The notes below the pieces were generated by a model, which saw only the letters and a program-made list of their open reading frames with translations, was not told where the DNA came from and made no database searches. Below are positions 1 to 64,000 of a stretch of 64,000 nucleotides of DNA, one piece after another (position 1 is the stretch's first letter; each line of letters begins with the position of its first letter). A program made the translations under genes and the position numbers. Origin of the DNA: Nitrospira sp. GTDB taxonomy: Bacteria > Nitrospirota > Nitrospiria > Nitrospirales > Nitrospiraceae. The DNA lies in NCBI GenBank assembly GCA_024998565.1, contig JACOEM010000003.1, forward strand, positions 248,001-312,000, given 5' to 3'.

Positions 1-945
1 GTATGCGAGAGAGGGCCAGATCACGATCGTCATCAGATCGAATCCGCCCGCATTGGACGAAAGGACGTCGAGATATTTCAGCGCAATGGCAAGCGGCCAG
101 CCGATCAACGACGCATAGGGAATGATCGTCAGTATGCCAGTGATCAAGCCGAGGAGAAACCAATAGCGTATACCGGTGAACGCCCAGGCGAGTGAGTACA
201 GGACCGCCGACCCGAGGGCGATCGCAAGACGGCCGCGAAAGAATCCGCTGACGGCGGCATCCATCCGTTGCACGATATGCCGGACCCGTGAGCGGTAGGC
301 GGTCGGGATGTATCGTTTTATCCGGTCGAGCGTGCCGTCGAAATGCCAGGCGAAGAAAAAGAAATAAATCGGGATCAGGATGAATGCCAGGACGACGTCG
401 GTTGTTGTGCCGATAACGGTCCCCAGAACACCAAAGGCCTGGCCGGTTCCGGAGAAGATCGGCTGCAGGATTGAAAGCGGATCATCCCTGAGACTTGTGG
501 CCAGACGCGAGAGGTGCTCCGAGAAGTCACCCATGCGCACATGATAGCGCTGAGCGACGCTTTGTATATAAGACGGAACCCGCTCCGCGAACGACTGCAC
601 CTGTTCCGACAGCAGCGGGCCAAGCCACGTGATCAATCCGAGGACCACGACGGCTGAGACGAAGAGAATGACGGAAATCGTGACGGGACGGGGCACACGC
701 CAGCGGCTCTCCGCTCGTCTGATCAGCGGGTTGAACAGATAGGCCAGCAATAACGCGATGATGACCGGCGTAAACACGCCGCGCAGGTAGTAGCCGAACC
801 AGAGGCAGAAGAGAATCCCGCTCAACCACATGAGATCTCTGATCGGTGTGATCTGCCACAAGTGCCGATCCGCAGGGGAGGCCTGTTCCCTCGGTGGAAA
901 AGGCACCTCTTGTTTTATCAGCGGGTCAGGATAGACGGGCGTCAT
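1..945 (-). CDS. AI-2E family transporter (3' part lies outside the window)
   Basis: The reverse strand reads open from an ATG at 945 to the window edge, giving 315 codons without a stop. The protein has an N-terminal hydrophobic pair of helices (LLLAYLFNPLIRR after the first segment), a soluble middle with VQSFAERVPSYIQSVAQRY, then more membrane helices, including the FILIPIYFFFFAWHFDGT and LGLITGILTIIPYASLIGWP stretches. These are characteristic of the AI-2E/UPF0118 (YdiK/PerM/TqsA-like) family of inner-membrane transporters. The family is usually about 340-370 residues, so only the C-terminal end is missing. The gene starts 34 bp after the stop of the YihY-like gene and is probably co-transcribed with it. 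The substrate cannot be inferred; autoinducer-2 export holds for only a few members. Confidence 0.85.
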   Translation of the reverse strand, partial: MTPVYPDPLIKQEVPFPPREQASPADRHLWQITPIRDLMWLSGILFCLWFGYYLRGVFTPVIIALLLAYLFNPLIRRAESRWRVPRPVTISVILFVSAVVVLGLITWLGPLLSEQVQSFAERVPSYIQSVAQRYHVRMGDFSEHLSRLATSLRDDPLSILQPIFSGTGQAFGVLGTVIGTTTDVVLAFILIPIYFFFFAWHFDGTLDRIKRYIPTAYRSRVRHIVQRMDAAVSGFFRGRLAIALGSAVLYSLAWAFTGIRYWFLLGLITGILTIIPYASLIGWPLAIALKYLDVLSSNAGGFDLMTIVIWPSLAY

Positions 946-979
946 AGAACATCGTGTCCATTCCGTGTGAGCCGTTCAT

Positions 980-1933
980 TCAATTCGCAGGGGCCGGGAC
1001 AGGTTGTGGCGCCTTTTCCTGCCGGATGCGGAGCGATGAGGCGGCCTGTTGAATCTGGGCATTGATTTCTCCTCCGAGCAGGATCACCACCCCGGTGAGA
1101 TAAAGCCATAACATTAAGACGATCACCCCTGCGATGGAGCCATAGGCTGCATTGTAGTTTCCAAAATGCTCGACATAGACCTTAAATGCCAGGGACACCA
1201 GGAGCCAGAGCGCCCCCGCGCAGACAGATCCAGGTGTGACCCAACGCCAGTTCTGCTTCACGTCCGGACAGACGTAATAAATAATTGCCAGGGCCAGGAG
1301 CATCAACGTCACGGCGACCGGCCACTGCGCAAGGTTCCACGTGATGAGGAAGAGCCATCCGAGCCCGACGATATCGGCGATCCATTCACCGATGCGGGCG
1401 CCATAGAGAATCAGCGTGATGGAAACGATAATGAACCCCGCGAGGCCGATCGTGAGCAACGAGGCAACCAGCCTCACCTTCCAATACGGCCTCGTTTCCT
1501 TGGCTCCATAGACTACATTGAGCGCTTCCATGATGGCCGTCACACCGCTGGAGGAAGCCCAGAGGGCGCCTAACAGTCCAAGGGACAGGATGTCGCCACT
1601 GCTGCCCTTCATCACATTTTCCAGATATTTCTCCAGCAGGGAGAGGGCATCCGCAGGGAGGACGGTCCTCAGGTATTGCATCAACTCCGGCATCGTTTGT
1701 TTCAGGGGAAAGAGACCGATGAATGCCGTGAGGAACAAGAGCGCCGGAAAGAGGGCCAGCAGAAAGTAGTACGCCAACTGTGCGGCGCGTCCGAGAATTT
1801 CATCGTGCAGACTTTCCCGCCACAAACGGCGGACCAATGCCTTCCAACCGAGGCCGCCCAGTTTCCAGGGATTCCAGCGGGGCGATGAACTACTCAGGGA
1901 CGCAGGCACGGGTCTCTCTCCATTTTCGGCCAA
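980..1933 (-). CDS. YihY/BrkB family inner-membrane protein
   Basis: 317 residues. A cytoplasmic N-terminus of about 45 residues is followed by six or so hydrophobic segments (about 50-75, 115-135, 150-175, 195-218, 230-250 and 262-288). The AAQLAYYFLLALFPALLFL and YGSIAGVIVLMLWLYLTG stretches, with the GGEINA ending, are typical of the YihY/virulence factor BrkB (formerly 'RNase BN') family. The family is integral to the inner membrane and has no settled biochemical function; the old ribonuclease assignment belongs to another protein. It lies directly upstream of the AI-2E transporter in the same direction and downstream of three small membrane-associated proteins, suggesting one envelope-related operon. 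Confidence 0.88.
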   Translation of the reverse strand: MAENGERPVPASLSSSSPRWNPWKLGGLGWKALVRRLWRESLHDEILGRAAQLAYYFLLALFPALLFLTAFIGLFPLKQTMPELMQYLRTVLPADALSLLEKYLENVMKGSSGDILSLGLLGALWASSSGVTAIMEALNVVYGAKETRPYWKVRLVASLLTIGLAGFIIVSITLILYGARIGEWIADIVGLGWLFLITWNLAQWPVAVTLMLLALAIIYYVCPDVKQNWRWVTPGSVCAGALWLLVSLAFKVYVEHFGNYNAAYGSIAGVIVLMLWLYLTGVVILLGGEINAQIQQAASSLRIRQEKAPQPVPAPAN

Positions 1934-2053
1934 CTATATGACGACGTGAGCATGAGCTACTCTTGCCTCTCCGTCGAATGTCGCTCCTCATGGCCACGAA
2001 CTTATGTAGGCCGGGTGCGGCTACGGGAGTCTCTGACGTCCGGAATTGGGTGG

Positions 2054-2737
2054 CTATTTGCCGGACCCCTCCGCCGTGTTCGCTGGCGCCGGTGCGGCTG
2101 GTGCGCGGCGATCATCGGATACCAGCATAGGCAGATTGACGCCCAACGTGCGAGCGATTTCCGGCATGGCCTTACGCGCCAGCTCAAGAATCAGCGAACG
2201 TCCCGCCTGTATAAGAATACGCTTCGCCTCTTCGGTTTCTTGTCCGAACTCATGTGTCACGGAGTCCCACAGACTCCCTCGGCCTGCGCCGGAGGCCTTG
2301 TGCGACGCGCGCGCATTGTGAGGATAGTAGTCGTAGACTCCTTCCTCTTTGCCGGCCGCTGCTTTCGCCTGCGCCGGTCCCGGCATGACCCTCGAGCCTC
2401 GGGCACCCGGCGGATAGTAGGGATACACGCCATTCCGGGCATGCCTGGTCCTCCGTTCAATGAGGCCGATCGCATATCCCGCACAGAGTGCGCCGCCCAA
2501 TAGCAGCCAGGGGTGCTGCGCGACTTGCGGCGAGGGAGTCATGGCCGATTTTGCCTTGTCCATCAGTTGATTCAAATTGGTTGTCGTTCGATTCACCATC
2601 TCTGAGCAGGTCATCGTGACATCCTCCGTCTGGTCTAGGATCCGTTGCTCCAGCAGTCGCAGTTTCTCGGCTATCGCGATTCTGGTTTGTACGATGTCTT
2701 TCAGGTCCTGGTCGATAGCACTTGTTCTTTGATCCAT
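2054..2737 (-). CDS. DUF3618-like membrane-anchored protein
   Basis: 227 residues from the ATG at 2737 (MDQRTS). An in-frame upstream start at 2779 would add 14 residues inside the preceding gene and is less likely. The N-terminal ~60 residues form an amphipathic helix rich in Q, E and R (VQTRIAIAEKLRLLEQRI), followed by one hydrophobic segment around residues 74-92 (HPWLLLGGALCAGYAIGL). This is the layout of DUF3618 and YqjK-like proteins. The middle is a Tyr/Pro-rich stretch with two short echoes (VYPYYPPGAR and VYDYYPHNAR), and the C-terminus is again helical. It overlaps the end of the holin-like gene by 37 bp, so the two are probably translationally coupled. The function is unknown. Confidence 0.7.
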   Translation of the reverse strand: MDQRTSAIDQDLKDIVQTRIAIAEKLRLLEQRILDQTEDVTMTCSEMVNRTTTNLNQLMDKAKSAMTPSPQVAQHPWLLLGGALCAGYAIGLIERRTRHARNGVYPYYPPGARGSRVMPGPAQAKAAAGKEEGVYDYYPHNARASHKASGAGRGSLWDSVTHEFGQETEEAKRILIQAGRSLILELARKAMPEIARTLGVNLPMLVSDDRRAPAAPAPANTAEGSGK

Positions 2738-3108
2738 TGGAGGTCTTCCTTCAATGAGTGAAAAGTACGAAAGGGCCACAGCCGTAGCGTTTCCCCGAGT
2801 CTGGCGACGCTGAGCAACACCGAGGCAGCCGTGACCAGCGAGAGCAGTCCTACGATGCCATAGCAGGCCCAGAGGGGGAGCGGTGTGGCGGCGTGCAGAC
2901 CATGCACCAGCATGAGCAGGACACAGAGACTGGCCGACATGCCAAACAAGAGTCCCATCCCGCTTCGGATGGCGATGGAGATGAGCTTGCTCCGTTCATT
3001 CTGCATTTCGTGTTGCGCCAGCTGAATTTCCTGTCGCAGCAGAGAGCGGAGGTCGACTATGAGCCCGTTGACCAGCGCGCCGAATGAAATTGGGTGTGGA
3101 TTGTCCAT
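2701..3108 (-). CDS. Phage_holin_3_6 / YqjE-like membrane protein
   Basis: 135 residues with two transmembrane segments (about 47-72 and 80-103) behind an amphipathic N-terminus (LVNGLIVDLRSLLRQEIQLAQ). The phrase DLRSLLRQEIQLAQHEM is the usual opening of the putative actinobacterial holin-X / holin superfamily III domain (PF07332), to which E. coli YqjE belongs. In bacterial chromosomes this family accompanies DUF883/YqjD and YqjK-type proteins, as here, and is not phage-borne. A role in stationary-phase or membrane stress is inferred from that context only. It lies 16 bp downstream of the 3125-3475 gene. Confidence 0.75.
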   Translation of the reverse strand: MDNPHPISFGALVNGLIVDLRSLLRQEIQLAQHEMQNERSKLISIAIRSGMGLLFGMSASLCVLLMLVHGLHAATPLPLWACYGIVGLLSLVTAASVLLSVARLGETLRLWPFRTFHSLKEDLQWIKEQVLSTRT

Positions 3109-3124
3109 GTCCGAACCCCTTTCC

Positions 3125-3475
3125 TCAGTCGGCCCGCGATCGGGAGATCACATACCCGCACCCAAGCCCGAGGAGCAGGGTTTGGAGAGGGTAACGCCGC
3201 ATGAGCACCCCAAGATCCTCGACGATCCCGCTCACCCCCTGTTGATGGAGCACGCGCGAGGTTTGTTTCACGCCTCGGGAGACGGCATCCGTTGCGGCAC
3301 CGGCTGCACCCTCGTGTGGAAGCCGTTCACGCAGTCGGTCGGCGGCGGATTCCAGCGCCTCACCGGCTCGCTTCGTCGTTCGATCGGCCGCAGCCATGGT
3401 GTCGGTCACGGCGTCATGAACGGTTGCTTTCACCTGCTCGGCTGTGTGCTCCACTGTGCTCTTCTCCTGGTTCAT
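3125..3475 (-). CDS. YqjD/DUF883-like helical membrane-anchored protein
   Basis: 116 residues. The first ~80 are a long charged amphipathic helix (VEHTAEQVKATVHDAVTDT), followed by a short hydrophobic segment near residues 94-110 (YPLQTLLLGLGCGYVIS) and a basic end. The architecture of coiled helix plus C-terminal GxxxGY-type membrane anchor resembles DUF883/YqjD ribosome-associated membrane proteins and apolipoprotein-like helices. A Shine-Dalgarno-like GGAG lies just upstream of the ATG (GAAGGAGAGTCCCG). It is the first gene of the small-protein set 3475 to 2054. Function unproven. Confidence 0.65.
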   Translation of the reverse strand: MNQEKSTVEHTAEQVKATVHDAVTDTMAAADRTTKRAGEALESAADRLRERLPHEGAAGAATDAVSRGVKQTSRVLHQQGVSGIVEDLGVLMRRYPLQTLLLGLGCGYVISRSRAD

Positions 3476-3610
3476 CGGGACTCTCCTTCATGCTCGACTA
3501 CGGTTGTGGCTCGGCGTTTTCAATATGCTCAAGGTAGCGGTCTGCGTTCCTCGCATGAACTGGGCAAAGCCCTAGTCACGCCGGTGCAGGTACGACTCCA
3601 GCATCTGTTC

Positions 3611-4729
3611 TCAGAGAGTGGGGGAGGTCGTACGAACCTGTTTGGGTTTAACGACCGGCGGCCGGTGGATTTGCATCCGGACGTCCGGTCGCGCCTGTTT
3701 CGTCGCTAGTCGGAGCGGGACGCTGCGACCTTGCCGGGCGGAACGATGCAGGGCTTCGATAATGTGGACATCGAGCAGGCCCTCAAGCCCGTTCGGTTCG
3801 GGTTGGCGATTGTCCTGTACGCAGGAAGCAAAGTAGATGAGTTGCGGGGCGAACTGATCGCCCGGCTTGAACGTGCGGATGCGCGTCTTCCCGTTCACGG
3901 TGATGGACGCTTTCAAGCTGCCCAGGTATTCGTAGGCCGGCTCCACGCGTACCCGGCCTTTTGTACCGACGATTTCATACATGGCGGCATCGGTCGCGCC
4001 GAAGCTGCAGGTCATTGTCGCCAGGCGATCGTGGGGAAAACGAAGGATTGCGCCGGCCGATTCTTCGACCTTCCGGAACCGGCGATCATAGCCGCGGCCG
4101 ACCAGCGCGCTGACTTCCGTGGGCTCGTCGCGGAAGAGGTATCGTGCCGCATTGATGCAATAGATCCCGATATCATACAGCGGTCCTCCGCCCAATTGCT
4201 GGCTCAACCGGGTGTCGCCGGGACGAACCTGTTGGGTGAAGACGGAATGAAAGAGCCTCGGTTCACCTAAGCGCCCGGACTGCAGCAGGGCGATGGTCTG
4301 AAGATTACAAGCCTCGAAATGCAGACGGTACGCGACCATCAGTTTGACGCGGTAGCGTTCGGCGGCCTGGATCATCTTCCGGCAATCGGCGGTCGTCACG
4401 GCAAGAGGTTTTTCACACAGGATATGTATGCCGGCACGGGCCGCCCGCACGGCGTATTCGCGATGGAGACTGTTCGGCAGGGCAATGTACACGGCATCGA
4501 TCTCGCCGCTCCGCAAACACTGCTCGTAGTCTCTATAGGCATAGGTTCTGGCGACCCCGTATTGCCGGCCGAGCAGGCGACGCTTCAGGGGGTCGTCCGA
4601 AACCAGCGCGGTCAATCGTGCCGACGATTTTGCATGGGCGAAGGCGGGAAGCACGGCAACCTGGGAAATATGTCCAAGACCGACGACCGCAAAGCGCAGT
4701 GGTGGAAGACTCATTGAGTGCCGCTCCAT
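3611..4729 (-). CDS. Gfo/Idh/MocA family NAD(P)-dependent oxidoreductase
   Basis: 372 residues. The N-terminus carries the Rossmann motif (FAVVGLGHISQVAVLPAF), followed by VYIALPNSLHREYAVRAARAG and the family hallmark CEKPLAVT near residue 110, where the Lys is catalytic. The C-terminal half has the GGGPLYDIGIYCINAARYL segment of the substrate-binding alpha/beta domain. Such enzymes oxidise or reduce sugars, inositols or related polyols; the substrate is not predictable here. The ATG at 4729 has a strong GGGAGGGAGAA ribosome-binding site; a second ATG follows at 4714. It stands alone, downstream of the hemerythrin-like gene. Confidence 0.9.
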   Translation of the reverse strand: MERHSMSLPPLRFAVVGLGHISQVAVLPAFAHAKSSARLTALVSDDPLKRRLLGRQYGVARTYAYRDYEQCLRSGEIDAVYIALPNSLHREYAVRAARAGIHILCEKPLAVTTADCRKMIQAAERYRVKLMVAYRLHFEACNLQTIALLQSGRLGEPRLFHSVFTQQVRPGDTRLSQQLGGGPLYDIGIYCINAARYLFRDEPTEVSALVGRGYDRRFRKVEESAGAILRFPHDRLATMTCSFGATDAAMYEIVGTKGRVRVEPAYEYLGSLKASITVNGKTRIRTFKPGDQFAPQLIYFASCVQDNRQPEPNGLEGLLDVHIIEALHRSARQGRSVPLRLATKQARPDVRMQIHRPPVVKPKQVRTTSPTL

Positions 4730-4803
4730 TTCTCCCTCCCGGGGAAGGGGATGGCATTGTCCGTCATAGACTCGTCATCCTGCGACGCATACGGGATGTC
4801 CAG

Positions 4804-5220
4804 CTACCGTCGCGCATGGTGCTGTCCCATGTTTAGAAGCGGAAAGAGATCGCGCTCCTCCGCGATGAAATGGGCACGGACGGTTTGCATCATGTCTTCA
4901 AAGAATGCATCCAATGCTTCGTCGTCGTCGTTTTCAGCCCGTTGTAACTCATCTCTCATCGCTTTGATCTCCTCATGTTCCATGAGGAGTTGCTCCACGA
5001 GAATCCGGCCTTCGTTACCCTGATGCCGGACGTCCTCCGTCAGCCGCTCTTCCATGTGGAAATGGTCTGCCAATCGCTGCAGGATCTGGTCGACGTACGA
5101 TTGTCGGGAGTCTGCCTGTGCGGCACGGTATAGCTGGAAGAGGGCTAGAATATGACGATGGTCGTTGCGTATCAATTTAACCGCGTCGTGGGAGTTCAAA
5201 ATCGTCGGTGTATTCGCCAT
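4804..5220 (-). CDS. Hemerythrin HHE domain protein
   Basis: 138 residues from the ATG at 5220, preceded by GGGAGG at a proper distance; a TTG start 15 bp upstream is less likely. The helical-bundle iron ligands of the HHE family are visible: NDHRHILALF, HFHMEERL, LLMEHEEIKAM and HFIAEERDLFPLL, spread over residues 20-130. Such proteins bind a di-iron centre and are tied to oxygen, NO or iron handling in the cytoplasm. The spacing suggests a complete single domain. No partner genes are evident. Confidence 0.88.
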   Translation of the reverse strand: MANTPTILNSHDAVKLIRNDHRHILALFQLYRAAQADSRQSYVDQILQRLADHFHMEERLTEDVRHQGNEGRILVEQLLMEHEEIKAMRDELQRAENDDDEALDAFFEDMMQTVRAHFIAEERDLFPLLNMGQHHARR

Positions 5221-5396
5221 GAGGCTGCCTCCCAATGAGTGACGGCCGGTCGGTGGTGAGTCTCAACGCCACCGTATCAGTCCATCATTCGCGCGCGCAC
5301 TGGGTAGGACCCTAATCATCGACGCCAGGGTGCACGGTGACATGCGCGGCGCGGAGGGGAAGCGTCGTTGGACGCCTCCCCTCCCTGTGGTGCGAG

Positions 5397-6872
5397 TCAG
5401 CGGCTTTCCCGCGGGAGCAACGCCCTGGTCCGTTGTCCCTCCAGTGTGACCTGGCCGGTGGCGTTGGCGGTCCCCTCCAGCAAAATGATGACCGTCAGGC
5501 CCTGCGGCGAGGAGCGGACCTGGTCGGGCATCTGCCGTGTCACTAGGATGTCCATCGTGACGCCTCCCGACCGGTATGTTCCTGTCAGTGTTTGTTTCAA
5601 TCGGTCGACGTGCGTAGAGATGTCGACCGCCATAGCCTGCCGGAGTTTCGGATTGAGTTCCCGATCCACGAGTTGCCAGTAGCCGACACGAATGGAGTCA
5701 ATGGCGGATTTCGACTCAGTGGCCATTTGGAGGTCCGGCACGGAGAGGCTTCGTCCCCCGTCATCCAGGCGTGGGGTTCCCCAGTAGTAGATCGTCCCTT
5801 TGAGATCGCCGCTGAGCTCGACCGTCACCAGGACGCGGCCACTGGCGTCTGCGGCGGAGACCTGTTCAATCACGGCCCTATCTGCGGCGGTGGAATCGAA
5901 CACCACCGTCTGGTGGAACAGCTTGCTCTGCAGTTGATGCGAGAGTTGCTGATAAGAAAATGGGACCCGAGCGAGCATCGTATAGGGCTTGTTGGCGGCC
6001 GACAGGGGGCCCGAATTGACGAGGGCGACTGTGGGAGCTGCCTCCGCACAGGTCGGCTCATAAGTGATGAAGGGCATTTGTTTTGCCGAGCCCAGAATCA
6101 CCATGTCCTGAGTCGTGCCTTTCTGCTGTCCGAGAATCATTTCTCGTGGATTGCCGTAGAGGCAGGCGCGGGTGTTCAGTGTCGCCATCGAGAGTGACAG
6201 GGGACCGTCGAGATCATCCCAGAGCCGTTGCAATGGAATCGTAAATGCGTCGGCATGGACGGCGTCCGTCAGGGCGATCTTGATCTCGGGTAACCCGAAC
6301 AAGTCGGGCGCCTGATCGGTCACCGGGATGTTGAACATGTTACAACGCGCGTCGCTCTCCGGTTTGGTTCTCACCGTGAGATGAGTGGGTTCGAATCCGA
6401 ACGAGACCGATTCGCTTTCTTGCAGCAGGGCGAGTGTGCCTGTGATGTCCATCGTGGCAAAAACAGGATCCAGGCGGCAGGCCCGTGCACTGCCGCGCGA
6501 TTCGATTTCTCCTTTGTATTCGGCATGAATCGCGACGAGGCCGTCCTGGATATGCACCTGTGGAGAGCTGATCCTGACAAAGGTCCAACGGAATTCCTGT
6601 CCGAGTGGATGCCCCGACTCCGTGATGCGTTCCGGAACAGCATCTCGAAGGGCCGTCTGAATCGGCGTCAGATCGGTCTTAACCTGGAAGGGCATCTGCG
6701 AGAGCGGAGCCCGTGACTCTTCCTTCGCCATCGCGGAGAAGGAAGGAACCGCGCTGGTGATCGGAGGGGGAACCGGTTTGGATGTGGACTGCGGGATGGA
6801 ATGGCTGCAGGCGCTACCGAGCAGCAAGACTGCGCAGAGCGCCGGTAGAACAGGTTGTGTATGGTGCTTCAT
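5397..6872 (-). CDS. DUF4403 family lipoprotein
   Basis: 491 residues from the ATG at 6872, which has a GGAGG eight bases upstream. The first 22 residues form a lipoprotein signal peptide ending in the lipobox LLGSAC, so the mature protein is predicted to be lipid-anchored at the envelope. The rest matches the DUF4403 pattern: a repeated beta/alpha module with LTPIQTALRDAVPERI, the LSLSMATLNTRACLYGNP region, and a second module containing IYYWGTPRLDDGGRSLSVPD. DUF4403 has a lipid-transfer-like (BPI/TULIP) fold by general expectation, but its function is not known. Monocistronic as far as can be seen. Confidence 0.78.
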   Translation of the reverse strand: MKHHTQPVLPALCAVLLLGSACSHSIPQSTSKPVPPPITSAVPSFSAMAKEESRAPLSQMPFQVKTDLTPIQTALRDAVPERITESGHPLGQEFRWTFVRISSPQVHIQDGLVAIHAEYKGEIESRGSARACRLDPVFATMDITGTLALLQESESVSFGFEPTHLTVRTKPESDARCNMFNIPVTDQAPDLFGLPEIKIALTDAVHADAFTIPLQRLWDDLDGPLSLSMATLNTRACLYGNPREMILGQQKGTTQDMVILGSAKQMPFITYEPTCAEAAPTVALVNSGPLSAANKPYTMLARVPFSYQQLSHQLQSKLFHQTVVFDSTAADRAVIEQVSAADASGRVLVTVELSGDLKGTIYYWGTPRLDDGGRSLSVPDLQMATESKSAIDSIRVGYWQLVDRELNPKLRQAMAVDISTHVDRLKQTLTGTYRSGGVTMDILVTRQMPDQVRSSPQGLTVIILLEGTANATGQVTLEGQRTRALLPRESR

Positions 6873-7237
6873 AATTGCCTCCGTAAAGCATGCGGTAACG
6901 GCGTTCTCTGAACTCTTGTGCCGATGTTCGAGGCCTGTGGGCAAGGCTCACGACGGTCGGGTGGTTGCTGCTGACAAAGGAGGGGGCGCTCCCATCATCC
7001 TCTATGAAAAACGGGGAGACAGCGTTATGGTGTTCCAGCGATCAGGGGCCTCAAGAAGGTCTCTTGGGGGATGACAGGCTCCACATGTCCCTGTCGGGCA
7101 ATCTTTCTTGCGTTCCCTCACGACTATCGCATCATGGTGGTTCCCTATTGCAGGCCGCCTAAGGGGCGAGGGCTGCAGACCAGCCCTGCCACGCCTGGGA
7201 TTCCCCATCTCCCTGCTCGAGATCGTCTTCCGCATCC
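6873..7237. other. Intergenic region without a supported gene
   Basis: About 365 bases between the DUF4403 and BON genes. Several short open frames exist on both strands, but none has a convincing start site, composition or family match. The promoter of the DUF4403 gene should lie here, but I could not pick out a clear one. Confidence 0.5.
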
Positions 7238-7552
7238 TTACTGTGGTTGCGGTTGAATTTGCAGGTTGTTGTTCACAGTCCTCACGCCGTTCACTCCGCG
7301 TGCCAATTCCGCCACCCTCGTTTTCTGTTCAGCGGATGTGACGGTCCCGTTCAGACTGACCGCGCCTCGTTCCGTATCCACGTCGATACGGGAAAAGTTG
7401 GACAGGCGATCCGAAGAGAGTTTGGATTGCACCGCAGCCGTGATGCTGGCGTCATCGATGGTTTGCCCCGCGGTTTTGCCGGTGGTCGATTGGCATCCGA
7501 CAAGCGAGAGCATGACCAGAGCGAACACGAACCGGGTCAGCTGTACGAGCAT
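7238..7552 (-). CDS. BON domain lipoprotein
   Basis: 104 residues. A lipoprotein signal ends at the lipobox LSLVGC (Cys about residue 20). A single BON domain follows (DDASITAAVQSKLSS, then FSRIDVDTERGAVSLNGTV and VNGVRTVNNNLQI), as in OsmY and DolP-type phospholipid-binding proteins. Lipid-anchored BON proteins act at the periplasmic face of the envelope under osmotic stress. The ATG is preceded by AAAGGAG. It lies close to the YtxH-like gene in the same orientation, giving a small stress-type pair. Confidence 0.88.
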   Translation of the reverse strand: MLVQLTRFVFALVMLSLVGCQSTTGKTAGQTIDDASITAAVQSKLSSDRLSNFSRIDVDTERGAVSLNGTVTSAEQKTRVAELARGVNGVRTVNNNLQIQPQPQ

Positions 7553-7619
7553 GATGGGCTCCTTTCAGAATGTCATTCGGTTGTGAATCGGCGCGAGTCC
7601 GGCGCCGGCAATTCGACTG

Positions 7620-7946
7620 CTACGTTCGTCGCGAAGTCACATCACCCACGGTTTTTTCCGCGGTTTGTACGGTCTCATCCACGAATTCCCGTGCGGCACG
7701 TCCTGCGTTCCGTAGGGTTTGCTTTCCGCCTTCGACATATTCCTGCCCCCGATCCACGGCGTGATCCCAAGCAGCCCGTCCCTGCTCAGTGGCCTCGTCC
7801 AGTTCGTCCTTGGCTTTGGACGCATAATCGCGCAAGGTCGAACGGAGCTCGGTTCCCGACTGCGGCGCCAAAAGCAGCGCGACCCCGGCACCGATGAATG
7901 CGCCGGCTACGAATGCTGACCAGTTGGAAGACTCTTCTGTGTGCAT
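7620..7946 (-). CDS. YtxH domain protein
   Basis: 108 residues. An N-terminal hydrophobic hairpin-like segment (FVAGAFIGAGVALLLAPQSG, residues 12-31) with the LLLAPQSGTELR signature of YtxH is followed by a long amphipathic helix rich in E, A, R and K. YtxH proteins are general-stress membrane-anchored proteins of unknown mechanism. A strong AAGGAGG precedes the ATG. It sits just upstream of the BON lipoprotein. Confidence 0.85.
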   Translation of the reverse strand: MHTEESSNWSAFVAGAFIGAGVALLLAPQSGTELRSTLRDYASKAKDELDEATEQGRAAWDHAVDRGQEYVEGGKQTLRNAGRAAREFVDETVQTAEKTVGDVTSRRT

Positions 7947-8546
7947 CTCTTGACCTCCTTGGAATTGACGATGTTGTTCGATGACCTGACCTCGAGCTCA
8001 GCAGGGATGGGGTCGTCACGCGGCTCATCGCTCGATCCCTCTGCGTGACTCCACAGTAACAGGATGCCGTGCAGCTCCCACTAGGCATGGCCCTAGTTGA
8101 GTGGTGTGCGGCGTGTGAACGCGGGAGATTGCTCTGACTAGGCGTGACGGCGAGTCATATCGGAATGAGTGGGATCGGGGGGAAGCGCGTAGAAGCAGGT
8201 AAGTCGGCGGAGTTGCTCGTCAACGATATCTCCAGAGCGTAGGTGCTGAAGATTCGGGGCAATGTTGAGCAGGGAACGAGGAAAAATGAAATCGTGTGGA
8301 TTCGACGGTTCGAGCGATGAGCGTGCGCAATCAGAATCTTCAAGCGGCCTGTCTGCCGAACAGATTATCGTGCATGATAGGGGTTTGCAGCGAGTATCCC
8401 TGAACCAGGGACTCAGCGACTGTTCCATCCAAAGCGTTTCTAGGACATCACGAGCGGAGGTCGGCAAAGTGCGGCAATAGGGATCGGTTGAAGTGCCCGA
8501 CAGCAGCGGCTGAAGTTATGAACGGTGTGAACGTGGGGCTGGATTG
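7947..8546. other. Gap without a supported gene
   Basis: About 600 bases between the YtxH gene and the tRNA. A 109-codon minus-strand frame (8138-8467) and a 72-codon plus-strand frame (8262-8480) overlap each other. Neither has a recognisable product, a good ribosome-binding site or coding-like composition, so I do not call a gene. Confidence 0.5.
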
Positions 8547-8622
8547 TGGTGCGCCCGACAGGACTTGAACCTGTAACCTTCTGATCCGTAGTCAGATGCT
8601 CTATCCATTGAGCTACGGGCGC
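8547..8622 (-). tRNA. tRNA-Arg (anticodon ACG)
   Basis: Read on the reverse strand, the 76-nt sequence folds as a cloverleaf. The acceptor stem is GCGCCCG / CGGGCGC (8616-8622 with 8551-8557). The D arm is GCTC...GAGC. The anticodon stem TCTGA/TCAGA encloses the loop CTACGGA with anticodon ACG. The T arm is ACAGG TTCAAGT CCTGT. The discriminator A is followed by a genomically encoded CCA (8547-8549). ACG normally carries inosine at position 34 and reads CGU, CGC and CGA. Confidence 0.96.
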
Positions 8623-8631
8623 ACATCATGT

Positions 8632-8674
8632 TTTGAGCCCGTTCGAAGAGCAGTCCCTTCGGAGCGGGCTCAAA
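8632..8674. other. Perfect 10-bp stem-loop between the surface-protein gene and tRNA-Arg
   Basis: TTTGAGCCCG (8632-8641) and CGGGCTCAAA (8665-8674) are perfect inverted repeats around a 23-base loop. It lies after the stop of the 8737-10401 gene and just before the tRNA in the direction of transcription. There is no clear T-run on either side, so it is a hairpin that could end or process the transcript rather than a textbook intrinsic terminator. Confidence 0.55.
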
Positions 8675-8736
8675 GGAGCAGCGCTGGTTATACAGGCTTG
8701 AGGGAAGAACGGTCAAGTCTATCCGGCATACATATT

Positions 8737-10401
8737 TTAGAAGAGGCTTCTGCTGATTTCTCCGGAAGGGGAACTTTCGTTGCCGCTTGAGTCGTAGGCC
8801 GTCACGGAGAACCAATAGGTCGATCCCAGCGGCAAGGTCAGGCGTGTCGAGGTGACGTTGCCGACATCGAATGACTGAGAACGAACGCCGGATCTTGTAC
8901 CGACATAAACCCGGTAACCTCTGAGGTCCGACTCACTGTTTGCAGTCCAGGTGACGGTCACCGTGCCGGTTGCCGTGCCGGAAGGCGGGGGTGGCGGCGT
9001 TGTGCTGCCGGTCGGCGAAGGCGGTGGCGGCGGGGGAGTCGTGCCGCTTGCAAGGACGGAAAGCGACACCGGAATACGCAAGGTTTGCGAGCCATTGGGG
9101 CCGCTTTCAACGATATAGATGACACCGGAGTAGGACCCGATGTTCATGGCCGAGGTATTGACCGTCACCGTGATGGGATCGATTTCGGTGGTGATGGTCT
9201 GCGTGCTGCCATAAGGTGGATTGAGGGCCGTCCAGGATTGGTTCGCACTAATGCTATACGTGCTTTGTTGGGTGCTCGATTTCTGCAAATTAAAGATTCC
9301 GGACACGGTGTTTCCCTTCGCTGTGCTGAGCGAGAGTGCAGACGGGAAGGCCTGGAGCATGGGCGTCAATGAGCCGGTCGGCGGCGGCGGAGGGGGCGGC
9401 GTCGTCGAGGGCGGCGGTGGTGGCGTGGTCGATGGCGGGGGCGGAGGCGGCGTCGTGCTTGAAGGGGGCGGCGGGGGCGGCGGCGGTGTGGTCCCGGTTG
9501 CCGTGACGTTGAGTGCGACCGGGATGCGCAAGGTTTGCGATCCGTTGGGGCCGCTTTCGACGATATAGACGACACCTGAGTAAGTTCCCACGTTCATGGA
9601 GGCCGTGTTCACCGAGACCGTGATGGGATCGACCTCGGTGGTGATGGTCTGCGTGCTGCCATAGGGTGGGTTGAGGGCCGTCCAGGATTGGTTCGCGCTG
9701 ATGCTATACGAGCTCTGTTGCGTACTGGACTTCTGCAGGTTGAAGACGCCGGATGCAGTGGTTCCCTTCGCGGCGGTGAGCGAGAGTGCGGACGGGAAGG
9801 CCTGGAGCATGGGCGTCAATGAGCCGGTCGGCGGCGGCGGAGGGGGCGGCGTCGTCGAGGGCGGCGGTGGTGGCGTGGTGGATGGTGGGGGCGGAGGCGG
9901 CGTCGTGCTTGAAGGGGGCGGCGGGGGAGGCGGCGGTGTCGTGCTCGTCGCAGTGACGGTGGTGGTCACCGGGATCCGCCAGGTCGTAGACACACCGGGT
10001 CCGGCCTGTCCGATGTAAATTGTCCCCGAGTAGGTTCCGGCCGCAAGTCCCATGGCGGCGGTATTCACCGTAACCGTGAGCACATCCGTTTCTGTGCTGA
10101 TGGTTTGGGTACTGCCGTAGGGGGGATTCAGCCAGATCCAGGATTGGTTGGCGCTGATGAAGTAGGTGTGTTGCGCCGTATCCGACTTTTTAAGACTCAA
10201 GGTGCCGCTGACCGTTCCTCCTTTGGCGACGGTCAAGGACAGTGCGCTCGGCGTAAACTGGATGTTCTGCGCGAGTGCCGATCCTCCCGTGCCGAAGTCG
10301 CAGAACCACAGAGTCAGCATCAAGGCCGTAAGCAATCCCTTCGCGCGTCGTCCGACGAGCCGGGCTGGATGCTGATTCACGGTGGTATCGTGCAACCTCA
10401 T
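8737..10401 (-). CDS. Secreted repeat protein: three BACON-like beta domains, poly-proline linkers, C-terminal fibronectin type III domain
   Basis: 554 residues with a signal peptide (cleavage near residue 44, after SALAQ). Three related beta-sandwich-like modules (about 45-150, 197-300 and 347-450) share FPSALSL, SANQSW, LNPPYGSTQTI and SGPNGSQTLRIPV type segments, resembling BACON/Ig-like adhesion modules. They are joined by long runs of proline broken by Ser/Thr pairs. The last ~85 residues (TVTWTANSESDLRGYRVYVG through YWFSVTAYDSSGNESS) are a fibronectin type III domain. The second and third modules with their linkers are nearly identical at DNA level. An AAGGGAG precedes the ATG. Probable extracellular or cell-surface adhesin or binding protein; no catalytic domain is visible. 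The poly-Pro linker gives long glycine-rich shadow frames on the other strand. Confidence 0.82.
   Translation of the reverse strand: MRLHDTTVNQHPARLVGRRAKGLLTALMLTLWFCDFGTGGSALAQNIQFTPSALSLTVAKGGTVSGTLSLKKSDTAQHTYFISANQSWIWLNPPYGSTQTISTETDVLTVTVNTAAMGLAAGTYSGTIYIGQAGPGVSTTWRIPVTTTVTATSTTPPPPPPPPSSTTPPPPPPSTTPPPPPSTTPPPPPPPTGSLTPMLQAFPSALSLTAAKGTTASGVFNLQKSSTQQSSYSISANQSWTALNPPYGSTQTITTEVDPITVSVNTASMNVGTYSGVVYIVESGPNGSQTLRIPVALNVTATGTTPPPPPPPPSSTTPPPPPPSTTPPPPPSTTPPPPPPPTGSLTPMLQAFPSALSLSTAKGNTVSGIFNLQKSSTQQSTYSISANQSWTALNPPYGSTQTITTEIDPITVTVNTSAMNIGSYSGVIYIVESGPNGSQTLRIPVSLSVLASGTTPPPPPPSPTGSTTPPPPPSGTATGTVTVTWTANSESDLRGYRVYVGTRSGVRSQSFDVGNVTSTRLTLPLGSTYWFSVTAYDSSGNESSPSGEISRSLF
9069..9968 (-). 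repeat. Two tandem 450-bp coding repeats
   Basis: 9069-9518 and 9519-9968 are nearly identical units of 450 bp (150 codons) within the surface-protein gene. Each encodes one beta module plus the poly-proline linker. The GC-rich linker stretches 9376-9490 and 9826-9940 differ by only a few bases. A third, more diverged unit follows from 9969. This points to recent duplication or ongoing gene conversion. Confidence 0.85.
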
Positions 10402-10806
10402 AGTCAGTACTCCCTTAGGTGATATTCCCGAAAATAAAAAAGGAAACGATCGTTGGTGAGCAACAGTCGTGCCACAACAAATCGCTTCGGCGTTCTTCGG
10501 AATTATTTGTCGGGAATCGCTCAGCGGAGTTCGGTGAGAATCCCGTCAGGATTACTATCAGTGCCGACCCTAACGGAAGAGAGCGGAATAGGCAAGTAAA
10601 AATTTCACTTGCTTCCCGTACGACGCGTGGCAAGACATCTGGTAGAAAAGAGGTCGATGAGAGCAGTGACCCCTGTAGGGTGTCGGCACCTGTCTGTACA
10701 AAACCGACGTCCTTACCGGTTACAGAATAGAGCGATTCCCTAGGTAAGCACCAGAGACGTTTGCGGGTGGCCATACGGGCCTACGGGCATGGGTGAGAGA
10801 AAGTTG
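10402..10806. other. Intergenic region, no supported gene
   Basis: Divergent region between the surface-protein gene (minus) and the beta-barrel gene (plus). It is more AT-rich near 10430-10620. A 119-codon minus-strand frame (10415-10774) has no recognisable product. I looked for the conserved segments of c-di-GMP and other common riboswitches and did not find them. Confidence 0.45.
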
Positions 10807-10835
10807 TTGACCATGTTCTGCAGGTAGGGTATCTG
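10807..10835 (+). promoter_or_regulatory. Candidate sigma-70-type promoter for the beta-barrel gene
   Basis: TTGACC (10807-10812) and TATCTG (10830-10835) are separated by 17 bases and lie about 75 bases before the ATG at 10911. The -35 box has one mismatch to TTGACA and the -10 box two to TATAAT. Prediction only. Confidence 0.4.
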
Positions 10836-10910
10836 TGGGCGCGCCGTTTCCAAGGGGATACGTAGTACCTTGCTATCGATGCGGGGCGGCGGAACCGAGG
10901 GGGCGACGAC

Positions 10911-11942
10911 ATGGTCTCACTACGACGTTTACTGTGTGCGGTGTGCGCCTGCCTGGCCGGTCTCGGCGCGCTTCCTGCTGCGGCGGAAGTCGCTCCTGCC
11001 CAGTCTTCCTCTATCGCCCGTGTCGACATCGGCGTGTCTGAATGGTTCAGTCAGGGTGAGACGGTGTGGAGCCACAATGCCTCAGGCCTGGATGCCAACC
11101 TTGGAAATCCAAGCTCCAAACTCAAGTACAAGGATACGGGCACCAATGTGACCGAAATCAGCGGTCGGGTGCAGTTGAAGAACAAAATCTTCTTCCGCGG
11201 CGCCTTCGGGTACGGTTCGATCGGCGGAGGCCGGCTGACGGATGACGACTTTCTCAGCGCACAGGGGGCTGCAGCTCAGGGTGCGACCGTCAGCGGCGAA
11301 CATCGGTTCTCGCGCACCTTCAGTGACATCGGGGGAGACAATCTCTGGTATCTGAACGGGGATATCGGTGCGACGACGTTCACCTTTCCCGAAAACAAAG
11401 GCACCCTGGGGATGTTTGTGGGGTTGCAGTACTGGCGGGAGCGGCATGTGGCAAACGGGGTCACACAGGCCGAATGTACCACGGCATCCTCTCCGAACCA
11501 GGATTTTCGTTGTTCGCCTGCCGGTACGGTCGGGTTTCGTAACCAGACGGTGATTACCAACACGTCTACCTGGGTATCAGGCCGGTTCGGCGGTGAGGTC
11601 GAATATCGGGTCGATAAGCGCATCAGCATTGAGGCTAAAATAGCCATGCTCTTGTCCTATTTGAACAATGAGGATGTGCATCACCTCAGAACCGATCTCG
11701 GGCAGGATCCGAGCTTCAGAATGACGGGGCTGGGCCTGGGTACCAATTCGGATATCAATCTGCGAATCAGGATTTGGGACCGGCTCTACCTGACGGGCGG
11801 GTATCGCGTGTTCTGGAACCGCGTGCTCGTCGGTGATCAGTGGAAGCTGTATGGCTCCGACGGCTCGTCGACGACCGCCTCCCTGAACCAGTTTCAAACT
11901 CTCCGGCACGGCCCCACCATCGGACTGACGTATTCGTTCTAG
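10911..11942 (+). CDS. Putative outer-membrane beta-barrel protein
   Basis: 343 residues with a clear signal peptide (RRLLCAVCACLAGLGALPAAAEV). The mature part alternates polar and aromatic/hydrophobic residues, with many short strands (KIFFRGAFGYGSIGGGRL, LYLTGGYRVFWNRVLVG), and ends in GLTYSF; a terminal Phe is the usual signal for outer-membrane insertion by the BAM complex. Strand count and size fit a 10-14 strand barrel, with omptin-like or porin-like possibilities; I see no clear omptin catalytic pattern. A GAGGGGG ribosome-binding site lies before the ATG. It is transcribed alone and converges with the helicase genes. Confidence 0.72.
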   Translation: MVSLRRLLCAVCACLAGLGALPAAAEVAPAQSSSIARVDIGVSEWFSQGETVWSHNASGLDANLGNPSSKLKYKDTGTNVTEISGRVQLKNKIFFRGAFGYGSIGGGRLTDDDFLSAQGAAAQGATVSGEHRFSRTFSDIGGDNLWYLNGDIGATTFTFPENKGTLGMFVGLQYWRERHVANGVTQAECTTASSPNQDFRCSPAGTVGFRNQTVITNTSTWVSGRFGGEVEYRVDKRISIEAKIAMLLSYLNNEDVHHLRTDLGQDPSFRMTGLGLGTNSDINLRIRIWDRLYLTGGYRVFWNRVLVGDQWKLYGSDGSSTTASLNQFQTLRHGPTIGLTYSF

Positions 11943-11970
11943 CCGTCATCCGTCTCTCGATGCAGAACGG

Positions 11971-12055
11971 GAGCGTATAGCGTATTGCTTATGGTGTATG
12001 GTCGGGAACGGCAGCAACCCGCGGCGTTCTGCCTGTACCCTTGAGCTATACGCTC
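11971..12055. repeat. Long inverted repeat between convergent genes
   Basis: GAGCGTATAGC (11971-11981) is a perfect inverted match to GCTATACGCTC (12045-12055). A shorter nested pair (GAACG near 12006 and CGTTC near 12025) lies in the loop. It is followed on the plus strand by TTCTTTCCC. It lies between the stop of the beta-barrel gene and the stop of the helicase gene, so it may serve as a two-way terminator or be a palindromic repeat copy. Confidence 0.5.
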
Positions 12056-12132
12056 TTCTTTCCCGCCATCAGCTCGGATGCCTGCCGAGAGACGTTTTAC
12101 GCTTCACGAGTGACGGGATTCGGCGGCAGCGC

Positions 12133-13203
12133 TCAGCGCGATCGGGATGGGCCGGTTTCGTCTTCGTATTCCGCGAAGAGCCGTTTGGCTTCGGGATGAA
12201 GAAGATGCGGCTGACCGTAGGGGATTCCGGCGGTCCGGAAGAGGGGCGTCAGTTTCTCGTTCGGGTGCAGATAACCGGCCCGGAGCGGGACCGATCGTTT
12301 GGTGTGGCGGATGAGGGCGCAGGGATTCGGGCGGATAGCCGTCAGCCAATCCGCAATATCCTGCGGATTGCCGATCGAGGCGGACAACAACAGCAGGCGT
12401 GCCTGGGATGGACAGAAGATCAAGGTCTCTTCCCACACCACCCCGCGTTCCGGATCGGCGAGGTATTGTGATTCGTCCATGATCACCAGCCCCAGCGTAT
12501 CCAGGCGCACATCGATTTCGCCCCCCGCCGCATCGTAGAGCAGGTTGCGCAAAATTTCCGTGGTCATGATGAGCAGCGGCGCCTGGGCATGCTCCCGGCG
12601 GTCGCCGGTGAGAATCCCGACCTGCCCCGGGCCGAATAGGCGCGAAAATTCTGTAAACTTCGTATTGGAGAGGGCCTTGAGTGGAGACGTATAGATGACC
12701 GTACGATTCTCCTGCATCGCCCGCTTCGTGGCCTCAATGGCGACATAGGTTTTTCCGCTGCCGGTCGGCACGCTGACCACCACGTCGGTTTCCGCCAGCT
12801 TCGCCAACGCATCCACCTGCCAGGCATCCGGTACGAACGGCTGTGCCTGTGGAACTCCGATTCCCGACAACCATTCATGAAGCGAGACAGGCGGCTCATG
12901 GTGGCCGTGTTCCTCAGCCCGGTGCGGGCGTGGCGTCGTAGACGCTGCAGCCGGTCTCGGGTGGACCTTCGGTTTGGGCGCGTGCTCAACCGGCGCGGCC
13001 TGCCGTCTGTGTGATTGTTCCTCGATCAGCGCAGCCAGGTCGGACTCCAGCCCCGGGCGATTTTCAGCGGAAGCCTGGAGCAGGAGGTCGATGAGTTTGC
13101 GTTTGCCGGAACGAAAGTGCCGGCTGATCCGTCCACGTGCCAATCGGTGCAGCAGAGAGACCGGTTGCTCCAGCAGTAGCTGTTCGAGTTCGTGCGTTGT
13201 CAT
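12133..13203 (-). CDS. DEAD/DEAH-type helicase, RecA1 half (motifs I-III) as a separate polypeptide
   Basis: 356 residues. After a ~110-residue helical and Pro/His-rich N-terminus come the first-half superfamily-2 motifs in order: Q-like region FVPDAWQVDAL, motif I PTGSGKT, Ia YTSPLKAL, Ib TGDR and MTTEILRN, motif II VIMDESQYL (DESQ instead of the usual DEVH), and motif III LLLSASIGN. The protein ends just after the linker (KRSVPLRAGYLHPNEKL), where Ski2-like helicases enter the second RecA domain. Motifs IV-VI are absent; they are encoded by the gene immediately upstream (13200-15062), whose stop overlaps this start by 4 bp (ATGA). A GGAGGAG lies before the ATG. The two products most likely assemble into one ATP-dependent nucleic-acid helicase. 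Confidence 0.85.
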   Translation of the reverse strand: MTTHELEQLLLEQPVSLLHRLARGRISRHFRSGKRKLIDLLLQASAENRPGLESDLAALIEEQSHRRQAAPVEHAPKPKVHPRPAAASTTPRPHRAEEHGHHEPPVSLHEWLSGIGVPQAQPFVPDAWQVDALAKLAETDVVVSVPTGSGKTYVAIEATKRAMQENRTVIYTSPLKALSNTKFTEFSRLFGPGQVGILTGDRREHAQAPLLIMTTEILRNLLYDAAGGEIDVRLDTLGLVIMDESQYLADPERGVVWEETLIFCPSQARLLLLSASIGNPQDIADWLTAIRPNPCALIRHTKRSVPLRAGYLHPNEKLTPLFRTAGIPYGQPHLLHPEAKRLFAEYEDETGPSRSR

Positions 13204-15062
13204 GGCAGCTCCTCCAGCACGCCCCGGCGCATGCCTGCGATGGCCCGATCGGCGGATTCGGCCAGCGACGGGTGGGTCGCTTTGAGGGTTTTCAATTGAG
13301 AGAGAAACTCGATCGTGCGCGCGAACAGCCGGAACATGTCGCCCTCGGCCATCGTGGTCAGGCGGGCCAGGCCGATCCAGGTCAGCGTCTGATCTGCGAC
13401 CCAGCGTTCGGTCAAGGCCGCGACATCGGCACGGAGCATCGGAGGCGCCTCGTGCGGCGCGAGACTTTCTGCCAGCTTCCGGACCTGGAACAGGAGCGTG
13501 ACGAGCCCCGCGCTGCCGCGTGGAAACGAGCCGGGACGATCGTCGTCATGCGCGATACTGGCCATGACGGCGGCGAGCAGCGGTGGATCGATGGCACCGA
13601 AGGCCTCGGCCCGGATCAGTTCCGTGATCAGGAGGGAATGGTCGATGCGAATCAAGCGTGCCCACTCGCCGTCGGCGGTGAGCTGTGCCGTCGCGTTGAG
13701 ATAACCGAAGCGCTCGAGGACATCGATGCGCTCTTGAAACCGGTGCCACAAGCTGGTCTGGAGTGCTTGAATCGATTTCATGTGCCGCTGGATTTCCTGG
13801 CGGATCCGTGAGGCCTTGGGGAAGTCGCGTTGACAGGCCTGACGCGAAGGACAGGTGGGGCAGGCGAAATCGCCAAGGGTTTGGATGATGGAGCTGTCGA
13901 GCGGAATCTCTTCGTTCTGATGAGTCAGAATCGGCAGAATCGGGAGCCGCGGCGGCAGATCCAGCAGATGGTGGGTGAGTTGCTCCAATGTCTGCGGCGT
14001 ACACCAGGGGTAGGAGGAGGTTTCCTCGCAGTCGAACGTGCGATCGAAGACTTGTGTCACGATGGACGCGGGGCATTCATTGAGGGAGCCGCCGTCCCGC
14101 AGCAACGTCACCATCGGCGCATGCTGGCCCTTGCTTCGATACTGGCGCAGGATGATGCCGCGTCCCCGGATCAGCCCCACGACGCGTCCCGGCGTGAGAA
14201 AATGCAGGCGCGCGGCGACATCGGGCGAGTCCTGCCTGGCCGACAAGCCTCGCGGTTTCTTCCGTTTCCGGGCCTGATCGAATACCTGCCACTGCGTGAT
14301 CCAATCCGAGCAGACCCGCGGACCGAAAGGTTCCATTTCGGCGCGCAGTCCATCGAGTTTGGTTTCGAGCACGGCCGTGCGCTGGTTCAACTGAAACTGG
14401 GCGAAACTCTTGGCGAGGATGGATTGAATCTGCTCGCGCGGGTGGGCTTTGAGCAGGTTCAGCACCATCGGGTAGCTGATGACGAATTGACTGTGAATCG
14501 CTTCCGGTTGTCCCGTGAGTCCTTTGGTCAGGACGGTGAGATCAATGTAGGGCGACGGGGTGATGACGGCGAATCCGACCAGGTCTTTGCCGCGGCGGCC
14601 GGCCCGGCCGGCCAGTTGCTGAATCTCGCTGGCGGTCAAGTCGGTAAAGTCGCGCGCCTTCCGGATGCTGGATTGTGTCACGACCACCGTGCGGGCGGGA
14701 AAGTCGACGCCTGCGGCGAGGGTAGTGGTGGCGAAGACGGCATCCAGGGACCCGGTGCGCATGAGTTCTTCGACGGCGATCTTCCAGGAGGGGAGATGGC
14801 CCGCGTGATGCGCGGCTACACCGATGCGCTGAACCGTTTCGATCAGCGGGTGTTCCGCGATGCTGGGATATTGTTCGGTGACCTGGGCCAGGACGCGGGC
14901 GATCTGTTCTTGCTGCGTCTTGGGCAGGATGACCTGGCTGCGCTCGAACGACTGCATCGCTTCGTCGCAGGCCCGTCTCGATGTGAGAAAGATAATCGCA
15001 GGAGTGAGATTTCTTTGGCGGAGCGTCGCGACCAGATCAACCGGATGAATCGACGGCGGCAT
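13200..15062 (-). CDS. Ski2/HelY-like helicase, RecA2 half (motifs IV-VI) plus C-terminal domains
   Basis: 620 residues. It opens directly with motif IV (PAIIFLTSRRAC), then VAAHHAGHLPSWK, motif V ATTTLAAGVDFPARTVVV and motif VI QLAGRAGRRG, followed by the winged-helix/ratchet region (SYPMVLNLLKAHPREQI). A Cys cluster FACPTCPSRQAC sits near residue 400 and recalls the corresponding Cys motif of bacterial HelY-type proteins. A long helical C-terminus resembles the DSHCT domain of Ski2/Mtr4 helicases. There is no Walker A or DExx motif in this protein; those are in the next gene (12133-13203). The start overlaps the end of glgC by 26 bp; AAAGGGA lies about 12 bases upstream. Likely an RNA or DNA helicase working only with its partner. 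Confidence 0.85.
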   Translation of the reverse strand: MPPSIHPVDLVATLRQRNLTPAIIFLTSRRACDEAMQSFERSQVILPKTQQEQIARVLAQVTEQYPSIAEHPLIETVQRIGVAAHHAGHLPSWKIAVEELMRTGSLDAVFATTTLAAGVDFPARTVVVTQSSIRKARDFTDLTASEIQQLAGRAGRRGKDLVGFAVITPSPYIDLTVLTKGLTGQPEAIHSQFVISYPMVLNLLKAHPREQIQSILAKSFAQFQLNQRTAVLETKLDGLRAEMEPFGPRVCSDWITQWQVFDQARKRKKPRGLSARQDSPDVAARLHFLTPGRVVGLIRGRGIILRQYRSKGQHAPMVTLLRDGGSLNECPASIVTQVFDRTFDCEETSSYPWCTPQTLEQLTHHLLDLPPRLPILPILTHQNEEIPLDSSIIQTLGDFACPTCPSRQACQRDFPKASRIRQEIQRHMKSIQALQTSLWHRFQERIDVLERFGYLNATAQLTADGEWARLIRIDHSLLITELIRAEAFGAIDPPLLAAVMASIAHDDDRPGSFPRGSAGLVTLLFQVRKLAESLAPHEAPPMLRADVAALTERWVADQTLTWIGLARLTTMAEGDMFRLFARTIEFLSQLKTLKATHPSLAESADRAIAGMRRGVLEELP

Positions 15063-16275
15063 GCAGTTTCATTCCCTTTGAGATGACCACCAATCCGGAA
15101 TCGGTGACTTTGAAACGTTGACGATCCGCAACCGGGTCGAAGCCGATCACGGTTTTGGGCGGGATGATCACGTCTTTGTCGATGATCGCCCGCCTGATGC
15201 GGGCATGCTCGCCGATGACGACGTTTTCCATCACGACCGATTCACGTACATCTGCATGGTCGTGGACCCGGACGTGCGGCGAGAGCACCGAGTTCTGCAC
15301 GCGGCCGCCGGAAATGATGCAGCCGCCGCACACGATGGAGTCGAGTGCAACCCCCATGCGGCCGCCCTGAAAATCCTGGGCGAAGACGAATTTGGCGGGC
15401 GGAAACTGCCCTTGATACGTGCGAATGGGCCAGGCCTTGTCGTAAAGATTGAACAGCGGGTCGACGGCGACCAGATCCATGTTGGCTTCCCAATAGGCAT
15501 CAAGGGTTCCGATATCGCGCCAGTACTTCACGGCCTTCTTGTTTTCGTCCTGGAACTTGAAGGCGTACACCCGATTCTCTTTGATCATGCGTGGGATGAT
15601 ATTTCGGCCGAAATCGTGCTTGGTGCCTTCCTTGGCATCCCGGATAAGCTGCTCACGGACCACCTCGGTGCGGAACAGGTAGATGCCCATTGAGACGTAG
15701 GCATGGGTCGGGTCGCCCGGAATCGCCATGGGTTTGTCCGGTTTTTCGTCGAAGCTCAGGATGCGGTGGTCTTCGTCCACGCCGATGACGCCGAAACGAT
15801 TGGCATCGGCCAGGGGCGTTTCGATTGCGCCCACCACGGCGTCGGCCTGTTTCTCCTGCATCAGGTTGTACATGTCGGCGTAATTCATCTTGTAGATGTG
15901 ATCGCCGGCCAGAACGAGCAGGTATTCGGGTTGGTCGGGATCGAGCAAGAACAGATTCTGAAAGACCGCGTCGGCGGTGCCCCGGTACCAGTCTTCGCTG
16001 ATGCGCTGTTGGGGCGGCACCGAGGTGATGTATTCGCCCAATTCCGCGTTGAGGATGTTCCAGCCGATGCGGATGTGTCGATCGAGCGAGTGCGACTTAT
16101 ATTGGATCAGGACGGCGATCTGTCGCAGGCCGGAGTTCAGGCAGTTGCTCAGCGTGAAATCGATGATGCGATATTTCCCGCCGAACGGCACCGCGGGTTT
16201 CGCGCGTTGCTCGGTGAGCGGATTCAGGCGTTCGCCCTTCCCGCCCGCCAGCACCATAGTGAAGATCTTAGCCAT
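15037..16275 (-). CDS. glgC: Glucose-1-phosphate adenylyltransferase
   Basis: 412 residues from the ATG at 16275 (MAKIFTMVLAGGKGERLNPL). The nucleotidyltransferase signature GGKGERLNPLTEQRAKPAV, FGGKYRIIDFTLSNC, the ADP/ATP site region EYLLVLAGDHIYKMNYADM and the C-terminal left-handed beta-helix (SIVCGGCIISGGRVQNSVL, then IIDKDVIIPP) identify GlgC. It makes ADP-glucose from glucose-1-phosphate and ATP for glycogen synthesis in the cytoplasm. The open frame continues upstream of 16275 but without GlgC similarity. No strong ribosome-binding site is seen. The 3' end overlaps the helicase half-gene, suggesting co-transcription. Confidence 0.95.
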   Translation of the reverse strand: MAKIFTMVLAGGKGERLNPLTEQRAKPAVPFGGKYRIIDFTLSNCLNSGLRQIAVLIQYKSHSLDRHIRIGWNILNAELGEYITSVPPQQRISEDWYRGTADAVFQNLFLLDPDQPEYLLVLAGDHIYKMNYADMYNLMQEKQADAVVGAIETPLADANRFGVIGVDEDHRILSFDEKPDKPMAIPGDPTHAYVSMGIYLFRTEVVREQLIRDAKEGTKHDFGRNIIPRMIKENRVYAFKFQDENKKAVKYWRDIGTLDAYWEANMDLVAVDPLFNLYDKAWPIRTYQGQFPPAKFVFAQDFQGGRMGVALDSIVCGGCIISGGRVQNSVLSPHVRVHDHADVRESVVMENVVIGEHARIRRAIIDKDVIIPPKTVIGFDPVADRQRFKVTDSGLVVISKGMKLHAAVDSSG

Positions 16276-16410
16276 AGACGGGCCGATTGTAGCAGGACGA
16301 CGGATGAATAGAAAGGACGCAGAATGATTGACTTCAACTCCATCTCGGACGATACTACGATTCAACGTGCGGCTCCGACATCCGGTCGGGCTCAATGCGA
16401 AGGAGCGGAC

Positions 16411-16689
16411 ATGAAGAAACAGAATGCCCGTCAGGCGGTCGTCAAGCCCGAGATCGAAGCCGCGAATCCGATGATGGAAATGGTGTGGCGGCTGGAACGG
16501 CTGGAGCGGCAGGTACAGCGCCTCTCCGAGCTCGTGCGGAACCATGCCGAAGACAACGACCGACTCGTGCGCATTGTGGCCGAGGATCGGGACGTCATTC
16601 GCCGCGAACTTTTGCGGAAACATGAGCATCGGGTGCGGGTGCGCAAACATCTGCGCGATGTCAGCTCCAAAGTCGATTTGGAGCATTGA
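16411..16689 (+). CDS. Small coiled-coil protein, unknown function
   Basis: 92 residues from the ATG at 16411, which has AAGGAG 7 bases upstream; the longer frame from 16324 lacks such a site. Residues 20-85 form a heptad-rich, highly charged helix (MVWRLERLERQVQRLSELV). Divergent from glgC and 40 bp before potA. No family recognised. Confidence 0.55.
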   Translation: MKKQNARQAVVKPEIEAANPMMEMVWRLERLERQVQRLSELVRNHAEDNDRLVRIVAEDRDVIRRELLRKHEHRVRVRKHLRDVSSKVDLEH

Positions 16690-16728
16690 GCCGTGGCTGT
16701 CGGCGCGGCGGTTTGAATTCAGCCTTCG

Positions 16729-17868
16729 ATGGCCACGTCGTCCACTCCTCCGTTCAACACTTCTGACCAGTCTCTTTCCTCAACACTTCCAACGATCGAT
16801 ATCCGCGGGATCGTGCGCCGCCACGGTGCGGTCACGGCCGTGGATCGGGTGAGTTTCCAGGTCCGTCGGGGCGAGTTTTTTTCCATTCTTGGTCCGAGCG
16901 GCGCGGGGAAAACTTCGGTCCTTCGCATGCTGGCGGGCTTCGAAGATCCGGACGAAGGCGATCTGTTGATCGACGGACAGTCGATGCTCGGTGTGCCGCC
17001 GAATCGCCGGCCGGTGAACCTGGTCTTTCAGTCCTACGCGCTGTTTCCCCACCTGACGGTGTTCGAGAATGTGGCCTTCGGCTTGAAGATGCGGCGAGTG
17101 TCCGCGGCGCTCATCGCTGAGCAGGTAGGCCGGGTGTTGACGATGGTCAAGCTGCTCGGCAAAGAAGCGCGGATGCCGTCTCAATTATCTGGCGGCGAAC
17201 AGCAACGTGTCGCGTTGGCCCGTGCGTTGGTGAACAAGCCGGCCGTGGTGCTGCTCGATGAGCCGTTAGCCGCGTTGGATCAACAACTGCGGCAGGCCAT
17301 GCAGGTGGAACTAAAATCCATTCAAGAGCAGGCCGGGCTGACCTGTGTCTGTGTGACGCATCATCAGGAAGAGGCGATGATGATGTCGGACCGTATTGCC
17401 GTCATGCATCAGGGGCGCATGTGGCAGGTGGGAAGCCCGCGCGAGGTGTATGAGCGGCCCTGCAATCTGTTCGTGTCCCGGTTTCTCGGCGTCTCGAACG
17501 AGCTGCCGGGTACGATCGGAGTTTCAAGCAGGGAGGACCGCCTCTTCCAACCGGAGGACAACGAGCAGTCGCCGTTCCCCGTGCACACCGTATCTACGGA
17601 ACCGGCCGGCCGTTCAGCCACGCTCTCGCTCCGGCCGGAGCACATCCGCATGGCGCAGGAGCGACCGTCGATATCCGATCCGGTGCTCTCCGGCCGAATT
17701 GAGAAGGTCCTGTTTGCCGGGAGCGACACGAAGTATCTGGTGCGGGTCGGCCGCGACCGTTTCTGGGAAACCAGGATGACCTCGAATACCTCTCCCTCGC
17801 CGTTCGCGGCAGGAGACCCGGTGTTTCTTCACTGGTCCCCGGCTGATGCGCGATTGTTCTTCGAGTGA
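16729..17868 (+). CDS. potA: Polyamine-type ABC transporter ATP-binding protein
   Basis: 379 residues. ABC ATPase domain with Walker A GPSGAGKTS (about residues 55-63), Q-loop VFQSYALFPHLTVFENVAFG, signature LSGGEQQRVALARAL, Walker B VVLLDEPLAALD and the H-loop CVTHHQEEA. A C-terminal TOBE-like domain (ATLSLRPEHIRMA) follows, as in PotA. It energises import through the two permeases encoded next, with which it overlaps by 4 bp or abuts. The ATG has no clear Shine-Dalgarno. The substrate assignment to spermidine/putrescine comes from the PotD-like binding protein; related systems import other small cations. Confidence 0.88.
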   Translation: MATSSTPPFNTSDQSLSSTLPTIDIRGIVRRHGAVTAVDRVSFQVRRGEFFSILGPSGAGKTSVLRMLAGFEDPDEGDLLIDGQSMLGVPPNRRPVNLVFQSYALFPHLTVFENVAFGLKMRRVSAALIAEQVGRVLTMVKLLGKEARMPSQLSGGEQQRVALARALVNKPAVVLLDEPLAALDQQLRQAMQVELKSIQEQAGLTCVCVTHHQEEAMMMSDRIAVMHQGRMWQVGSPREVYERPCNLFVSRFLGVSNELPGTIGVSSREDRLFQPEDNEQSPFPVHTVSTEPAGRSATLSLRPEHIRMAQERPSISDPVLSGRIEKVLFAGSDTKYLVRVGRDRFWETRMTSNTSPSPFAAGDPVFLHWSPADARLFFE

Positions 17869-18761
17869 CCATGCCTTCGCACGACCTGTCCTCACCTCCT
17901 GCGCCTTGCCAATCCTCCTGCCGTTCTTGTTGGTTAGCCGCTCCCGGCCTGCTGTGGATGGGCCTGTTTTTTCTGGCGCCGCTGGCCCTGGTGTTCGCAA
18001 TCAGCTTTGCCTCACGTGGAACCTACGGCGGCATTGTGTGGGAGTTCACGGCGGCGAACTATCTGGACCTGTGGCATCCGCTGTACGGCAAGATCCTGGG
18101 GCAATCGCTCTGGTATGCGAGTCTCACCACGGCGATCTGCTTTGTGCTCGGGTTTCCGCTCGCGTACACGATCGCCAGAAGTCCGGCCCGGTGGCAGCCG
18201 CTGTTGTTGCTGCTGGTGATGTTACCGTTCTGGACGAACTTTCTCGTGCGAACCTACGCCTGGATGATCGTGCTGCGACAGGACGGCCTGGTGAACGGCC
18301 TGTTGCTGGCGCTTGGAATCGTGGACGCCCCGCTTGAATTCCTTTACACACCGACGGCCGTCGTGATCGGACTGGTCTACGGGTACCTTCCCTTTATGGT
18401 GCTGCCGCTCTATGTCGCCGTGGAACGACTGGATCCGCTCCTGGTGGAGGCGGCCTGGGATCTGTACGCCTCGCGCTGGGCGATATTTGCGCGGGTGGTG
18501 GTTCCTCTCACGATGCCGGGCATCGTCGGTGGCTGTGTCCTGGTGTTCATCCCGTCGATCGGCTCGTTCATCACGCCGGACCTGCTGGGCGGGGCGAGAA
18601 GCATGATGATCGGCAATCTCATTCAACATGAGTATCTGGTCGTGCGGGACTGGCCGTTGGGATCGGCGGTGTCTTTTGTGCTGATGGCCATCGTCATGGC
18701 CGCGGTCGCGCTGTATTACCGCCATGCCGCCCGGACTGCCGGACCGTTGGAGGGACGATGA
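17865..18761 (+). CDS. potB: Polyamine-type ABC transporter permease (PotB-like)
   Basis: 298 residues from a GTG at 17865 that overlaps the potA stop; an ATG at 17871 is an equally good alternative. Six transmembrane helices are predictable, beginning APGLLWMGLFFLAPLALVF. The cytoplasmic EAA loop, which contacts the ATPase, is present as VEAAWDLYASRWAIFARVV followed by PLTMPGIVGG. It forms the import channel with the PotC-like subunit, whose ATG overlaps this stop (ATGA at 18758). Confidence 0.87.
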   Translation: MTMPSHDLSSPPAPCQSSCRSCWLAAPGLLWMGLFFLAPLALVFAISFASRGTYGGIVWEFTAANYLDLWHPLYGKILGQSLWYASLTTAICFVLGFPLAYTIARSPARWQPLLLLLVMLPFWTNFLVRTYAWMIVLRQDGLVNGLLLALGIVDAPLEFLYTPTAVVIGLVYGYLPFMVLPLYVAVERLDPLLVEAAWDLYASRWAIFARVVVPLTMPGIVGGCVLVFIPSIGSFITPDLLGGARSMMIGNLIQHEYLVVRDWPLGSAVSFVLMAIVMAAVALYYRHAARTAGPLEGR

Positions 18762-19531
18762 GGCGAGGATCGATCGGCTTGAGTCTCGTGAGCGGTCTGG
18801 CGATGCTGTTTCTCTACGGCCCCATTCTCGTGCTCGTGCTCTATTCGTTCAATGCCGCCCACCTGTCGATGGCCTGGCGGGGGACGACCCTCAAGTGGTA
18901 TGCCGCCCTCTGGCATGACGAGGCGCTGCTGGCTGCGACCGCAAACAGCCTGCTCATTGCCGTGGTTTCGACCATCGGCGCGACTTTGCTGGGCGGGCTG
19001 ATGGCACTCGGCATGGAGCGTATGCCGCTTCGCCGACAGCAGCTCATCGAAGGCGGGCTGGTGCTGCCGCTCGTCATTCCTGAGGTCATGATGGGCGTGG
19101 CGCTGATGCTGTTGTTCGTGATGTTCAAGATGCCGCTCGGTCTCACCACGGTCATGCTCGGACACATCGTGTTCAATATCCCGCTGGTGACCATTATGAT
19201 CCGCACGCGGTTGCGAAAACTGGATCCGGCGTTGCGCGAGGCGGCGGCTGATCTGGGCGCGGACTCCTGGCAGGTCTTCCGGCATGTCACGTTGCCGCTC
19301 TTACGTCCGGCGATCTGGGGCGCGGTGCTGGTGGCGTTTACGGTCTCGCTCGATGATTTTCTGGTGACGTTCTTCACGGCCGGTCCCGGCGCGACGACGC
19401 TGCCGTTGAAGGTGTATTCGATGATCAAGTCCGGCGTCACGCCGGAGATCAATGCGCTCTCCGCGCTGTTGCTGGTCATGTCCATGGCCTGCGTCGCCCT
19501 CTCCCTTCATCTTCAACGCCGCGAGGTCTGA
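18758..19531 (+). CDS. potC: Polyamine-type ABC transporter permease (PotC-like)
   Basis: 257 residues, six predicted membrane helices, with the EAA loop LREAAADLGADSWQVFRHV followed by TLPLLRPAIWGAVLVAF and the PotC-typical SLDDFLVTFFTAGPG region. Translationally coupled to potB by a 4-bp overlap, and its TGA is followed at once by the GTG of the binding-protein gene. Inner-membrane half of the import channel. Confidence 0.88.
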   Translation: MRRGSIGLSLVSGLAMLFLYGPILVLVLYSFNAAHLSMAWRGTTLKWYAALWHDEALLAATANSLLIAVVSTIGATLLGGLMALGMERMPLRRQQLIEGGLVLPLVIPEVMMGVALMLLFVMFKMPLGLTTVMLGHIVFNIPLVTIMIRTRLRKLDPALREAAADLGADSWQVFRHVTLPLLRPAIWGAVLVAFTVSLDDFLVTFFTAGPGATTLPLKVYSMIKSGVTPEINALSALLLVMSMACVALSLHLQRREV

Positions 19532-20602
19532 GTGGGGACTTTTCTCCGACGAATGAGCCTTTGGGGGCTGTGTCTGCTCTGGCTGGCAGGGGCGCTCTCT
19601 TCCTGCGGCCAAAGCGCGGGCAGTGATTCTGCCCAGTCCGGACCGGTCCTGCATTACTTCACCTGGTCCGACTATGTGGGGCCGGAGCTTATTCAGGAAT
19701 TCGAACGGCGCGAGGGAGTGAAGGTGGTGATCGATACCTTCAGCAGCAATGAAGAGTTGTTGGCCAAACTCCAGAGCGGGGCCACGGGGTATGACGTGGC
19801 GGTACCCTCGGATTTCATGGTGGCCATCATGATCCAGCAAGGGCTGCTGAGTGAATTGGACCCGCAGGCGCTGCCCAACGCGTCGTTCTTGGAACCGCAT
19901 TTACAAGCCCTGCCCTTCGATCCGGAGCGGCGGTACTCGATCCCGTATCTGTGGGGCAGCGTGGGGATCGGGTACGATTCTGCGGTGATCCCGACGCCGC
20001 CGGACAGTTGGGCAATCCTCTGGGACGAGCGGTACAAAGGCCGCATCAGCATGTTGAACGACCAGCGGGAGGTGTTCGGCGCGGTGTTGCGTTCCATGGG
20101 GCAATCGATGAACAGCACGGATCCGCAGGTGATCGAGGCGGCGAAGGAGCGGTTGCTGCAACAGAAACCCTTGGTGAAGACCTATACGAGCGACCATTAC
20201 GATCAGTTGTTGGCTTCAGGGGAGGTGGTCTTAGCGCATGCCTGGGGTGGACCAGTGGCGAGGGCCATGGTCGAGCGGCCGTCCATTCGGTATGTCGTCC
20301 CGAAGGAAGGGGCCACCTTGTGGGCCGACTGTCTGGTGGTGCTCCGGACGGCGCCGCAGAAACAGTTAGCCATGCGGTTTATCAACTATTTAATGGAGCC
20401 TCACGTCGCGGCGCGCACGTCGGAGCGGCTGCATTTTGCTTCTGCTTCCCGGTCGGCCCGGGAATTGGTGAACGCCTCGACGAGGGACAATCCCGCAGTG
20501 TATCCGCCGTTCGATCAACTTGATCGGTTGGAGTGGATGAAGGATGTCGGCAGGGGCATCCGTCTCTATGATCGGGCCTGGACGGAACTGAAAATGCAAT
20601 GA
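19532..20602 (+). CDS. potD: Polyamine-type substrate-binding lipoprotein (PotD-like)
   Basis: 356 residues from a GTG directly after the potC stop. A lipoprotein signal peptide ends at the lipobox LSSC. The mature part has the PotD/PotF opening VLHYFTWSDYVGPELIQEFE, the DVAVPSDFMVA segment and the SIPYLWGSVGIGYDS segment of spermidine/putrescine-binding proteins. It would capture substrate in the periplasm, lipid-anchored to the membrane, and deliver it to PotBC. As a lipid-anchored protein it differs from the soluble E. coli PotD. Confidence 0.87.
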   Translation: MGTFLRRMSLWGLCLLWLAGALSSCGQSAGSDSAQSGPVLHYFTWSDYVGPELIQEFERREGVKVVIDTFSSNEELLAKLQSGATGYDVAVPSDFMVAIMIQQGLLSELDPQALPNASFLEPHLQALPFDPERRYSIPYLWGSVGIGYDSAVIPTPPDSWAILWDERYKGRISMLNDQREVFGAVLRSMGQSMNSTDPQVIEAAKERLLQQKPLVKTYTSDHYDQLLASGEVVLAHAWGGPVARAMVERPSIRYVVPKEGATLWADCLVVLRTAPQKQLAMRFINYLMEPHVAARTSERLHFASASRSARELVNASTRDNPAVYPPFDQLDRLEWMKDVGRGIRLYDRAWTELKMQ

Positions 20603-20620
20603 CCGAATATCGCGGGTCTT

Positions 20621-20650
20621 GTTTCAAAAACACTGCAGAATCAGTATAAT
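20621..20650 (+). promoter_or_regulatory. Candidate promoter for the efflux operon
   Basis: A perfect TATAAT (20645-20650) lies 38 bases before the ATG at 20688. The best -35 candidate is TTTCAA (20622-20627) with 17 bp spacing, which is weak. Prediction only. Confidence 0.4.
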
Positions 20651-20687
20651 GCGCGCGCTGTCCTCGATGGTTCGATACTCCTGCACA

Positions 20688-22046
20688 ATGCGTGACGACA
20701 TGCTCCACTTTAGAGATCGCCGGCGGGTAGGCCCGTGCCTATCGGCCCTGGTCCTTCGTGCCTGGCTGGCGGTCGGCCTGCTGGTTTTCTTCGCAATCGG
20801 GGGGGGGCTTGCGCAGGCGGCTGAATCAACCTCACCTCCGCCGCTCCCGTTTTCTCCGCCGGTGGTCCGTCTGAACTTGTCCGAGGCGATGGCTCTCTTT
20901 CTGAGGCAGAACCTGGATTTGCTGATCGCCAAGTACGGGATCGAGTCCAGCAAGGGGCAGCAGATTACGGCACGGCTCTTTCCGAATCCGGTGGCGCAGT
21001 TGGGAAACGTGGCCTCGTTTACGCAGGGCAATACGCTGGCCAAAACCGGCGCGCTCACCATGCAGGTACAGCAATTGTTTGAATTGGCCGGCAAGCGTGG
21101 CTACCGCATCGAAAGCGCCGGCTTCGGGGTGCAGTCGGCGGAAGCGGATTTTGAAGATGCCGTTCGGCAGTTGGGGTTCACGATCAAGGACGCCTACTAT
21201 CGAGTGCTGGTGGCGCAGCGCCGGTTGTCTCTGGCTGAAGAAAATCGGGACCGGTTTGCGCGTATTTTAGACGTCAACACGATCCGGTTTAAGAAAGGGT
21301 ATATCGCGGAAGTCGATCTGATTCGTATTCGTCTGCAGGTGGTCGATTTTCAAGCACAGGTGATCGAGGCGATTCAGGAAGGCGAGTCCGCCCGAGCCGA
21401 TCTCCGGCAACTGCTGCGTCTCTCTCCTGCGTCGAAGCTGGAGCTGACGACCGAAATGGACTACCGGCGGGTGGATCCCGACATGGGACGGCTCAGGTCG
21501 GTGGCCCTCGACGTCCGCCCCGATATCAAGAGCCGGCGGGCGGCCTTGTCGCAACGGGAGGCGGATCTCAAACTGGCCAAAGCCTTTCGGGTTCCGGATG
21601 TGACGATCGGCGCAGGCTATTCGGTGCAGGGCTCACGAGGTCCCGACAACCAGCAGATGGGGATCCTGAATCTCGGTGTGCCCCTGCCGTTGTTCAATCG
21701 TAACCAGGGCGGGATCGTCCAGGCTGAAGTCGGCGTGCAGTCGGCGCAGGCGGAATTGGATCGCACGGTCAACCAGGTGGAAAACCAGGTGGATGTGGCC
21801 TATCAGAATCTGCTCCAGAGTCGCCGGCTGGTGGAAGCCTATCTGGCGGGAGTGCTGGAAGACGCCCGCTCCACCTTCACCATCGTCGAGCGCGCCTATG
21901 AACGGGGAGGCGCCACCATCCTGGATCTCCTCGATGCGGCGCGGACGTCCCGTACGATCCAACAGAATTTCATCGAGGCCCTCTTTTCCTATCAGCGGAA
22001 CCTGTTCCAATTGGAGAGTTCGGTCGGGCAGGAGATCTCCTCATGA
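20688..22046 (+). CDS. TolC-family outer-membrane efflux protein
   Basis: 452 residues from the ATG at 20688; the open frame begins earlier at 20619 with less plausible starts that overlap the predicted promoter. A signal peptide (LAVGLLVFFAIGGGLAQAA) is followed by two OEP repeats with typical phrases: LNLSEAMALFLRQNLDLL, FRVPDVTIGAGYS, LNLGVPLPLFNRNQGG and long coiled segments ending LLDAARTSRTIQQNFIEAL. It forms the outer-membrane channel of the tripartite pump encoded by this and the next two genes. Its stop overlaps the adaptor start by 4 bp. Confidence 0.9.
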   Translation: MRDDMLHFRDRRRVGPCLSALVLRAWLAVGLLVFFAIGGGLAQAAESTSPPPLPFSPPVVRLNLSEAMALFLRQNLDLLIAKYGIESSKGQQITARLFPNPVAQLGNVASFTQGNTLAKTGALTMQVQQLFELAGKRGYRIESAGFGVQSAEADFEDAVRQLGFTIKDAYYRVLVAQRRLSLAEENRDRFARILDVNTIRFKKGYIAEVDLIRIRLQVVDFQAQVIEAIQEGESARADLRQLLRLSPASKLELTTEMDYRRVDPDMGRLRSVALDVRPDIKSRRAALSQREADLKLAKAFRVPDVTIGAGYSVQGSRGPDNQQMGILNLGVPLPLFNRNQGGIVQAEVGVQSAQAELDRTVNQVENQVDVAYQNLLQSRRLVEAYLAGVLEDARSTFTIVERAYERGGATILDLLDAARTSRTIQQNFIEALFSYQRNLFQLESSVGQEISS

Positions 22047-23188
22047 TCACTGGCGTGCGATCGGTCGTAGCGGTAGCCGTGGCGCTGTCGCTGTGTGCCT
22101 GCAGTCAAACGCAAGAGCCGGCCTCTTCGAAGCCTCCCGTGACTCCGGAACCTGTTGCCGTTCAGCCTCCGTCGCAGTCCACCGGACAGATTGAGACGGC
22201 CGTGGTGGATTTCAAACCGATCCAGCCCGAGCTGGTCCTGGTGGGAAAGGTCGCCTACGGGGAAGACCGGTACTCCAAAATTTCCTCTCCACTACAAGGA
22301 CGGGTGGTGGAGGTGCGAGCCAAGCTGGGCGATCGCGTGGAGGCAGGCGCGACGTTGCTGGTGATCGACAGTTCCGATATTACTGCCGCCTATTCGGAGT
22401 TCGTGAAAGAAGCTTCGGAGTTGGAGTACTCCACCCGGGCGCAGGAGCTTGCGAAGGAATTGTTTGCGACCAAGGCCTTGGCCCTGAAAGATCTCAAGCA
22501 GGCCGAGAACGATTTGATCAAAGCGCGCGCGGAATTCCGGCGGGCGAAGGAACGCCTGTTGTCCCTGCGCATTCCTGCTCAAGAGTTGGAGAAGCCCCTC
22601 GCCCAACAGCGTATTACCTCACGCTTCGAGATGAAGAGTCCCCTGACCGGTACCGTCGTCGAGCGGGCCGTGACCCCGGGGCAGTCCGTCGGAAGCGATG
22701 CCGGCCAGGTCTTGTTCACGGTGGCCGATCTGGATCGGTTGCAGGTCGTGGCCGATGTCTACGAACGGGACCTCGCCTTGGTGAAGGTCAGCCAGGTCGG
22801 GCGGATCAATGTGGAAGCCTATCCGGGGACCGACTTTGCCTCCGTCGTGGCCTCGATCGGAGATGTCGTCGATCCGAACACCCGCACGATCAAGGTTCGA
22901 GCCTGGGTCGACAATCGGGAGCAGCGTCTGAAACCGGAGATGTTCGCGCGGCTGAGATTGGACGTCGGCGACGCCACGCCGTTCCTCACGATTCCCAAGG
23001 AAGCGGTCGTCGAGATCGACGGCAAACATTTCGTCTATCTGGTGGACGCTCCCAATCACTATGAGAAACGCGAAGTGGTGGTCTCCAATGTGTCCAGCGG
23101 ACAGGTCCGCATTCTGGAGGGACTGACGTCCGGCCAGCGCATCGTCATCAAGGGCGCAGTGCTGGTGAAGGGGCAGGCGGCGAAGTAA
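22043..23188 (+). CDS. RND efflux periplasmic adaptor (CzcB/CusB-like membrane fusion protein)
   Basis: 381 residues with a lipoprotein signal (lipobox ALSLCAC). A barrel/lipoyl domain (KISSPLQGRVVEVRAKLGDRV, then the second lipoyl half FEMKSPLTGTVVERAVTPG) flanks a coiled hairpin at about 125-190; beta-barrel and membrane-proximal domains follow (VEAYPGTDFASVVASIGDVVD, IPKEAVVEIDGKHFVYLV). It bridges the inner-membrane pump and the TolC-like channel. No His-rich metal-binding N-terminal extension is seen, so the metal, if any, is not predictable. Confidence 0.9.
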   Translation: MITGVRSVVAVAVALSLCACSQTQEPASSKPPVTPEPVAVQPPSQSTGQIETAVVDFKPIQPELVLVGKVAYGEDRYSKISSPLQGRVVEVRAKLGDRVEAGATLLVIDSSDITAAYSEFVKEASELEYSTRAQELAKELFATKALALKDLKQAENDLIKARAEFRRAKERLLSLRIPAQELEKPLAQQRITSRFEMKSPLTGTVVERAVTPGQSVGSDAGQVLFTVADLDRLQVVADVYERDLALVKVSQVGRINVEAYPGTDFASVVASIGDVVDPNTRTIKVRAWVDNREQRLKPEMFARLRLDVGDATPFLTIPKEAVVEIDGKHFVYLVDAPNHYEKREVVVSNVSSGQVRILEGLTSGQRIVIKGAVLVKGQAAK

Positions 23189-23240
23189 TGATCGAGGTCA
23201 TGCTCATGTGCTCTCGCCTCCCCCAGAGGTATTCCGCCTC

Positions 23241-26200
23241 ATGATTGTCCGTATCGTCGAGCTTTCCCTCGTTCAGCGGTTCCTGATCTGCGCGCTGGGC
23301 TTTAGTCTCCTCTTCGGCGGGCTCTATGCCTTTCAACAACTCGACATCGTCGCCTATCCGGATCCATCGCCTCCGATGGTGGAGGTGATCACGCAATTTC
23401 CCGGCTGGTCCGCGGAAGAGATCGAGCGGCAAATCACGATTCCCATCGAGGTGGCCTTAAATGGCATGCCGGGTCTCACCGATATCCGTTCGCTGTCGAT
23501 CTTCGGGTTGAGCGACGTGAAGATCTATTTCGATTTCGGGACGCAATATTTCTTCGACCGGCAGGAAGTCATCAATCGCCTGGCCACGGTCAGTCTGCCT
23601 CAAAACGTGCAGCCGGCCTTGTCTCCCTGGTGGGCGATTGCGGAGATCTACCGCTATGAACTGGCCGGAGACGGGAAGACGAGTCTGACCGACCTCAAGA
23701 CGATCCAGGATTGGCAGGTCCGGCGGGAGTTCCGGCGGGTACCTGGGATCATCGATGTGACGGCCTTCGGAGGCACCACCCAGGAATATCACGTCGATAT
23801 CGATCCCGGGAAGTTGATCAGTTATCAAGTCAGCCTGGCTCAGGTCATGGAGGCCTTGACCAACAGCAACGCCAACGTCGGCGGCAACTATCTCACTGTC
23901 GGCGCGCAGAACTACAACATCCGCGGCCTGGGACTGATCAATGGGCTGCCGGATATCGAAAATGTGATGGTGGCCGAAAAGGAAGGCACCCCCATTTTCG
24001 TCAAGACGCTGGGCACGGTGTCGGTGGGGCATCGGGTGCGGTTGGGCAAGGTCGGCATCGACGACAATGACGACGTCGTGGAAGGGGTGATCCTCTTGCA
24101 GCGCGGATACAAGGCGCTGTCCGTGCTGGAGCGGGTCCGGGAAAAGGTCGAGGAACTGAACAAGTGGAAATTGCCGGAAGGGGTGAAGGTCAAGACCTTC
24201 TACGACCGGACGGCCCTGATCCACACCACGGTTGAAACGGTTACCGATATTTTGATCAGCGGGATGGTCCTGGTCTTCGTGATTCTGTTCGTGTTTCTCG
24301 GCCATTTCCGCGCGTCCCTCATCGTGGCGTTGACCATTCCGATGTCGCTGCTGTTCACCTTCACCATGATGGTGATGATCGGGCAGTCCGCCAACCTCAT
24401 TTCGCTCGGCTCGATCGATTTCGGCATCATCGTCGATGCCACCCTGGTGATGGTGGAAAGTATCTTTTTCCATCTCGGCCATGATCGCCGCCTGGGCCTG
24501 ACCGTGCCGCAACAGATCGTGCGGGCGGCCCGCCAGGTCGGCCAGCCGATTTTCTTTTCGACGGCGATCATTGTCGTGGCCTTCATTCCCCTGTTCACGA
24601 TGACCGGCGTGCCGGGAAAGATTTTCGCTCCTATGTCCATCACCTATGGTTTTGCCCTCTTCGGCGCGCTGCTCATGGCCTTCACGCTGGCGCCGGTCCT
24701 CTGCTCGCTGCTATTGAACGGTGTGGTCAATGAACAGGATACGAAGTTCGTGAGCGCGATTCGCCGGACCTATCTGGCCGTGTTGCAATGGGCCTTGCGC
24801 CATAACGTGAAAGTGATCGGCGCGGCGCTGCTGTTGCTGGTCGTCGCGTTCGGCGCGCTGCAATTCATCGGCGGAGAATTCATGCCGGCGTTGGAGGAGG
24901 GCAACCTCTGGGTTCGTGCGACCATGCCGGTCGATATTTCTTACGACGAGGCCGCCCGCTTGACCGGAGAAATCCGGCAGATGTTCCGGCAGTCGCCCGA
25001 GGTCGTCACGATCGTGTCTCAGCTCGGGAGACCCGACGACGGGACCGACCCCACGAGTTTCTTCAACGCGGAGTTCCTCGCAAATCTGAAGCCGCAGAAG
25101 GAGTGGCGGCCGGGGCTCAGCAAGGACCAGTTGGTGGAGGAGATCGAGGCGCGGCTGAAGGTCATTCCCGGGATCGTCTTCAACTTCTCTCAGGTGATTC
25201 AGGACAATGTGGAAGAGGCCATGTCCGGCGTGAAGGGGGAGAATTCCATCAAGTTGTTCGGTAACGACCTGAAGACCATGGAGGCGAAGGCCGTCGAAGT
25301 CGAAGCGGTGATGAAGGGGGTCCGAGGCGTCAAGGATTTGGGAATTTTCCGGCTGGTAGGACAGCCGAATCTCCTGATCCAGGTGGATCGGGAAGCCAGC
25401 GCCCGGTACGGGTTGCGCGTGTCCGACGTCAACGCGGTGGTGCAGGCGGCGGTGGGCGGTCAGGGGGTGACTCAGGTCTACGAGGGCGAGCGCCTGTTCG
25501 ATCTGGTGGTTCGGTTTCTTCCCGAGTTTCGGCGGGATGCCGAAACCATCGGCAATATTCTGGTGAATACGCCGGACGGCGCGCGGATTCCATTGAAACA
25601 AGTGGCGACGATCAGAACCCAGACCGGCGCCTTCATCATTTATCGGGAAAACAACGAACGGTATATTCCGATCAAGTTCAGCGTCCGCGACCGCGACCTG
25701 GAGAGCACGGTGAAGGAGGCCCAGACCAAGATGGCTCAAGCGGTGTCGCTTCCGGAACGCTATCGGCTTGAATGGGCCGGCCAGTACGATCAACTTACGG
25801 CAGAACAAAAGCGCCTGACGATGATCGTGCCGGTGAGTCTGGTGATCATCCTGTTTCTGCTTTACACGACCTTCAACTCTCTGACGAACGCGCTGCTGGT
25901 GTTGGTCACGGTGCCGTTTGCCTTGATCGGCGGCATTTTTTCGCTCGTCTTCACCGGAACCCACTTCAGCATTTCCGCGGCGGTGGGGGTGATTTCGACG
26001 CTGGGAGTAGCGATTCTCGGAGGAGTCCTGTTAATCTCACGTATCGAGGATTTTCGCCGGCATGGGCTCGATTTGCGAGAGGCCGTCTTGAAGGGGGCGG
26101 ATGTGCAGATGCGTCCCATTCTCATGGCTACGCTTGCTGCGGCCATCGGGTTGCTCCCTGCAGCCCTGGCCACGGGGATCGGTTCACAGGCGCAACAACC

Positions 26201-26345
26201 GTTGGCCCGGGTGGTGGTGGGTGGTATGCTGACTGCGGCGGTGCTGATCCTGGTTGTGCTGCCGGTCTTGTATGAAGTGGTGCATCGTCGCACGGCGAGC
26301 ACGCGCACAGTGGAAGCAGAGGAGGAACCGGTGGTTCCACATTAA
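23241..26345 (+). CDS. Heavy-metal efflux (HME) RND pump, CzcA/CusA family
   Basis: 1034 residues from the ATG at 23241, preceded by AGAGG; a GTG 33 bp upstream is less likely. Typical RND layout: TM1 then a porter loop starting VEVITQFPGWSAEEIERQ, TM2-6 with the HME charged motif SIDFGIIVDATLVMVES in TM4, a second porter loop (GGEFMPALEEGNLWVRATMP), and TM8-12 ending in VLPVLYEVVHRR. The paired Asp in TM4 (DFGIIVD) are the proton-relay residues of the HME class that exports divalent or monovalent metal ions. The operon with TolC-like and adaptor genes completes the pump. Cu, Ag, Zn, Co or Ni cannot be told apart from sequence alone. Confidence 0.92.
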   Translation: MIVRIVELSLVQRFLICALGFSLLFGGLYAFQQLDIVAYPDPSPPMVEVITQFPGWSAEEIERQITIPIEVALNGMPGLTDIRSLSIFGLSDVKIYFDFGTQYFFDRQEVINRLATVSLPQNVQPALSPWWAIAEIYRYELAGDGKTSLTDLKTIQDWQVRREFRRVPGIIDVTAFGGTTQEYHVDIDPGKLISYQVSLAQVMEALTNSNANVGGNYLTVGAQNYNIRGLGLINGLPDIENVMVAEKEGTPIFVKTLGTVSVGHRVRLGKVGIDDNDDVVEGVILLQRGYKALSVLERVREKVEELNKWKLPEGVKVKTFYDRTALIHTTVETVTDILISGMVLVFVILFVFLGHFRASLIVALTIPMSLLFTFTMMVMIGQSANLISLGSIDFGIIVDATLVMVESIFFHLGHDRRLGLTVPQQIVRAARQVGQPIFFSTAIIVVAFIPLFTMTGVPGKIFAPMSITYGFALFGALLMAFTLAPVLCSLLLNGVVNEQDTKFVSAIRRTYLAVLQWALRHNVKVIGAALLLLVVAFGALQFIGGEFMPALEEGNLWVRATMPVDISYDEAARLTGEIRQMFRQSPEVVTIVSQLGRPDDGTDPTSFFNAEFLANLKPQKEWRPGLSKDQLVEEIEARLKVIPGIVFNFSQVIQDNVEEAMSGVKGENSIKLFGNDLKTMEAKAVEVEAVMKGVRGVKDLGIFRLVGQPNLLIQVDREASARYGLRVSDVNAVVQAAVGGQGVTQVYEGERLFDLVVRFLPEFRRDAETIGNILVNTPDGARIPLKQVATIRTQTGAFIIYRENNERYIPIKFSVRDRDLESTVKEAQTKMAQAVSLPERYRLEWAGQYDQLTAEQKRLTMIVPVSLVIILFLLYTTFNSLTNALLVLVTVPFALIGGIFSLVFTGTHFSISAAVGVISTLGVAILGGVLLISRIEDFRRHGLDLREAVLKGADVQMRPILMATLAAAIGLLPAALATGIGSQAQQPLARVVVGGMLTAAVLILVVLPVLYEVVHRRTASTRTVEAEEEPVVPH

Positions 26346-26372
26346 TGGTCATGCTGTAAGGGGTAGGTCACT

Positions 26373-27176
26373 ATGATGGGTGTGAAGCAGCGCATGGTCG
26401 GTCGATTGTTGGTGCGGGGCCTGGTGTGCCTGGGCTTGGTAGGAATCACGGCAGATCAAGCCTGGTCCGATGCCACCGTATGGCCGGTGCAGATGCCGTA
26501 TGAGGCGCCGCCCAAGTCCGAGCCGGTGCCGGATGTTTCGGTGGCCCCGAATACCAAGGCCCTGACGCCTGAGGAACTACAGCGGGCCGAGGCGCTGTTG
26601 CCGTTGTTGGAGGGGAAGCAGGAATTCTGGGCGATGGGCGAATTCGTGCACCTGGGTGAGCCGGTTCTTTCGGTGGTGACCAAGGCGCTGGCCATGCCCG
26701 GTCCGCGGATCCGGTACAATGCCATTGAGACGCTCTCCATGATCAAGTCTCCGGCTGCCGTGCCGGCCCTGCTGGAGACGGCGAAGCTGGGAACCGAACT
26801 GCCTCGCATTCGCGAGCATGCGCTCCGGGTCGCGGTGCGCCTGGATCCGATGGAGGCCGCGCCGGCCATTGAGGTGATGGCGAAAGATGCCAATGCGTCG
26901 ATTCGCAAAGCAGCGGCGGTTGAAGCGCGGTATGTTCGTCGGAAAGAGGTGATTCAGCCCCTCATCGATCTGTTGGGGGACGACGAACGGTTCGTGGCCT
27001 TGTCTGCTGTGCAGTCGCTCTGGACCTTGACCCGGCATGAGACGGAGTTTCACGATTGGGATGCTTCCGGCAAACAGGATCGTCAGGCTTGGGCGCAGGA
27101 ATGGATTGAATGGTGGAATCAGTCGAAAGAAACGTTTGAAATGCCGGAGCCGAAGAGCCGCAAACGGGCCGGGTGA
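26373..27176 (+). CDS. Secreted HEAT-repeat protein
   Basis: 267 residues with a signal peptide (LLVRGLVCLGLVGITADQAWS). Residues ~85-240 contain helical HEAT-type repeats (IRYNAIETLSMIKSPAAVPALL, IRKAAAVEARYVRRKEVIQPL, ALSAVQSLWTLTRHETEF). These are protein-interaction scaffolds, here predicted periplasmic. An AAGGGG precedes the ATG. It follows the RND pump gene by 27 bp and may belong to the same transcript, but a role in efflux is not shown. Confidence 0.75.
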   Translation: MMGVKQRMVGRLLVRGLVCLGLVGITADQAWSDATVWPVQMPYEAPPKSEPVPDVSVAPNTKALTPEELQRAEALLPLLEGKQEFWAMGEFVHLGEPVLSVVTKALAMPGPRIRYNAIETLSMIKSPAAVPALLETAKLGTELPRIREHALRVAVRLDPMEAAPAIEVMAKDANASIRKAAAVEARYVRRKEVIQPLIDLLGDDERFVALSAVQSLWTLTRHETEFHDWDASGKQDRQAWAQEWIEWWNQSKETFEMPEPKSRKRAG

Positions 27177-27286
27177 CGACCGGACTCGGGCGGTTGCGGA
27201 GAATCAAAAGCCCGTGGTAGGAATTGAAGGAACCGATTGCGCGGGGTGAGTCGCTCGCGCGATGACATTGATAGAAAAGGTGCAGG

Positions 27287-27817
27287 ATGGCGATCTTGGC
27301 GATCAGCAAACTCGGTAATCCGATTCTCCGGCAGAAGGCCCTGCCTCTGACCCCGGCGGAGATAAAAAAAGCTGCATTCCAGCAACTCATCGACGACATG
27401 TTTGAAACCATGTACGACGAACCGGGGATCGGCCTGGCCGCTCCGCAGGTGGGACGGTCGCAGCAACTCGTCGTGATGGATTGCCCCGGTGAAGGGGGCT
27501 TTCCCAAGACGGTGCTCATTAATCCGACGATCGAGTTTTACGGGCCCGAGCAGGTCGAAGGATGGGAAGGCTGCTTGAGCGTCGACGGATTGCGGGGCAA
27601 AGTGACGCGTCCCTCGACCGTTCGAGTGACGGGGCTGGATCGGAACGGGAAGCCGTTCGATTTCGAAGCCAGCGGATTGTATGCCGTCTGTATCCAACAT
27701 GAGCTGGACCATCTCATCGGCAAATTGTTCATCGACCGGATGACCGACTTCTCCACACTGACCCAGATGGATGAATTTCAGAAGTATTGGCAGAAGGAAC
27801 CGGCCAGTGTCATCTGA
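27287..27817 (+). CDS. def: Peptide deformylase
   Basis: 176 residues carrying all three deformylase motifs: GIGLAAPQVG (about residue 47), EGCLSV (about 97; the Cys is a metal ligand) and QHELDHLIGKLF (about 138; the two His are metal ligands and the Glu is catalytic). It removes the N-formyl group from nascent proteins. The usual partner fmt is not adjacent. Followed at 24 bp by an ABC exporter gene. Confidence 0.96.
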   Translation: MAILAISKLGNPILRQKALPLTPAEIKKAAFQQLIDDMFETMYDEPGIGLAAPQVGRSQQLVVMDCPGEGGFPKTVLINPTIEFYGPEQVEGWEGCLSVDGLRGKVTRPSTVRVTGLDRNGKPFDFEASGLYAVCIQHELDHLIGKLFIDRMTDFSTLTQMDEFQKYWQKEPASVI

Positions 27818-27841
27818 TCCGTCCCGGATCGTCGAGTCGTC

Positions 27842-29566
27842 GTGAACTCGCTTCTACGCGTTCTGTCTTACCTCAAGCCGTTCCGGATGCTGGCGGTGGT
27901 GACCTTCGTGTGCGCGGGTCTCGCCACGGCGCTGGAATTGGTTCCGCCGTATCTCGTTAAGATCGTCATCGACGATGTGATCCAGTCGAAGCGTCCTGAG
28001 ATGTTGCCTTGGGTGTTGGGAGCGCTACTCGGCTCCTATGTCCTGCGGAATCTCATGAGCTCGATGCGGGTCCGGTTCAACAATCTGCTCGAACAGAAGG
28101 CCGTGCATGCGTTGCGCATGCAGGTGTTCGGGGCGCTGCAACGCCTGTCGTTGAGCTATTTCGAGAACCGCTCGACGGGTGAGATCATGACCCGGGTGAC
28201 CAGCGACACCGAACATGTCGAGCGGATTTTCGTCGATGGACTGGAGGGATTACTGACGGCCTCGCTGACTCTGGTCGGCATCACGATCATGATGTTCGTG
28301 CTGAACTGGAAGCTCGCGCTGCTTTCGCTGCTCCCCATTCCGATTCTGATCGTCTGTGCCGCCTGGTTTACGCGACGGGTGCACGGGTACTACGCCGAGA
28401 TCCGAAAAAGCGTGGCGGACCTCAATGCCTATCTTCAGGATGCCTTGTCGGGCATCAAAGAGACCATCGGCTTCAATCAACACGAGTATGAACGCAAACG
28501 ATTCGAGACATTGAGCCTGACGTACAGTCAAAACAGCCTGCGGGCCATGTTCCTGTGGTCCTGGTACTGGCCGGGTATGGTGTTTGTGGGCAGCACCGGC
28601 ACGCTGTTGATTCTGTGGCACGGCGCGGGAGAAGTGCTGGCCGGAGAACTGACGGTCGGTCAGTTGGTGATGTTCCTCTCTTACCTCGGGCTCTTTTATA
28701 CGCCGATCAATGAAATCCACTCGTTGAATCACATGCTGCAGCATGCGCTGGCGGCCAGTGAGCGTGTGTTTGAAATCCTCGATACCAAACCGGAGGTTGA
28801 AGACCGTCCCGGCGCGGTGCGGCCCGTCGAACGACTGAGAGGCGCGGTGGAGTATCAGCATGTGGGGTTCGGCTACCGGAAGGACGGCACCGTTCTCTCC
28901 GACGTGAATCTCACGGTCAGGCCGGGCGAACGGATCGCCTTGGTCGGGCCGAGCGGAGCGGGCAAAACATCGCTCTTGAAGCTGTTGATGCGGTTTTACG
29001 ACGTGCGCAGCGGGGCGGTGCTGGTCGATGGGCATGATGTGCGAGATCTGCCGCTGGACTTTCTGAGAGGGCAGATCGGCTTGGTGCAGCAAGAGCCCTT
29101 TCTCTTCAACGGCACCGTGCGCCAGAATATCGTCTATAGCGACCTCTCGGCCGGCCATGAGCGTGTGGAAGCGGCCGCCCGGGCGGCGCGAGCCCATGAC
29201 TTTATCACCCGACTGCCGGACGGGTATGATAGCTGGATCGGGGAGCGCGGGGTAAAATTATCGGTCGGGCAGAAGCAGCGGGTTTCGATTGCGCGCGTGC
29301 TGCTGAAAGATCCCCCCATCGTGATCTTCGACGAGGCGACGTCCAATATCGATACGGAAACCGAGGTGAAAATCCGTGAAGCCCTGAACGATCTGACCAA
29401 GGGTCGAACGACCTTTATCATTGCACATCGCCTGGCCACACTCCATGACGTGGACCGCATCATCGTGGTGGAGCGCGGGACGATTATTGAGGAAGGCGAT
29501 CACGAGGCCCTGATGAAACGCGGCGGGGTGTATGCCGGTCTGTACGAGGCCCAGTTTAAAATTTAA
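27842..29566 (+). CDS. MsbA-like ABC exporter (fused membrane and ATPase domains)
   Basis: 574 residues from a GTG at 27842. Six transmembrane helices span residues ~15-300 (coupling region FENRSTGEIMTRVTSDTEHVE), followed by an ATPase domain: Walker A GPSGAGKTSLLKLL, Q-loop GLVQQEPFLFNGTV, signature LSVGQKQRVSIARVL (LSVGQ rather than LSGGQ), Walker B PIVIFDEATSNID and H-loop IIAHRLATL. Length and order fit lipid A flippase/MsbA and related multidrug half-transporters that act as homodimers. The substrate is unknown. A structured repeat begins 2 bp after its stop. Confidence 0.9.
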   Translation: MNSLLRVLSYLKPFRMLAVVTFVCAGLATALELVPPYLVKIVIDDVIQSKRPEMLPWVLGALLGSYVLRNLMSSMRVRFNNLLEQKAVHALRMQVFGALQRLSLSYFENRSTGEIMTRVTSDTEHVERIFVDGLEGLLTASLTLVGITIMMFVLNWKLALLSLLPIPILIVCAAWFTRRVHGYYAEIRKSVADLNAYLQDALSGIKETIGFNQHEYERKRFETLSLTYSQNSLRAMFLWSWYWPGMVFVGSTGTLLILWHGAGEVLAGELTVGQLVMFLSYLGLFYTPINEIHSLNHMLQHALAASERVFEILDTKPEVEDRPGAVRPVERLRGAVEYQHVGFGYRKDGTVLSDVNLTVRPGERIALVGPSGAGKTSLLKLLMRFYDVRSGAVLVDGHDVRDLPLDFLRGQIGLVQQEPFLFNGTVRQNIVYSDLSAGHERVEAAARAARAHDFITRLPDGYDSWIGERGVKLSVGQKQRVSIARVLLKDPPIVIFDEATSNIDTETEVKIREALNDLTKGRTTFIIAHRLATLHDVDRIIVVERGTIIEEGDHEALMKRGGVYAGLYEAQFKI

Positions 29567-29568
29567 CC

Positions 29569-29688
29569 GAATGCTGAAAAAGTCCGCCAGCATCGTTCTC
29601 GCATCGTGAAAGAACTCAACGTACCGCAAGGCTACGCCTCGCTCTTTCACGTCGCGGCGGCCTTGCTGGACGCCCATTTTGAGCATCC
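29569..29688 (+). repeat. Structured palindromic repeat, copy R1
   Basis: About 120 bp beginning 2 bp after the ABC exporter stop. The ends are imperfect inverted (GAATGCTGAAAA ... TTTTGAGCATCC), and the centre holds a small hairpin CGTACC GCAA GG-C-TACG. It shares the core words GCCAGC, GTTCTCGCATC, CTCAACGTACCGCAAGG and GCGGCCTTGCTGGACG with R2-R7. Confidence 0.85.
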
Positions 29689-29751
29689 TTCGAGTATTGA
29701 GTGTTACAGTTGCGCAGACTTCATGACTGATGATCAAAGGGAGTAAAGGGT

Positions 29752-29946
29752 ATGGTGCTGATTTACGAGAGTGATCCGCTCGACAATGAGGACGCCCGGG
29801 GGCATTTTTATCATGTCTGTCGGGGCCGGATCGACCGGACGGAAATCCGGTTGCCGGAGGGAGAGTCGATTTACGAGTGCGCGGTGTGTGGTGTTGATTT
29901 GGAGCCTGAAGATTTCTGGATCGCGAGGCAAAAGGGATCGGTGTAG
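29752..29946 (+). CDS. Small Cys-pair protein, unknown
   Basis: 64 residues with a strong AAAGGGAG ribosome-binding site. It contains HVCRGRIDR and YECAVCGVDLEPEDFW; the CxxC and a lone upstream Cys/His suggest a small zinc-binding knuckle. Family not recognised. The next gene, 44 bp on, encodes a second tiny two-CxxC protein, so the pair is probably expressed together. Confidence 0.62.
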   Translation: MVLIYESDPLDNEDARGHFYHVCRGRIDRTEIRLPEGESIYECAVCGVDLEPEDFWIARQKGSV

Positions 29947-29990
29947 CGAAGACTGTGCGCACCGAATCATATAGATGAAAGGAAGTCGTT

Positions 29991-30200
29991 ATGGCAGGGA
30001 GTACAGGCCGGAAAACAGTGTCCGTGTCACGCGGGCTCATGATGCTGTGTGACGTATGCTACGAACAGGTCTTTGCCGAGAATCTGGTCGATCAGCGGAA
30101 TTTCGTGTCCGACCACGAATCGTTGTTCGATACCATTTGCATCGGGTGCACGGATATCAATCGACCCCTGGTCGACGACATGTTGGGGAGTTCGGAGTAG
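29991..30200 (+). CDS. Small protein with two CxxC pairs, unknown
   Basis: 69 residues, preceded by AAAGGAAG. MLCDVCYEQVF and ICIGCTDIN place two CxxC motifs about 30 residues apart, as in zinc ribbons. Acidic C-terminus. Same direction as 29752-29946. No family assignment. Confidence 0.62.
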   Translation: MAGSTGRKTVSVSRGLMMLCDVCYEQVFAENLVDQRNFVSDHESLFDTICIGCTDINRPLVDDMLGSSE

Positions 30201-30306
30201 CTGCCTCGCGCCCTTCGTCAAGTGTCGCAGGAGGATTCTCGGAAACCATTGCAGCTCATCTGGTAGGACGGCCTGCGGGTCGGCCTTCTCGACCTGGCTG
30301 CGAAGG

Positions 30307-30636
30307 CTACTTGCAGACCTTCCCGTCGAAGTGCAGGCAGGTCGACTCGCCGGACTTCACCTTCCAGCTTTTCAGCAGCGGCGGCTGCCCCTCGCGCGTT
30401 TCCACGACGATATCCACGAGACCGGATTGCGGCAGTTTCTCGATGTGAGGCTTTGCCTCCTCAGGAACGTCTACCCAAAAGACCGCACCAAGGGTTGAGA
30501 TCAGGATGCGGCTGTTATCGACATCTACATTGATGATCGGGCTGTAGTAGCTCTTTTCTGCGGCGGATGAGTGTCCGGGGTTCGTGATCCCGGTCAGGCA
30601 GAGGATGAGTGCGATGATGAATGGCGTGAATCGCAT
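30307..30636 (-). CDS. Small secreted protein, unknown
   Basis: 109 residues from the ATG at 30636 with AAGGGAG upstream; the longer open frame upstream overlaps the peptidase gene and is not credible. A signal peptide (FTPFIIALILCLTGITNP) precedes a ~85-residue domain with NVDVDNSRILISTLGAVFWV and a C-terminal Cys pair (STCLHFDGKVCK) that may form a disulfide. Last gene downstream of the sulfur-carrier cluster, 98 bp after the Mec-like gene. Function unknown. Confidence 0.6.
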   Translation of the reverse strand: MRFTPFIIALILCLTGITNPGHSSAAEKSYYSPIINVDVDNSRILISTLGAVFWVDVPEEAKPHIEKLPQSGLVDIVVETREGQPPLLKSWKVKSGESTCLHFDGKVCK

Positions 30637-30733
30637 CGATTGCTCCCTTGGATGAGAGGACAAAGCCGGATTATGGCATCGTTGCCGGGCGATTGGTAGA
30701 GGTGACCGCTGGAATTCTTGGAGTGAGCAGAGG

Positions 30734-31246
30734 CTAGATAATGTGCACGTCGGCCGGGCGAACTTTTCCGCCGGCGATCCAGTAGGTGCGGATGTCCGCT
30801 GCGGGGGAGTGCATGAGAGACACGAGGAGATAGGCGGGGACGGGGAGATTGATGCGTTCCCAGATTTCTTCGTAATCGGTGGCAATCTTAATGTCGGTGT
30901 GCGAGGGGCGCGCCGGGTCTTTCGGATGGGAGTGGTAGACCACCTGGAGGTCCAAGCCGTTCTTGCGGATGTCTTTCTTAGCGGCCGAAAAATCCCCCAT
31001 GTCCATCACGAAGGCGATCTCAGCCCGCTCCTCAGGGGATAGCCGTTCGAGGTGGGCGACCTTGTCGTCATCGAAGGTCGAGAGTTTTTCCGCCCCTTCG
31101 ACGGCCACGATGTTGGTGATGCGGTAGAGGTGTGTGACGGTCTTGTTCGTCCCGGCGAGCAGGCCGCAGCATTCGAACGGCGCTAACTCGCGCGCATGCG
31201 TGACGATCTGATCCAGGATGTGTTGCGGAATCGATAGATCGGGCAT
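30734..31246 (-). CDS. JAMM/MPN+ metallopeptidase (M67 family, Mec-like)
   Basis: 170 residues. The JAMM zinc site is complete: Glu in the APFECCGLLAG segment (about residue 24) and HSHPKDPARPSHTD (about 105-118; two His, Ser and Asp). In Mycobacterium, the homologous Mec releases cysteine from a CysO-cysteine adduct; in other bacteria, M67 peptidases trim carrier C-termini to expose Gly-Gly. Here it follows the ThiF-type gene by 1 bp (TGATATG) at the end of a cluster with two carriers and a cysteine synthase, so either role is plausible. Confidence 0.88.
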   Translation of the reverse strand: MPDLSIPQHILDQIVTHARELAPFECCGLLAGTNKTVTHLYRITNIVAVEGAEKLSTFDDDKVAHLERLSPEERAEIAFVMDMGDFSAAKKDIRKNGLDLQVVYHSHPKDPARPSHTDIKIATDYEEIWERINLPVPAYLLVSLMHSPAADIRTYWIAGGKVRPADVHII

Positions 31247-31247
31247 A

Positions 31248-32051
31248 TCAGATGGTGCAGGCGACGCTGTAATCTCCGCCTAGATCTTTGATCGTCGGCG
31301 TGGCGCTACAGAGGGGGCAACGCGGATCTTTCGGGCGCGACACCTTCCGGAACTTCATCTCCAGCGCATCGTAGATCACGAGCTTGTCCGCGATTGTCTC
31401 GCCGATGCCCAGAATTTCCTTGATGGCTTCAGAGGCTTGGAGGATGCCCATGGTTCCGGCCAGGACCCCCAGTACACCGGCTTCCTGACAGTTCGGGACC
31501 AATCCGGCCGGCGGCGGTTCCGGGTAGAGACATCGGTAGCAAGGGTAACCGGCATGCGGCTTGATGGTTGTGAGCTGTCCTTCGAAGCGAAACATGCTGG
31601 CCGAGATGAGTGTCTTCCTCGCGAAGAAACAGGCATCGTTGACGAGGAAGCGCGTGGTGAAATTGTCGGAGCCGTCCAGCACGATGTCATAGTCGGACAC
31701 GAGTCCAAGAATATTCTCGGTATCGACGTTCAGCTGATAGGTCTTGATCGTGATGTCGGGGTTGATGGCCGACAGCATCCTTCTCCCGGATTCCACCTTG
31801 GGCACCCCGATGGTGGCAGTCGTATGGAGAATCTGCCGCTGGAGATTCGAGAGATCCACCACGTCGCCGTCCACCAGGCCGATGGTGCCGATGCCGGCAG
31901 CCGCCAGATACAGGGCTGCGGGCGAGCCGAGTCCCCCGGCTCCGATCAGGAGGACCTTGGCCTTGGACAGTTTGACCTGTCCCTTGCCGCCGACCTCGTT
32001 GAGGATGATGTGCCGGCTATAGCGCTGTATTTGCTGTTCGGTAAATTCCAT
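31248..32051 (-). CDS. moeB: ThiF/MoeB-type E1-like adenylyltransferase (second copy)
   Basis: 267 residues. Nucleotide site GAGGLGSPAALYLAAAGIG, catalytic DLSNLQRQILH (Arg of the arginine finger), DGSDNFTTRFLVND (the Asp that binds the adenylate magnesium) and two zinc CxxC pairs (CYRC and CPLC). It adenylates the C-terminal Gly of a ubiquitin-like sulfur carrier, allowing thiocarboxylate formation. No rhodanese domain is fused. Clearly a paralogue of the protein at 33912-34739. Adjacent genes encode the carrier, a NIL protein and the JAMM peptidase. Confidence 0.9.
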   Translation of the reverse strand: MEFTEQQIQRYSRHIILNEVGGKGQVKLSKAKVLLIGAGGLGSPAALYLAAAGIGTIGLVDGDVVDLSNLQRQILHTTATIGVPKVESGRRMLSAINPDITIKTYQLNVDTENILGLVSDYDIVLDGSDNFTTRFLVNDACFFARKTLISASMFRFEGQLTTIKPHAGYPCYRCLYPEPPPAGLVPNCQEAGVLGVLAGTMGILQASEAIKEILGIGETIADKLVIYDALEMKFRKVSRPKDPRCPLCSATPTIKDLGGDYSVACTI

Positions 32052-32136
32052 TCGACTCGTCTCTCGTCGTTCGTGAAACGTGAAGCGGTCCGGCCTTCAA
32101 CCGGGAGTCACTTCACGAGGTGCGCTTCACCCGATG

Positions 32137-32376
32137 TTATTCCACCACGTTCAACTCAATGGGATCGACCACGCAGCCTTTGGTGCGAATGCCGTCGATG
32201 GCTCGCTCGATCTCTTCCGTCTCGCCGGTCAGTTCGAGATCCATCCATCCGGTCGTCTCGCGTACATCGGCCCGACGCACGTTGGTCACCACCTTATATT
32301 CATGGCCGATCTGATAAATGATCGGCTCTTTGATCTTATTTTCGGGGAAGCGAATGTGGAATCGTAGGCTCGTCAT
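32137..32376 (-). CDS. NIL domain protein
   Basis: 79 residues comprising one ferredoxin-like NIL domain (LRFHIRFPENKIKEPIIYQI, then NVRRADVRETTGWMDLEL and AIDGIRTKGCVVDPIELNV). NIL domains bind or sense methionine or sulfur compounds at the C-terminus of MetN and occur alone in sulfur-assimilation loci. CCGGAGGG precedes the ATG, which lies 2 bp after the carrier gene stop. Its place between carrier and E1 suggests a part in sulfur transfer, but the mechanism is unknown. Confidence 0.85.
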   Translation of the reverse strand: MTSLRFHIRFPENKIKEPIIYQIGHEYKVVTNVRRADVRETTGWMDLELTGETEEIERAIDGIRTKGCVVDPIELNVVE

Positions 32377-32378
32377 GA

Positions 32379-32651
32379 TTACCCTCCGGCGATCGCGGGA
32401 ACAATCGACACTTCGTCGCCGTCTTTCAGCGAGGTCTCTTTCCCGTTGAGGAAGCGGATGTCTTCCTCGTTGACGTAGATGTTGACGAAGCGGCGCAAGT
32501 CGCCTTTTTCATCGCAGAGACGGTTCTTCAGCCCCGGATAGGTCGCGTCGAGCGATCCGATCATGTCCACAATGTTGGCTGCCGCGGATTCAACTTCGCC
32601 CTGACCCTTTGTGAGGGGACGCAGGGGCGTTGGAATACGAACCTTAATCAT
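32379..32651 (-). CDS. MoaD/ThiS-family sulfur carrier, CysO-like
   Basis: 90 residues with a ubiquitin-like beta-grasp fold (MIKVRIPTPLRPLTKGQGEV; YVNEEDIRFLNGKETSLKDG) and the exact C-terminal Gly-Gly (VSIVPAIAGG) needed for adenylation and thiocarboxylate formation. The ending and length match CysO of mycobacteria better than MoaD of molybdopterin synthase, and no moaE is nearby. Its ATG overlaps the threonine synthase stop by 4 bp. Likely sulfide donor for an amino-acid synthase in this cluster. Confidence 0.87.
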   Translation of the reverse strand: MIKVRIPTPLRPLTKGQGEVESAAANIVDMIGSLDATYPGLKNRLCDEKGDLRRFVNIYVNEEDIRFLNGKETSLKDGDEVSIVPAIAGG

Positions 32652-33898
32652 GAGTCACCACCACTGTTCTTTCCCATTTTGAATGTTTTTTGGAAGTTCA
32701 CCAGGCTGGGCTGGATGCGGTACGGACGTCCGACGGCGTCCACAACCGCTTCCTGGGTCTTGAGCCCGTTGCCGGTGATATAGGCGACCGTGACGTCGCC
32801 CTTCTTGATCAATCCCTGCTTCACGAGCTTGCACAACACGCCGATGGTCACGCCGCCGGCGGTCTCGGCGAAAATGCCTTCAGTTTGGGCCAGCAGCTTG
32901 ATGCCTTCCACGACTTCCTCGTCTGTCACCGCGTCCATCGCGCCTTTGCTTTCTGCGGTGGCTTTCAAGGCGTAGTAGCCGTCGGCCGGGTTGCCGATGG
33001 CGAGCGACTTGGCGATCGTCTTCGGCTTGACCGGCTTGAAGAAGTCCCGGCCTGCCTTGAAGGCGGTCGCGATCGGGGAGCAGCCCTCAGCCTGCGCACC
33101 GTTGATCTTGGTGCGGACGGAATCGACCAGCCCCAGCGCATGCATTTCGTGCAGGCCTTTCCAGATCTTCGTCAGCAAGGAGCCCGAGGCCATCGGAATC
33201 ACGGCCTGATCCGGCGTGCGCCAGCCGAGTTGTTCGACGGTTTCGAACGCCAGCGTTTTGGAACCCTCGGCGTAGTAGGGGCGAATGTTGATGTTCACGA
33301 AGGCCCAGCCATGTTCACCCGCGATTTCGCTGCAGAGCCGGTTCACATCGTCGTAGTTGCCTTCGACCTCGACCACGTTCGGCTTGTAAATCAGGTTGCC
33401 GAGCACCTTCGCCGCTTCAAGGTCGGCCGGGATGAACACGTAGCACTTCATGCCGGCCGCCGCCGCGTGAGCCGCGACGGAGTTGGCCAGGTTGCCGGTT
33501 GAGGCGCAGGCCACCGTTTCAAAGCCGAGTTCCCGCGCGCGCGTAAGGGCGACCGAGACGACCCGATCTTTGAACGACAGGGTCGGATGGTTCACCGTAT
33601 CGTTCTTGATATAGAGCTCGTCGATGCCCAGGTGCGCGCCGAGATTTTTCGCCCGCACCAAGGGTGTGAGTCCGGCATGGGGGCCGATGATCGCGGTGCT
33701 TTCGACCGGCAGCAGGTCGATATAGCGCCACATGCTGTTCGGACCCTGCTCGATTTTCTTCCGCGAGATCGTGCTCTTGATCTCATCGTAGTTATATTTC
33801 ACTTCCAGCGGGCCGAAGCACATCTCACAGACGTGGATGGCTTTGGGTGGATATTCCTTCCCACATTCCCGGCACACGAGCGCTTTCATTTTCGACAT
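32648..33898 (-). CDS. thrC: Threonine synthase with N-terminal zinc ribbon
   Basis: 416 residues from the ATG at 33898 (MSKMKALVCRECG). The N-terminus has CRECG and CEMCFGP, a zinc-ribbon seen in the archaeal/cyanobacterial-type ThrC. The PLP-binding Lys lies in NHPTLSFKDRVVSVAL (about residue 110), followed by CASTGNLANSVAAHAAAAG, which binds phosphate. It converts O-phosphohomoserine to threonine. Placement between an E1 and a CysO-like carrier is notable because O-phosphohomoserine is also a possible acceptor for sulfur in homocysteine or cysteine-type synthases; substrate specificity should not be taken for granted. Confidence 0.87.
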   Translation of the reverse strand: MSKMKALVCRECGKEYPPKAIHVCEMCFGPLEVKYNYDEIKSTISRKKIEQGPNSMWRYIDLLPVESTAIIGPHAGLTPLVRAKNLGAHLGIDELYIKNDTVNHPTLSFKDRVVSVALTRARELGFETVACASTGNLANSVAAHAAAAGMKCYVFIPADLEAAKVLGNLIYKPNVVEVEGNYDDVNRLCSEIAGEHGWAFVNINIRPYYAEGSKTLAFETVEQLGWRTPDQAVIPMASGSLLTKIWKGLHEMHALGLVDSVRTKINGAQAEGCSPIATAFKAGRDFFKPVKPKTIAKSLAIGNPADGYYALKATAESKGAMDAVTDEEVVEGIKLLAQTEGIFAETAGGVTIGVLCKLVKQGLIKKGDVTVAYITGNGLKTQEAVVDAVGRPYRIQPSLVNFQKTFKMGKNSGGDS

Positions 33899-33911
33899 GG
33901 AGACACCTTCG

Positions 33912-34739
33912 CTACAAGTTACGTTGACCCGGGAGCGCACAAGTCGGCCCGGCGACGTCGCCGTCTTCAATCAGCTCCGTGATCGTGGGCCGTTCGCCGC
34001 ACAGCGGACAATCGGGATTCCGTTTAATGCGGATTTCTCTGAACTGGGTGCGGCGCGCATCAAAATCCAACAGCCGATCGGTCAACGGGCGACCGATGCC
34101 GAGGATCAGTTTCAGAGCCTCGGTGGCTTGGATGGTTCCGATGATGCCGGCCAGCACACCGATGACACCGGCTTCCTGACAGGAGGCGACGAGTCCCTCT
34201 GGTGGCGGCTTTTTGAACACGCAGCGATAACAGGCCGACTTCTTCGGAATAATGGTGGTGACACGACCGTCGAATCGAAGAATGCCGCCATGCACCAGGG
34301 GTTTACCGGCAAAATAACAGGCATCGTTGATCAGAAACTTCGTCGGGAAGTTATCTACGCCGTCGATGACCACATCGTAGCCGCTCATGATTTTCAGCGC
34401 ATTGCCGGCGGTGAGTCGCTCTTCGTACATCACCACGTTCACGTCGGGATTCAGCGCCTGAATCTTTTCCTTGCCGGAGACGACCTTCGGGCGGCCCACG
34501 TCCGGCGTCTGGTGAATAACCTGCCGTTGCAGGTTGCTCAGGTCCACGACATCGCTGTCGATGAGGCCGATCGTGCCGATTCCGGCGGCCGCGAGATAAA
34601 GCGCGGCAGGGGAGCCGAGCCCTCCTGCGCCGACGATGAGGACCTTCGCCTGCACGATCTTCTTCTGCCCCTTGCCACCGACTTCAGGCAGAAGAATATG
34701 CCGGCTGTAGCGGTTGATCTGTGTTTCTGTGAATTCCAT
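33912..34739 (-). CDS. moeB: ThiF/MoeB-type E1-like adenylyltransferase (first copy)
   Basis: 275 residues from the ATG at 34739; an in-frame TTG two codons upstream is possible. Contains GAGGLGSPAALYLAAAGIG, DLSNLQRQVIHQ, DGVDNFPTKFLIND and zinc pairs CYRC and CPLC. Activates a Gly-Gly carrier with ATP. About 60% alike by eye to the second copy at 31248-32051, so an old internal duplication. It is followed after 13 bp by thrC and preceded, across two repeat elements, by cysK. Confidence 0.9.
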   Translation of the reverse strand: MEFTETQINRYSRHILLPEVGGKGQKKIVQAKVLIVGAGGLGSPAALYLAAAGIGTIGLIDSDVVDLSNLQRQVIHQTPDVGRPKVVSGKEKIQALNPDVNVVMYEERLTAGNALKIMSGYDVVIDGVDNFPTKFLINDACYFAGKPLVHGGILRFDGRVTTIIPKKSACYRCVFKKPPPEGLVASCQEAGVIGVLAGIIGTIQATEALKLILGIGRPLTDRLLDFDARRTQFREIRIKRNPDCPLCGERPTITELIEDGDVAGPTCALPGQRNL

Positions 34740-34746
34740 GTCCAAC

Positions 34747-34865
34747 GGAGGCTGGAAACCGTCACCAGCGGCGTTCTCGCATCGTTCAGGCCCTCAACGT
34801 ACCGCAAGGGTACGCCTCGGCCCTTCACTCGCTGCGGTCTTGCCGGGTAACGCTTTTGAGCCTCC
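34747..34865 (+). repeat. Structured palindromic repeat, copy R2
   Basis: Termini GGAGGCTGGAAA ... TTTTGAGCCTCC are complementary but differ from R1 and R5 (GGATGCT / AGCATCC) at paired positions. The central hairpin CGTACC GCAAG GGTACG is intact. It lies inside the operon gap between cysK and the first moeB. Confidence 0.85.
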
Positions 34866-34910
34866 TCTCCCTAGGTAATCTGTACCAAACTCAGATGTTG
34901 AAAATCTTCC

Positions 34911-35030
34911 GGATGTTGAAAATGGCCTTCAGCTTCGTTCTCGGCTCGACGAAATCCTCAACGTACCCAGCGGGTATGCCTCCGGTTTCCTCTCGCCTGC
35001 GGCCTTGCGGAGAGACCAGTTTGAGCATCC
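34911..35030 (+). repeat. Structured palindromic repeat, copy R3 (diverged)
   Basis: Termini GGATGTTGAAAATGG ... CCAGTTTGAGCATCC. The central hairpin has become CGTACCC AGC GGGTATG, changed in both arms but still able to pair. Placed 46 bp from R2 and close to the cysK stop. Confidence 0.8.
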
Positions 35031-35055
35031 GCCCTCAATCATTCATTACGAATGA

Positions 35056-35985
35056 TCAAATGTTGAAATACTTTTCGATGCTGATATACCGCTCGCCGGT
35101 GTCGCAGAGAATGGTGACGACGTTTTTCCCCGGCCCCAATTCTTCGGCGATCTTTTGCGCGGCGAAGACGTTGGCTCCTGCGGAGATGCCGACCAGCAGT
35201 CCTTCTTTCTTCGCGAGCAGTTTCGCCGTTTGATAGGCTTCATCGTCGGTCACGGTCACCACGCGGTCGAGCAGCGTGCGGTTCAGCACTTTCGGCACGA
35301 ACCCGGCGCCGATGCCCTGGATCTTGTGCGGCCCCGGGTCTCCGCCGGACAACACGGGCGAACCGGCGGGTTCCACGGCCACGATTTTGGCAGCCGGATT
35401 TCGTTGGCGGATCACCTCGCCGCAGCCTGTGATGGTGCCGCCGGTACCGACTGCCGCCACGAAGGCGTCCACGCGTCCATCCAGGGCATTCACAATTTCC
35501 GGGCCGGTCGTTTTCCGGTGCATATCCGGGTTGGCCGGGTTGGAGAACTGGTCGGGCATATAGTAAGACGGATTCTGCGCGACGATGCTCTCCGCTTCCT
35601 TGATCGAGCCTTTCATGCCTTCCCATGCCGCGGTGAGCACGAGCTGTGCTCCATAGGACGACAGGAGGCTGGCTCGTTCCATGCTCATGCTCTCGGGCAT
35701 CACCAAAATGAGTTTATATCCCCGTACCGCCGCCACCAGCGCCAGGCCGATGCCGGTATTGCCGCTGGTCGGTTCGACGATGGTGCCGCCCGGCTTTAGT
35801 TTGCCCAGGCGCTCGGCCTCGTTGATCATGTTCAAGCAGATGCGGTCCTTGATACTGCCGCCCGGATTGAACGATTCCACCTTGGCGTAGATCGTGGCCC
35901 CGCCCGGTTTGCTCAGGCGGTTGAGTCGAACCAGCGGGGTTCCGCCGATCAGCTCGGTGATATCTGCATGGGCCTTGACGGTCAC
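35056..35985 (-). CDS. cysK: Cysteine synthase A-type enzyme
   Basis: 309 residues from a GTG at 35985 that overlaps the ThiS-like stop by 4 bp. PLP Lys in SFNPGGSIKDRICLNMI (about residue 43), substrate loop PTSGNTGIGLALVAA, phosphate-binding VGTGGTITGCGEVIR and the terminal CDTGERYIS. Makes cysteine from an activated serine (O-acetylserine or O-phosphoserine) and sulfide or a thiocarboxylated carrier. Being coupled to a carrier gene favours the carrier-dependent (CysM-like) mode, although the sequence looks like an ordinary CysK. Confidence 0.93.
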   Translation of the reverse strand: MTVKAHADITELIGGTPLVRLNRLSKPGGATIYAKVESFNPGGSIKDRICLNMINEAERLGKLKPGGTIVEPTSGNTGIGLALVAAVRGYKLILVMPESMSMERASLLSSYGAQLVLTAAWEGMKGSIKEAESIVAQNPSYYMPDQFSNPANPDMHRKTTGPEIVNALDGRVDAFVAAVGTGGTITGCGEVIRQRNPAAKIVAVEPAGSPVLSGGDPGPHKIQGIGAGFVPKVLNRTLLDRVVTVTDDEAYQTAKLLAKKEGLLVGISAGANVFAAQKIAEELGPGKNVVTILCDTGERYISIEKYFNI

Positions 35986-36182
35986 CGGCCACCGCCCATG
36001 TAGAACAGAAATTCCACATGATCGCCGTCTTTCAGCTGTGTCGTCTCGAGGTGTGTCCGTTCGAGCATGATGTCATTCACTTCAACCGCCACCATTTGGG
36101 GTTCGATGCTCTTGGCTTTCAAGAGATCCAGCACGCTGCCTCCTGCGATCTCTTCGGACTTGCCGTTGATCATGACCTGCAT
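35982..36182 (-). CDS. ThiS-like sulfur carrier ending in GGGR
   Basis: 66 residues from the ATG at 36182 (MQVMINGKSEEIAGG). Ubiquitin-like fold of ThiS type with VAVEVNDIMLERTHLETTQL and the end VEFLFYMGGGR. The Gly-Gly motif is followed by an extra Arg, so the terminus would have to be trimmed before adenylation, a task fitting the JAMM peptidase encoded 5 kb downstream in the same cluster. No thiG or thiazole gene lies nearby, which argues for cysteine synthesis rather than thiamine. First gene of the cluster; repeat R4 lies directly upstream. Confidence 0.83.
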   Translation of the reverse strand: MQVMINGKSEEIAGGSVLDLLKAKSIEPQMVAVEVNDIMLERTHLETTQLKDGDHVEFLFYMGGGR

Positions 36183-36212
36183 ATCTGCTCCTGAGAAGGT
36201 AAGGGTCCGGCA

Positions 36213-36331
36213 GGATACTGAACATGTCTGCCAGCGGCGTTCTCGCATCTCTCAGGTCCTCAACGTACCGCAAGGGTACGCCTCGTTCCTTCGTTCGCTA
36301 CGGCCTTGCTGGACGGCCATTTTGAGTATCC
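36213..36331 (+). repeat. Structured palindromic repeat, copy R4
   Basis: Termini GGATACTGAACA ... TTTTGAGTATCC: the fifth and sixth positions differ from R1 and R5 in both arms, keeping complementarity. Central CGTACC GCAAG GGTACG hairpin intact. It sits 30 bp upstream of the ThiS-like start, in the expected promoter or leader region of the sulfur-carrier cluster. Confidence 0.87.
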
Positions 36332-36525
36332 TGTGAAAAGGTATTCTTGTTGCGCCTTACGTGTAGGTGCTCAGTGTTTCGATGAGCTCACAGTGATTTT
36401 CTGTAAACTGCTAAATAATTTCAAGAAGTTAGCAAACGCATTCTTGTTTTGTCAAGGCAACAGACCCCGGTGGGTCGATGTGGCGGAGGCTGCTGCGGAG
36501 TCGCACGGGGCAGGCGGCCGCTTTC

Positions 36526-36553
36526 TTGACTTTCACCATGCCTAGCTTACAGT
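36526..36553 (+). promoter_or_regulatory. Candidate promoter for the 36578 gene
   Basis: TTGACT (36526-36531) and TACAGT (36548-36553), 16 bases apart, end 24 bases before the ATG at 36578. One and two mismatches to consensus. Prediction only. Confidence 0.4.
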
Positions 36554-36577
36554 ATGCGCCGGTCTGGAGGGTAGGGC

Positions 36578-36955
36578 ATGTGGAAGAAAAATTTCTTATT
36601 TCGCGCGCACGAGGCGGCTCCGCTGAAAGAGTCGGAAAACGAGCTGTTTCATGATGCGGAACCGGCCTTGGATAGCGCCGGGTTGCAGATGGAAAAATTT
36701 TTGTCGGTGTGGGTGCAGGGGGAAGGCGAGGACGACAGTCCCTCCATGTACACGAATATCTATGTGCGGACCGCGACACTCGATTTTCGTACGCGCGCCG
36801 GTTTTCTCCAACCCTTGCAGGGACGGTCGCATCAGATCAAGCAGATGTTGACGCCGGAGCAGAAGGGCTTTTTGCGCGAGTGGTTGTCCACGACCTCGCC
36901 TCAAGCTTGGGAAGAATCCGACGACCATTTTCGAACGCTCTTCGACCTAGAGTGA
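36578..36955 (+). CDS. Hypothetical protein, 125 aa
   Basis: Cytoplasmic by composition, no signal peptide or membrane segment. GGAGGGTAGGGC precedes the ATG. Residues ~35-85 (MEKFLSVWVQGEGEDDSPSM, YTNIYVRTATLDFRTR) look like a beta-rich domain; the end is acidic. No family recognised. Repeat R5 follows 10 bp after its stop. Confidence 0.6.
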   Translation: MWKKNFLFRAHEAAPLKESENELFHDAEPALDSAGLQMEKFLSVWVQGEGEDDSPSMYTNIYVRTATLDFRTRAGFLQPLQGRSHQIKQMLTPEQKGFLREWLSTTSPQAWEESDDHFRTLFDLE

Positions 36956-36965
36956 TCTGTGCTAG

Positions 36966-37088
36966 CAGGATGCTGAAAACCTCCGCCAGCGGCGTTCTCG
37001 CATCGCTCAGGTCCTCAACGTATCGCAAGGGTACGCTTCGGATCTTCATTCGCTGCGGCCTTGCTGGACGAACGTTTTGAGCATCCTG
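36966..37088 (+). repeat. Structured palindromic repeat, copy R5
   Basis: Full copy with termini CAGGATGCTGAAAA ... TTTTGAGCATCCTG, inner GCCAGCGGCGTTCTCGCATC and CGCTGCGGCCTTGCTGGACG arms and the central GTATCGCAAGGGTAC hairpin. Best reference copy in the window. Confidence 0.9.
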
Positions 37089-37169
37089 CGGGAATCCATC
37101 CGTATCTCATGTGTAACTCATCGAACATCACATGCGCTCATCAAACCTCTGCTGCCAGCTAGTCTCCGC

Positions 37170-37715
37170 ATGAGTCGTCTGATCTCTTCTCAGCTGGTCG
37201 CCTGGACTGTCGTTGCTGTAATTTGCCTGACGCACGTTCCTGTCTGCGCCTCCGCCACGATTGATGTCTACTATGCGCCTGAGGATCAGCCCATCGACCG
37301 GGTGGTCGGTCTCTATGCCCATGCGACGCGGTACATCTACGTGTCCGTCTATGCGTTGACGGCGCCTTCGGTGGTGAAGGCGCTGGTGGAGGCGAAACGC
37401 CGGGGCGTGGATGTCCGGGTGATCACCGATCGCGAACGTCTCAACGATCCGAAGCAGCACAGCGCCGTGAATACATTGCGACTGGCGGGCGTGCCCATCA
37501 GGATCAACCGGCATGAGGCCTTGATGCATCTGAAGCAGGTCGTGATCGACGATGCCATCAATACGTCCGGCTCAGCCAACCATACGACGAGCGGGAACCG
37601 GTACAATGACGAACGTCTCGATGTCATCACCGATGCGCGATTGACAGCGAAGGCCCGCGAGAAGTTTCTGACCATGTGGAACGACCACGAACGATTTATG
37701 ACCTGGACTCAGTAG
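37170..37715 (+). CDS. Phospholipase D-like (HKD) secreted enzyme
   Basis: 181 residues from the ATG at 37170; the open frame runs back to 37077, but that part lies in repeat R5. A signal peptide (AWTVVAVICLTHVPVCASA) is followed by a single PLD domain: VDVYYAPEDQ-like start, YIYVSVYALTAP, VRVITDRERL and the catalytic HLKQVVID (His, Lys, Asp at about 120, 122, 127) with SGSANHTTSGNRYNDE. One HKD motif fits Nuc-type endonucleases, which dimerise to build the site. Predicted periplasmic; nuclease rather than lipase activity is the likelier guess. Confidence 0.82.
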   Translation: MSRLISSQLVAWTVVAVICLTHVPVCASATIDVYYAPEDQPIDRVVGLYAHATRYIYVSVYALTAPSVVKALVEAKRRGVDVRVITDRERLNDPKQHSAVNTLRLAGVPIRINRHEALMHLKQVVIDDAINTSGSANHTTSGNRYNDERLDVITDARLTAKAREKFLTMWNDHERFMTWTQ

Positions 37716-37727
37716 GGCGAGCCGCCT

Positions 37728-39005
37728 ATGGGCCGTGCAATGATCGAGACAGATGTGGCGATTGTCGGGGCGGGCGGCGGGGGCGCCGTATTGGCCCTGA
37801 TGCTTGCGCAACAGGGCGTGCGGTCGCTGGTGTTGGAGCGGGCCGCCGGGCCGCCGCAGGGATTGCGGGGCGAGATCCTGCAGCCGAACGGGCAGCGCGT
37901 GCTCGATCGCCTCGGATTATTGGACAAGCTTCCTGTCCACGCGGTGCGGTCGGTCCGGCGATTCAACTTTTGCCGGGCGGGCGGTGAACGGCTCTGTACG
38001 GTGGATTATGGCGACTTGCCGGCTCCCTACAATCGTGCTCTGGTGACGCTGCCCAACGTGGCGCACCATGCCATCCTCGATGCGCTGGAACAACAGAATC
38101 CCGGCGCGCTCTGGTACGACGCCACCTTTACCGGCCTCCGGTTCGACGGTTCGCGGGTGATCGGTTTGCAGGCAACACGTCACGGGGAACCGGTCGATAT
38201 TTCGGCGCGGCTGGTCGTCGGCGCCGACGGTGCGTTGTCCAAAGTACGCGAGTCGCTCGGTATCACCGCCCAACTCCATCGGTATCCCCAAAGTTATCTC
38301 ATTGCCATTCTCAAGGCTCCGCCTGGCTTCGACGAGGCACGGTATCTGGTGGGCAAGCGCGAAATCCTGGGCCTCTTTCCTGCCGCCGGGCAACAGGTCT
38401 ACGCCTTCTATATGATCAAGGCCGGATCGTATGAGGCGGTCAAAGCTCAGGGGTTGGAGGCGTTGCGGAGGGCCTGGGTCCGAATCGATCCCGGCATGGA
38501 AGGGATTGTCCAAGAACTGGTCGATTGGAGCCAGACGGGTTACATGCCCACCGGACGTGTGAAAACCGATCGATGGGTGGCGGATGGCGCCTTGCTCATC
38601 GGGGATGCGGCGCACGCCATGAACCCGCATGCGTCTCAGGGGCGGATGCAGGCGATGGTGGACGCGGTGGTCGTGGCGGATCTCATTCCCGGTTGGTTGA
38701 AGAAGAACGATTTCTCTGCTGAGTCGTTACGCGCGTTCGAGGTGGCCCGGCGGCCGCAGGTGTCCATGTTGCAGCGGTTGGCCGATGAGCAATGTCGATT
38801 TTGGAATACCGGCAATCCGCTGGTGGCCTATTTGCGGGATCGGGTGTTCCGGACGCTCGACCGGAATGCCAGGCTGCGCTATCGTGTGCTCTCGACGACC
38901 GCCGGCTTGCGAAGTCGTCCTCCGTTTTCACTGCTCGATCGGGTGATGGCGGCGGGATTCCTGCCCGATCCGCGCGCTCAGGTGCGATCATCGAATGAAT
39001 CGTGA
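37728..39005 (+). CDS. FAD-dependent monooxygenase-like oxidoreductase
   Basis: 425 residues. N-terminal FAD-binding DVAIVGAGGGGAVLALMLAQ with the acidic end LVLERA, the middle LVVGADGALSKVRESLG (DG motif) and the second FAD motif GALLIGDAAHAMNPHASQG. These three mark class A flavoprotein monooxygenases/UbiH-like enzymes and geranylgeranyl-reductase-like relatives. C-terminus basic and without a membrane anchor. It follows the PLD gene after 12 bp. Substrate unknown; quinone or aromatic hydroxylation are typical for the class. Confidence 0.85.
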   Translation: MGRAMIETDVAIVGAGGGGAVLALMLAQQGVRSLVLERAAGPPQGLRGEILQPNGQRVLDRLGLLDKLPVHAVRSVRRFNFCRAGGERLCTVDYGDLPAPYNRALVTLPNVAHHAILDALEQQNPGALWYDATFTGLRFDGSRVIGLQATRHGEPVDISARLVVGADGALSKVRESLGITAQLHRYPQSYLIAILKAPPGFDEARYLVGKREILGLFPAAGQQVYAFYMIKAGSYEAVKAQGLEALRRAWVRIDPGMEGIVQELVDWSQTGYMPTGRVKTDRWVADGALLIGDAAHAMNPHASQGRMQAMVDAVVVADLIPGWLKKNDFSAESLRAFEVARRPQVSMLQRLADEQCRFWNTGNPLVAYLRDRVFRTLDRNARLRYRVLSTTAGLRSRPPFSLLDRVMAAGFLPDPRAQVRSSNES

Positions 39006-39044
39006 CAGGGAGATATTTCGGTTCGGGCAACAATAAACCCAGCA

Positions 39045-39213
39045 CAGGATGCTCAAAAGGCCGTCCAGCAAGGCCGCAGCGAGGTCCACGGCGCGAAGCA
39101 TAATGAGCGCCACGTTTGTGGACGCCGGCGAGACGGTGAGCCGGCCGTGTCTTAAGACAACTCAGACTTGGTACGCAGCGAGAACGCCGCCGGCGGGATT
39201 TTTCAGCATCCTG
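39045..39213 (-). repeat. Structured palindromic repeat, copy R6 (long form, inverted orientation)
   Basis: On the reverse strand the copy starts CAGGATGCTGAAAAATCC and ends GGCCTTTTGAGCATCCTG. Its centre is replaced by a ~90-bp insert with a second hairpin GTCCAC ... GTGGAC enclosing GCGC ... GCGC. The insert is related to the one in R7. Only copy in this orientation. Confidence 0.85.
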
Positions 39214-39236
39214 CCTACACGACGAGAGAGGTGTTT

Positions 39237-39995
39237 GTGACACAACCCACTGCACTCGATATTCCCTCCGAGGTTCAGCAACTACTCAAGCGATACGTGA
39301 AGGAAACCACCGCGTTGCTTGGGTCGCAGCTGGAAGGCATTCTGCTCTACGGCAGCGCCGTGGGAGGGGAATTCCTGCCCGGCCGGTCGAATCTGAATCT
39401 GTTGCTCATGCTGTCCGGGTACGAGCGCGAGGGCATGAAGCGGTATGCGAAGGCGCATAAGCGTTGGAGTCGTGAACAATTCGTGGTGCCGCTCCTGGTG
39501 ACGGAGGCCGAACTCACGCGACCCGGCACCGTCTTTCCCCTGGAGTATCTGGAGATTCAGGAACAACATCGTGTGCTCTGGGGGCGGGATCCGTTCATCG
39601 GCATGCACATCGACCGGACGCATTTGGCCTATCAAGTGCAGCAGGGCATTCAAGGGAACCTGGTGCGTCTGCGGCAGCGATATATCGAAGGCGGCGGCAC
39701 GGAAGAAGCGATGACCATGTTGTTGCCGCTCTCGCTGACCGCGTTGCTGCCCTGCTTGCGCGGCTTGCAACGGATTGCCGGACAACCGGCCTTGTTTCAG
39801 TCGGATGCGTTGCTCGCCGGGATTCGCACGTTGACGGGGCTCGATCTCGCCGGACTGACTGATGTGTTGGAGCTGAAGCGGGGTATTATTTCTCCAGGTC
39901 CGGTGGAGGTGCCGCGGTTGTTCGAACGGTATGCAGCGAACCTCGACGCATTGATTGCGCTGATACGCCCGGATGGGGCGGTGACGCCGCGATGA
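39237..39995 (+). CDS. Nucleotidyltransferase-fold protein lacking the catalytic acidic pair
   Basis: 252 residues from a GTG at 39237 with GAGAGAG before it; a longer frame from 39168 would run into repeat R6. The MNT-type helix-strand motif LLYGSAVGGEFLPGRSNLNLLLM is present across residues ~37-59, but the expected S-D-x-D of the active site reads S-N-L-N, so both metal-binding Asp are Asn. The rest is helical. Likely catalytically inactive or with a changed role. It overlaps the TPM gene start by 4 bp, so the two are coupled. Confidence 0.72.
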   Translation: MTQPTALDIPSEVQQLLKRYVKETTALLGSQLEGILLYGSAVGGEFLPGRSNLNLLLMLSGYEREGMKRYAKAHKRWSREQFVVPLLVTEAELTRPGTVFPLEYLEIQEQHRVLWGRDPFIGMHIDRTHLAYQVQQGIQGNLVRLRQRYIEGGGTEEAMTMLLPLSLTALLPCLRGLQRIAGQPALFQSDALLAGIRTLTGLDLAGLTDVLELKRGIISPGPVEVPRLFERYAANLDALIALIRPDGAVTPR

Positions 39996-40729
39996 GTCAT
40001 CGATTCAGGATCATCATCGGTTCCATTGTGGGGTTGGGCCTTCTGCTGCTGTTGGCTACAGTGCCGGTCGGGTTTGCCCGTGAGCCTGTGCCATCATATG
40101 ACCCGCAGGGCTATGTCAGCGACCATGCCGGGGTGATCGATGCGGAGTGGCGCGCCAGAATCCGTTCGGTCTGCCAGGATCTTGAACGCAAGACCGGGGT
40201 CGAAATGGTGGTCGTCACCGTGCCCACGCTGAAACCCTATGGTTCGGCCAATGACTATGCGGTCGGTCTCTATCAGAAATGGGGCATCGGTTCGGCCCAG
40301 AATGAGCATGGGGTGTTGGTGCTGTTGTCGGTGCAGGAGCGCCAGGCGGCCGTCACCATGGGACGACGGATGTTGCCGGTGATGGGTGGAAATGTGGTCG
40401 GGAAGGTCGGGCATGAATATCTCGACCCTGCCATCAAGAACGGCCACTTCGGCGAAGGACTCTATCGAACCGTCGTGGGATTGGCGTCGGTCTCGCAGGA
40501 CATTCGTGTGTCCAACGTGCAGAAGGCACACTTTCGCGGACTCGGCTTCTGGATCACCATCACCACGGCTAGCGGCGCATTGTGGTTTCTCTGGTGGCTC
40601 AGCCGGCCCGATCTGCGCCATCCCTATGGGCGGATTAGAAAAGGCCAGTATTGGGGCAGCGGCCAAGGAGGGTTTGGCGGGAACTTCGGCGGCATGGGCG
40701 GAGGGACGAGCGGGGAGGGGTGGAAGTAG
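39992..40729 (+). CDS. TPM domain membrane protein
   Basis: 245 residues: signal/TM segment (IIGSIVGLGLLLLLATVPVG), a TPM domain from ~38 to 180 (GYVSDHAGVIDAEWRARI, VEMVVVTVPTL, WGIGSAQNEHGVLVLLSV), a second TM (FWITITTASGALWFLWWL) and a Gly-rich tail (GGFGGNFGGMGGG). TPM proteins include YgcG and the photosystem repair protein Psb32 and face the periplasm. The Gly-rich tail is a family feature. Translationally coupled to the preceding gene. Confidence 0.87.
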   Translation: MSHRFRIIIGSIVGLGLLLLLATVPVGFAREPVPSYDPQGYVSDHAGVIDAEWRARIRSVCQDLERKTGVEMVVVTVPTLKPYGSANDYAVGLYQKWGIGSAQNEHGVLVLLSVQERQAAVTMGRRMLPVMGGNVVGKVGHEYLDPAIKNGHFGEGLYRTVVGLASVSQDIRVSNVQKAHFRGLGFWITITTASGALWFLWWLSRPDLRHPYGRIRKGQYWGSGQGGFGGNFGGMGGGTSGEGWK

Positions 40730-40731
40730 GG

Positions 40732-40829
40732 GAGAGGGCGGGCTGGTCGTCCTCTTGCTCGCGGAACGCGCACCTCGGACGCTGCTCGTTCGACGCGCGC
40801 AGTTGAGGATCGATCAGCCCACCCTCTTT
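40732..40829 (+). repeat. Second palindromic repeat family, copy A
   Basis: About 98 bp right after the TPM stop with near-complementary ends (AGAGGGCGGGCTGGTCGTCC ... GATCGATCAGCCCACCCTCT) and the internal words CTCTTGCTCGCG, AACGCGC and GACGCGCGCAG. Unrelated to R1-R7. Confidence 0.7.
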
Positions 40830-40857
40830 TGTTAGGCGGGGGAGTAATTGCGGAAAG

Positions 40858-40951
40858 AAGGAGGCCCGTTAGTCTCTCTTGCTCGCGCAACGCGCGGTCG
40901 AGGACTCCCCTCGTTGGACGCGCGCAGTGGGAGACCAATCGGCCCACCCTC
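40858..40951 (+). repeat. Second palindromic repeat family, copy B
   Basis: Direct-repeat partner of copy A, 28 bp downstream: GGAGGCCCGTTAGTCTCTC ... GGGAGACCAATCGGCCC with the shared internal words TCTTGCTCGCGCAACGCGC and GGACGCGCGCAGT. Arms differ from copy A but are again mutually complementary. Confidence 0.7.
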
Positions 40952-41096
40952 TAGAGGAGAGGCAGAGAAACACCCCTACGAAATCCTTGGATTTGCGTCG
41001 CAATCCTGGCAGGATGTCCGACAGTGCTTATTCAGTACCGCAAGGCAGTCGGTATCTAACTACGGAACAAGATAATATAGTGTTGGCCAGGAATAA

Positions 41097-41789
41097 ATGA
41101 ACGACACCTGCTTTGCATGCAGCAATCCTGCGATGTCGCGCGAGCACGTGCCGCCAGCATGCCTCTTCCCGGAGGCCAAAGATACCGACGGCACGCAAGA
41201 CTACCGGCGCAACCTCATCACTGTACCAGCATGCAAAGATCACAACTTGGCGAAGTCCGATGATGACTCATACTTCTTGTGGGTCTTGAGCACCAGCTTG
41301 CCAGCGAACGCCGTAGCCAGAGGGCAAGTGGCGACCAAGCTCAAGCGTGCGCATACTCGACGCCCGGCTCTCGGCAGTTCAGTCCTGAGCTATGCCAAGG
41401 ATGTCGTCGTAGCCGATAGTCATTCATGTACGAAGCACGATGCAGTCGAAATACCGCTGGATGGCGCACGTTTCCAGAAAGTGCTCGAGTTGATAGCACG
41501 CGGTCTCTACTCTCACCACTTTGGCCAACGCTGGACTGGCAAAGTCCTTGTGTTACCAGACTTCATTGCGTTCCCCGAGGCTCCTGCCCAAGCCGACGTC
41601 GACGCCAACCGACTCGTCCTATTCAATTGCGCGCAGCAGCTGTTCGCCGCGCAGACACAGTACGGCGAGAACCCCGACGTATTCTGGTACAGAGTCCATA
41701 AGTCAATGGTTCAATACCGATGTCTAATGCGGCTCGCTTTCTACGGGCACTGCACAGCTACCGTGTTTTTCGGCGAAGGATCGGGCTAA
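41097..41789 (+). CDS. HNH-like endonuclease domain protein, likely acquired
   Basis: 230 residues. N-terminal CFACSNPAMSREHVPPACLF followed by ITVPACKDHNLAKSDDDSYF gives the Cys pairs and the His-Asn pattern of an HNH finger (residues ~5-60). The remainder is unrecognised. Composition is visibly less GC-rich and codon use more even than in the neighbours, and the ORF lies between repeats and a small accessory gene, suggesting horizontal transfer. A nuclease role is inferred from the HNH fold only; there is no evident restriction partner. Confidence 0.68.
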   Translation: MNDTCFACSNPAMSREHVPPACLFPEAKDTDGTQDYRRNLITVPACKDHNLAKSDDDSYFLWVLSTSLPANAVARGQVATKLKRAHTRRPALGSSVLSYAKDVVVADSHSCTKHDAVEIPLDGARFQKVLELIARGLYSHHFGQRWTGKVLVLPDFIAFPEAPAQADVDANRLVLFNCAQQLFAAQTQYGENPDVFWYRVHKSMVQYRCLMRLAFYGHCTATVFFGEGSG

Positions 41790-41886
41790 TACGCCGCTAG
41801 AGGCGGATCGTTCTACGCGAGGTTGATCAGCAGCAATCCGTTAAAACACAGACTCGAATGCCGCTATCGGCTGATTAGGAGGAAGA

Positions 41887-42096
41887 ATGGCTACGTATCG
41901 CCAGATCCAGGACGATGTGAAGAAGCGACACGGACGAACTGTGAAAACTTGCTGGATAGCTCATGTGAACGAGTTAAATGGACTGCGCCTACGGCTTGCG
42001 CCGAACAGACGATCAAGAGCAAGGCGGCAGGTGCCGTGCCCGCCCGGTGTTCGTCCTCTAATCGAGGCGTCCATGCGTCGATTTCACATGCTTTAA
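41887..42096 (+). CDS. Small conserved protein, 69 aa, unknown
   Basis: AGGAGGA precedes the ATG at ideal spacing. The sequence TVKTCWIAHVNELNGLRLRL followed by APNRRSRARRQVPCPP is a pattern I recall from small proteins scattered in many bacterial genomes, often in accessory regions; no function is established. Basic (RRSRARR). Travels here with the HNH-like gene. Confidence 0.65.
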   Translation: MATYRQIQDDVKKRHGRTVKTCWIAHVNELNGLRLRLAPNRRSRARRQVPCPPGVRPLIEASMRRFHML

Positions 42097-42108
42097 AGTA
42101 CTGACTTC

Positions 42109-42168
42109 ATTGCATTCTGATCAGTACTTACACCGGACGTAACCGTCTATTGCATTATGATCTTCACT
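42109..42168. repeat. Pair of 20-bp imperfect direct repeats
   Basis: ATTGCATTCTGATCAGTACT (42109-42128) and ATTGCATTATGATCTTCACT (42149-42168) differ at four positions and are spaced 40 bp start to start. An AGTACT inverted pair flanks the first. Located at the right end of the accessory patch. Confidence 0.5.
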
Positions 42169-42170
42169 GA

Positions 42171-42557
42171 TTACCCCTGCAATTGCGCCAGCATGGCCGC
42201 TGGGTTCCAGTAGCCCCACATCGTTTGGATTTTTCCTTCCTGGTTGATCTCGAACACATCGATGCCTTCGAAGCTCACCTGCCCGCCATTTTTGCCGGTG
42301 CCGTGCCCCGTGAACTTCACCGCGACCCGGTTGCCGGATAGGAAGACGTGGTCCTGCGTCATGGTGATCTTTTCAAAGGCTCCGAGCACCCCCGCTAGAA
42401 ATTGTCGCAATGCCGCATGGCCCTGTAGCGGTGCGGGTGCTCCCGGTTCGTAACTGGTTCCCTGCTCTGCGAAGCAGGCGACCCAGGCGTCAGGGTCCAT
42501 CTCTCCTATGGCGCTAAAATATCGGGCCACCACTGCCGGAACGTTCTCAGAGGTCAT
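42171..42557 (-). CDS. SnoaL-like / NTF2-fold protein
   Basis: 128 residues from the ATG at 42557 with AAAGGAA upstream. VPAVVARYFSAIGEMDPDAW, followed by YEPGAPAPLQGHAALRQFL and FEGIDVFEINQEGKIQTMWG, is the standard SnoaL-like polyketide cyclase/NTF2-like pattern. Such proteins are small cytoplasmic enzymes or binding proteins; substrate unknown. Stands alone. Confidence 0.82.
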   Translation of the reverse strand: MTSENVPAVVARYFSAIGEMDPDAWVACFAEQGTSYEPGAPAPLQGHAALRQFLAGVLGAFEKITMTQDHVFLSGNRVAVKFTGHGTGKNGGQVSFEGIDVFEINQEGKIQTMWGYWNPAAMLAQLQG

Positions 42558-42853
42558 GCTTGATTTTCCTTTGCTCGGATGGACTGTTGTGTGCACCGTG
42601 GTGGAAACTCTGGCCTTCAGATGAATTACGGAGGCGTAGCATCCTGTGGATTTCTCATTCCGGAAAATTTCTTCGCCGGCACAGCGACAACTTAGCCTGA
42701 GGAGCATCCTCAGGCGTAGCCCTGAAGATGATGCCTATGCTGGTGGCAACAGATCAATCTATGATTGAATTGATCGCGCGCCCCTTCGGTAAGGGCAGTG
42801 TTTCAACCGGCCATCCTCCGCGATGAACCTATCAGCAGTTACGTGAGGGCCTC

Positions 42854-43210
42854 ATGATCGTGGAAGTTGAATCGAACGACAATTGCGACACCAGCTTCTT
42901 CGCGCGCTTCAAGGAAGTCGGGCCGGCTCGACCGGTGGTTCAAGTCCGGCTGTATGAGCGAAACCCTACCGGTGAGTGGTGCTGGGTGACGGGCTGGAGC
43001 GACAATGAACAGGTTCCCACATGTCCCGCCTACGTCCAGCTGATTGAAGATTCGGGATCGGGGTTGGCGTACCTCGTGTATGGAGGGCTCTATGGTCTAC
43101 GGTTCAGGCCCATCCAAGTCGATGAGCCTTGGAGTCTCCAGAGCTCCCATCAATGGGGAGAGGCGTATCTGTCCCTCGCCGATGTCCGTGATGTGCGTTA
43201 CGCCGGCTAG
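42854..43210 (+). CDS. Hypothetical protein, 118 aa
   Basis: Starts MIVEVESNDNCDTSFFARF; contains VQVRLYERNPTGEWCWVTGW and LAYLVYGGLYGLRFRP. Likely a small beta-rich cytoplasmic protein without membrane segments. No family recognised. Its TAG is immediately followed by repeat R7. Confidence 0.58.
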   Translation: MIVEVESNDNCDTSFFARFKEVGPARPVVQVRLYERNPTGEWCWVTGWSDNEQVPTCPAYVQLIEDSGSGLAYLVYGGLYGLRFRPIQVDEPWSLQSSHQWGEAYLSLADVRDVRYAG

Positions 43211-43399
43211 CAGGCTGTTGACAAAGGCCGCCAGCGGCGTTCTCGCAAGACACTGCCGCCTCACCGGCTCGGCGGCGTTCACAAACGTGACGCGCGTTAC
43301 TCCGCGCGTCGTGAACCTCAGAGGCTCACCGTACGGCACGAGTACGATTCGCCTCTTCGCTTGCTGCGGCCTTGCCGGACCGCCTTTCTCAACAGCCTG
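43211..43399 (+). repeat. Structured palindromic repeat, copy R7 (long form)
   Basis: 189 bp starting at the base after a stop codon. Its termini CAGGCTGTTGA ... TCAACAGCCTG are perfectly complementary although they differ from R5 at several positions. The insert hairpin is GTTCAC ... GTGAAC around ACGCGCG ... CGCGCGT, compensatorily different from R6. The GTAC central hairpin is kept. Confidence 0.87.
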
Positions 43400-43771
43400 C
43401 GGCGGATTCTGCGAACGTCTGTAACTAGGCTGGTCCCCACATTTCGGCTCTGAGTATGTAGTTTGTCAACGCACTGCTAGCGGTCTTTGCACACAGGGAG
43501 CTGATCCGGTCCCGGCGGCATACTCCTGTTCCCATTCACGACTCGGGCGTGCTTATTCTATTGCACGTTGCGATATTCGATGGGTTTCTCCCCATCGGCC
43601 AGCTCCGTTCTGAGCCCTACCAGCCAAATATTTTCGCTGTGCTTGACCTCCATCGCCGGATAGGGAGTATGATGGCGCATCCTGCAATCTGCGGATGTCG
43701 CTCTACTGAATGAGGGTTCTCTGCCTCCTAGAAGAGCGATTGCCGACACGCCTTCGCTTCAGGAGGCTGCG
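43400..43771. other. Gap without a supported gene
   Basis: About 370 bases before the tandem Usp gene. A minus-strand frame of 63 codons (43558-43749) has no family match and no ribosome-binding site. The usp promoter should be here, but I see no clear boxes. Confidence 0.45.
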
Positions 43772-44629
43772 ATGCGCACCGTCGTTGCCGTCGACTGGTC
43801 CGAGCAGTCTTTCAACGCCGTCAAGGTCGTCTGCCGTCTCTTCACTCATGAAGCATTGACCCTCATCCACGCGGTGGACCTCCGGCCGTTCGAAAACCCG
43901 CTCTTTGCGCAACCGCTCGGCCGTAACAGCGCTGGAGCATTGCGCGAGGGAATGGTGGCAGCAGGAGAGCGCCTGCTTGATCAAACCGGGGCATTGGTGC
44001 CGGTCACGGTTCCTTCCATCCAGCGAGTCTATAAGATCGGGAACCCGGCGCCGGTTGTGCTGGAGGCGATTCGTTCGACTCATGCCGACTTGGTTGCGGT
44101 CGGATCACGGGGGCGTGGACGCCTTGCGGAATTGGTCTTGGGCAGCGTCTCGCATCGGGTGGTTTTGCATGCCCCCTGCTCGGCCTTGCTGGTCAGAGAC
44201 GACCCGGGGAGCATTCGACGGGTGTTGCTCACCGTGGAAGGGTATGAGGATTCACTCCGGCTGCGTACCTGGTTGAGCACTCACCGGTTCAGCCGGCCGA
44301 TCGAACTGTCGCTCTTGACCGTCGTGCCGACCATTCCCATCGGCGATTCGACGATGGACTTTCGATACGACAAATGGACGGCTGAAATGGATCAGTATGC
44401 CCGGCAGCTTGTGGACGAAACGGCGGCAGCCTTGCGAACCATGTATTCCGGCGTCACCGCGCAAGTCGAGCATGGTGATCCGGCGCATTGCATTATCAAC
44501 GCGGCAGGCCATGCCGATCTTGTGATTGTCGGCTCGCATGGTTGGAAAGGCCTCGAACACTTTCTGCTCGGCAGCGTGTCACATGCGGTCTTGCACAAAG
44601 TGACCTGCCCCATCCTGATCCTTCGATGA
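43772..44629 (+). CDS. Tandem universal stress protein (two Usp domains)
   Basis: 285 residues. Domain 1 (1-145) opens MRTVVAVDWSEQSFNAVKVV and ends with the ATP-type loop GSRGRGRLAELVLGSVSHRV; domain 2 (150-285) ends GSHGWKGLEHFLLGSVSHAV followed by CPILILR. Both have the G-2x-G-9x-G(S) pattern of ATP-binding Usp proteins. GGAGG precedes the ATG. Followed by a CBS-pair gene; Usp and CBS proteins are common partners in energy-sensing stress loci. Confidence 0.92.
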   Translation: MRTVVAVDWSEQSFNAVKVVCRLFTHEALTLIHAVDLRPFENPLFAQPLGRNSAGALREGMVAAGERLLDQTGALVPVTVPSIQRVYKIGNPAPVVLEAIRSTHADLVAVGSRGRGRLAELVLGSVSHRVVLHAPCSALLVRDDPGSIRRVLLTVEGYEDSLRLRTWLSTHRFSRPIELSLLTVVPTIPIGDSTMDFRYDKWTAEMDQYARQLVDETAAALRTMYSGVTAQVEHGDPAHCIINAAGHADLVIVGSHGWKGLEHFLLGSVSHAVLHKVTCPILILR

Positions 44630-44736
44630 AGGAGGTTCTGACTCCGGTTTCGATGGGCGTCGGCGTTACGCGGGCCCTGTCCCTGGCGTAAAGGACAGGC
44701 TCCCTCCACCTTGCATCCAACGGAAAGGAGGCGGCG

Positions 44737-45159
44737 ATGGCGTGGAATATTGCCTCGAAAATTGTTCACAGGGTGGTGACGATCGACGAGAATCATACCG
44801 TGCTCGATGCCGCGACGCTGATGGCCGAGGAATTCGTCGGATCGGCGCTCATCACCAGTTCCTCCAAGATCACCGGCGTTTTCACGGAGCGAGACTTGAT
44901 GATGCGCGTCGTCGGTCGGAAGCGAGATCCTGAGAAGGTAAAGATCAAGGATGTGATGACGAAAAACATGGTCACCGTGAGCCCGAAGGATACTGCGAAC
45001 CATTGTTTGAATCTGATGAAGGAACATCGCTGTCGCCACCTCTTGGTGTTCGACAACGAGGAGTTTATCGGGATTGTCTCGCTCCGGGATATGGTTGCGC
45101 TGCTGATGGAGGAAAAGGAGGCGCTCATCGCCTATCTCCACCAATACATCAGTTCATGA
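44737..45159 (+). CDS. CBS-pair domain protein
   Basis: 140 residues, two CBS repeats: TIDENHTVLDAATLMAEEFV then ITGVFTERDLMMRVVGRKRD, and MTKNMVTVSPKDTANHCLNL then FIGIVSLRDMVALLMEEKEA. CBS pairs bind adenosyl nucleotides and serve as regulatory sensors. AAAGGAGG lies before the ATG. Same direction as the tandem Usp gene, 107 bp downstream. Confidence 0.93.
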   Translation: MAWNIASKIVHRVVTIDENHTVLDAATLMAEEFVGSALITSSSKITGVFTERDLMMRVVGRKRDPEKVKIKDVMTKNMVTVSPKDTANHCLNLMKEHRCRHLLVFDNEEFIGIVSLRDMVALLMEEKEALIAYLHQYISS

Positions 45160-45195
45160 AGACTGCGACGGTCGGTTCGGCAGAGGGGAGGGCTT

Positions 45196-45221
45196 TCGGG
45201 CCTCTGCTGTCAGAGGCCCGA
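45196..45221. terminator. Candidate two-way terminator hairpin
   Basis: TCGGGCCTCTG CTGT CAGAGGCCCGA is a perfect 11-bp stem with a 4-base loop placed between the convergent CBS and zinc-ribbon genes. There is no T-tract on either side, so intrinsic termination is uncertain. Confidence 0.55.
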
Positions 45222-45240
45222 GGGGACCGGTGTTGTGTCG

Positions 45241-45987
45241 TCAGAAGGGTTTCCCGGCTCTGGCATCGAGTTCATGTTGAAGCAGATCCCGATGCGCCTC
45301 TTGGAGTAAGCTGGGAATCAGGACGGCCATGAAGGCGCTCCCATGGCCTTGATGATCGGGCCGATTCCTACTTTCCCTGTCGAGCAGGTCTCCGAGTTCA
45401 CCCCACTGGTCGAGGTCAGCATAATTCCTGTGATCGACCGCCCTCAGGATAGGCAGAAACGTCTCGGTGATGATGTTTCGAGCATCTTCCGACAGCGGTT
45501 GGAGCCAGCCCTCACGCAGACCCACGGCATGATAGATCCTGGTGATCTGCCGCTCCTTTGGTCCGCTGTTGTCGATACCAAGCTCTTCGCAAATCTCCGT
45601 GAGAATCTTCTCGTCATATCGGTTCAGGTACCAGATGGTCTGGCGAGGAAGACTTTCGGCCGGCAGTACCAGCGAATCCGCTTGTTGTCGCACACGAGTG
45701 AGTTTCTCCTGCATCGTTCCCGTTGATGGACGCCCGAGTGCTTGCAGCCATCCGGATAGTTCCCTGGCCATGGAAAAATTCACATAACAATCGATCAGCC
45801 GTGCCTTCAAGGCTTCATGGTCGAGGGGCGCCGGAGCCGTTCGTTGGTTCAACTCGTCCCCGCACCCGGCCGCTTGCAAGGCTGCTTCATCGAACGCCGG
45901 ATCCTCCGGCAATGTCACGTGCACCCCGCAGGCGGGACAAAAGCGGGCCCGCAACGGGAGCGCAGTCTCACAACTGGTGCAGTTCAT
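45241..45987 (-). CDS. Zinc-ribbon protein with SAP-like helical region
   Basis: 248 residues from the ATG at 45987 with CGGAGG upstream. Residues 1-25 form a double CxxC zinc ribbon (CTSCETALPLRARFCPACG). The rest is helical; ILTEICEELGIDNSGPKERQ resembles a SAP-type nucleic-acid-binding helix pair, and an earlier segment (ARELSGWLQALGRPSTG) may be a second copy. Function unknown; nucleic-acid binding is an inference. Confidence 0.62.
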   Translation of the reverse strand: MNCTSCETALPLRARFCPACGVHVTLPEDPAFDEAALQAAGCGDELNQRTAPAPLDHEALKARLIDCYVNFSMARELSGWLQALGRPSTGTMQEKLTRVRQQADSLVLPAESLPRQTIWYLNRYDEKILTEICEELGIDNSGPKERQITRIYHAVGLREGWLQPLSEDARNIITETFLPILRAVDHRNYADLDQWGELGDLLDRESRNRPDHQGHGSAFMAVLIPSLLQEAHRDLLQHELDARAGKPF

Positions 45988-46049
45988 GGTAGCCTCCGAG
46001 GCGCGCCTAACGCTCATGCTTCAGGACGATAGTTGCGCCTGTCACAAGA

Positions 46050-46607
46050 TTATCCCAGGACCCAGAGCGCGACTCCGGACAGGTCCCGCACCAGGCGGTC
46101 GGTGATGCGGCTGCTGAAGAGTCGCTTGGTTCCCGTCGGCCCGTGTCGGGTCACCACGACGGTGCCATATCCTCCGGCCCTGGCTTCATCCATGATGCTG
46201 TCGGCGATATCGCGTTCATGTCCCAACTTGAGCGTGACACGGTCGAGAGGAAATCCGGTCTGCCCGAGTCGTTCCATCGCCGTCACCAGGATGGGATATT
46301 CGATGACGCCTTCAGTACGTATCCATTCTTCCTGGTCCTTGCGGAGTTGTTCGCCGAGATGGTGTTCAGTCTCAGGGTTCTCCGAGCCGCCGTGCTCCAT
46401 CAGTTCCCGGGGCATGGGGTTCAGCACATGAAACAATGTCACGTTCACGTCCTGAATGTCCCGGAGCAGCGCGCCGACATAGTGCAGGGCGCGGGCGGAC
46501 TCGTCCGAGTCATCGACAGCGATGAGAATGGTTTTGGCGGAGGCGTGGCTGTTGAGCGCCTGGTCCGTTGTGAAGAGGGATTGGTCACCCGTTGTCTTGG
46601 TCGTCAT
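46050..46607 (-). CDS. Universal stress protein, single domain
   Basis: 185 residues. After ~24 leader residues the Usp fold starts (KTILIAVDDSDESARALHYV), with LFHVLNPMPRELMEHG and the end GGYGTVVVTRHGPTGTKRLF. The ATP-loop consensus is loosely kept (RHGPTGTKRLFSSRITDRLV). Reverse strand to the tandem Usp gene 1.4 kb away, so this is a stress locus with two Usp types. Confidence 0.88.
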   Translation of the reverse strand: MTTKTTGDQSLFTTDQALNSHASAKTILIAVDDSDESARALHYVGALLRDIQDVNVTLFHVLNPMPRELMEHGGSENPETEHHLGEQLRKDQEEWIRTEGVIEYPILVTAMERLGQTGFPLDRVTLKLGHERDIADSIMDEARAGGYGTVVVTRHGPTGTKRLFSSRITDRLVRDLSGVALWVLG

Positions 46608-46898
46608 AGTATCACCATGCGCGAACGAAATTAGACTGCCTCAGAGTGCATCCGAGGAGTTCAGGTCAGGTGATTGGGGTTTGGCGATGATCCGGTGGAG
46701 TGAGGTCTTCCATGACGACCCCTCTTGTTATGGCGCGGGTGATCGTGGACGGTGGCGAAGTGGGTATGCTCCGTCATGGGCTACGACCTGCCGCGACGAA
46801 ACAAACACTAGCCTATGCTTCTGCGGAGGACAAATCAATGTGGGAGGAACGGCAGATCAGGCGCTCTTCGAGAGAGCTGAAATGAGTGGAGGCGGGCA
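46608..46898. other. Gap without a supported gene
   Basis: Upstream region of the single Usp gene; short plus-strand frames here have no recognisable product. Likely contains the usp promoter on the minus strand. Confidence 0.4.
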
Positions 46899-46930
46899 CT
46901 CCATGAAGCCGATCACCCGGCTTCATGGAG
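46899..46930. other. 13-bp perfect stem-loop H1
   Basis: CTCCATGAAGCCG (46899-46911) pairs fully with CGGCTTCATGGAG (46918-46930). It lies 18 bp past the stop of the 46949-47545 gene. A closely related hairpin H2 follows the paralogous gene. No T-run, so its nature (RNA stabiliser, non-classical terminator or repeat) is open. Confidence 0.65.
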
Positions 46931-46948
46931 CTGCACTGCTGGTTGGGA

Positions 46949-47545
46949 TCAGCCCTTCGTTTTCGCGCTACGGGTTTTCACAGCCTTGGCGGATTTTCCA
47001 CGAGAGACGGAGCCGGCCGGCGTGATTCGATCGCGCACCAGATAGGAGGCGATTTCAGGCGTTCGCTTGCCAGCGTTTCCAGCCGGATTGGTGTCCGCGT
47101 AGGATCCGCCGGGATTGTTCTTGAAAAGCCAGAGCTGTCCGACGCTCATGGGGGTGATGGGAGTCGGGACGCCCGCTCCTCGAAACTTCATCATGCCCTG
47201 TGTCTGGACCAGGACGGAACCGCTGGTGACCGATGGATACAGCGTTGTGCCGCCCATGAGTTCGATGAGGGTTTCCATCGCCACGTGATTGCTTTGAGGG
47301 AAGGGCACCACTTGGGTGACGCCGTACTTTGTGATGCCTGCATGCTGCCACAGCAGTCCGATTTCCTGGCCGGTGGCATAACGAAAGCCATAGGTGGTGG
47401 TGTACCCTCCGGCGCCACCCAGCACCTCCAGGTAGGACAGATTCGCCGTCGCATTCAGGCTCAACCATTCAAGGTTGGTTTCGGTGTCGAGCGTCACCAG
47501 ATGGTCGCCGGTTGCGGGAACAAGATTCTGTTGAACGAGAGCCAT
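46949..47545 (-). CDS. Repeat-family protein with DTxTNLEWLSL motif (paralogue 1)
   Basis: 198 residues. The sequence LDTETNLEWLSLNATANLSY and the GGAGGYTTTYGFRYATGQEI segment resemble the 'treated-as-secreted' domain seen in many PEP-CTERM/exosortase-associated proteins (TGLEWLDL...), although no signal peptide or PEP anchor is present here. The C-terminus after ASYLVRD is Lys/Arg-rich (SRGKSAKAVKTRSAKTKG), unlike paralogue 2. About 45% alike to 48048-48605 by eye. GGAGG precedes the ATG. Function unknown. Confidence 0.7.
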   Translation of the reverse strand: MALVQQNLVPATGDHLVTLDTETNLEWLSLNATANLSYLEVLGGAGGYTTTYGFRYATGQEIGLLWQHAGITKYGVTQVVPFPQSNHVAMETLIELMGGTTLYPSVTSGSVLVQTQGMMKFRGAGVPTPITPMSVGQLWLFKNNPGGSYADTNPAGNAGKRTPEIASYLVRDRITPAGSVSRGKSAKAVKTRSAKTKG

Positions 47546-47785
47546 GTCGGTACCTCCTGCGGATGGTGGTGGAGTGGGCGATTGCGCGAGGTCTATCGTC
47601 AGGGGCTATGCGATATATATGCCAGATCGTCACAATGCCATCATTTCCTGACTCTGTGACCAGTCCGAATGAGACACGTGGCTCCGGCGGCCGGACCAGG
47701 GGCGCAGCAAGAACGCGCCTGCTAAGTACAGAGAATCGTGAACGACACGTATCGGGAGAGATACAGCGGGGGAATCTGTTTGGAT

Positions 47786-47914
47786 ACGATTTCGTTCCGG
47801 CACCTGTTCAGGCTGGCTGCGGAGCATGGCTGTTTGACCAACCCATCGAATGACCGCTGCGTCGTGCCGGCTCTTCTTCACTGCGGTGGTGAATTGTTCT
47901 GCCGGGATGCCGGC
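47786..47914 (-). pseudogene. Remnant of a DUF5069 gene
   Basis: Reverse-strand translation of these 43 codons (AGIPAEQFTTAVKKSRHDAA, then VIRWVGQTAM) aligns with residues ~53-95 of the intact DUF5069 protein at 48680-49111 (AGITAAQFTAAVKQHPNDEG, then VIRWFRGIAT). Upstream codons are replaced by hairpin H2 and downstream similarity stops. It sits between the two paralogous genes, as expected if a DUF5069-plus-neighbour unit was duplicated and one copy decayed. Confidence 0.75.
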
Positions 47915-47950
47915 GCTCCATGAAGCTGATTCACTCGGGCTTCATGGAGC
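47915..47950. other. 12-bp perfect stem-loop H2
   Basis: GCTCCATGAAGC (47915-47926) pairs fully with GCTTCATGGAGC (47939-47950). The stem words match H1. It lies 98 bp past the stop of paralogue 2 and abuts the DUF5069 remnant. Confidence 0.65.
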
Positions 47951-48047
47951 TGGCAGGATTGCTGTCGATGAAACGGCCTTCTCTGCGTCATGGGCTTCCT
48001 CCCTGATGCGCAGAGTTGCCATGAAACAACGAGTCGATGGCCGCGCC

Positions 48048-48605
48048 TTACTTTTCGCCTACCCGAAGGTTACGGGGAGGAGTAGGGGCCACGTGATTGC
48101 GTACCAGATACGATGCCAGCGAAGAACTCCGGTAGTCGTCGGGCGTCACTCCTTGAGGTACATTGGGAAAAATATCCGTGGTTGCGTACGACCCACCAGG
48201 GTTGTTGGTGAAGAACCAGAGTTGTCCCACCCCCGGATGGCCGGGTGCCGGTGGAACCATGAAGATTCCTTGCGTCTGGATCGTGCCGGTTGTCGGATAA
48301 CTCGTCGCGCCGCCCATCCAGTCGATGAGCGTTTGTATTCCCGCGGAGTTGCTATCGGGCACTGGGACAGGCTGGTTGGGGGCAAACCTTGTGATTCCGG
48401 CATGGTTCCACAGCGCCTGGAGCTCAGCGCCGTTGGCGTAACGAAAACCGTGGGTGGTGGCATAGCCCCCGGCGCCGTTCCGCACGTCTGAAATGGAAAG
48501 ATTCACGGTCTTCGTGAGGCTCAACCATTCGAGGTTGGTATCGGTGTCGAACGTAATGAGCGAGTCACCGCTTGCAGGAACAAGATCCTGTTGTAACAAG
48601 GCCAT
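48048..48605 (-). CDS. Repeat-family protein with DTDTNLEWLSL motif (paralogue 2)
   Basis: 185 residues. FDTDTNLEWLSLTKTVNLSI, GAGGYATTHGFRYANGAELQ and GVGQLWFFTNNPGGSYATTD parallel paralogue 1 along the whole length, but the C-terminus is short. The domain resembles one common among exosortase-system proteins; no export signal is visible. It follows the DUF5069 gene after 74 bp in the same direction. Confidence 0.7.
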   Translation of the reverse strand: MALLQQDLVPASGDSLITFDTDTNLEWLSLTKTVNLSISDVRNGAGGYATTHGFRYANGAELQALWNHAGITRFAPNQPVPVPDSNSAGIQTLIDWMGGATSYPTTGTIQTQGIFMVPPAPGHPGVGQLWFFTNNPGGSYATTDIFPNVPQGVTPDDYRSSSLASYLVRNHVAPTPPRNLRVGEK

Positions 48606-48679
48606 GGTGTGTCTCCTATGAAAATGTCGGACGCGTCTGTTCCCGACGCGCAGGCGGAGCCGATGTCAACCATTAACCC

Positions 48680-49111
48680 CTAGGCTCTTCGTGGGACCGT
48701 CCGTCCTTCTTCAAGGTCCTGGAGGTCGGCCCAACTGGTGAGGTCGGTACGGGAGGGATCCACGGCGTCCCGATACTTATTAAATGAAGCCTGCTTCTCC
48801 GGCGTGGTGGGCCCCCGACTCAACATCATCCGGTTCCACTCATCCAGCTCGGTTTGGGCGTGCGGCGTGGCTATCCCGCGAAACCATCGGATGACGCCTT
48901 CGTCATTCGGGTGTTGCTTCACGGCTGCGGTGAACTGCGCCGCGGTGATGCCGGCGAATGCCATGAGCCGGTCATCCATGGGGCAGGGGTAGATATATTC
49001 GCCTTCGGTTCCCGCGAGCACGGCGCGGCACTTATCGATCATGCGCGCGAGGTGCACATATCCTTCCAGTGTGACGCGCATGCTGCGCGGGAACGTCGTG
49101 CGCAAATCCAT
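48680..49111 (-). CDS. DUF5069 family protein
   Basis: 143 residues. Matches DUF5069 by MRVTLEGYVHLARMIDKCRA, YIYPCPMDDRLMAFAGITA and VIRWFRGIATPH. The family is small, cytoplasmic and uncharacterised. The start ATG shares one base with the stop of the DUF3386 gene (TGATG), so translation is probably coupled. Confidence 0.85.
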   Translation of the reverse strand: MDLRTTFPRSMRVTLEGYVHLARMIDKCRAVLAGTEGEYIYPCPMDDRLMAFAGITAAQFTAAVKQHPNDEGVIRWFRGIATPHAQTELDEWNRMMLSRGPTTPEKQASFNKYRDAVDPSRTDLTSWADLQDLEEGRTVPRRA

Positions 49112-49788
49112 CAGGCCAGCAACTTGTGGTTGGTGAACGTCAGGGTCCGAACCAGCACCGCCCCGTTTTCGTACGAGATGATCCGGCGTGTGGCCGGCAG
49201 ATCCGAGCTACCGACCCGGACATGGGTGTCGGTAAAGCTCTCGACGTTGCGCAGCTTGGCGTCCTGCGGCGCGAAATAATACACCGTGTACTTGGTGGTC
49301 AGCTGCTTCTGGTCCTGGGTGGTGCTGCTTTCTTCCACGTTGATGGTGAACGCCACATGGGGCATCTTCCGGTTGATCTGCGTGATGCGGTTATCTTTGA
49401 TTCGGTAGAAAGACTGCATGCCGTCGCCGTGGATGTCTAACCGACGGCCGAGCGGGTGGTCTTCGCCGGCTTCCATGGTGAGGCGGTGTTTGCCGTCCGA
49501 TTCCTCGAACTTGCGGGGCGCGCGGTGCACGGCGATCATGCCGATCTGTTCCTGGGCCCACTTCTGAATGGTTTCGTCCGGCAACTGCACCGTGACCTCA
49601 CGCGGTCCCTTGACCACCACGGTTCCACGCACCTGCTGGCCGTTGGTATTCACCGTAAGGTCGGCCGAAAATCCTCGAAAATCAGGCTGCCATCTGGCCG
49701 TGCTCTCGAAGGCCCGTTGGAGCAGGGCGCGGGCTTGGGGGTCGTCGGCTACGGTGGTTTGTGTATCGATCGCTGCAGTATGTTCCAT
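49111..49788 (-). CDS. DUF3386 family protein
   Basis: 225 residues, no signal peptide. Beta-rich domain with DFRGFSADLTVNTNGQQVRG, VTVQLPDETIQKWAQEQIGM and YTVYYFAPQDAKLRNVESFT, as in the DUF3386 proteins of cyanobacteria and others. AAAGGAGCACC precedes the ATG. First gene of the pair with DUF5069. Function unknown. Confidence 0.8.
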   Translation of the reverse strand: MEHTAAIDTQTTVADDPQARALLQRAFESTARWQPDFRGFSADLTVNTNGQQVRGTVVVKGPREVTVQLPDETIQKWAQEQIGMIAVHRAPRKFEESDGKHRLTMEAGEDHPLGRRLDIHGDGMQSFYRIKDNRITQINRKMPHVAFTINVEESSTTQDQKQLTTKYTVYYFAPQDAKLRNVESFTDTHVRVGSSDLPATRRIISYENGAVLVRTLTFTNHKLLA

Positions 49789-50035
49789 CAGGTGCTCCTT
49801 TGTGTCGTGGTGAAGGCTAAAAGCTGATTATAGAGACCTCAATCCCCCCTCTACAACCCGAGGCCTGATCGGTGGACCGGATCGGCTCGAACAGGCCAGG
49901 GCGCGATATTTTCTCCCGGATGACCGATGTTTGTGTAGTACTGGCTAGGCCGAATCTGTTATACTGCGGGGCATTTCATCCGGCAATTTGGCGTATTTGG
50001 GCAGTGAGTTTCGGGCATCCTTTGAAAGGAGCGCT

Positions 50036-50383
50036 ATGGAGCGGCGAGCAGCGTCTCATACTGAAGAAGAAGAAATGAATCAACGGCGGCGGCTTCTGGG
50101 ACTGGCGCGCAAGGGCGACCCCAAGGCCATCAGCAAGCTGTTCGAGTTGTACCAGGTGCGTGTTCTGAACGGCGACATGCTCAGCAAACTCAATAAATCC
50201 TACTATAAAGCGGCGGCTGCGCAGGAACAAAAGGCCAGTCAGGCGAGCAGCAAACCGGCGAAGGTGGCCAAGGGTGCGCATGGCAGCGCCAAGAGCAGTC
50301 CGAAGCCCTCCACATCCCAGCCTGTAGCAGCCGGCAAGCCCACAACCACCAAGGCAACAGGGGCAAAGAAACGAGCCAAGTAA
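50036..50383 (+). CDS. Small basic protein with Lys/Ala/Ser-rich tail
   Basis: 115 residues from the ATG at 50036 with AAAGGAGC before it. Residues 15-50 (RRRLLGLARKGDPKAISKLF, then ELYQVRVLN) form a compact helical region; the last 60 are low-complexity, rich in K, A, S, T and P, ending GAKKRAK, like histone-H1-type or nucleic-acid-binding tails. A TATACT box at 49963 may be its -10. Family not recognised. Confidence 0.65.
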   Translation: MERRAASHTEEEEMNQRRRLLGLARKGDPKAISKLFELYQVRVLNGDMLSKLNKSYYKAAAAQEQKASQASSKPAKVAKGAHGSAKSSPKPSTSQPVAAGKPTTTKATGAKKRAK

Positions 50384-50432
50384 AGTCGGTCTGCGTCGAG
50401 ATCATCGGCGCAGACCAGCCCCGTTCCCTTCT

Positions 50433-50726
50433 CTACTGCACTCCGACCCGTAACCCTCCGGCCGCCAGTTTCTTCCCGATCTCCTCCGCCGCCTTTCGCT
50501 CTCCCGAATAGACCGTCGCCTGGCCCTCGTGGTCGATGCGCCACGCCAGTTCGAAGGCCCGGGAAGAGTTCATTCCGGGAATGCATTTGCAGAAGAGCGC
50601 GATGACCTGCTGATAGGTGTGGCAGTCGCAGTTGAACACGATGACTCGTGCTTCCAGGTCGTCGCCTGTGCCCACGTCGGTCGTGTCGAGGGCCTCAGGG
50701 GTCATGGCAGGGGTCAGTGTGCTCAT
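50433..50726 (-). CDS. clpS: ATP-dependent Clp protease adaptor ClpS
   Basis: 97 residues: a ~27-residue flexible N-terminus, then the ClpS fold (ARVIVFNCDCHTYQQVIALF, CKCIPGMNSSRAFELAWRID, GERKAAEEIGKKL). The usual 'NDDYTPMEFV' degron pocket reads NCDCHTYQQVI, so the N-degron specificity may differ. ClpS delivers N-end-rule substrates to ClpAP. clpA is not adjacent. Confidence 0.82.
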   Translation of the reverse strand: MSTLTPAMTPEALDTTDVGTGDDLEARVIVFNCDCHTYQQVIALFCKCIPGMNSSRAFELAWRIDHEGQATVYSGERKAAEEIGKKLAAGGLRVGVQ

Positions 50727-50840
50727 GCGGTCGTCTCGCCAGGCGCGGAGTGTAGCAGGTGAGATAGGGCTGAATGCAACCGGAACCGATGCCAGCGGTC
50801 CATCGACGGTATCACGCTCCTTAAGTATTCCAACTCGTAG

Positions 50841-51557
50841 TTATTCATGCACCCTTGATGCGTGTTGCGACAACGGTGCTTCTACGGACGCGCCGATAGA
50901 TTCGTGGGCGAGGTCGATCCTCTCGCGGGCCAGGGTCCGGCTCAGCAGGACATGGTGGGTGTGGGAGTCGGTGACCGGCACCAGGTTGTGCGCGCGGGCC
51001 AGGCGAATGGTATAGACCTGCGCGGCGGCGGTCTTCAACAAGGCCAGACCATATTCAAATTGATAGGCCTCGTCCAGCGTCAGGGTCGGTGTTGCGAGGC
51101 GTTGCACGAGGGCGACGTTGTAGAGCGCGGCTGCACGGTCCGGCTCAAGCAGTCGGAGCAACGCGGCCGGGCCGGGCACCAGCGACGATCCGATCCTCAT
51201 CGCATGCGTCAGGTCGAAGAGCCCGCGTTGAAAACGTCGATCGTTTCTGAGCCCGTCATGGAACAGGGTGCGCCAATAGGAATCGCTCAGGTCACGATCG
51301 ATACCCGCCGCGGCGGTCTCGTCCAACGGGCCGCTGACCGGATATCCCTGCACCAGGCGGCCGCTCGTGACGAGTGTCGGATGCTCGTCTCCCATGCGGT
51401 CCTGATAGGCCGTGGTGCCCATCAGCGGAGTGAGACGAAGCGCCATGTAGTCGCGGAAATGAACGGTATCGTACCGCGCGAGCAGCGCCTCAAGGGTGTG
51501 CGGGGCACAGAGGTGGAACGGGTGAAAGAGAGCGTTGCGGGAGGACGAGGCGTTCAT
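50841..51557 (-). CDS. Hypothetical protein, 238 aa
   Basis: Start at the ATG at 51557 (MNASSSRNALFHPFHLCAPH). Mostly helical, His- and Arg-rich, with LEALLARYDTVHFRDYMALR and VTDSHTHHVLLSRTLARERI. No signal peptide or membrane helix. A possible metal site is suggested by SHTHH, but no family is recognised. Single gene. Confidence 0.6.
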   Translation of the reverse strand: MNASSSRNALFHPFHLCAPHTLEALLARYDTVHFRDYMALRLTPLMGTTAYQDRMGDEHPTLVTSGRLVQGYPVSGPLDETAAAGIDRDLSDSYWRTLFHDGLRNDRRFQRGLFDLTHAMRIGSSLVPGPAALLRLLEPDRAAALYNVALVQRLATPTLTLDEAYQFEYGLALLKTAAAQVYTIRLARAHNLVPVTDSHTHHVLLSRTLARERIDLAHESIGASVEAPLSQHASRVHE

Positions 51558-51656
51558 GGATTGTATGATGGTCGATCGACGGTGAGATCGGGCCGGTGTG
51601 TGCACAACTGGTATGCGGGAATGGTCGAATCGATCCTTGCTGGTTGCGGCACTAAA

Positions 51657-51854
51657 TCACCAGGTATCCATATCGATGACTTCGGTCGCGTCCCAGAGGT
51701 TTTTCAGTTCCGCTTCTGCAATGGCCTTTTCCCGATCGGCTTCGGTATCTTCTCCGAATTGCTTGGTCTGGCTGCTGTCCTGGTCGGCTGCGGCCGCAGC
51801 CTGTTCAACGGACTGACGTCGGCGCCGCTTGGCGGGGTCCATGTTCACTGGCAT
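51657..51854 (-). CDS. Small acidic protein, 65 aa
   Basis: An excellent GAAAGGAGG precedes the ATG. Highly charged: a basic start (PAKRRRRQSVEQAAAAADQD), then an acidic helix (EDTEADREKAIAEAELKNLW) and a hydrophilic end. Unknown; likely disordered or coiled. Confidence 0.55.
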   Translation of the reverse strand: MPVNMDPAKRRRRQSVEQAAAAADQDSSQTKQFGEDTEADREKAIAEAELKNLWDATEVIDMDTW

Positions 51855-51923
51855 GACGGAGGCCTCCTTTCGGTTCGTCAGTCTCCCCTCTGTCGGGTCA
51901 TGAAGTCAATGGCAGGAGGATAG

Positions 51924-53075
51924 TTAGGACTCCAGGCTTGCCAGCAGGGCTACTGCGACAGTATCCGCGTAGCGCCGGCCTCGGGCGGTGAGTCGCACCC
52001 GCTCGCCTTTCCGTTCGAGAATGTCGCCGCCGATCAATTCGTCTACTTTGCCGGTTAAGCCTGAAAATGCCAGGGCTCCCGTTTCCCTGAGGGTGATGCC
52101 TTCGGTCAGCCGGAGTCCGAACACCAGTCGTTCGCAGGCATCGTCGGCTGTCGTGAGGTGTTCGGATTCTGTGACGGGGAGGGTGCCGGTTCGGAGAGAG
52201 GCGTTGTAGGCGCGCAGATCACTCACATTTCCAAACCGCCGGCCTGCGACATAGGATTGTGCGCTGGGGCCCAGGCCGAGATAGTCTCCGCCGGTCCAGT
52301 GCAACTGATTGTGCCGGCTGGCAAATCCGGGACGACAGTAGTTGGAAATTTCGTAGCGGGTGAAGTCTGCCTCGTCCAGTATTTCCTCGGCCAGATCTTC
52401 CATCTCATTTTGGAGTGTCTCGTCAGGGGCAGGAACCGTCCCACGCCGGATCGCCGTCTGCAAAGCGGTGCCTTCTTCGACCGTCAGGGCATAACAGGAG
52501 AGGTGCGTCGGGGCGAGATCGACGATCCGGCGCAGCGAGGACGCCCAACTCTCGATGGTTTGTCCGGGGAGGCCATACATGAGGTCGAGGTTCAGATCGG
52601 TGAAGCCGGCCTGCCGCGCAGCGGCCACCATCTGTACGGTGCTCATGGGACTGCCGGGGCGTCCGACTCGATCCAATTCGAGCTGGCTCATGGATTCGGC
52701 GCCGAAACTCATCCGTGTGAATCCGGCTTTGCGGAGGTGTGACACGGTGTCCGCCGTCACCGATCCCGGGTGGGCTTCGACGGTGATTTCGGCCGCATCC
52801 TCGAGTCCGAACGTCTCCCTGGCCGCAGACAGGACGGTGGCGAGTTGCGTAGCGGTCAGGGTCGTGGGCGTCCCGCCGCCGAAGTAGACCGATTGCAACG
52901 GTTCGGATCCAAAGAGCCGCTGCTCACCGTAGAGGCGCAGTTCGGTCATCAGGGACCCCAGAAACTCCTCCGCGGCGCGCGCGTGATGGATTTCGAGATA
53001 GAAGGCGCAGAAATGGCAGCGCTGATGGCAGAAGGGCACGTGAATGTAGAGGCCGCGGCCGGTCGCCTGACGCAT
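51924..53075 (-). CDS. hemW: Radical SAM heme chaperone HemW
   Basis: 383 residues. N-terminal LYIHVPFCHQRCHFCAFYLE contains the CxxxCxxC cluster that binds the 4Fe-4S of radical SAM enzymes; YFGGGTPTTL, ITVEAHPGSV and LNLDLMYGLPGQTIESW follow, and the C-terminal HemN_C-like domain ends LTARGRRYADTVAVALL. Cluster spacing and size match HemW rather than the longer HemN. It inserts heme into target proteins. Next gene starts 14 bp upstream on the same strand. Confidence 0.9.
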   Translation of the reverse strand: MRQATGRGLYIHVPFCHQRCHFCAFYLEIHHARAAEEFLGSLMTELRLYGEQRLFGSEPLQSVYFGGGTPTTLTATQLATVLSAARETFGLEDAAEITVEAHPGSVTADTVSHLRKAGFTRMSFGAESMSQLELDRVGRPGSPMSTVQMVAAARQAGFTDLNLDLMYGLPGQTIESWASSLRRIVDLAPTHLSCYALTVEEGTALQTAIRRGTVPAPDETLQNEMEDLAEEILDEADFTRYEISNYCRPGFASRHNQLHWTGGDYLGLGPSAQSYVAGRRFGNVSDLRAYNASLRTGTLPVTESEHLTTADDACERLVFGLRLTEGITLRETGALAFSGLTGKVDELIGGDILERKGERVRLTARGRRYADTVAVALLASLES

Positions 53076-53089
53076 GGCTGTTCGTCCGG

Positions 53090-53344
53090 TTAGGGTGCGG
53101 GTGAAAAATCCCGGGTCATCGCGACTTCAATTTCTTCCGTCGGCGATTTCCCGCGATTGCGGACATGGGCCTTCCATGCGGGATATTCCCGTAGCGTCTC
53201 GAAGAGATTTTTGATGAGCACCGGTTTGATCTGCAGCTCCCATTCACGAAGCCACGCATGTTCATCGTGGGGACCTTCATAATCGTCGGGGAATTGCGCT
53301 TCGAGACTGATTCGAAAGACAAACGATTTATCTTCTGACCACAT
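53090..53344 (-). CDS. Hypothetical protein, 84 aa
   Basis: Contains MWSEDKSFVFRISLEAQFPD, WLREWELQIKPVLIKNLFET and LREYPAWKAHVRNRGKS. Globular, cytoplasmic, no motifs. Lies just upstream of hemW, probably co-transcribed. Family not recognised. Confidence 0.6.
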   Translation of the reverse strand: MWSEDKSFVFRISLEAQFPDDYEGPHDEHAWLREWELQIKPVLIKNLFETLREYPAWKAHVRNRGKSPTEEIEVAMTRDFSPAP

Positions 53345-53425
53345 CTGTGGACTCCTATCGGCTGATGATTGCGAACAGGAACCGACCTTACTTATAATAT
53401 TTTAAATCTCAAGGAGTACAGCACC

Positions 53426-53653
53426 ATGCCCATATTCGAGTACGTCTGTAAGGAATGCAACCATCGGTTTGAACTGCTGGTCCGGGGCGACGTCGTGCCG
53501 GCCTGTCCCGCGTGCAAGGGCACGGGCCTCGACAAGCAGTTTTCCGCCTTCGGAGTCGGCGCAACCGGCGGATGGCCAGTCACCTCCAGTTCCGGCGGTG
53601 GCTGTGGTTCCTGCGGGGATCCTCGCGGCCCCGGTTCCTGTTCGATGAACTGA
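53426..53653 (+). CDS. FmdB-family zinc ribbon protein
   Basis: 75 residues from the ATG at 53426 with AAGGAG upstream. MPIFEYVCKECNHRFELLVR, then CPACKGTGLDKQFSAFGVG is the FmdB/CxxC_CxxC_SSSS zinc ribbon, with a Gly/Ser/Cys-rich tail. It is a putative regulatory or metal-binding protein found next to many housekeeping genes. Confidence 0.9.
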   Translation: MPIFEYVCKECNHRFELLVRGDVVPACPACKGTGLDKQFSAFGVGATGGWPVTSSSGGGCGSCGDPRGPGSCSMN

Positions 53654-53684
53654 TATTTTTTTATTTTACTGGATCATCCTCATC

Positions 53685-54002
53685 ATGGACGAGCAGGAAG
53701 CGCAGGTGCGTCGTGCGATCGGGACGCTCTTACAGTCGGATCCGTTGATCAAGTTGCTGCAGGAAGTCAGGATGGGAAGGATGAAAGCCACCGACCCCGG
53801 CTTACGGGCGGTGACGGAATCCTGGATCGGCGTCTATGCGCAGGTCTTGAAATCCCAGCCGCTGCCTGCGGCCTCGTTACCCCGCCTGGATCCTTCACCA
53901 CGGCTTCAGGTGCTGGTCGATATGGGCGTGTTGTCGTGGGACCATCCTGGAACACAAGACCTTCGCGACCTCTTTCAGCGGATGTCGGTACCCGCCGCCT
54001 GA
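53685..54002 (+). CDS. Hypothetical protein, 105 aa
   Basis: All-helical small cytoplasmic protein (VRRAIGTLLQSDPLIKLLQE, LRAVTESWIGVYAQVLKSQP, LQVLVDMGVLSWDHP). 31 bp after the FmdB gene and 3 bp before the next gene, so an operon of three. No family recognised. Confidence 0.58.
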   Translation: MDEQEAQVRRAIGTLLQSDPLIKLLQEVRMGRMKATDPGLRAVTESWIGVYAQVLKSQPLPAASLPRLDPSPRLQVLVDMGVLSWDHPGTQDLRDLFQRMSVPAA

Positions 54003-54005
54003 GCC

Positions 54006-54695
54006 ATGATTCGATTCGACAGAGGGGTGCGACTCCTCCTGACCCTCCTGCTGTGTGGATCTCTGATTCCAGGCACGGCGGAAGCCGAAGAATCGGCGGG
54101 TGTCAGGCCGTTGCGCAACGGCCTGGCTGCCGCTCTGGAGAGCCTTCCCGCTCAGACCCATCTCCTTCTCGATCAGCCATCGATTGAACAGTTTCTTGTT
54201 GAACTGGACGGTGCGCCGCCCGATTGGGTCACGGTCTATGGGCAGGGGCACCATGACCCGGGGCATGACGAACGGCTCTTTGCGCTCAACCGCGAGCGCG
54301 ATGCCCGGCGTGAGGGGAAGGCGCCGCTGGAGTGGCTGATTGCCTTTGTCTGGCTCGGCGAACTGTCCGGGTTCGATGAGCAGGAGGGCGGATTCCGCGT
54401 CGTCCTGGGGCCGAAGTTCAATCGAACCGCATGGGGTGAGGTGCGGTTCAAGCATGAGGACCTGCCGTCCACGCTCATTGCCTTGGCCGGGCAGGAGACC
54501 GCCAGGCTCAGGGCGAGGATCCAGCGAGGAACGCCTGTCCCCGTTGCGGTGCTGATCACCGGTCGGCTGATCCCGGAGGAGTCGTTGATGTACGACTTCT
54601 CCCATGAAGCGGAGGGGCTGGGGCTCATCATGCCGGTAGTGCGTGTCGAGGCGGTGGACTTTGTGCTGGAGGGCGGAGAGGAAACTCAGCCCTAA
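54006..54695 (+). CDS. Secreted hypothetical protein, 229 aa
   Basis: Signal peptide (LLLTLLLCGSLIPGTAEAEE) with mature residues ~28-229. The C-terminal half holds WGEVRFKHEDLPSTLIAL, VAVLITGRLIPEESLMYDFS and LGLIMPVVRVEAVDFVLEGG, a beta-strand-rich OB-like or lipocalin-type pattern. Predicted periplasmic; function unknown. Confidence 0.65.
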   Translation: MIRFDRGVRLLLTLLLCGSLIPGTAEAEESAGVRPLRNGLAAALESLPAQTHLLLDQPSIEQFLVELDGAPPDWVTVYGQGHHDPGHDERLFALNRERDARREGKAPLEWLIAFVWLGELSGFDEQEGGFRVVLGPKFNRTAWGEVRFKHEDLPSTLIALAGQETARLRARIQRGTPVPVAVLITGRLIPEESLMYDFSHEAEGLGLIMPVVRVEAVDFVLEGGEETQP

Positions 54696-54706
54696 CCGGG
54701 ACGTAT

Positions 54707-55342
54707 TTATTTCAGGTGGGGATAGGCCTGATGCAGACAGGTGTCGCACACGGTTTCGGCGACTTTGGCGCGGGCCTGCCGGCGTAGGTAATCTTCCACG
54801 CGTTGCCAATGCGGGCCGTCGCTTTTGACGCGTTTGCACTTGGCGCAAATGTGGACCGTACCATGGAGCGTGGTGATCTGCTCGAACGCATGGTCGAGTT
54901 CCTTGGTTCGCTCAAGGAGTTCCTGCTCACGAAGTTTTCTGGCATCGATCTCCTGTTTGAGGCTCAACGCATTGGCCGCCCGGGCGACCAGTTCAGCCGG
55001 GATCACCGGTTTCCGAATGTAGTCTGTGGCGCCGGATGTATAAGCCGCTTGAATATCCTTCGCCTCCGTATGCGCTGTAATGACGATGATGGGCAGCCCC
55101 TGCAGGTGCTCCTCCATCCGGATGCGCTGGCAGGCCTCCAATCCATCGATCTCGGGCATTTCGATATCCATCAACACTAAGTCGATTCCGCTGGTCTGCT
55201 TTCCACGTTTCCCGACCCCCAGGAGTTGCAGCCCTTCTCGCGCGGTGCCGACCGGGAGGAGCGGGCCAAACCCCGCACTGTTAAGAATGGTGAAGAGCAG
55301 GTCCCGCTCTTCCTGGAAGTCGTCGATGATCAGAATGCTCAT
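54707..55342 (-). CDS. Response regulator with C-terminal coiled coil and Cys-pair domain
   Basis: 211 residues. Receiver domain 1-125: acidic pair IIDDFQ, phosphoacceptor Asp in LVLMDIEMPEIDG (about residue 59), Thr and Lys in VITAHTEAK and YIRKPV. A coiled linker (KQEIDARKLREQELLERTKE) leads to a ~45-residue module with ICAKCKRV ... WQRVEDYL ... VCDTCL ... YP. That module is the CxxC pattern found at the end of many receiver and PAS proteins, probably a metal-binding output. It lies 38 bp downstream of the TM-REC-Hpt gene. Confidence 0.85.
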   Translation of the reverse strand: MSILIIDDFQEERDLLFTILNSAGFGPLLPVGTAREGLQLLGVGKRGKQTSGIDLVLMDIEMPEIDGLEACQRIRMEEHLQGLPIIVITAHTEAKDIQAAYTSGATDYIRKPVIPAELVARAANALSLKQEIDARKLREQELLERTKELDHAFEQITTLHGTVHICAKCKRVKSDGPHWQRVEDYLRRQARAKVAETVCDTCLHQAYPHLK

Positions 55343-55380
55343 GGTCCCTCTGTTCCTTCGAAGGGTCTCCTGAAATCCCC

Positions 55381-56526
55381 TCAGGCGGCTTGATCGACAC
55401 CGGCGAGGATGGTCGCCAGTCCGTCGAGTTCCCGGCGAATCGCCTCCCGATCCCGGGATCGAGCCGCCTGTTCCAGTCGTTGTCCTACCGCCCCGATGTC
55501 GGGAAACCCGAACGAGCCTGCGAGGCCTTTCATGCGGTGTCCCGTGGTGCGAATCGCTTCATAGTCTCCCTGAACCAGGGCATCCTGCATCAGGGTGAGA
55601 TCCGTGCGGCGATTGGCGAGAAACGCGGGCCGGCGTCGCCGGAGCTCGTCGTCGATGCGCTCTGTCACGTCCGGTGTTCCCGCAGCTTGTGCCGGGGTGG
55701 TGTCGGTGACTGGAGAAGACCGGCGGTACTTGCGTAGGGTGCTGAACAAGTGCGCTTTTGTGATGGGTTTGATCAGGAAGTCCGTGCAGCCCACCGCCAG
55801 GCTCTGTGCCTGAGTGTCAGCCACGCTGCTGGCTGTTAGTGCCACGATTGTGGTGGGGGGGCGTTTGTGGGAGGCTTCCCAGGCACGCATCGCGCGGGTG
55901 GCGGTGAAGCCGTCCATCCCGGGCAGGTGCAGGTCGATGAGGACGAAGTCGAATCGGCCTGTCTGGAAGGTCGCGACGGCTTGCTCGCCATCCGAGGCGA
56001 TCTCCAGGTCGTACGGGGTATTCCGGAAATAGAACCGCATCAGTGTATGCGACTCAATTGAATCGTCGACCAGCAAGACGCGGGTTTTCTGTTCTGTCGG
56101 TTCCGCGGGCACGCGCGGCAGGACCGGCTCCGTGGCCTGAGATGCCGGTCCTTGTCGCCGGGGATGGTCCGTGCCTGGGAACGCGGGTCGGCTGACCTCC
56201 TGCAGGCCGCAAGCGGCAGGCTGTCGATCGAGCTGATAGGCGATGATCCATAGACCAAGGATACCGATCGTGCGACTCACGAGCGCATTCGTCGCTTCGT
56301 CGGTCGGGAGGGGTGCGAGGCATCCGGCCGCCATCAACAGCGACCAGCCTCCCACGGCAAACAGGAACATGTGTCGGGGATAGAGCCGGGAGGCCGGAAC
56401 GGGCAGCAGGAGATACGCGACCCAGGTGGCCAGTCTGAATTCAGTGTGCAGTTCGGCGAGGAAGACGAGGCTTGTCAGCAGGACAAGGATCCCGGTCGTC
56501 GTGAATCGGGCGGTGTGGAGTGTCAT
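55381..56526 (-). CDS. Membrane protein with receiver and Hpt domains, no kinase domain
   Basis: 381 residues. Residues 1-100 hold three hydrophobic segments (GILVLLTSLVFLAEL, LATWVAYLLLPVPAS, MFLFAVGGWSLLMAAG). A receiver domain spans ~148-270 (VLLVDDSIESHTL, phospho-Asp in FVLIDLHLPGMDG, Lys in FLIKPITK). The C-terminal ~95 residues are an Hpt domain with the phosphorylatable His in TTGHRMKGLAGSFGF (about residue 325). There is no HisKA or ATPase domain, so it must act as a relay for an outside kinase. Downstream lies a receiver gene, making this pair the middle of a phosphorelay. Confidence 0.85.
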   Translation of the reverse strand: MTLHTARFTTTGILVLLTSLVFLAELHTEFRLATWVAYLLLPVPASRLYPRHMFLFAVGGWSLLMAAGCLAPLPTDEATNALVSRTIGILGLWIIAYQLDRQPAACGLQEVSRPAFPGTDHPRRQGPASQATEPVLPRVPAEPTEQKTRVLLVDDSIESHTLMRFYFRNTPYDLEIASDGEQAVATFQTGRFDFVLIDLHLPGMDGFTATRAMRAWEASHKRPPTTIVALTASSVADTQAQSLAVGCTDFLIKPITKAHLFSTLRKYRRSSPVTDTTPAQAAGTPDVTERIDDELRRRRPAFLANRRTDLTLMQDALVQGDYEAIRTTGHRMKGLAGSFGFPDIGAVGQRLEQAARSRDREAIRRELDGLATILAGVDQAA

Positions 56527-56700
56527 GGTGCGGTGCTCGAACGATCGGCCCCCGGCGACGCGGATGATGCGTCGCGCTCACCTGCAGTATAGCGGCGATT
56601 GCGTAGGGTACCTAGGATCTCCTGAAATTCGAGCAGGCAGAACAGGATAGCAGAGGGGCACTCAGCATGAGGTTTGAAGCGGCGACGGGAGGTGCCCCGA

Positions 56701-57591
56701 TCAGTAGGCGTCCCGGGCACAACGGAACCCGGTTCCAGAGGGGCGGCTATCCATCGTGCCCCAGTCGCGATCAGTCGTGCGTAAGCTGATCGCCGGTTTG
56801 AGCCAGGAGCCGCCGCGCATCGATTTGATGGCCCCGCGTTCCGGGCCTTGGGGATTAGTCAGCGGTGCCGTGCGGTAGTCGTTGGGGTTGTACCAGTCCT
56901 GCACCCATTCGGCCGCATTGCCCGCCATGTCCAGCACTCCATAGGGGCTGGCACCGCCCGGAAAGCTGCCCACCGGCAAGGTCAGGAGTTCTCCCTTCAG
57001 GCCCTTTTCTTTGGAGATGGCTGCGCCGACGCCCTTGACCCAGAACGCGTCCCATTCCGTGCTGTCGGCGAACTGCACCGTCTGACGGGCCCAGTAGCTC
57101 GCGCTGTTGCCGTTTTCAAAGTTCCACTCGTTGCCCCAGGGGTACGTTCGCCCGTCTGTTCCCCGTGCCGCCTTTTCCCATTCAGCTTCAGTCGGGAGGC
57201 GTTTGTTCGCCCAGCGACAGAAGGCGACGGCATCAAGCCAACTGACGTTGACCACGGGATGTTGCTCGATGCCCGGCAGGGGCACATTGTGCTCCCACAA
57301 CGTCAATGCCGGATTCGAGTTGGCAGGTGCCTGGTATCCGGTGGCCTGCACGAATTCCTGATAAGCCGCGTTGGTGACTTCGTGCCGATCGATCCGGAAT
57401 GCGCTGAGGTAGATGAGCCGCAGCGGACGTTCATCCGGAAGCCCGCCGCTCTCCTCGGTCGCCCCCATCCGAAACTCACCGGCCGGAACGAGAACCATGT
57501 CATCGACCCGAAGGGCTCCGAGGGCTGATGGCAGAGAGCCGACGGCCGGAAAGAGGCAGAGTGTCAGCAGTAGCAACCGTGTCAGTCTCAT
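56701..57591 (-). CDS. Secreted SUMF1/formylglycine-generating enzyme-like protein
   Basis: 296 residues from the ATG at 57591; signal peptide LLLLTLCLFPAVGSLPSALG. Domain: MVLVPAGEFRMGATEESGGL, INRHEVT-type segment FRIDRHEVTNAAYQEFV, VNVSWLDAVAFCRWANKRLP, LPTEAEWEKAARG, YPWGNEW, VLDMAGNAAEWVQDWYN and MRGGSW...GFRC at the end. The FGE-sulfatase fold is certain; the Cys pair required for true FGE is not obvious, so a binding or structural role is possible. Exported. It begins 5 bp past the stop of the CADD-like gene. Confidence 0.85.
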   Translation of the reverse strand: MRLTRLLLLTLCLFPAVGSLPSALGALRVDDMVLVPAGEFRMGATEESGGLPDERPLRLIYLSAFRIDRHEVTNAAYQEFVQATGYQAPANSNPALTLWEHNVPLPGIEQHPVVNVSWLDAVAFCRWANKRLPTEAEWEKAARGTDGRTYPWGNEWNFENGNSASYWARQTVQFADSTEWDAFWVKGVGAAISKEKGLKGELLTLPVGSFPGGASPYGVLDMAGNAAEWVQDWYNPNDYRTAPLTNPQGPERGAIKSMRGGSWLKPAISLRTTDRDWGTMDSRPSGTGFRCARDAY

Positions 57592-57596
57592 CCGGG

Positions 57597-58349
57597 TTAG
57601 GCCTTCTTCAGCTTGCAGGCTTTGGCAATGCTGTCGCGGTAGGCCATCCACAAGGAGAGGCCTTTGGTGACGCAGGCGAGCACAGCGTTTTGTTGGCTTC
57701 TGGTTTCGGCGTAGTTGACGACCATCGTGTACGCGTCCTGTCGATGACCCGCTTCAACTTTCTGGTGGGCGCGAATCAAATCCATGTGCTGACGGTCGAT
57801 CCCATGGTGACGAATAAGAGGATGGGCATCGATATAGGCTTCAATCTCCGTCTCGGTTTTCGGCTTGGAGGGCGCCTGGATCTCCTGCCGGTCCTTGATG
57901 CTACCTTCGACGAACACGGCGAGGGCGGCTGCCCCGACCACCCAGTCGCGACTGGCGGTGACCTTCTCCAGCCAGGTCCGATATCGCGCACTGGCCGGGA
58001 GGAGCTTTGCCCGGCGAAACATCTCGCCGTCGAAGCCCAGGCCGCGCATCATTTCGTTGAACAGTTCGGGATGGGATCGACCGAATGACAGCCCGCCGGT
58101 ATCTTCCTCATAAATGTTCTCGGCCAACATGCGTCGCACATCGGGAGGCGGGTTCTGCCCGTGCACGCGCGCCAGGAGGACAGGAAAGTCGCGGACGTAG
58201 ACCAGGAATTCCTGTTGATAGTGGAGTTTTAACTGGGCTTTTGAAATTCCCGGTCCCATGATGATCGGCCAGGCCCAGTGGTGTTTGCGGTCCATGATCG
58301 CCAACAACCGCTCCAGAAATTGCGTGCGGGTCAATCTCTTGTGTGCCAT
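57597..58349 (-). CDS. CADD/PqqC/TenA-like helical-bundle oxygenase
   Basis: 250 residues, all helical. Di-iron-type ligand pattern: RMLAENIYEEDTGGLSFGRS (Glu pair), HPELFNEMMRGLG and HQKVEAGHRQDAYTMVV (His-x6-His) in the heme-oxygenase-like fold. Close by pattern to Chlamydia CADD and the Nitrosomonas homologue that makes p-aminobenzoate without PabABC, and to PqqC. A role in pABA/folate is therefore plausible but unproven. Coupled closely to the downstream SUMF1-like gene. Confidence 0.75.
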   Translation of the reverse strand: MAHKRLTRTQFLERLLAIMDRKHHWAWPIIMGPGISKAQLKLHYQQEFLVYVRDFPVLLARVHGQNPPPDVRRMLAENIYEEDTGGLSFGRSHPELFNEMMRGLGFDGEMFRRAKLLPASARYRTWLEKVTASRDWVVGAAALAVFVEGSIKDRQEIQAPSKPKTETEIEAYIDAHPLIRHHGIDRQHMDLIRAHQKVEAGHRQDAYTMVVNYAETRSQQNAVLACVTKGLSLWMAYRDSIAKACKLKKA

Positions 58350-58396
58350 GCCTTGCCTTCCTTCTTTCTCACTGGCTACAATCAGCCACCGATCAG

Positions 58397-58681
58397 ATGA
58401 AGCCTATCACGATTCAAGACTCCGACCAGATCCTCAACTTCCTCGCCGAAGTGGCCCTGCGTGGCAAGGGGTTTACCACCGACTGCCTGCTGGATTATGT
58501 CCTGGACGAGGGATTTACCGAACCGATCTATCTGAACGCCTCCGGTGAGGATCCGGATGCCTTCTATAAGGATCAGCCTCACGCCTGGGCCATCTACCAA
58601 GTTCGCGAGTGGAAGCGAGTACTGACCGTGTCGGGGGGCACCGGGAAGGAACGGCGCGTGCAGATCACTGAAACCCCCTAA
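58397..58681 (+). CDS. Hypothetical protein, 94 aa
   Basis: Start at the ATG at 58397 (MKPITIQDSDQILNFLAEVA). Contains TTDCLLDYVLDEGFTEPIYL and AIYQVREWKRVLTVSGG, a small alpha/beta protein of unknown family. It is divergent from the CADD-like gene with 47 bp between starts, a shared promoter region. Confidence 0.6.
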   Translation: MKPITIQDSDQILNFLAEVALRGKGFTTDCLLDYVLDEGFTEPIYLNASGEDPDAFYKDQPHAWAIYQVREWKRVLTVSGGTGKERRVQITETP

Positions 58682-58909
58682 GCCGTCCGTGCCGGGCCGC
58701 CGGGCCCTGGCTTCGAAGGATTCATGATCGCCTCGTTCACAGGGTAGCTGCCCGACCTGATGGAAGATCCTGCACTCACTCATCAGTCAGTGTATTGACC
58801 GACCGACAGAATTGCAACGAATCGCGCACTGTCAGCCGCCCGGCCTGCCGGTTCCAGACAAGCCTGTTCGGAATGTGGCTTCCAACCGCGGACCGAGAGA
58901 CCGACCTTC

Positions 58910-59179
58910 ATGCCAAGACACCACCCCGAACACTCCACGAAGCTGGTGCCCTTGTGCGAATCGGGAGACGTCGGTGAGTTGGCGCTGATCAAGAGCCTGC
59001 TCGACGGCAATGGGATTACTTACGCCGTGCAGCATGAACACGTCGGGGCACTATACCCCGGGGTTGCGCTGTTGGGCAGCCGAGTGATGGTGGAGGAGCG
59101 GGACAAGCAGCGGGCCGAGGTGCTGCTCAGTCGTCTGGCTCTGCAGATTCGTGACACGACCGGTGATGTGGACGGATGA
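58910..59179 (+). CDS. DUF2007 (putative signal-transducing) domain protein
   Basis: 89 residues. LVPLCESGDVGELALIKSLL, DGNGITYAVQHEHVGAL and SRVMVEERDKQRAEVLLSRL match DUF2007, a compact ferredoxin-like domain predicted to bind small ligands. Function unknown. Alone; convergent with the next gene. Confidence 0.8.
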   Translation: MPRHHPEHSTKLVPLCESGDVGELALIKSLLDGNGITYAVQHEHVGALYPGVALLGSRVMVEERDKQRAEVLLSRLALQIRDTTGDVDG

Positions 59180-59218
59180 CGTATCGAGCAGCGGCCTACC
59201 GGCTGGATCGCCGGCCGC

Positions 59219-59671
59219 CTAGGGATGACCCTTCGGCTTGACCGGCTCCGGTGTCGTAGGAATGGGCAGACGAACATCTGATCCCGAAAAATGCCCGCCG
59301 ATCAACTTGCCTTCCTCAAAATACAAGTAGCGGTGTTTCACCACCGCCGGACTCTCCCAGTCTTCAAAAATCCATTCTTCACGCCGCAAGCCGTCGCTGG
59401 TGTGCGTCACGTTCATCGTATTCGGGGAACCCCAGGAGTCGAGGACCTGTTTGCGATCCATGCCGACCATCACCCGGTGGCTTTCGATGTGCTTCGAAAA
59501 GTCCGGATCCAGCCAGCCCGGCACGAAACGAAACGCAATCAGGGCGACCACGAATAGGCCCAGAAACGTATGGATAATGATCCGGACCGGCCGCTGGCGG
59601 ATGAAGGGCGTCGGCTCCGCCGCCGGGGGGAGGGAGGAAACGGGAGCTGCAGAGGTCGTCTGATCGGTCAC
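59219..59671 (-). CDS. Membrane-anchored SmpA/OmlA-like protein
   Basis: 150 residues: a Pro/Ala-rich cytoplasmic start, one transmembrane helix at ~30-50 (IIIHTFLGLFVVALIAFRFV), and a periplasmic domain with VMVGMDRKQVLDSWGSPNTM and REEWIFEDWESPAVVKHRYLYF, the BamE/SmpA-type fold that packs against membrane proteins. A lipobox is absent, unlike typical BamE. Confidence 0.68.
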   Translation of the reverse strand: MTDQTTSAAPVSSLPPAAEPTPFIRQRPVRIIIHTFLGLFVVALIAFRFVPGWLDPDFSKHIESHRVMVGMDRKQVLDSWGSPNTMNVTHTSDGLRREEWIFEDWESPAVVKHRYLYFEEGKLIGGHFSGSDVRLPIPTTPEPVKPKGHP

Positions 59672-59839
59672 AATGGTCCTTCCGTCATCGAATGGGGAGA
59701 AGCGTCACGGTACTCCTGCATGCTAAACAATCGTTTTTCGGTCCGTCAAGGGAGGGGGAGGGCATGAGGGGCGGGTGTCCCATCCGTGCGCCACGGTTTC
59801 GACCTGCTATGCTTGAAGGAGGACCGTGGAGGGCCGCGC

Positions 59840-60493
59840 ATGAGGGGATGTGGTCATTCGATCGATCGATGTGAGAATTGGCTGATCCTGCTGGTGATTT
59901 TCCTGACATGCTGCGGCCTGGCGGAGGCGGGACCGCTCTATGTGTACACCGATGCCCAGGGACAGGCGGTGCTGACCGATAACCTCGAGCAGGTACCGGC
60001 AGCATTTCGCGGGCGTGTACGAACGATGGCCGCTACGGAGCCTTCGCCGACCGCTGCCCCCGCGCCGGCGGCTGGTGCAACCGTCAGCCGGTCACCGTCT
60101 GCTTCTGGAGTGCTGGAGAACCTTCTCACGGTCATCGCGGCAAAAGTCGGGTCCCATACGATCAAGGGCCTCACGGCCCATCAAACCGCCGTCATCGTCC
60201 TGGCCGGGTTATGCTGGCTGGCACTGCTGGTGCCGATATTTGTGAGTTCCAATCCCGGCATCCGGCTGCTCTGCAAGTTTCTCCTGGTGCTGGTCGGCGT
60301 CGCCGCCCTCTATCAGGTGGCGATCTCAGGCATGCCTTCCCTCGAGGCGGTGACCGGCTCGCCTCAGCAGGGATCGGAACAGGCCATGGAGAATGTGCTG
60401 GGGAAAATGAGAAGTCAGACTGAGCAAAGTTATCGCGCGCAAGACGCCCGCACGGCCCGCCAATTGGAACAGATCGAACCGCCCACTCAGTAA
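59840..60493 (+). CDS. DUF4124 N-terminal domain membrane protein
   Basis: 217 residues from the ATG at 59840, preceded by GGAGGG; an upstream ATG at 59786 lacks such a site. Signal-type segment LILLVIFLTCCGLAEA, then a DUF4124 domain LYVYTDAQGQAVLTDNLEQV, a Pro/Ala linker, and two membrane helices (AVIVLAGLCWLALLVPIFVS and LLCKFLLVLVGVAALYQVAI) before a helical polar tail. Envelope protein, function unknown. Confidence 0.75.
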   Translation: MRGCGHSIDRCENWLILLVIFLTCCGLAEAGPLYVYTDAQGQAVLTDNLEQVPAAFRGRVRTMAATEPSPTAAPAPAAGATVSRSPSASGVLENLLTVIAAKVGSHTIKGLTAHQTAVIVLAGLCWLALLVPIFVSSNPGIRLLCKFLLVLVGVAALYQVAISGMPSLEAVTGSPQQGSEQAMENVLGKMRSQTEQSYRAQDARTARQLEQIEPPTQ

Positions 60494-60561
60494 CGATCTC
60501 GGGAGAACTTCGCCCACTATTTCGCAACGAGTGGGAAGGGAATGGACCCGTCCGGAGTTTG

Positions 60562-61341
60562 TCAGTCGGCGTACTTGGGCACCGGGATCTTTTTCACGGC
60601 CGGCGCGGGCGGCGGCTGTTGCGCGAAGGCCTTGGAGTAGGGGTTCAGGACCGGTTCGTGGGTGTTGCGTTGGCGGAGCTTGACCAGCGGTAAACTCTGC
60701 GTGCTGATCTCCAGTCGGTCGATCGGGGCCTTCGAGGTCAGCGGATCGGGGAGGCCCTGCAGGGCGAACATTTGAAAGGCGAGTGACCAGTCCAGGGCTT
60801 CCTTCCCTTTCTCTCGCACAAGAAAACGCGCCTCCGGCGAAGGGCTTCCGGAGAAAAACAACAACATGATGTTCGAACGGAAGACCGGCGCGTTGGCGTC
60901 TTCGGAAGGTTTGAACTCAGGGACGAGCTGGGGAACCTTGCTCAACCCGACCGGCGGCGTGAATTCGATATCCACCAGGCGCACGAAGAGCGGCCGTTGG
61001 TCGTTGTGGTCGTTCGGATCGAAGGTGTAACTGAATGAATAGCGCACGTCGATGCCGTCACGTTTGAACGTGTACACATCTTCTCCATTCTCCGGTGAGG
61101 CCACCTTCTTGAAGTACTGATCCCAATCGGTGATCGGATAATAGGTGAAGACACGCAGCGCAGATTTGCGGTCCCGGACGGCCTGCGGCAGGCCGAGTTT
61201 GTCGTGCAGTTCCGTTTGTGTGAGACCGAGGTAGCCGTCCTCAAAGTAGGGGCCCGCCCACAGGAGATCGAGTCTCAGCAAGACGATACCGATACAGAAC
61301 AGGGACAAGATGAACAGGCGGGAGACTGTCTGATGCGCCAT
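60562..61341 (-). CDS. Secreted hypothetical protein, 259 aa
   Basis: Signal peptide (RLFILSLFCIGIVLLRLDLLWA), then PYFEDGYLGLTQTELHDKLG, which resembles BamE/SmpA-type openings, and a beta-rich remainder (FKRDGIDVRYSFSYTFDPND, LVDIEFTPPVGLSKVPQLVP). The C-terminal ~30 residues are Pro/Lys-rich. No recognised family. Divergent from metH, 187 bp apart. Confidence 0.65.
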   Translation of the reverse strand: MAHQTVSRLFILSLFCIGIVLLRLDLLWAGPYFEDGYLGLTQTELHDKLGLPQAVRDRKSALRVFTYYPITDWDQYFKKVASPENGEDVYTFKRDGIDVRYSFSYTFDPNDHNDQRPLFVRLVDIEFTPPVGLSKVPQLVPEFKPSEDANAPVFRSNIMLLFFSGSPSPEARFLVREKGKEALDWSLAFQMFALQGLPDPLTSKAPIDRLEISTQSLPLVKLRQRNTHEPVLNPYSKAFAQQPPPAPAVKKIPVPKYAD

Positions 61342-61425
61342 AGGATTGTCTCAGGCTCGGGCAGACAACGGTGGGCATCGTATCGGCCGGGGTAGTCAAT
61401 GTCAAGGCGAAGACTGTGCAAGAGC

Positions 61426-61455
61426 TTGCTGAAAAAAGTCCGTTCCCGATATGAT
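61426..61455 (+). promoter_or_regulatory. Candidate sigma-70-type promoter for metH
   Basis: TTGCTG (61426-61431) and TATGAT (61450-61455), 18 bases apart, 74 bases before the metH ATG. Each box has one or two mismatches. I saw no cobalamin or SAM/SAH riboswitch elements in the short leader. Confidence 0.42.
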
Positions 61456-61528
61456 GGCCGTCCAATTGCCAGTCATCGACGCAGTCGTCGCACGCCTGAC
61501 GTCCGGTGGCAGAAAGACATAGGTAGTC

Positions 61529-64000
61529 ATGCCGGTACATGAAGTTCGCGACCTCCTGCGAGAGCGCATCCTGATCCTGGATGGGGCCATGGGCACCATG
61601 ATCCAGCGGTATAAGCTGGACGAAGCCGCGTTTCGCGGGGAGCGTTTTCGAAATTGGACCAAAGATCTCAAGGGACACAACGATCTTCTGAATGTCACCC
61701 GGCCCGATGTCATTGAGGCCATTCACCGGCAGTACCTGGAAGCCGGCGCGGATATCATCGAAACCAATACATTTAACTCGCAGTCCGTGTCGCTGGCCGA
61801 TTACGGCATGGACGACCTGGGATATGAGTTGTCGAAAGCCGGTGCCGAGTGCGCGAAGCGGGCCGTGGCACAGGTCGTCGCGGCGCAGCCCGCGCGGCGC
61901 TGTTTCGTAGCGGGCGCGATCGGCCCTACCACCAAGACCTCCTCGGTCTCGACCGATTCCAACGATGCGGCGGCGCGTGGCACGACCTATCCTGAACTGG
62001 TGCGAGCCTACGGGGAGCAGGTGCGCGGCTTACTGGACGGCGGCGTCGATCTGCTCCTGGTGGAGACGATCTTCGACACGCTCAACGCCAAGGCGGCATT
62101 TTTCGCGATCCAGCAGCTGTTTGCGGAAGGTGCCCGACAGGTGCCGATCATGGCTTCGGTTACCTTCATTCAGGCCGGAAGCAATCGGGGGTTTTCGGGA
62201 CAGACGGTCGAAGGGTTTTGGAACTCCATCTCACATGTGCCGTTGCTCAGTGTGGGCATGAACTGCGCGTTGGGGCCGAAAGAAATGCGGCCCCTGATCG
62301 AAGAGCTGTCGCAGATCGCGCCGATTTTTGTGAGCAGCCATCCGAATGCCGGCTTGCCCAATCCCTTGCTGCCGACCGGTTTTCCCGAAACGCCGGACTC
62401 GCTGGCGCCGCAGTTGCGGGAGTGGGCGCAGAACGGCTGGCTCAATATCGTCGGCGGCTGCTGCGGGACGACGCCCGACCATATCCATTCGATCGCCACG
62501 GCAGTGAAAGGTGTGACGCCACGGCAGCCCTCCAAGGTCGAGCCCTACTTGCGGCTGAGCGGCCTGGAGGCCTTGACGGTGCGGCCTGAGTCGAATTTCG
62601 TCAATGTCGGGGAGCGCACCAATATCACCGGCTCACCGGCCTTTTCCAAGCTGATTCTGGCCGGCGATTATGACAAGGCGCTGACCGTCGCGCGTCAGCA
62701 GGTGGAAGGCGGGGCGCAGGTCATCGACATTAATATGGACGAAGGCATGCTGGACTCCAAAGCGGCGATGCAGAAGTTTCTGCGGCTGCTGGCGGCGGAA
62801 TCGGACATCGCCCGGGTGCCGATCATGGTGGACAGTTCCAAGTGGGAGGTCATCGAAGAGGGCCTTCGCAACATGCAGGGGAAGGGCATCGTCAATTCCA
62901 TCAGTCTGAAGGAAGGCGAGGCCAAGTTTCTCGAACAGGCGCGGCTCATCCGTCGGTACGGCGCGGCGATCGTGGTCATGGCGTTCGATGAACGAGGGCA
63001 GGCCGACTCGGTCGCGCGACGGATCGAGATTTGTGAGCGATCCTATCGCCTGCTGACGGAACAGGTCGGGGTGCCGCCGCAGGATATTATTTTCGATCCG
63101 AACATTCTCACGGTCGCGACCGGCCTGGAAGAGCACAACAATTACGCGGTCGATTTTATCGAAGCCACCCGATGGATCAAGCAGCATCTGCCGCTGGCGA
63201 AGGTCAGCGGCGGCGTCAGCAATATTTCGTTCTCGTTCCGCGGCAACAACGTCGTGCGTGAGGCGATGCACGCCGCGTTCCTCTACCATGCCATTCAGGC
63301 CGGTCTCGACATGGGGATCGTCAATGCGGGGCAGCTGGCCGTGTATGAGGAAATTCCCAAGGACCTGTTGGTGTTGGTCGAAGACGTGTTGTTGAATCGC
63401 CGGCCCGATGCGACCGAACGATTGGTGACGTTCGCCGACACGGTCAAGCAGAAGGGGAAGGCGGCCGTGAAGGACGACGAGTGGCGGACCAGGCCGGTCG
63501 AGGAGCGGTTGGCCCATGCGCTGGTGAAGGGACTGACCGATTACATCGATCAGGATGTGGAGGAGGCACGACAGAAATCCACCCGGCCGCTCGACGTGAT
63601 CGAGGGACCGTTGATGGCGGGCATGAACATCGTCGGTGATCTCTTCGGATCGGGAAAAATGTTCCTGCCGCAAGTGGTGAAGAGCGCCAGGGTCATGAAG
63701 AAAGCCGTGGCCTATCTCATGCCGTTTATGGAAGCCGAAAAGTTACGGTTGGGCACCTCCCGCGCGAACGGCAAGGTTCTGCTCGCGACCGTCAAGGGCG
63801 ATGTGCACGATATCGGCAAGAACATTGTGGGCGTGGTGTTGGGCTGCAACAACTATGAGGTGATCGATCTCGGGGTGATGGTCTCCTGCGAAAAGATCCT
63901 GGCGACGGCCCGCGAGCAGCAGGTGGATATGGTCGGGTTGAGTGGCTTAATCACTCCGTCGTTGGATGAAATGGTGCATGTGGCCAAGGAGATGACGCGA
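61529..64000 (+). CDS. metH: Cobalamin-dependent methionine synthase (3' end outside window)
   Basis: 824 codons are open from the ATG at 61529 to the edge ([20 protein letters not shown]). The homocysteine domain has [27 protein letters not shown] and the zinc-ligand Cys in [14 protein letters not shown] and [14 protein letters not shown]. The methyl-tetrahydrofolate (pterin-binding) domain has [28 protein letters not shown] and [11 protein letters not shown] cap domain follows, and the B12 domain begins with [20 protein letters not shown], carrying the DxHxxG cobalt-ligand motif. The reactivation domain lies beyond the window. It makes methionine from homocysteine and methyl-THF. Confidence 0.95.

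Follow-up and report, generated by a model that had tools for sequence, protein, structure and literature searches.

Two copies of a hairpin-forming repeat, host element A, carry a related insert within the 64,000-nucleotide stretch of Nitrospira DNA analysed here (the window). One copy, R6, lies at 39043..39216 on the minus strand, where its outer hairpin (GCAGGATGCTGAAAA../..TTTTGAGCATCCTG; DNA fold z -3.1) encloses the insert plus about 25 nt of unrelated sequence in place of the inner core of A. The other, R7, at 43206..43402 on the plus strand, likewise has an outer hairpin (DNA fold z -5.2) and bears the insert 5' of an intact host core, CTCACCGTACGGCACGAGTACGATTCGCCTC. Copies of A free of the insert are found on the plus strand of the same window at 29562..29689, 34740..34870 (with a diverged copy next to it at 34904-35030), 36206..36336, and 36961..37091, and 41 such copies from the genome were aligned. 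Two copies of a second repeat, element B (family D7), also insert-free, occupy 40740..40955 on the plus strand, each with an empty site in which TTGC adjoins TCGCG.

The insert in R6 and R7 is an independent double-hairpin DNA unit, separate from its host element and called the module below. It is common to both copies without gaps over 76 nt, with a conserved core of about 73 nt, and is located at 39079..39154 on the minus strand in R6 (covariance-model E 3.8e-17) and at 43246..43321 on the plus strand in R7 (E 5.5e-16), confirming the relationship that an earlier note had drawn between the two oppositely oriented copies. Its 5' part consists of AAGACAC followed by a 6-bp stem with a 10-nt loop, TCACCGTCTC; this first stem is GCCGGC/GCCGGC in R6, with that same loop, and GCCGCC/GGCGGC in R7. 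The second hairpin rises from a 6-bp stem through a 6-nt bulge, ARACGT (AAACGT in both copies), and a 5-bp stem to a tip made up of a small TC/TC internal loop, 1 bp, and the hexaloop TTATTC, and the module ends at its 3' side with ACC. Stem 2 is GTCCAC/GTGGAC in R6, enclosing GGCGC/GCGCC, and GTTCAC/GTGAAC in R7, enclosing GACGCGCG/CGCGCGTC, just as the earlier note had read them. That note had recognized one extra hairpin, which is real, but had overlooked stem 1, and the module is therefore a double hairpin. The original observation holds and extends beyond the description first given of it.

The consensus fold returned by RNAalifold from a gap-free 76-nt alignment of 15 module copies from this genome agreed with the structure written by hand, .........((((((..........))))))((((((......(((((............)))))))))))....., and the R6 module by itself folds only modestly better than shuffled sequences (z -1.5). 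Among 192 unique copies with flanks, 177 were exactly 76 nt long, and conservation dropped outside columns 2-74. The module lacks terminal inverted repeats, its ends AAGACAC..GGACCTC being noncomplementary and unpaired in the consensus fold. The loop motif TCACC..CTC and the bulge motif ..CGT are nearly invariant, so that protein recognition or a tertiary contact at these positions is likely; the columns of CACCG and ACGTG, a candidate loop-bulge pseudoknot, are nearly invariant or without covariation.

Examining the surroundings of the module revealed that nearly every copy resides within some other repeat that itself forms hairpins; these host repeats belong to at least four unrelated palindromic families and provide at least seven different landing contexts. 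In element A it occupies two positions flanking the core; its other hosts are element B (GGAGGGTGGCC..), element C (GCATTATTCATGAGCAC..), family E, and a few unclassified places. Orientation relative to the host is strongly biased (96:6 in A, 12:0 in B, and 15:0 in C), and the sequence of stem 2 follows the site: GTTCAC in 38 of 40 copies at A site 1, GTCCAC or GTCCGC in 44 of 54 at A site 2, GTGCGC in 15 of 18 in B, and GCGCAC in 13 of 20 in C and in all four in family E. The R6 and R7 stems differ because the former belongs to the 3'-site (site 2) lineage and the latter to the 5'-site (site 1) lineage, each host site having its own subtype. The view that R6 and R7 are a long form of the element was consequently wrong; they are two site-specific lineages of a separate module. 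Some single hosts have modules at both positions, and these doubly filled hosts bear two modules with different stems, a difference that, at a guess, avoids cross-pairing. At two loci (L155 and L170) one module is nested in another, within its terminal loop; at one locus that loop contains a different hairpin.

The genome from which the window was taken (4.13 Mb in 19 contigs) contains about 20 copies of the module. It was present in all of 29 Nitrospira genomes, one genome per species, at 1 to about 80 copies each, and, across the family, in 105 of the 175 genomes searched, representing 20 of 22 genera. Among the pattern matches listed, the relatives were Nitrospira and other Nitrospiraceae, with “Candidatus Nitrospira defluvii” (FP929003) within the genus, together with a few metagenome-assembled genomes labelled otherwise, whose matches may be mis-binned contigs. 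No copy was detected in the viral contigs scanned.

Collecting these further copies made it possible to assess base-pair covariation in the stems. In 15 aligned copies from the same genome, 99.2% of paired cells were complementary and 10 of 17 stem pairs had undergone double changes, neither of which was equalled in any of 500 shuffles. The larger set of 165 distinct gap-free copies agrees: 95% of cells over 18 stem pairs were Watson-Crick, many compensatory double changes were present, and the varying stem pairs ranked among the top mutual-information signals. A search for copies that carry the insert and lack complementary arms is answered by the same 95%. At pair 51-58 all four Watson-Crick combinations occurred (AT 56, TA 48, GC 30, CG 18) and GU did not (0), while the two columns beside it change together, forming a TC/TC internal loop in some copies and a GC/GC stem in others. 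Covariation was also evident within each host class and site lineage taken separately, and, with the recurrence of the module in unrelated host repeats, strongly upholds the proposal of an independently maintained second structural module.

A single transition converts a Watson-Crick pair to G.T or to A.C equally often, and an RNA stem retains the wobble and rejects A.C. Across the 18 pairs of the 165 module copies we counted 31 G.T and 47 A.C, a comparison for which the tRNA control set was too small; in the 41 short copies of host element A, with two invariant T-G columns set aside, the counts were about 31 and 26. Because G.T is no commoner than A.C in the module stems, selection on folded DNA is indicated, and we infer that its apparent target is DNA, as hairpins or cruciforms, rather than RNA. 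For the same reason, that wobble pairs are not favoured, probing the RNA structure of the insert, as the earlier note had proposed, may be the wrong test.

Filled and empty sites define how the module is joined to its surroundings. At an orthologous element B locus the empty allele reads CCCG-TGC-TCGCG and the filled allele CCCG-AAAGACAC..ACC-TCGCG; no target-site duplication was made there, and TGC was replaced. The right junction is fixed immediately before TC, and 3-5 nt of target are replaced, a range that for sites other than the B locus comes from family-wise comparison. The left junction is variable, with at most 0.55 bits at positions -30 to -1 and no conserved tag over 192 copies. At the place of R6, the outer hairpin and the pair of genes that flank it are common to most relatives, which differ in what the hairpin encloses: the module in G000 and G008, a plain A core in most others, and a different cargo, also long and palindromic, in G019 and G020. 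Interiors are swapped while the conserved outer hairpins around them stay in place. R7 lies within a larger insertion of about 270 bp (43211..43480, plus strand; CAGGCTGTTGACAAA..TTTGTCAACGCACTGCTAG) that G023, G022, and G001 lack at the orthologous position. The neighboring gene is 99% identical in G023, where the site is empty, and R7 is a recent gain. The unit is bounded on both sides by TAG/CTAG against an empty TAG site, a match too short to separate a duplication from an element end. Within the genus set, at one genome per species, no clean founding gain of the module into a nonrepeat site was seen.

Y1 transposases are encoded in 19 of the 29 genus genomes. The genome studied here has a RAYT-like protein of 287 aa, with a Y1_Tnp domain and a C-terminal HTH. 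Genomes with the longer, RAYT-like Y1 proteins have 9-78 module copies and those lacking them 1-13 (Mann-Whitney p 2e-5), and the association persists after phylogenetic correction (PGLS with midpoint rooting, p 0.0003-0.0006). Under a strict definition that omits weak RAYT homologues it falls to p 0.07-0.2. Since the link was noticed after the fact, we treat it only as a lead. Among 20 RAYT loci examined, none was flanked by the module, the sole nearby copy lying about 5 kb away (L340). For host element A, CTAG-like flanks had suggested an IS701-type parent, but DDE_5 was found in 1 of the 29 genomes and was missing from 28; in this search, which covered the IS701 family, no parent transposase with the ends of A was found.

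These observations are probably best explained by a nonautonomous mobile element, a double hairpin of DNA, whose landing sites are the internal loops of other hairpins and whose spread is mainly that of its hosts. Founding insertions would land in the internal loops of other hairpin repeats, and folded single-stranded or cruciform DNA would be what is selected. Most later spread would come from amplification of host composites, as with R7 inside its unit of about 270 bp, and from recombination between host copies with common arms. Because module subtype is tied to host site and no clean gain into a nonrepeat site was seen, founding insertions are few, and it may be the hosts that carried most of the copies. 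Taken further, the module could represent a new class of bacterial mobile DNA, a folded double hairpin that integrates into DNA-hairpin loops between GC and TC and builds branched composites with orthogonal stems, which we consider possible but doubtful. Structure targeting of this kind would include landing in other modules and the replacement of a few bases.

A more passive history would make the module a passenger, the product of a few ancient insertions that were later amplified with MITE-like hosts and spread by gene conversion, and itself immobile now. The host-site-specific subtypes, the swapping of R6 interiors within a conserved outer hairpin, and the arrival of R7 inside a larger unit all fit such a history. 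It is harder to reconcile with the number of landing contexts, which include modules within modules and two filled sites per host, and a drifting, dead module would not retain its Watson-Crick stems and four pair types at one position; we regard this account, too, as tentative and open to serious doubt. Movement in trans by RAYT (TnpA-REP, Y1 HUH) acting on a folded single strand, as for a REP/REPIN-like element, gains from the copy-number association, its survival of phylogenetic correction, and the strand-specific orientation of the module. Against it are a left end without a tetranucleotide tag, RAYT loci without an adjoining module, as many as 13 copies even in RAYT-negative genomes, and the weakening of the association under the strict definition, and we judge this route unlikely. 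For the favored mobile double hairpin, a RAYT-type Y1 (HUH) transposase is nevertheless the leading candidate enzyme for founding insertions, by correlation only.

Finally, the strong conserved fold, the invariant loops, and the intergenic position beside genes might suggest a structured RNA, such as a posttranscriptional terminator or an mRNA stability or processing element, in which compensation preserves the RNA fold. The wobble tolerance expected of the stems of a known structured RNA family is not what the pair counts show, and neither strand resembles an RNA stem. An Rfam scan of the window returned only a tRNA at gathering score and no family for the module, and module occurrence follows host DNA repeats, leaving an RNA role very unlikely.

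Bacteria commonly carry short palindromic repeats whose means of movement is usually unclear. The constant length, exact junctions, filled and empty orthologous sites, self-nesting, and DNA-level covariation of the module together make structure-targeted insertion directly testable. In an important nitrifier lineage, the intergenic repeats prove to be built from hairpin parts that can be interchanged. This bears on annotation, as the repeats give rise to spurious open reading frames, and on how genome plasticity is read. Among the open-access papers searched for MITE, REP, and palindromic repeats of Nitrospira, none was found to describe the module; they yielded CRISPR mentions and a row in a RepRanger table only. 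In its modular build the module recalls the BOX elements of Streptococcus, which are composed of boxA, boxB, and boxC with optional inner units; those inner units are not known to recur in unrelated host repeats or to nest in themselves.

By description, the closest likeness is to the double-hairpin elements of fungal mitochondria (Paquin et al. 2000), which two accounts (PMC2800124, PMC5910586) present as two hairpins, patchily distributed and without flanking duplication. Like them, the module has two adjacent hairpins with compensatory changes, looks mobile, is patchy between close relatives, inserts without flanking duplication, and occupies tolerant places. Unlike them, it resides in bacterial chromosomes across a family at one constant length, inside other hairpin repeats and itself, and replaces 3-5 nt at a fixed junction before TC. 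The likeness is one of form, and no kinship is claimed, but the module appears by this analogy to be an undescribed bacterial counterpart.

REP/REPIN and BIME sequences (PMC3733652, PMC3116915) are likewise short, palindromic, intergenic, strand-specific, and present in tens of copies, and RAYT genes occur in most module-rich genomes, an association that weakens under the strict RAYT definition. The module differs in its two dissimilar hairpins, conserved loops, and bulge and in its nesting in other repeats. No GTAG or CGTC tag of the kind found at the foot of a REP/REPIN hairpin was present in the left flanks of the 192 copies; lacking both tag and RAYT adjacency, the module was rejected as a REP/REPIN, as it was as a MITE for want of terminal inverted repeats and target duplication. 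Host element A has inverted-repeat ends like those of the bacterial MITEs RUP, NEMIS/Correia, and ERIC (PMC2229807), and the R7 unit may resemble them in its TAG/CTAG bounds and its empty orthologous site.

Across the Nitrospira genomes, copies of the module, a probably mobile double-hairpin DNA insert of about 73 nt, were several-fold more numerous in genomes encoding a RAYT-like Y1 (REP-associated HUH) transposase than in those lacking one.

The outer hairpin of element A, a palindromic repeat that hosts the module, also accommodates other sequences. In many copies a second interchangeable tip module, GGCCACGGGACAAGAGCCTGTCTTGGCAGGCTCGGGGTGGGCGGGTA, takes the place of the short apical loop (among others, loci L006, L007, L008, L018, L022, and L091). 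A third cargo within the same outer hairpin is a long palindromic stretch containing GTGAAACGTGAAACGTATCTCGTC..GAGCGTATGGC, observed at L237-L239, L243-L245, L249, L250, and L252 and, at the place orthologous to that of the module-bearing copy R6, at L258 and L269. The sequence GGGTACCYGTTG..CAACGGGT is another small nested hairpin, occupying the module's own terminal loop in L193 (356-459) and lying close to the module in L189, L131, and L198.

Element A supplies the tails of predicted ORFs, such as SASGVLASLRSSTYRKGT..RCGLAG (e.g., window positions 36709-37080 and 43044-43424), and annotations of Nitrospira genomes are likely to list such ORFs, spuriously, as hypothetical proteins.

Two neighboring copies of element B, another palindromic host family of the module, lie at 40740-40955 of the window beside a 230-amino-acid ORF (41097-41789) having no Pfam match; this is possibly a small variable segment. 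Elsewhere in the window, 8971-9720 contains a 300-nt direct repeat with 450-nt spacing and 80% identity.
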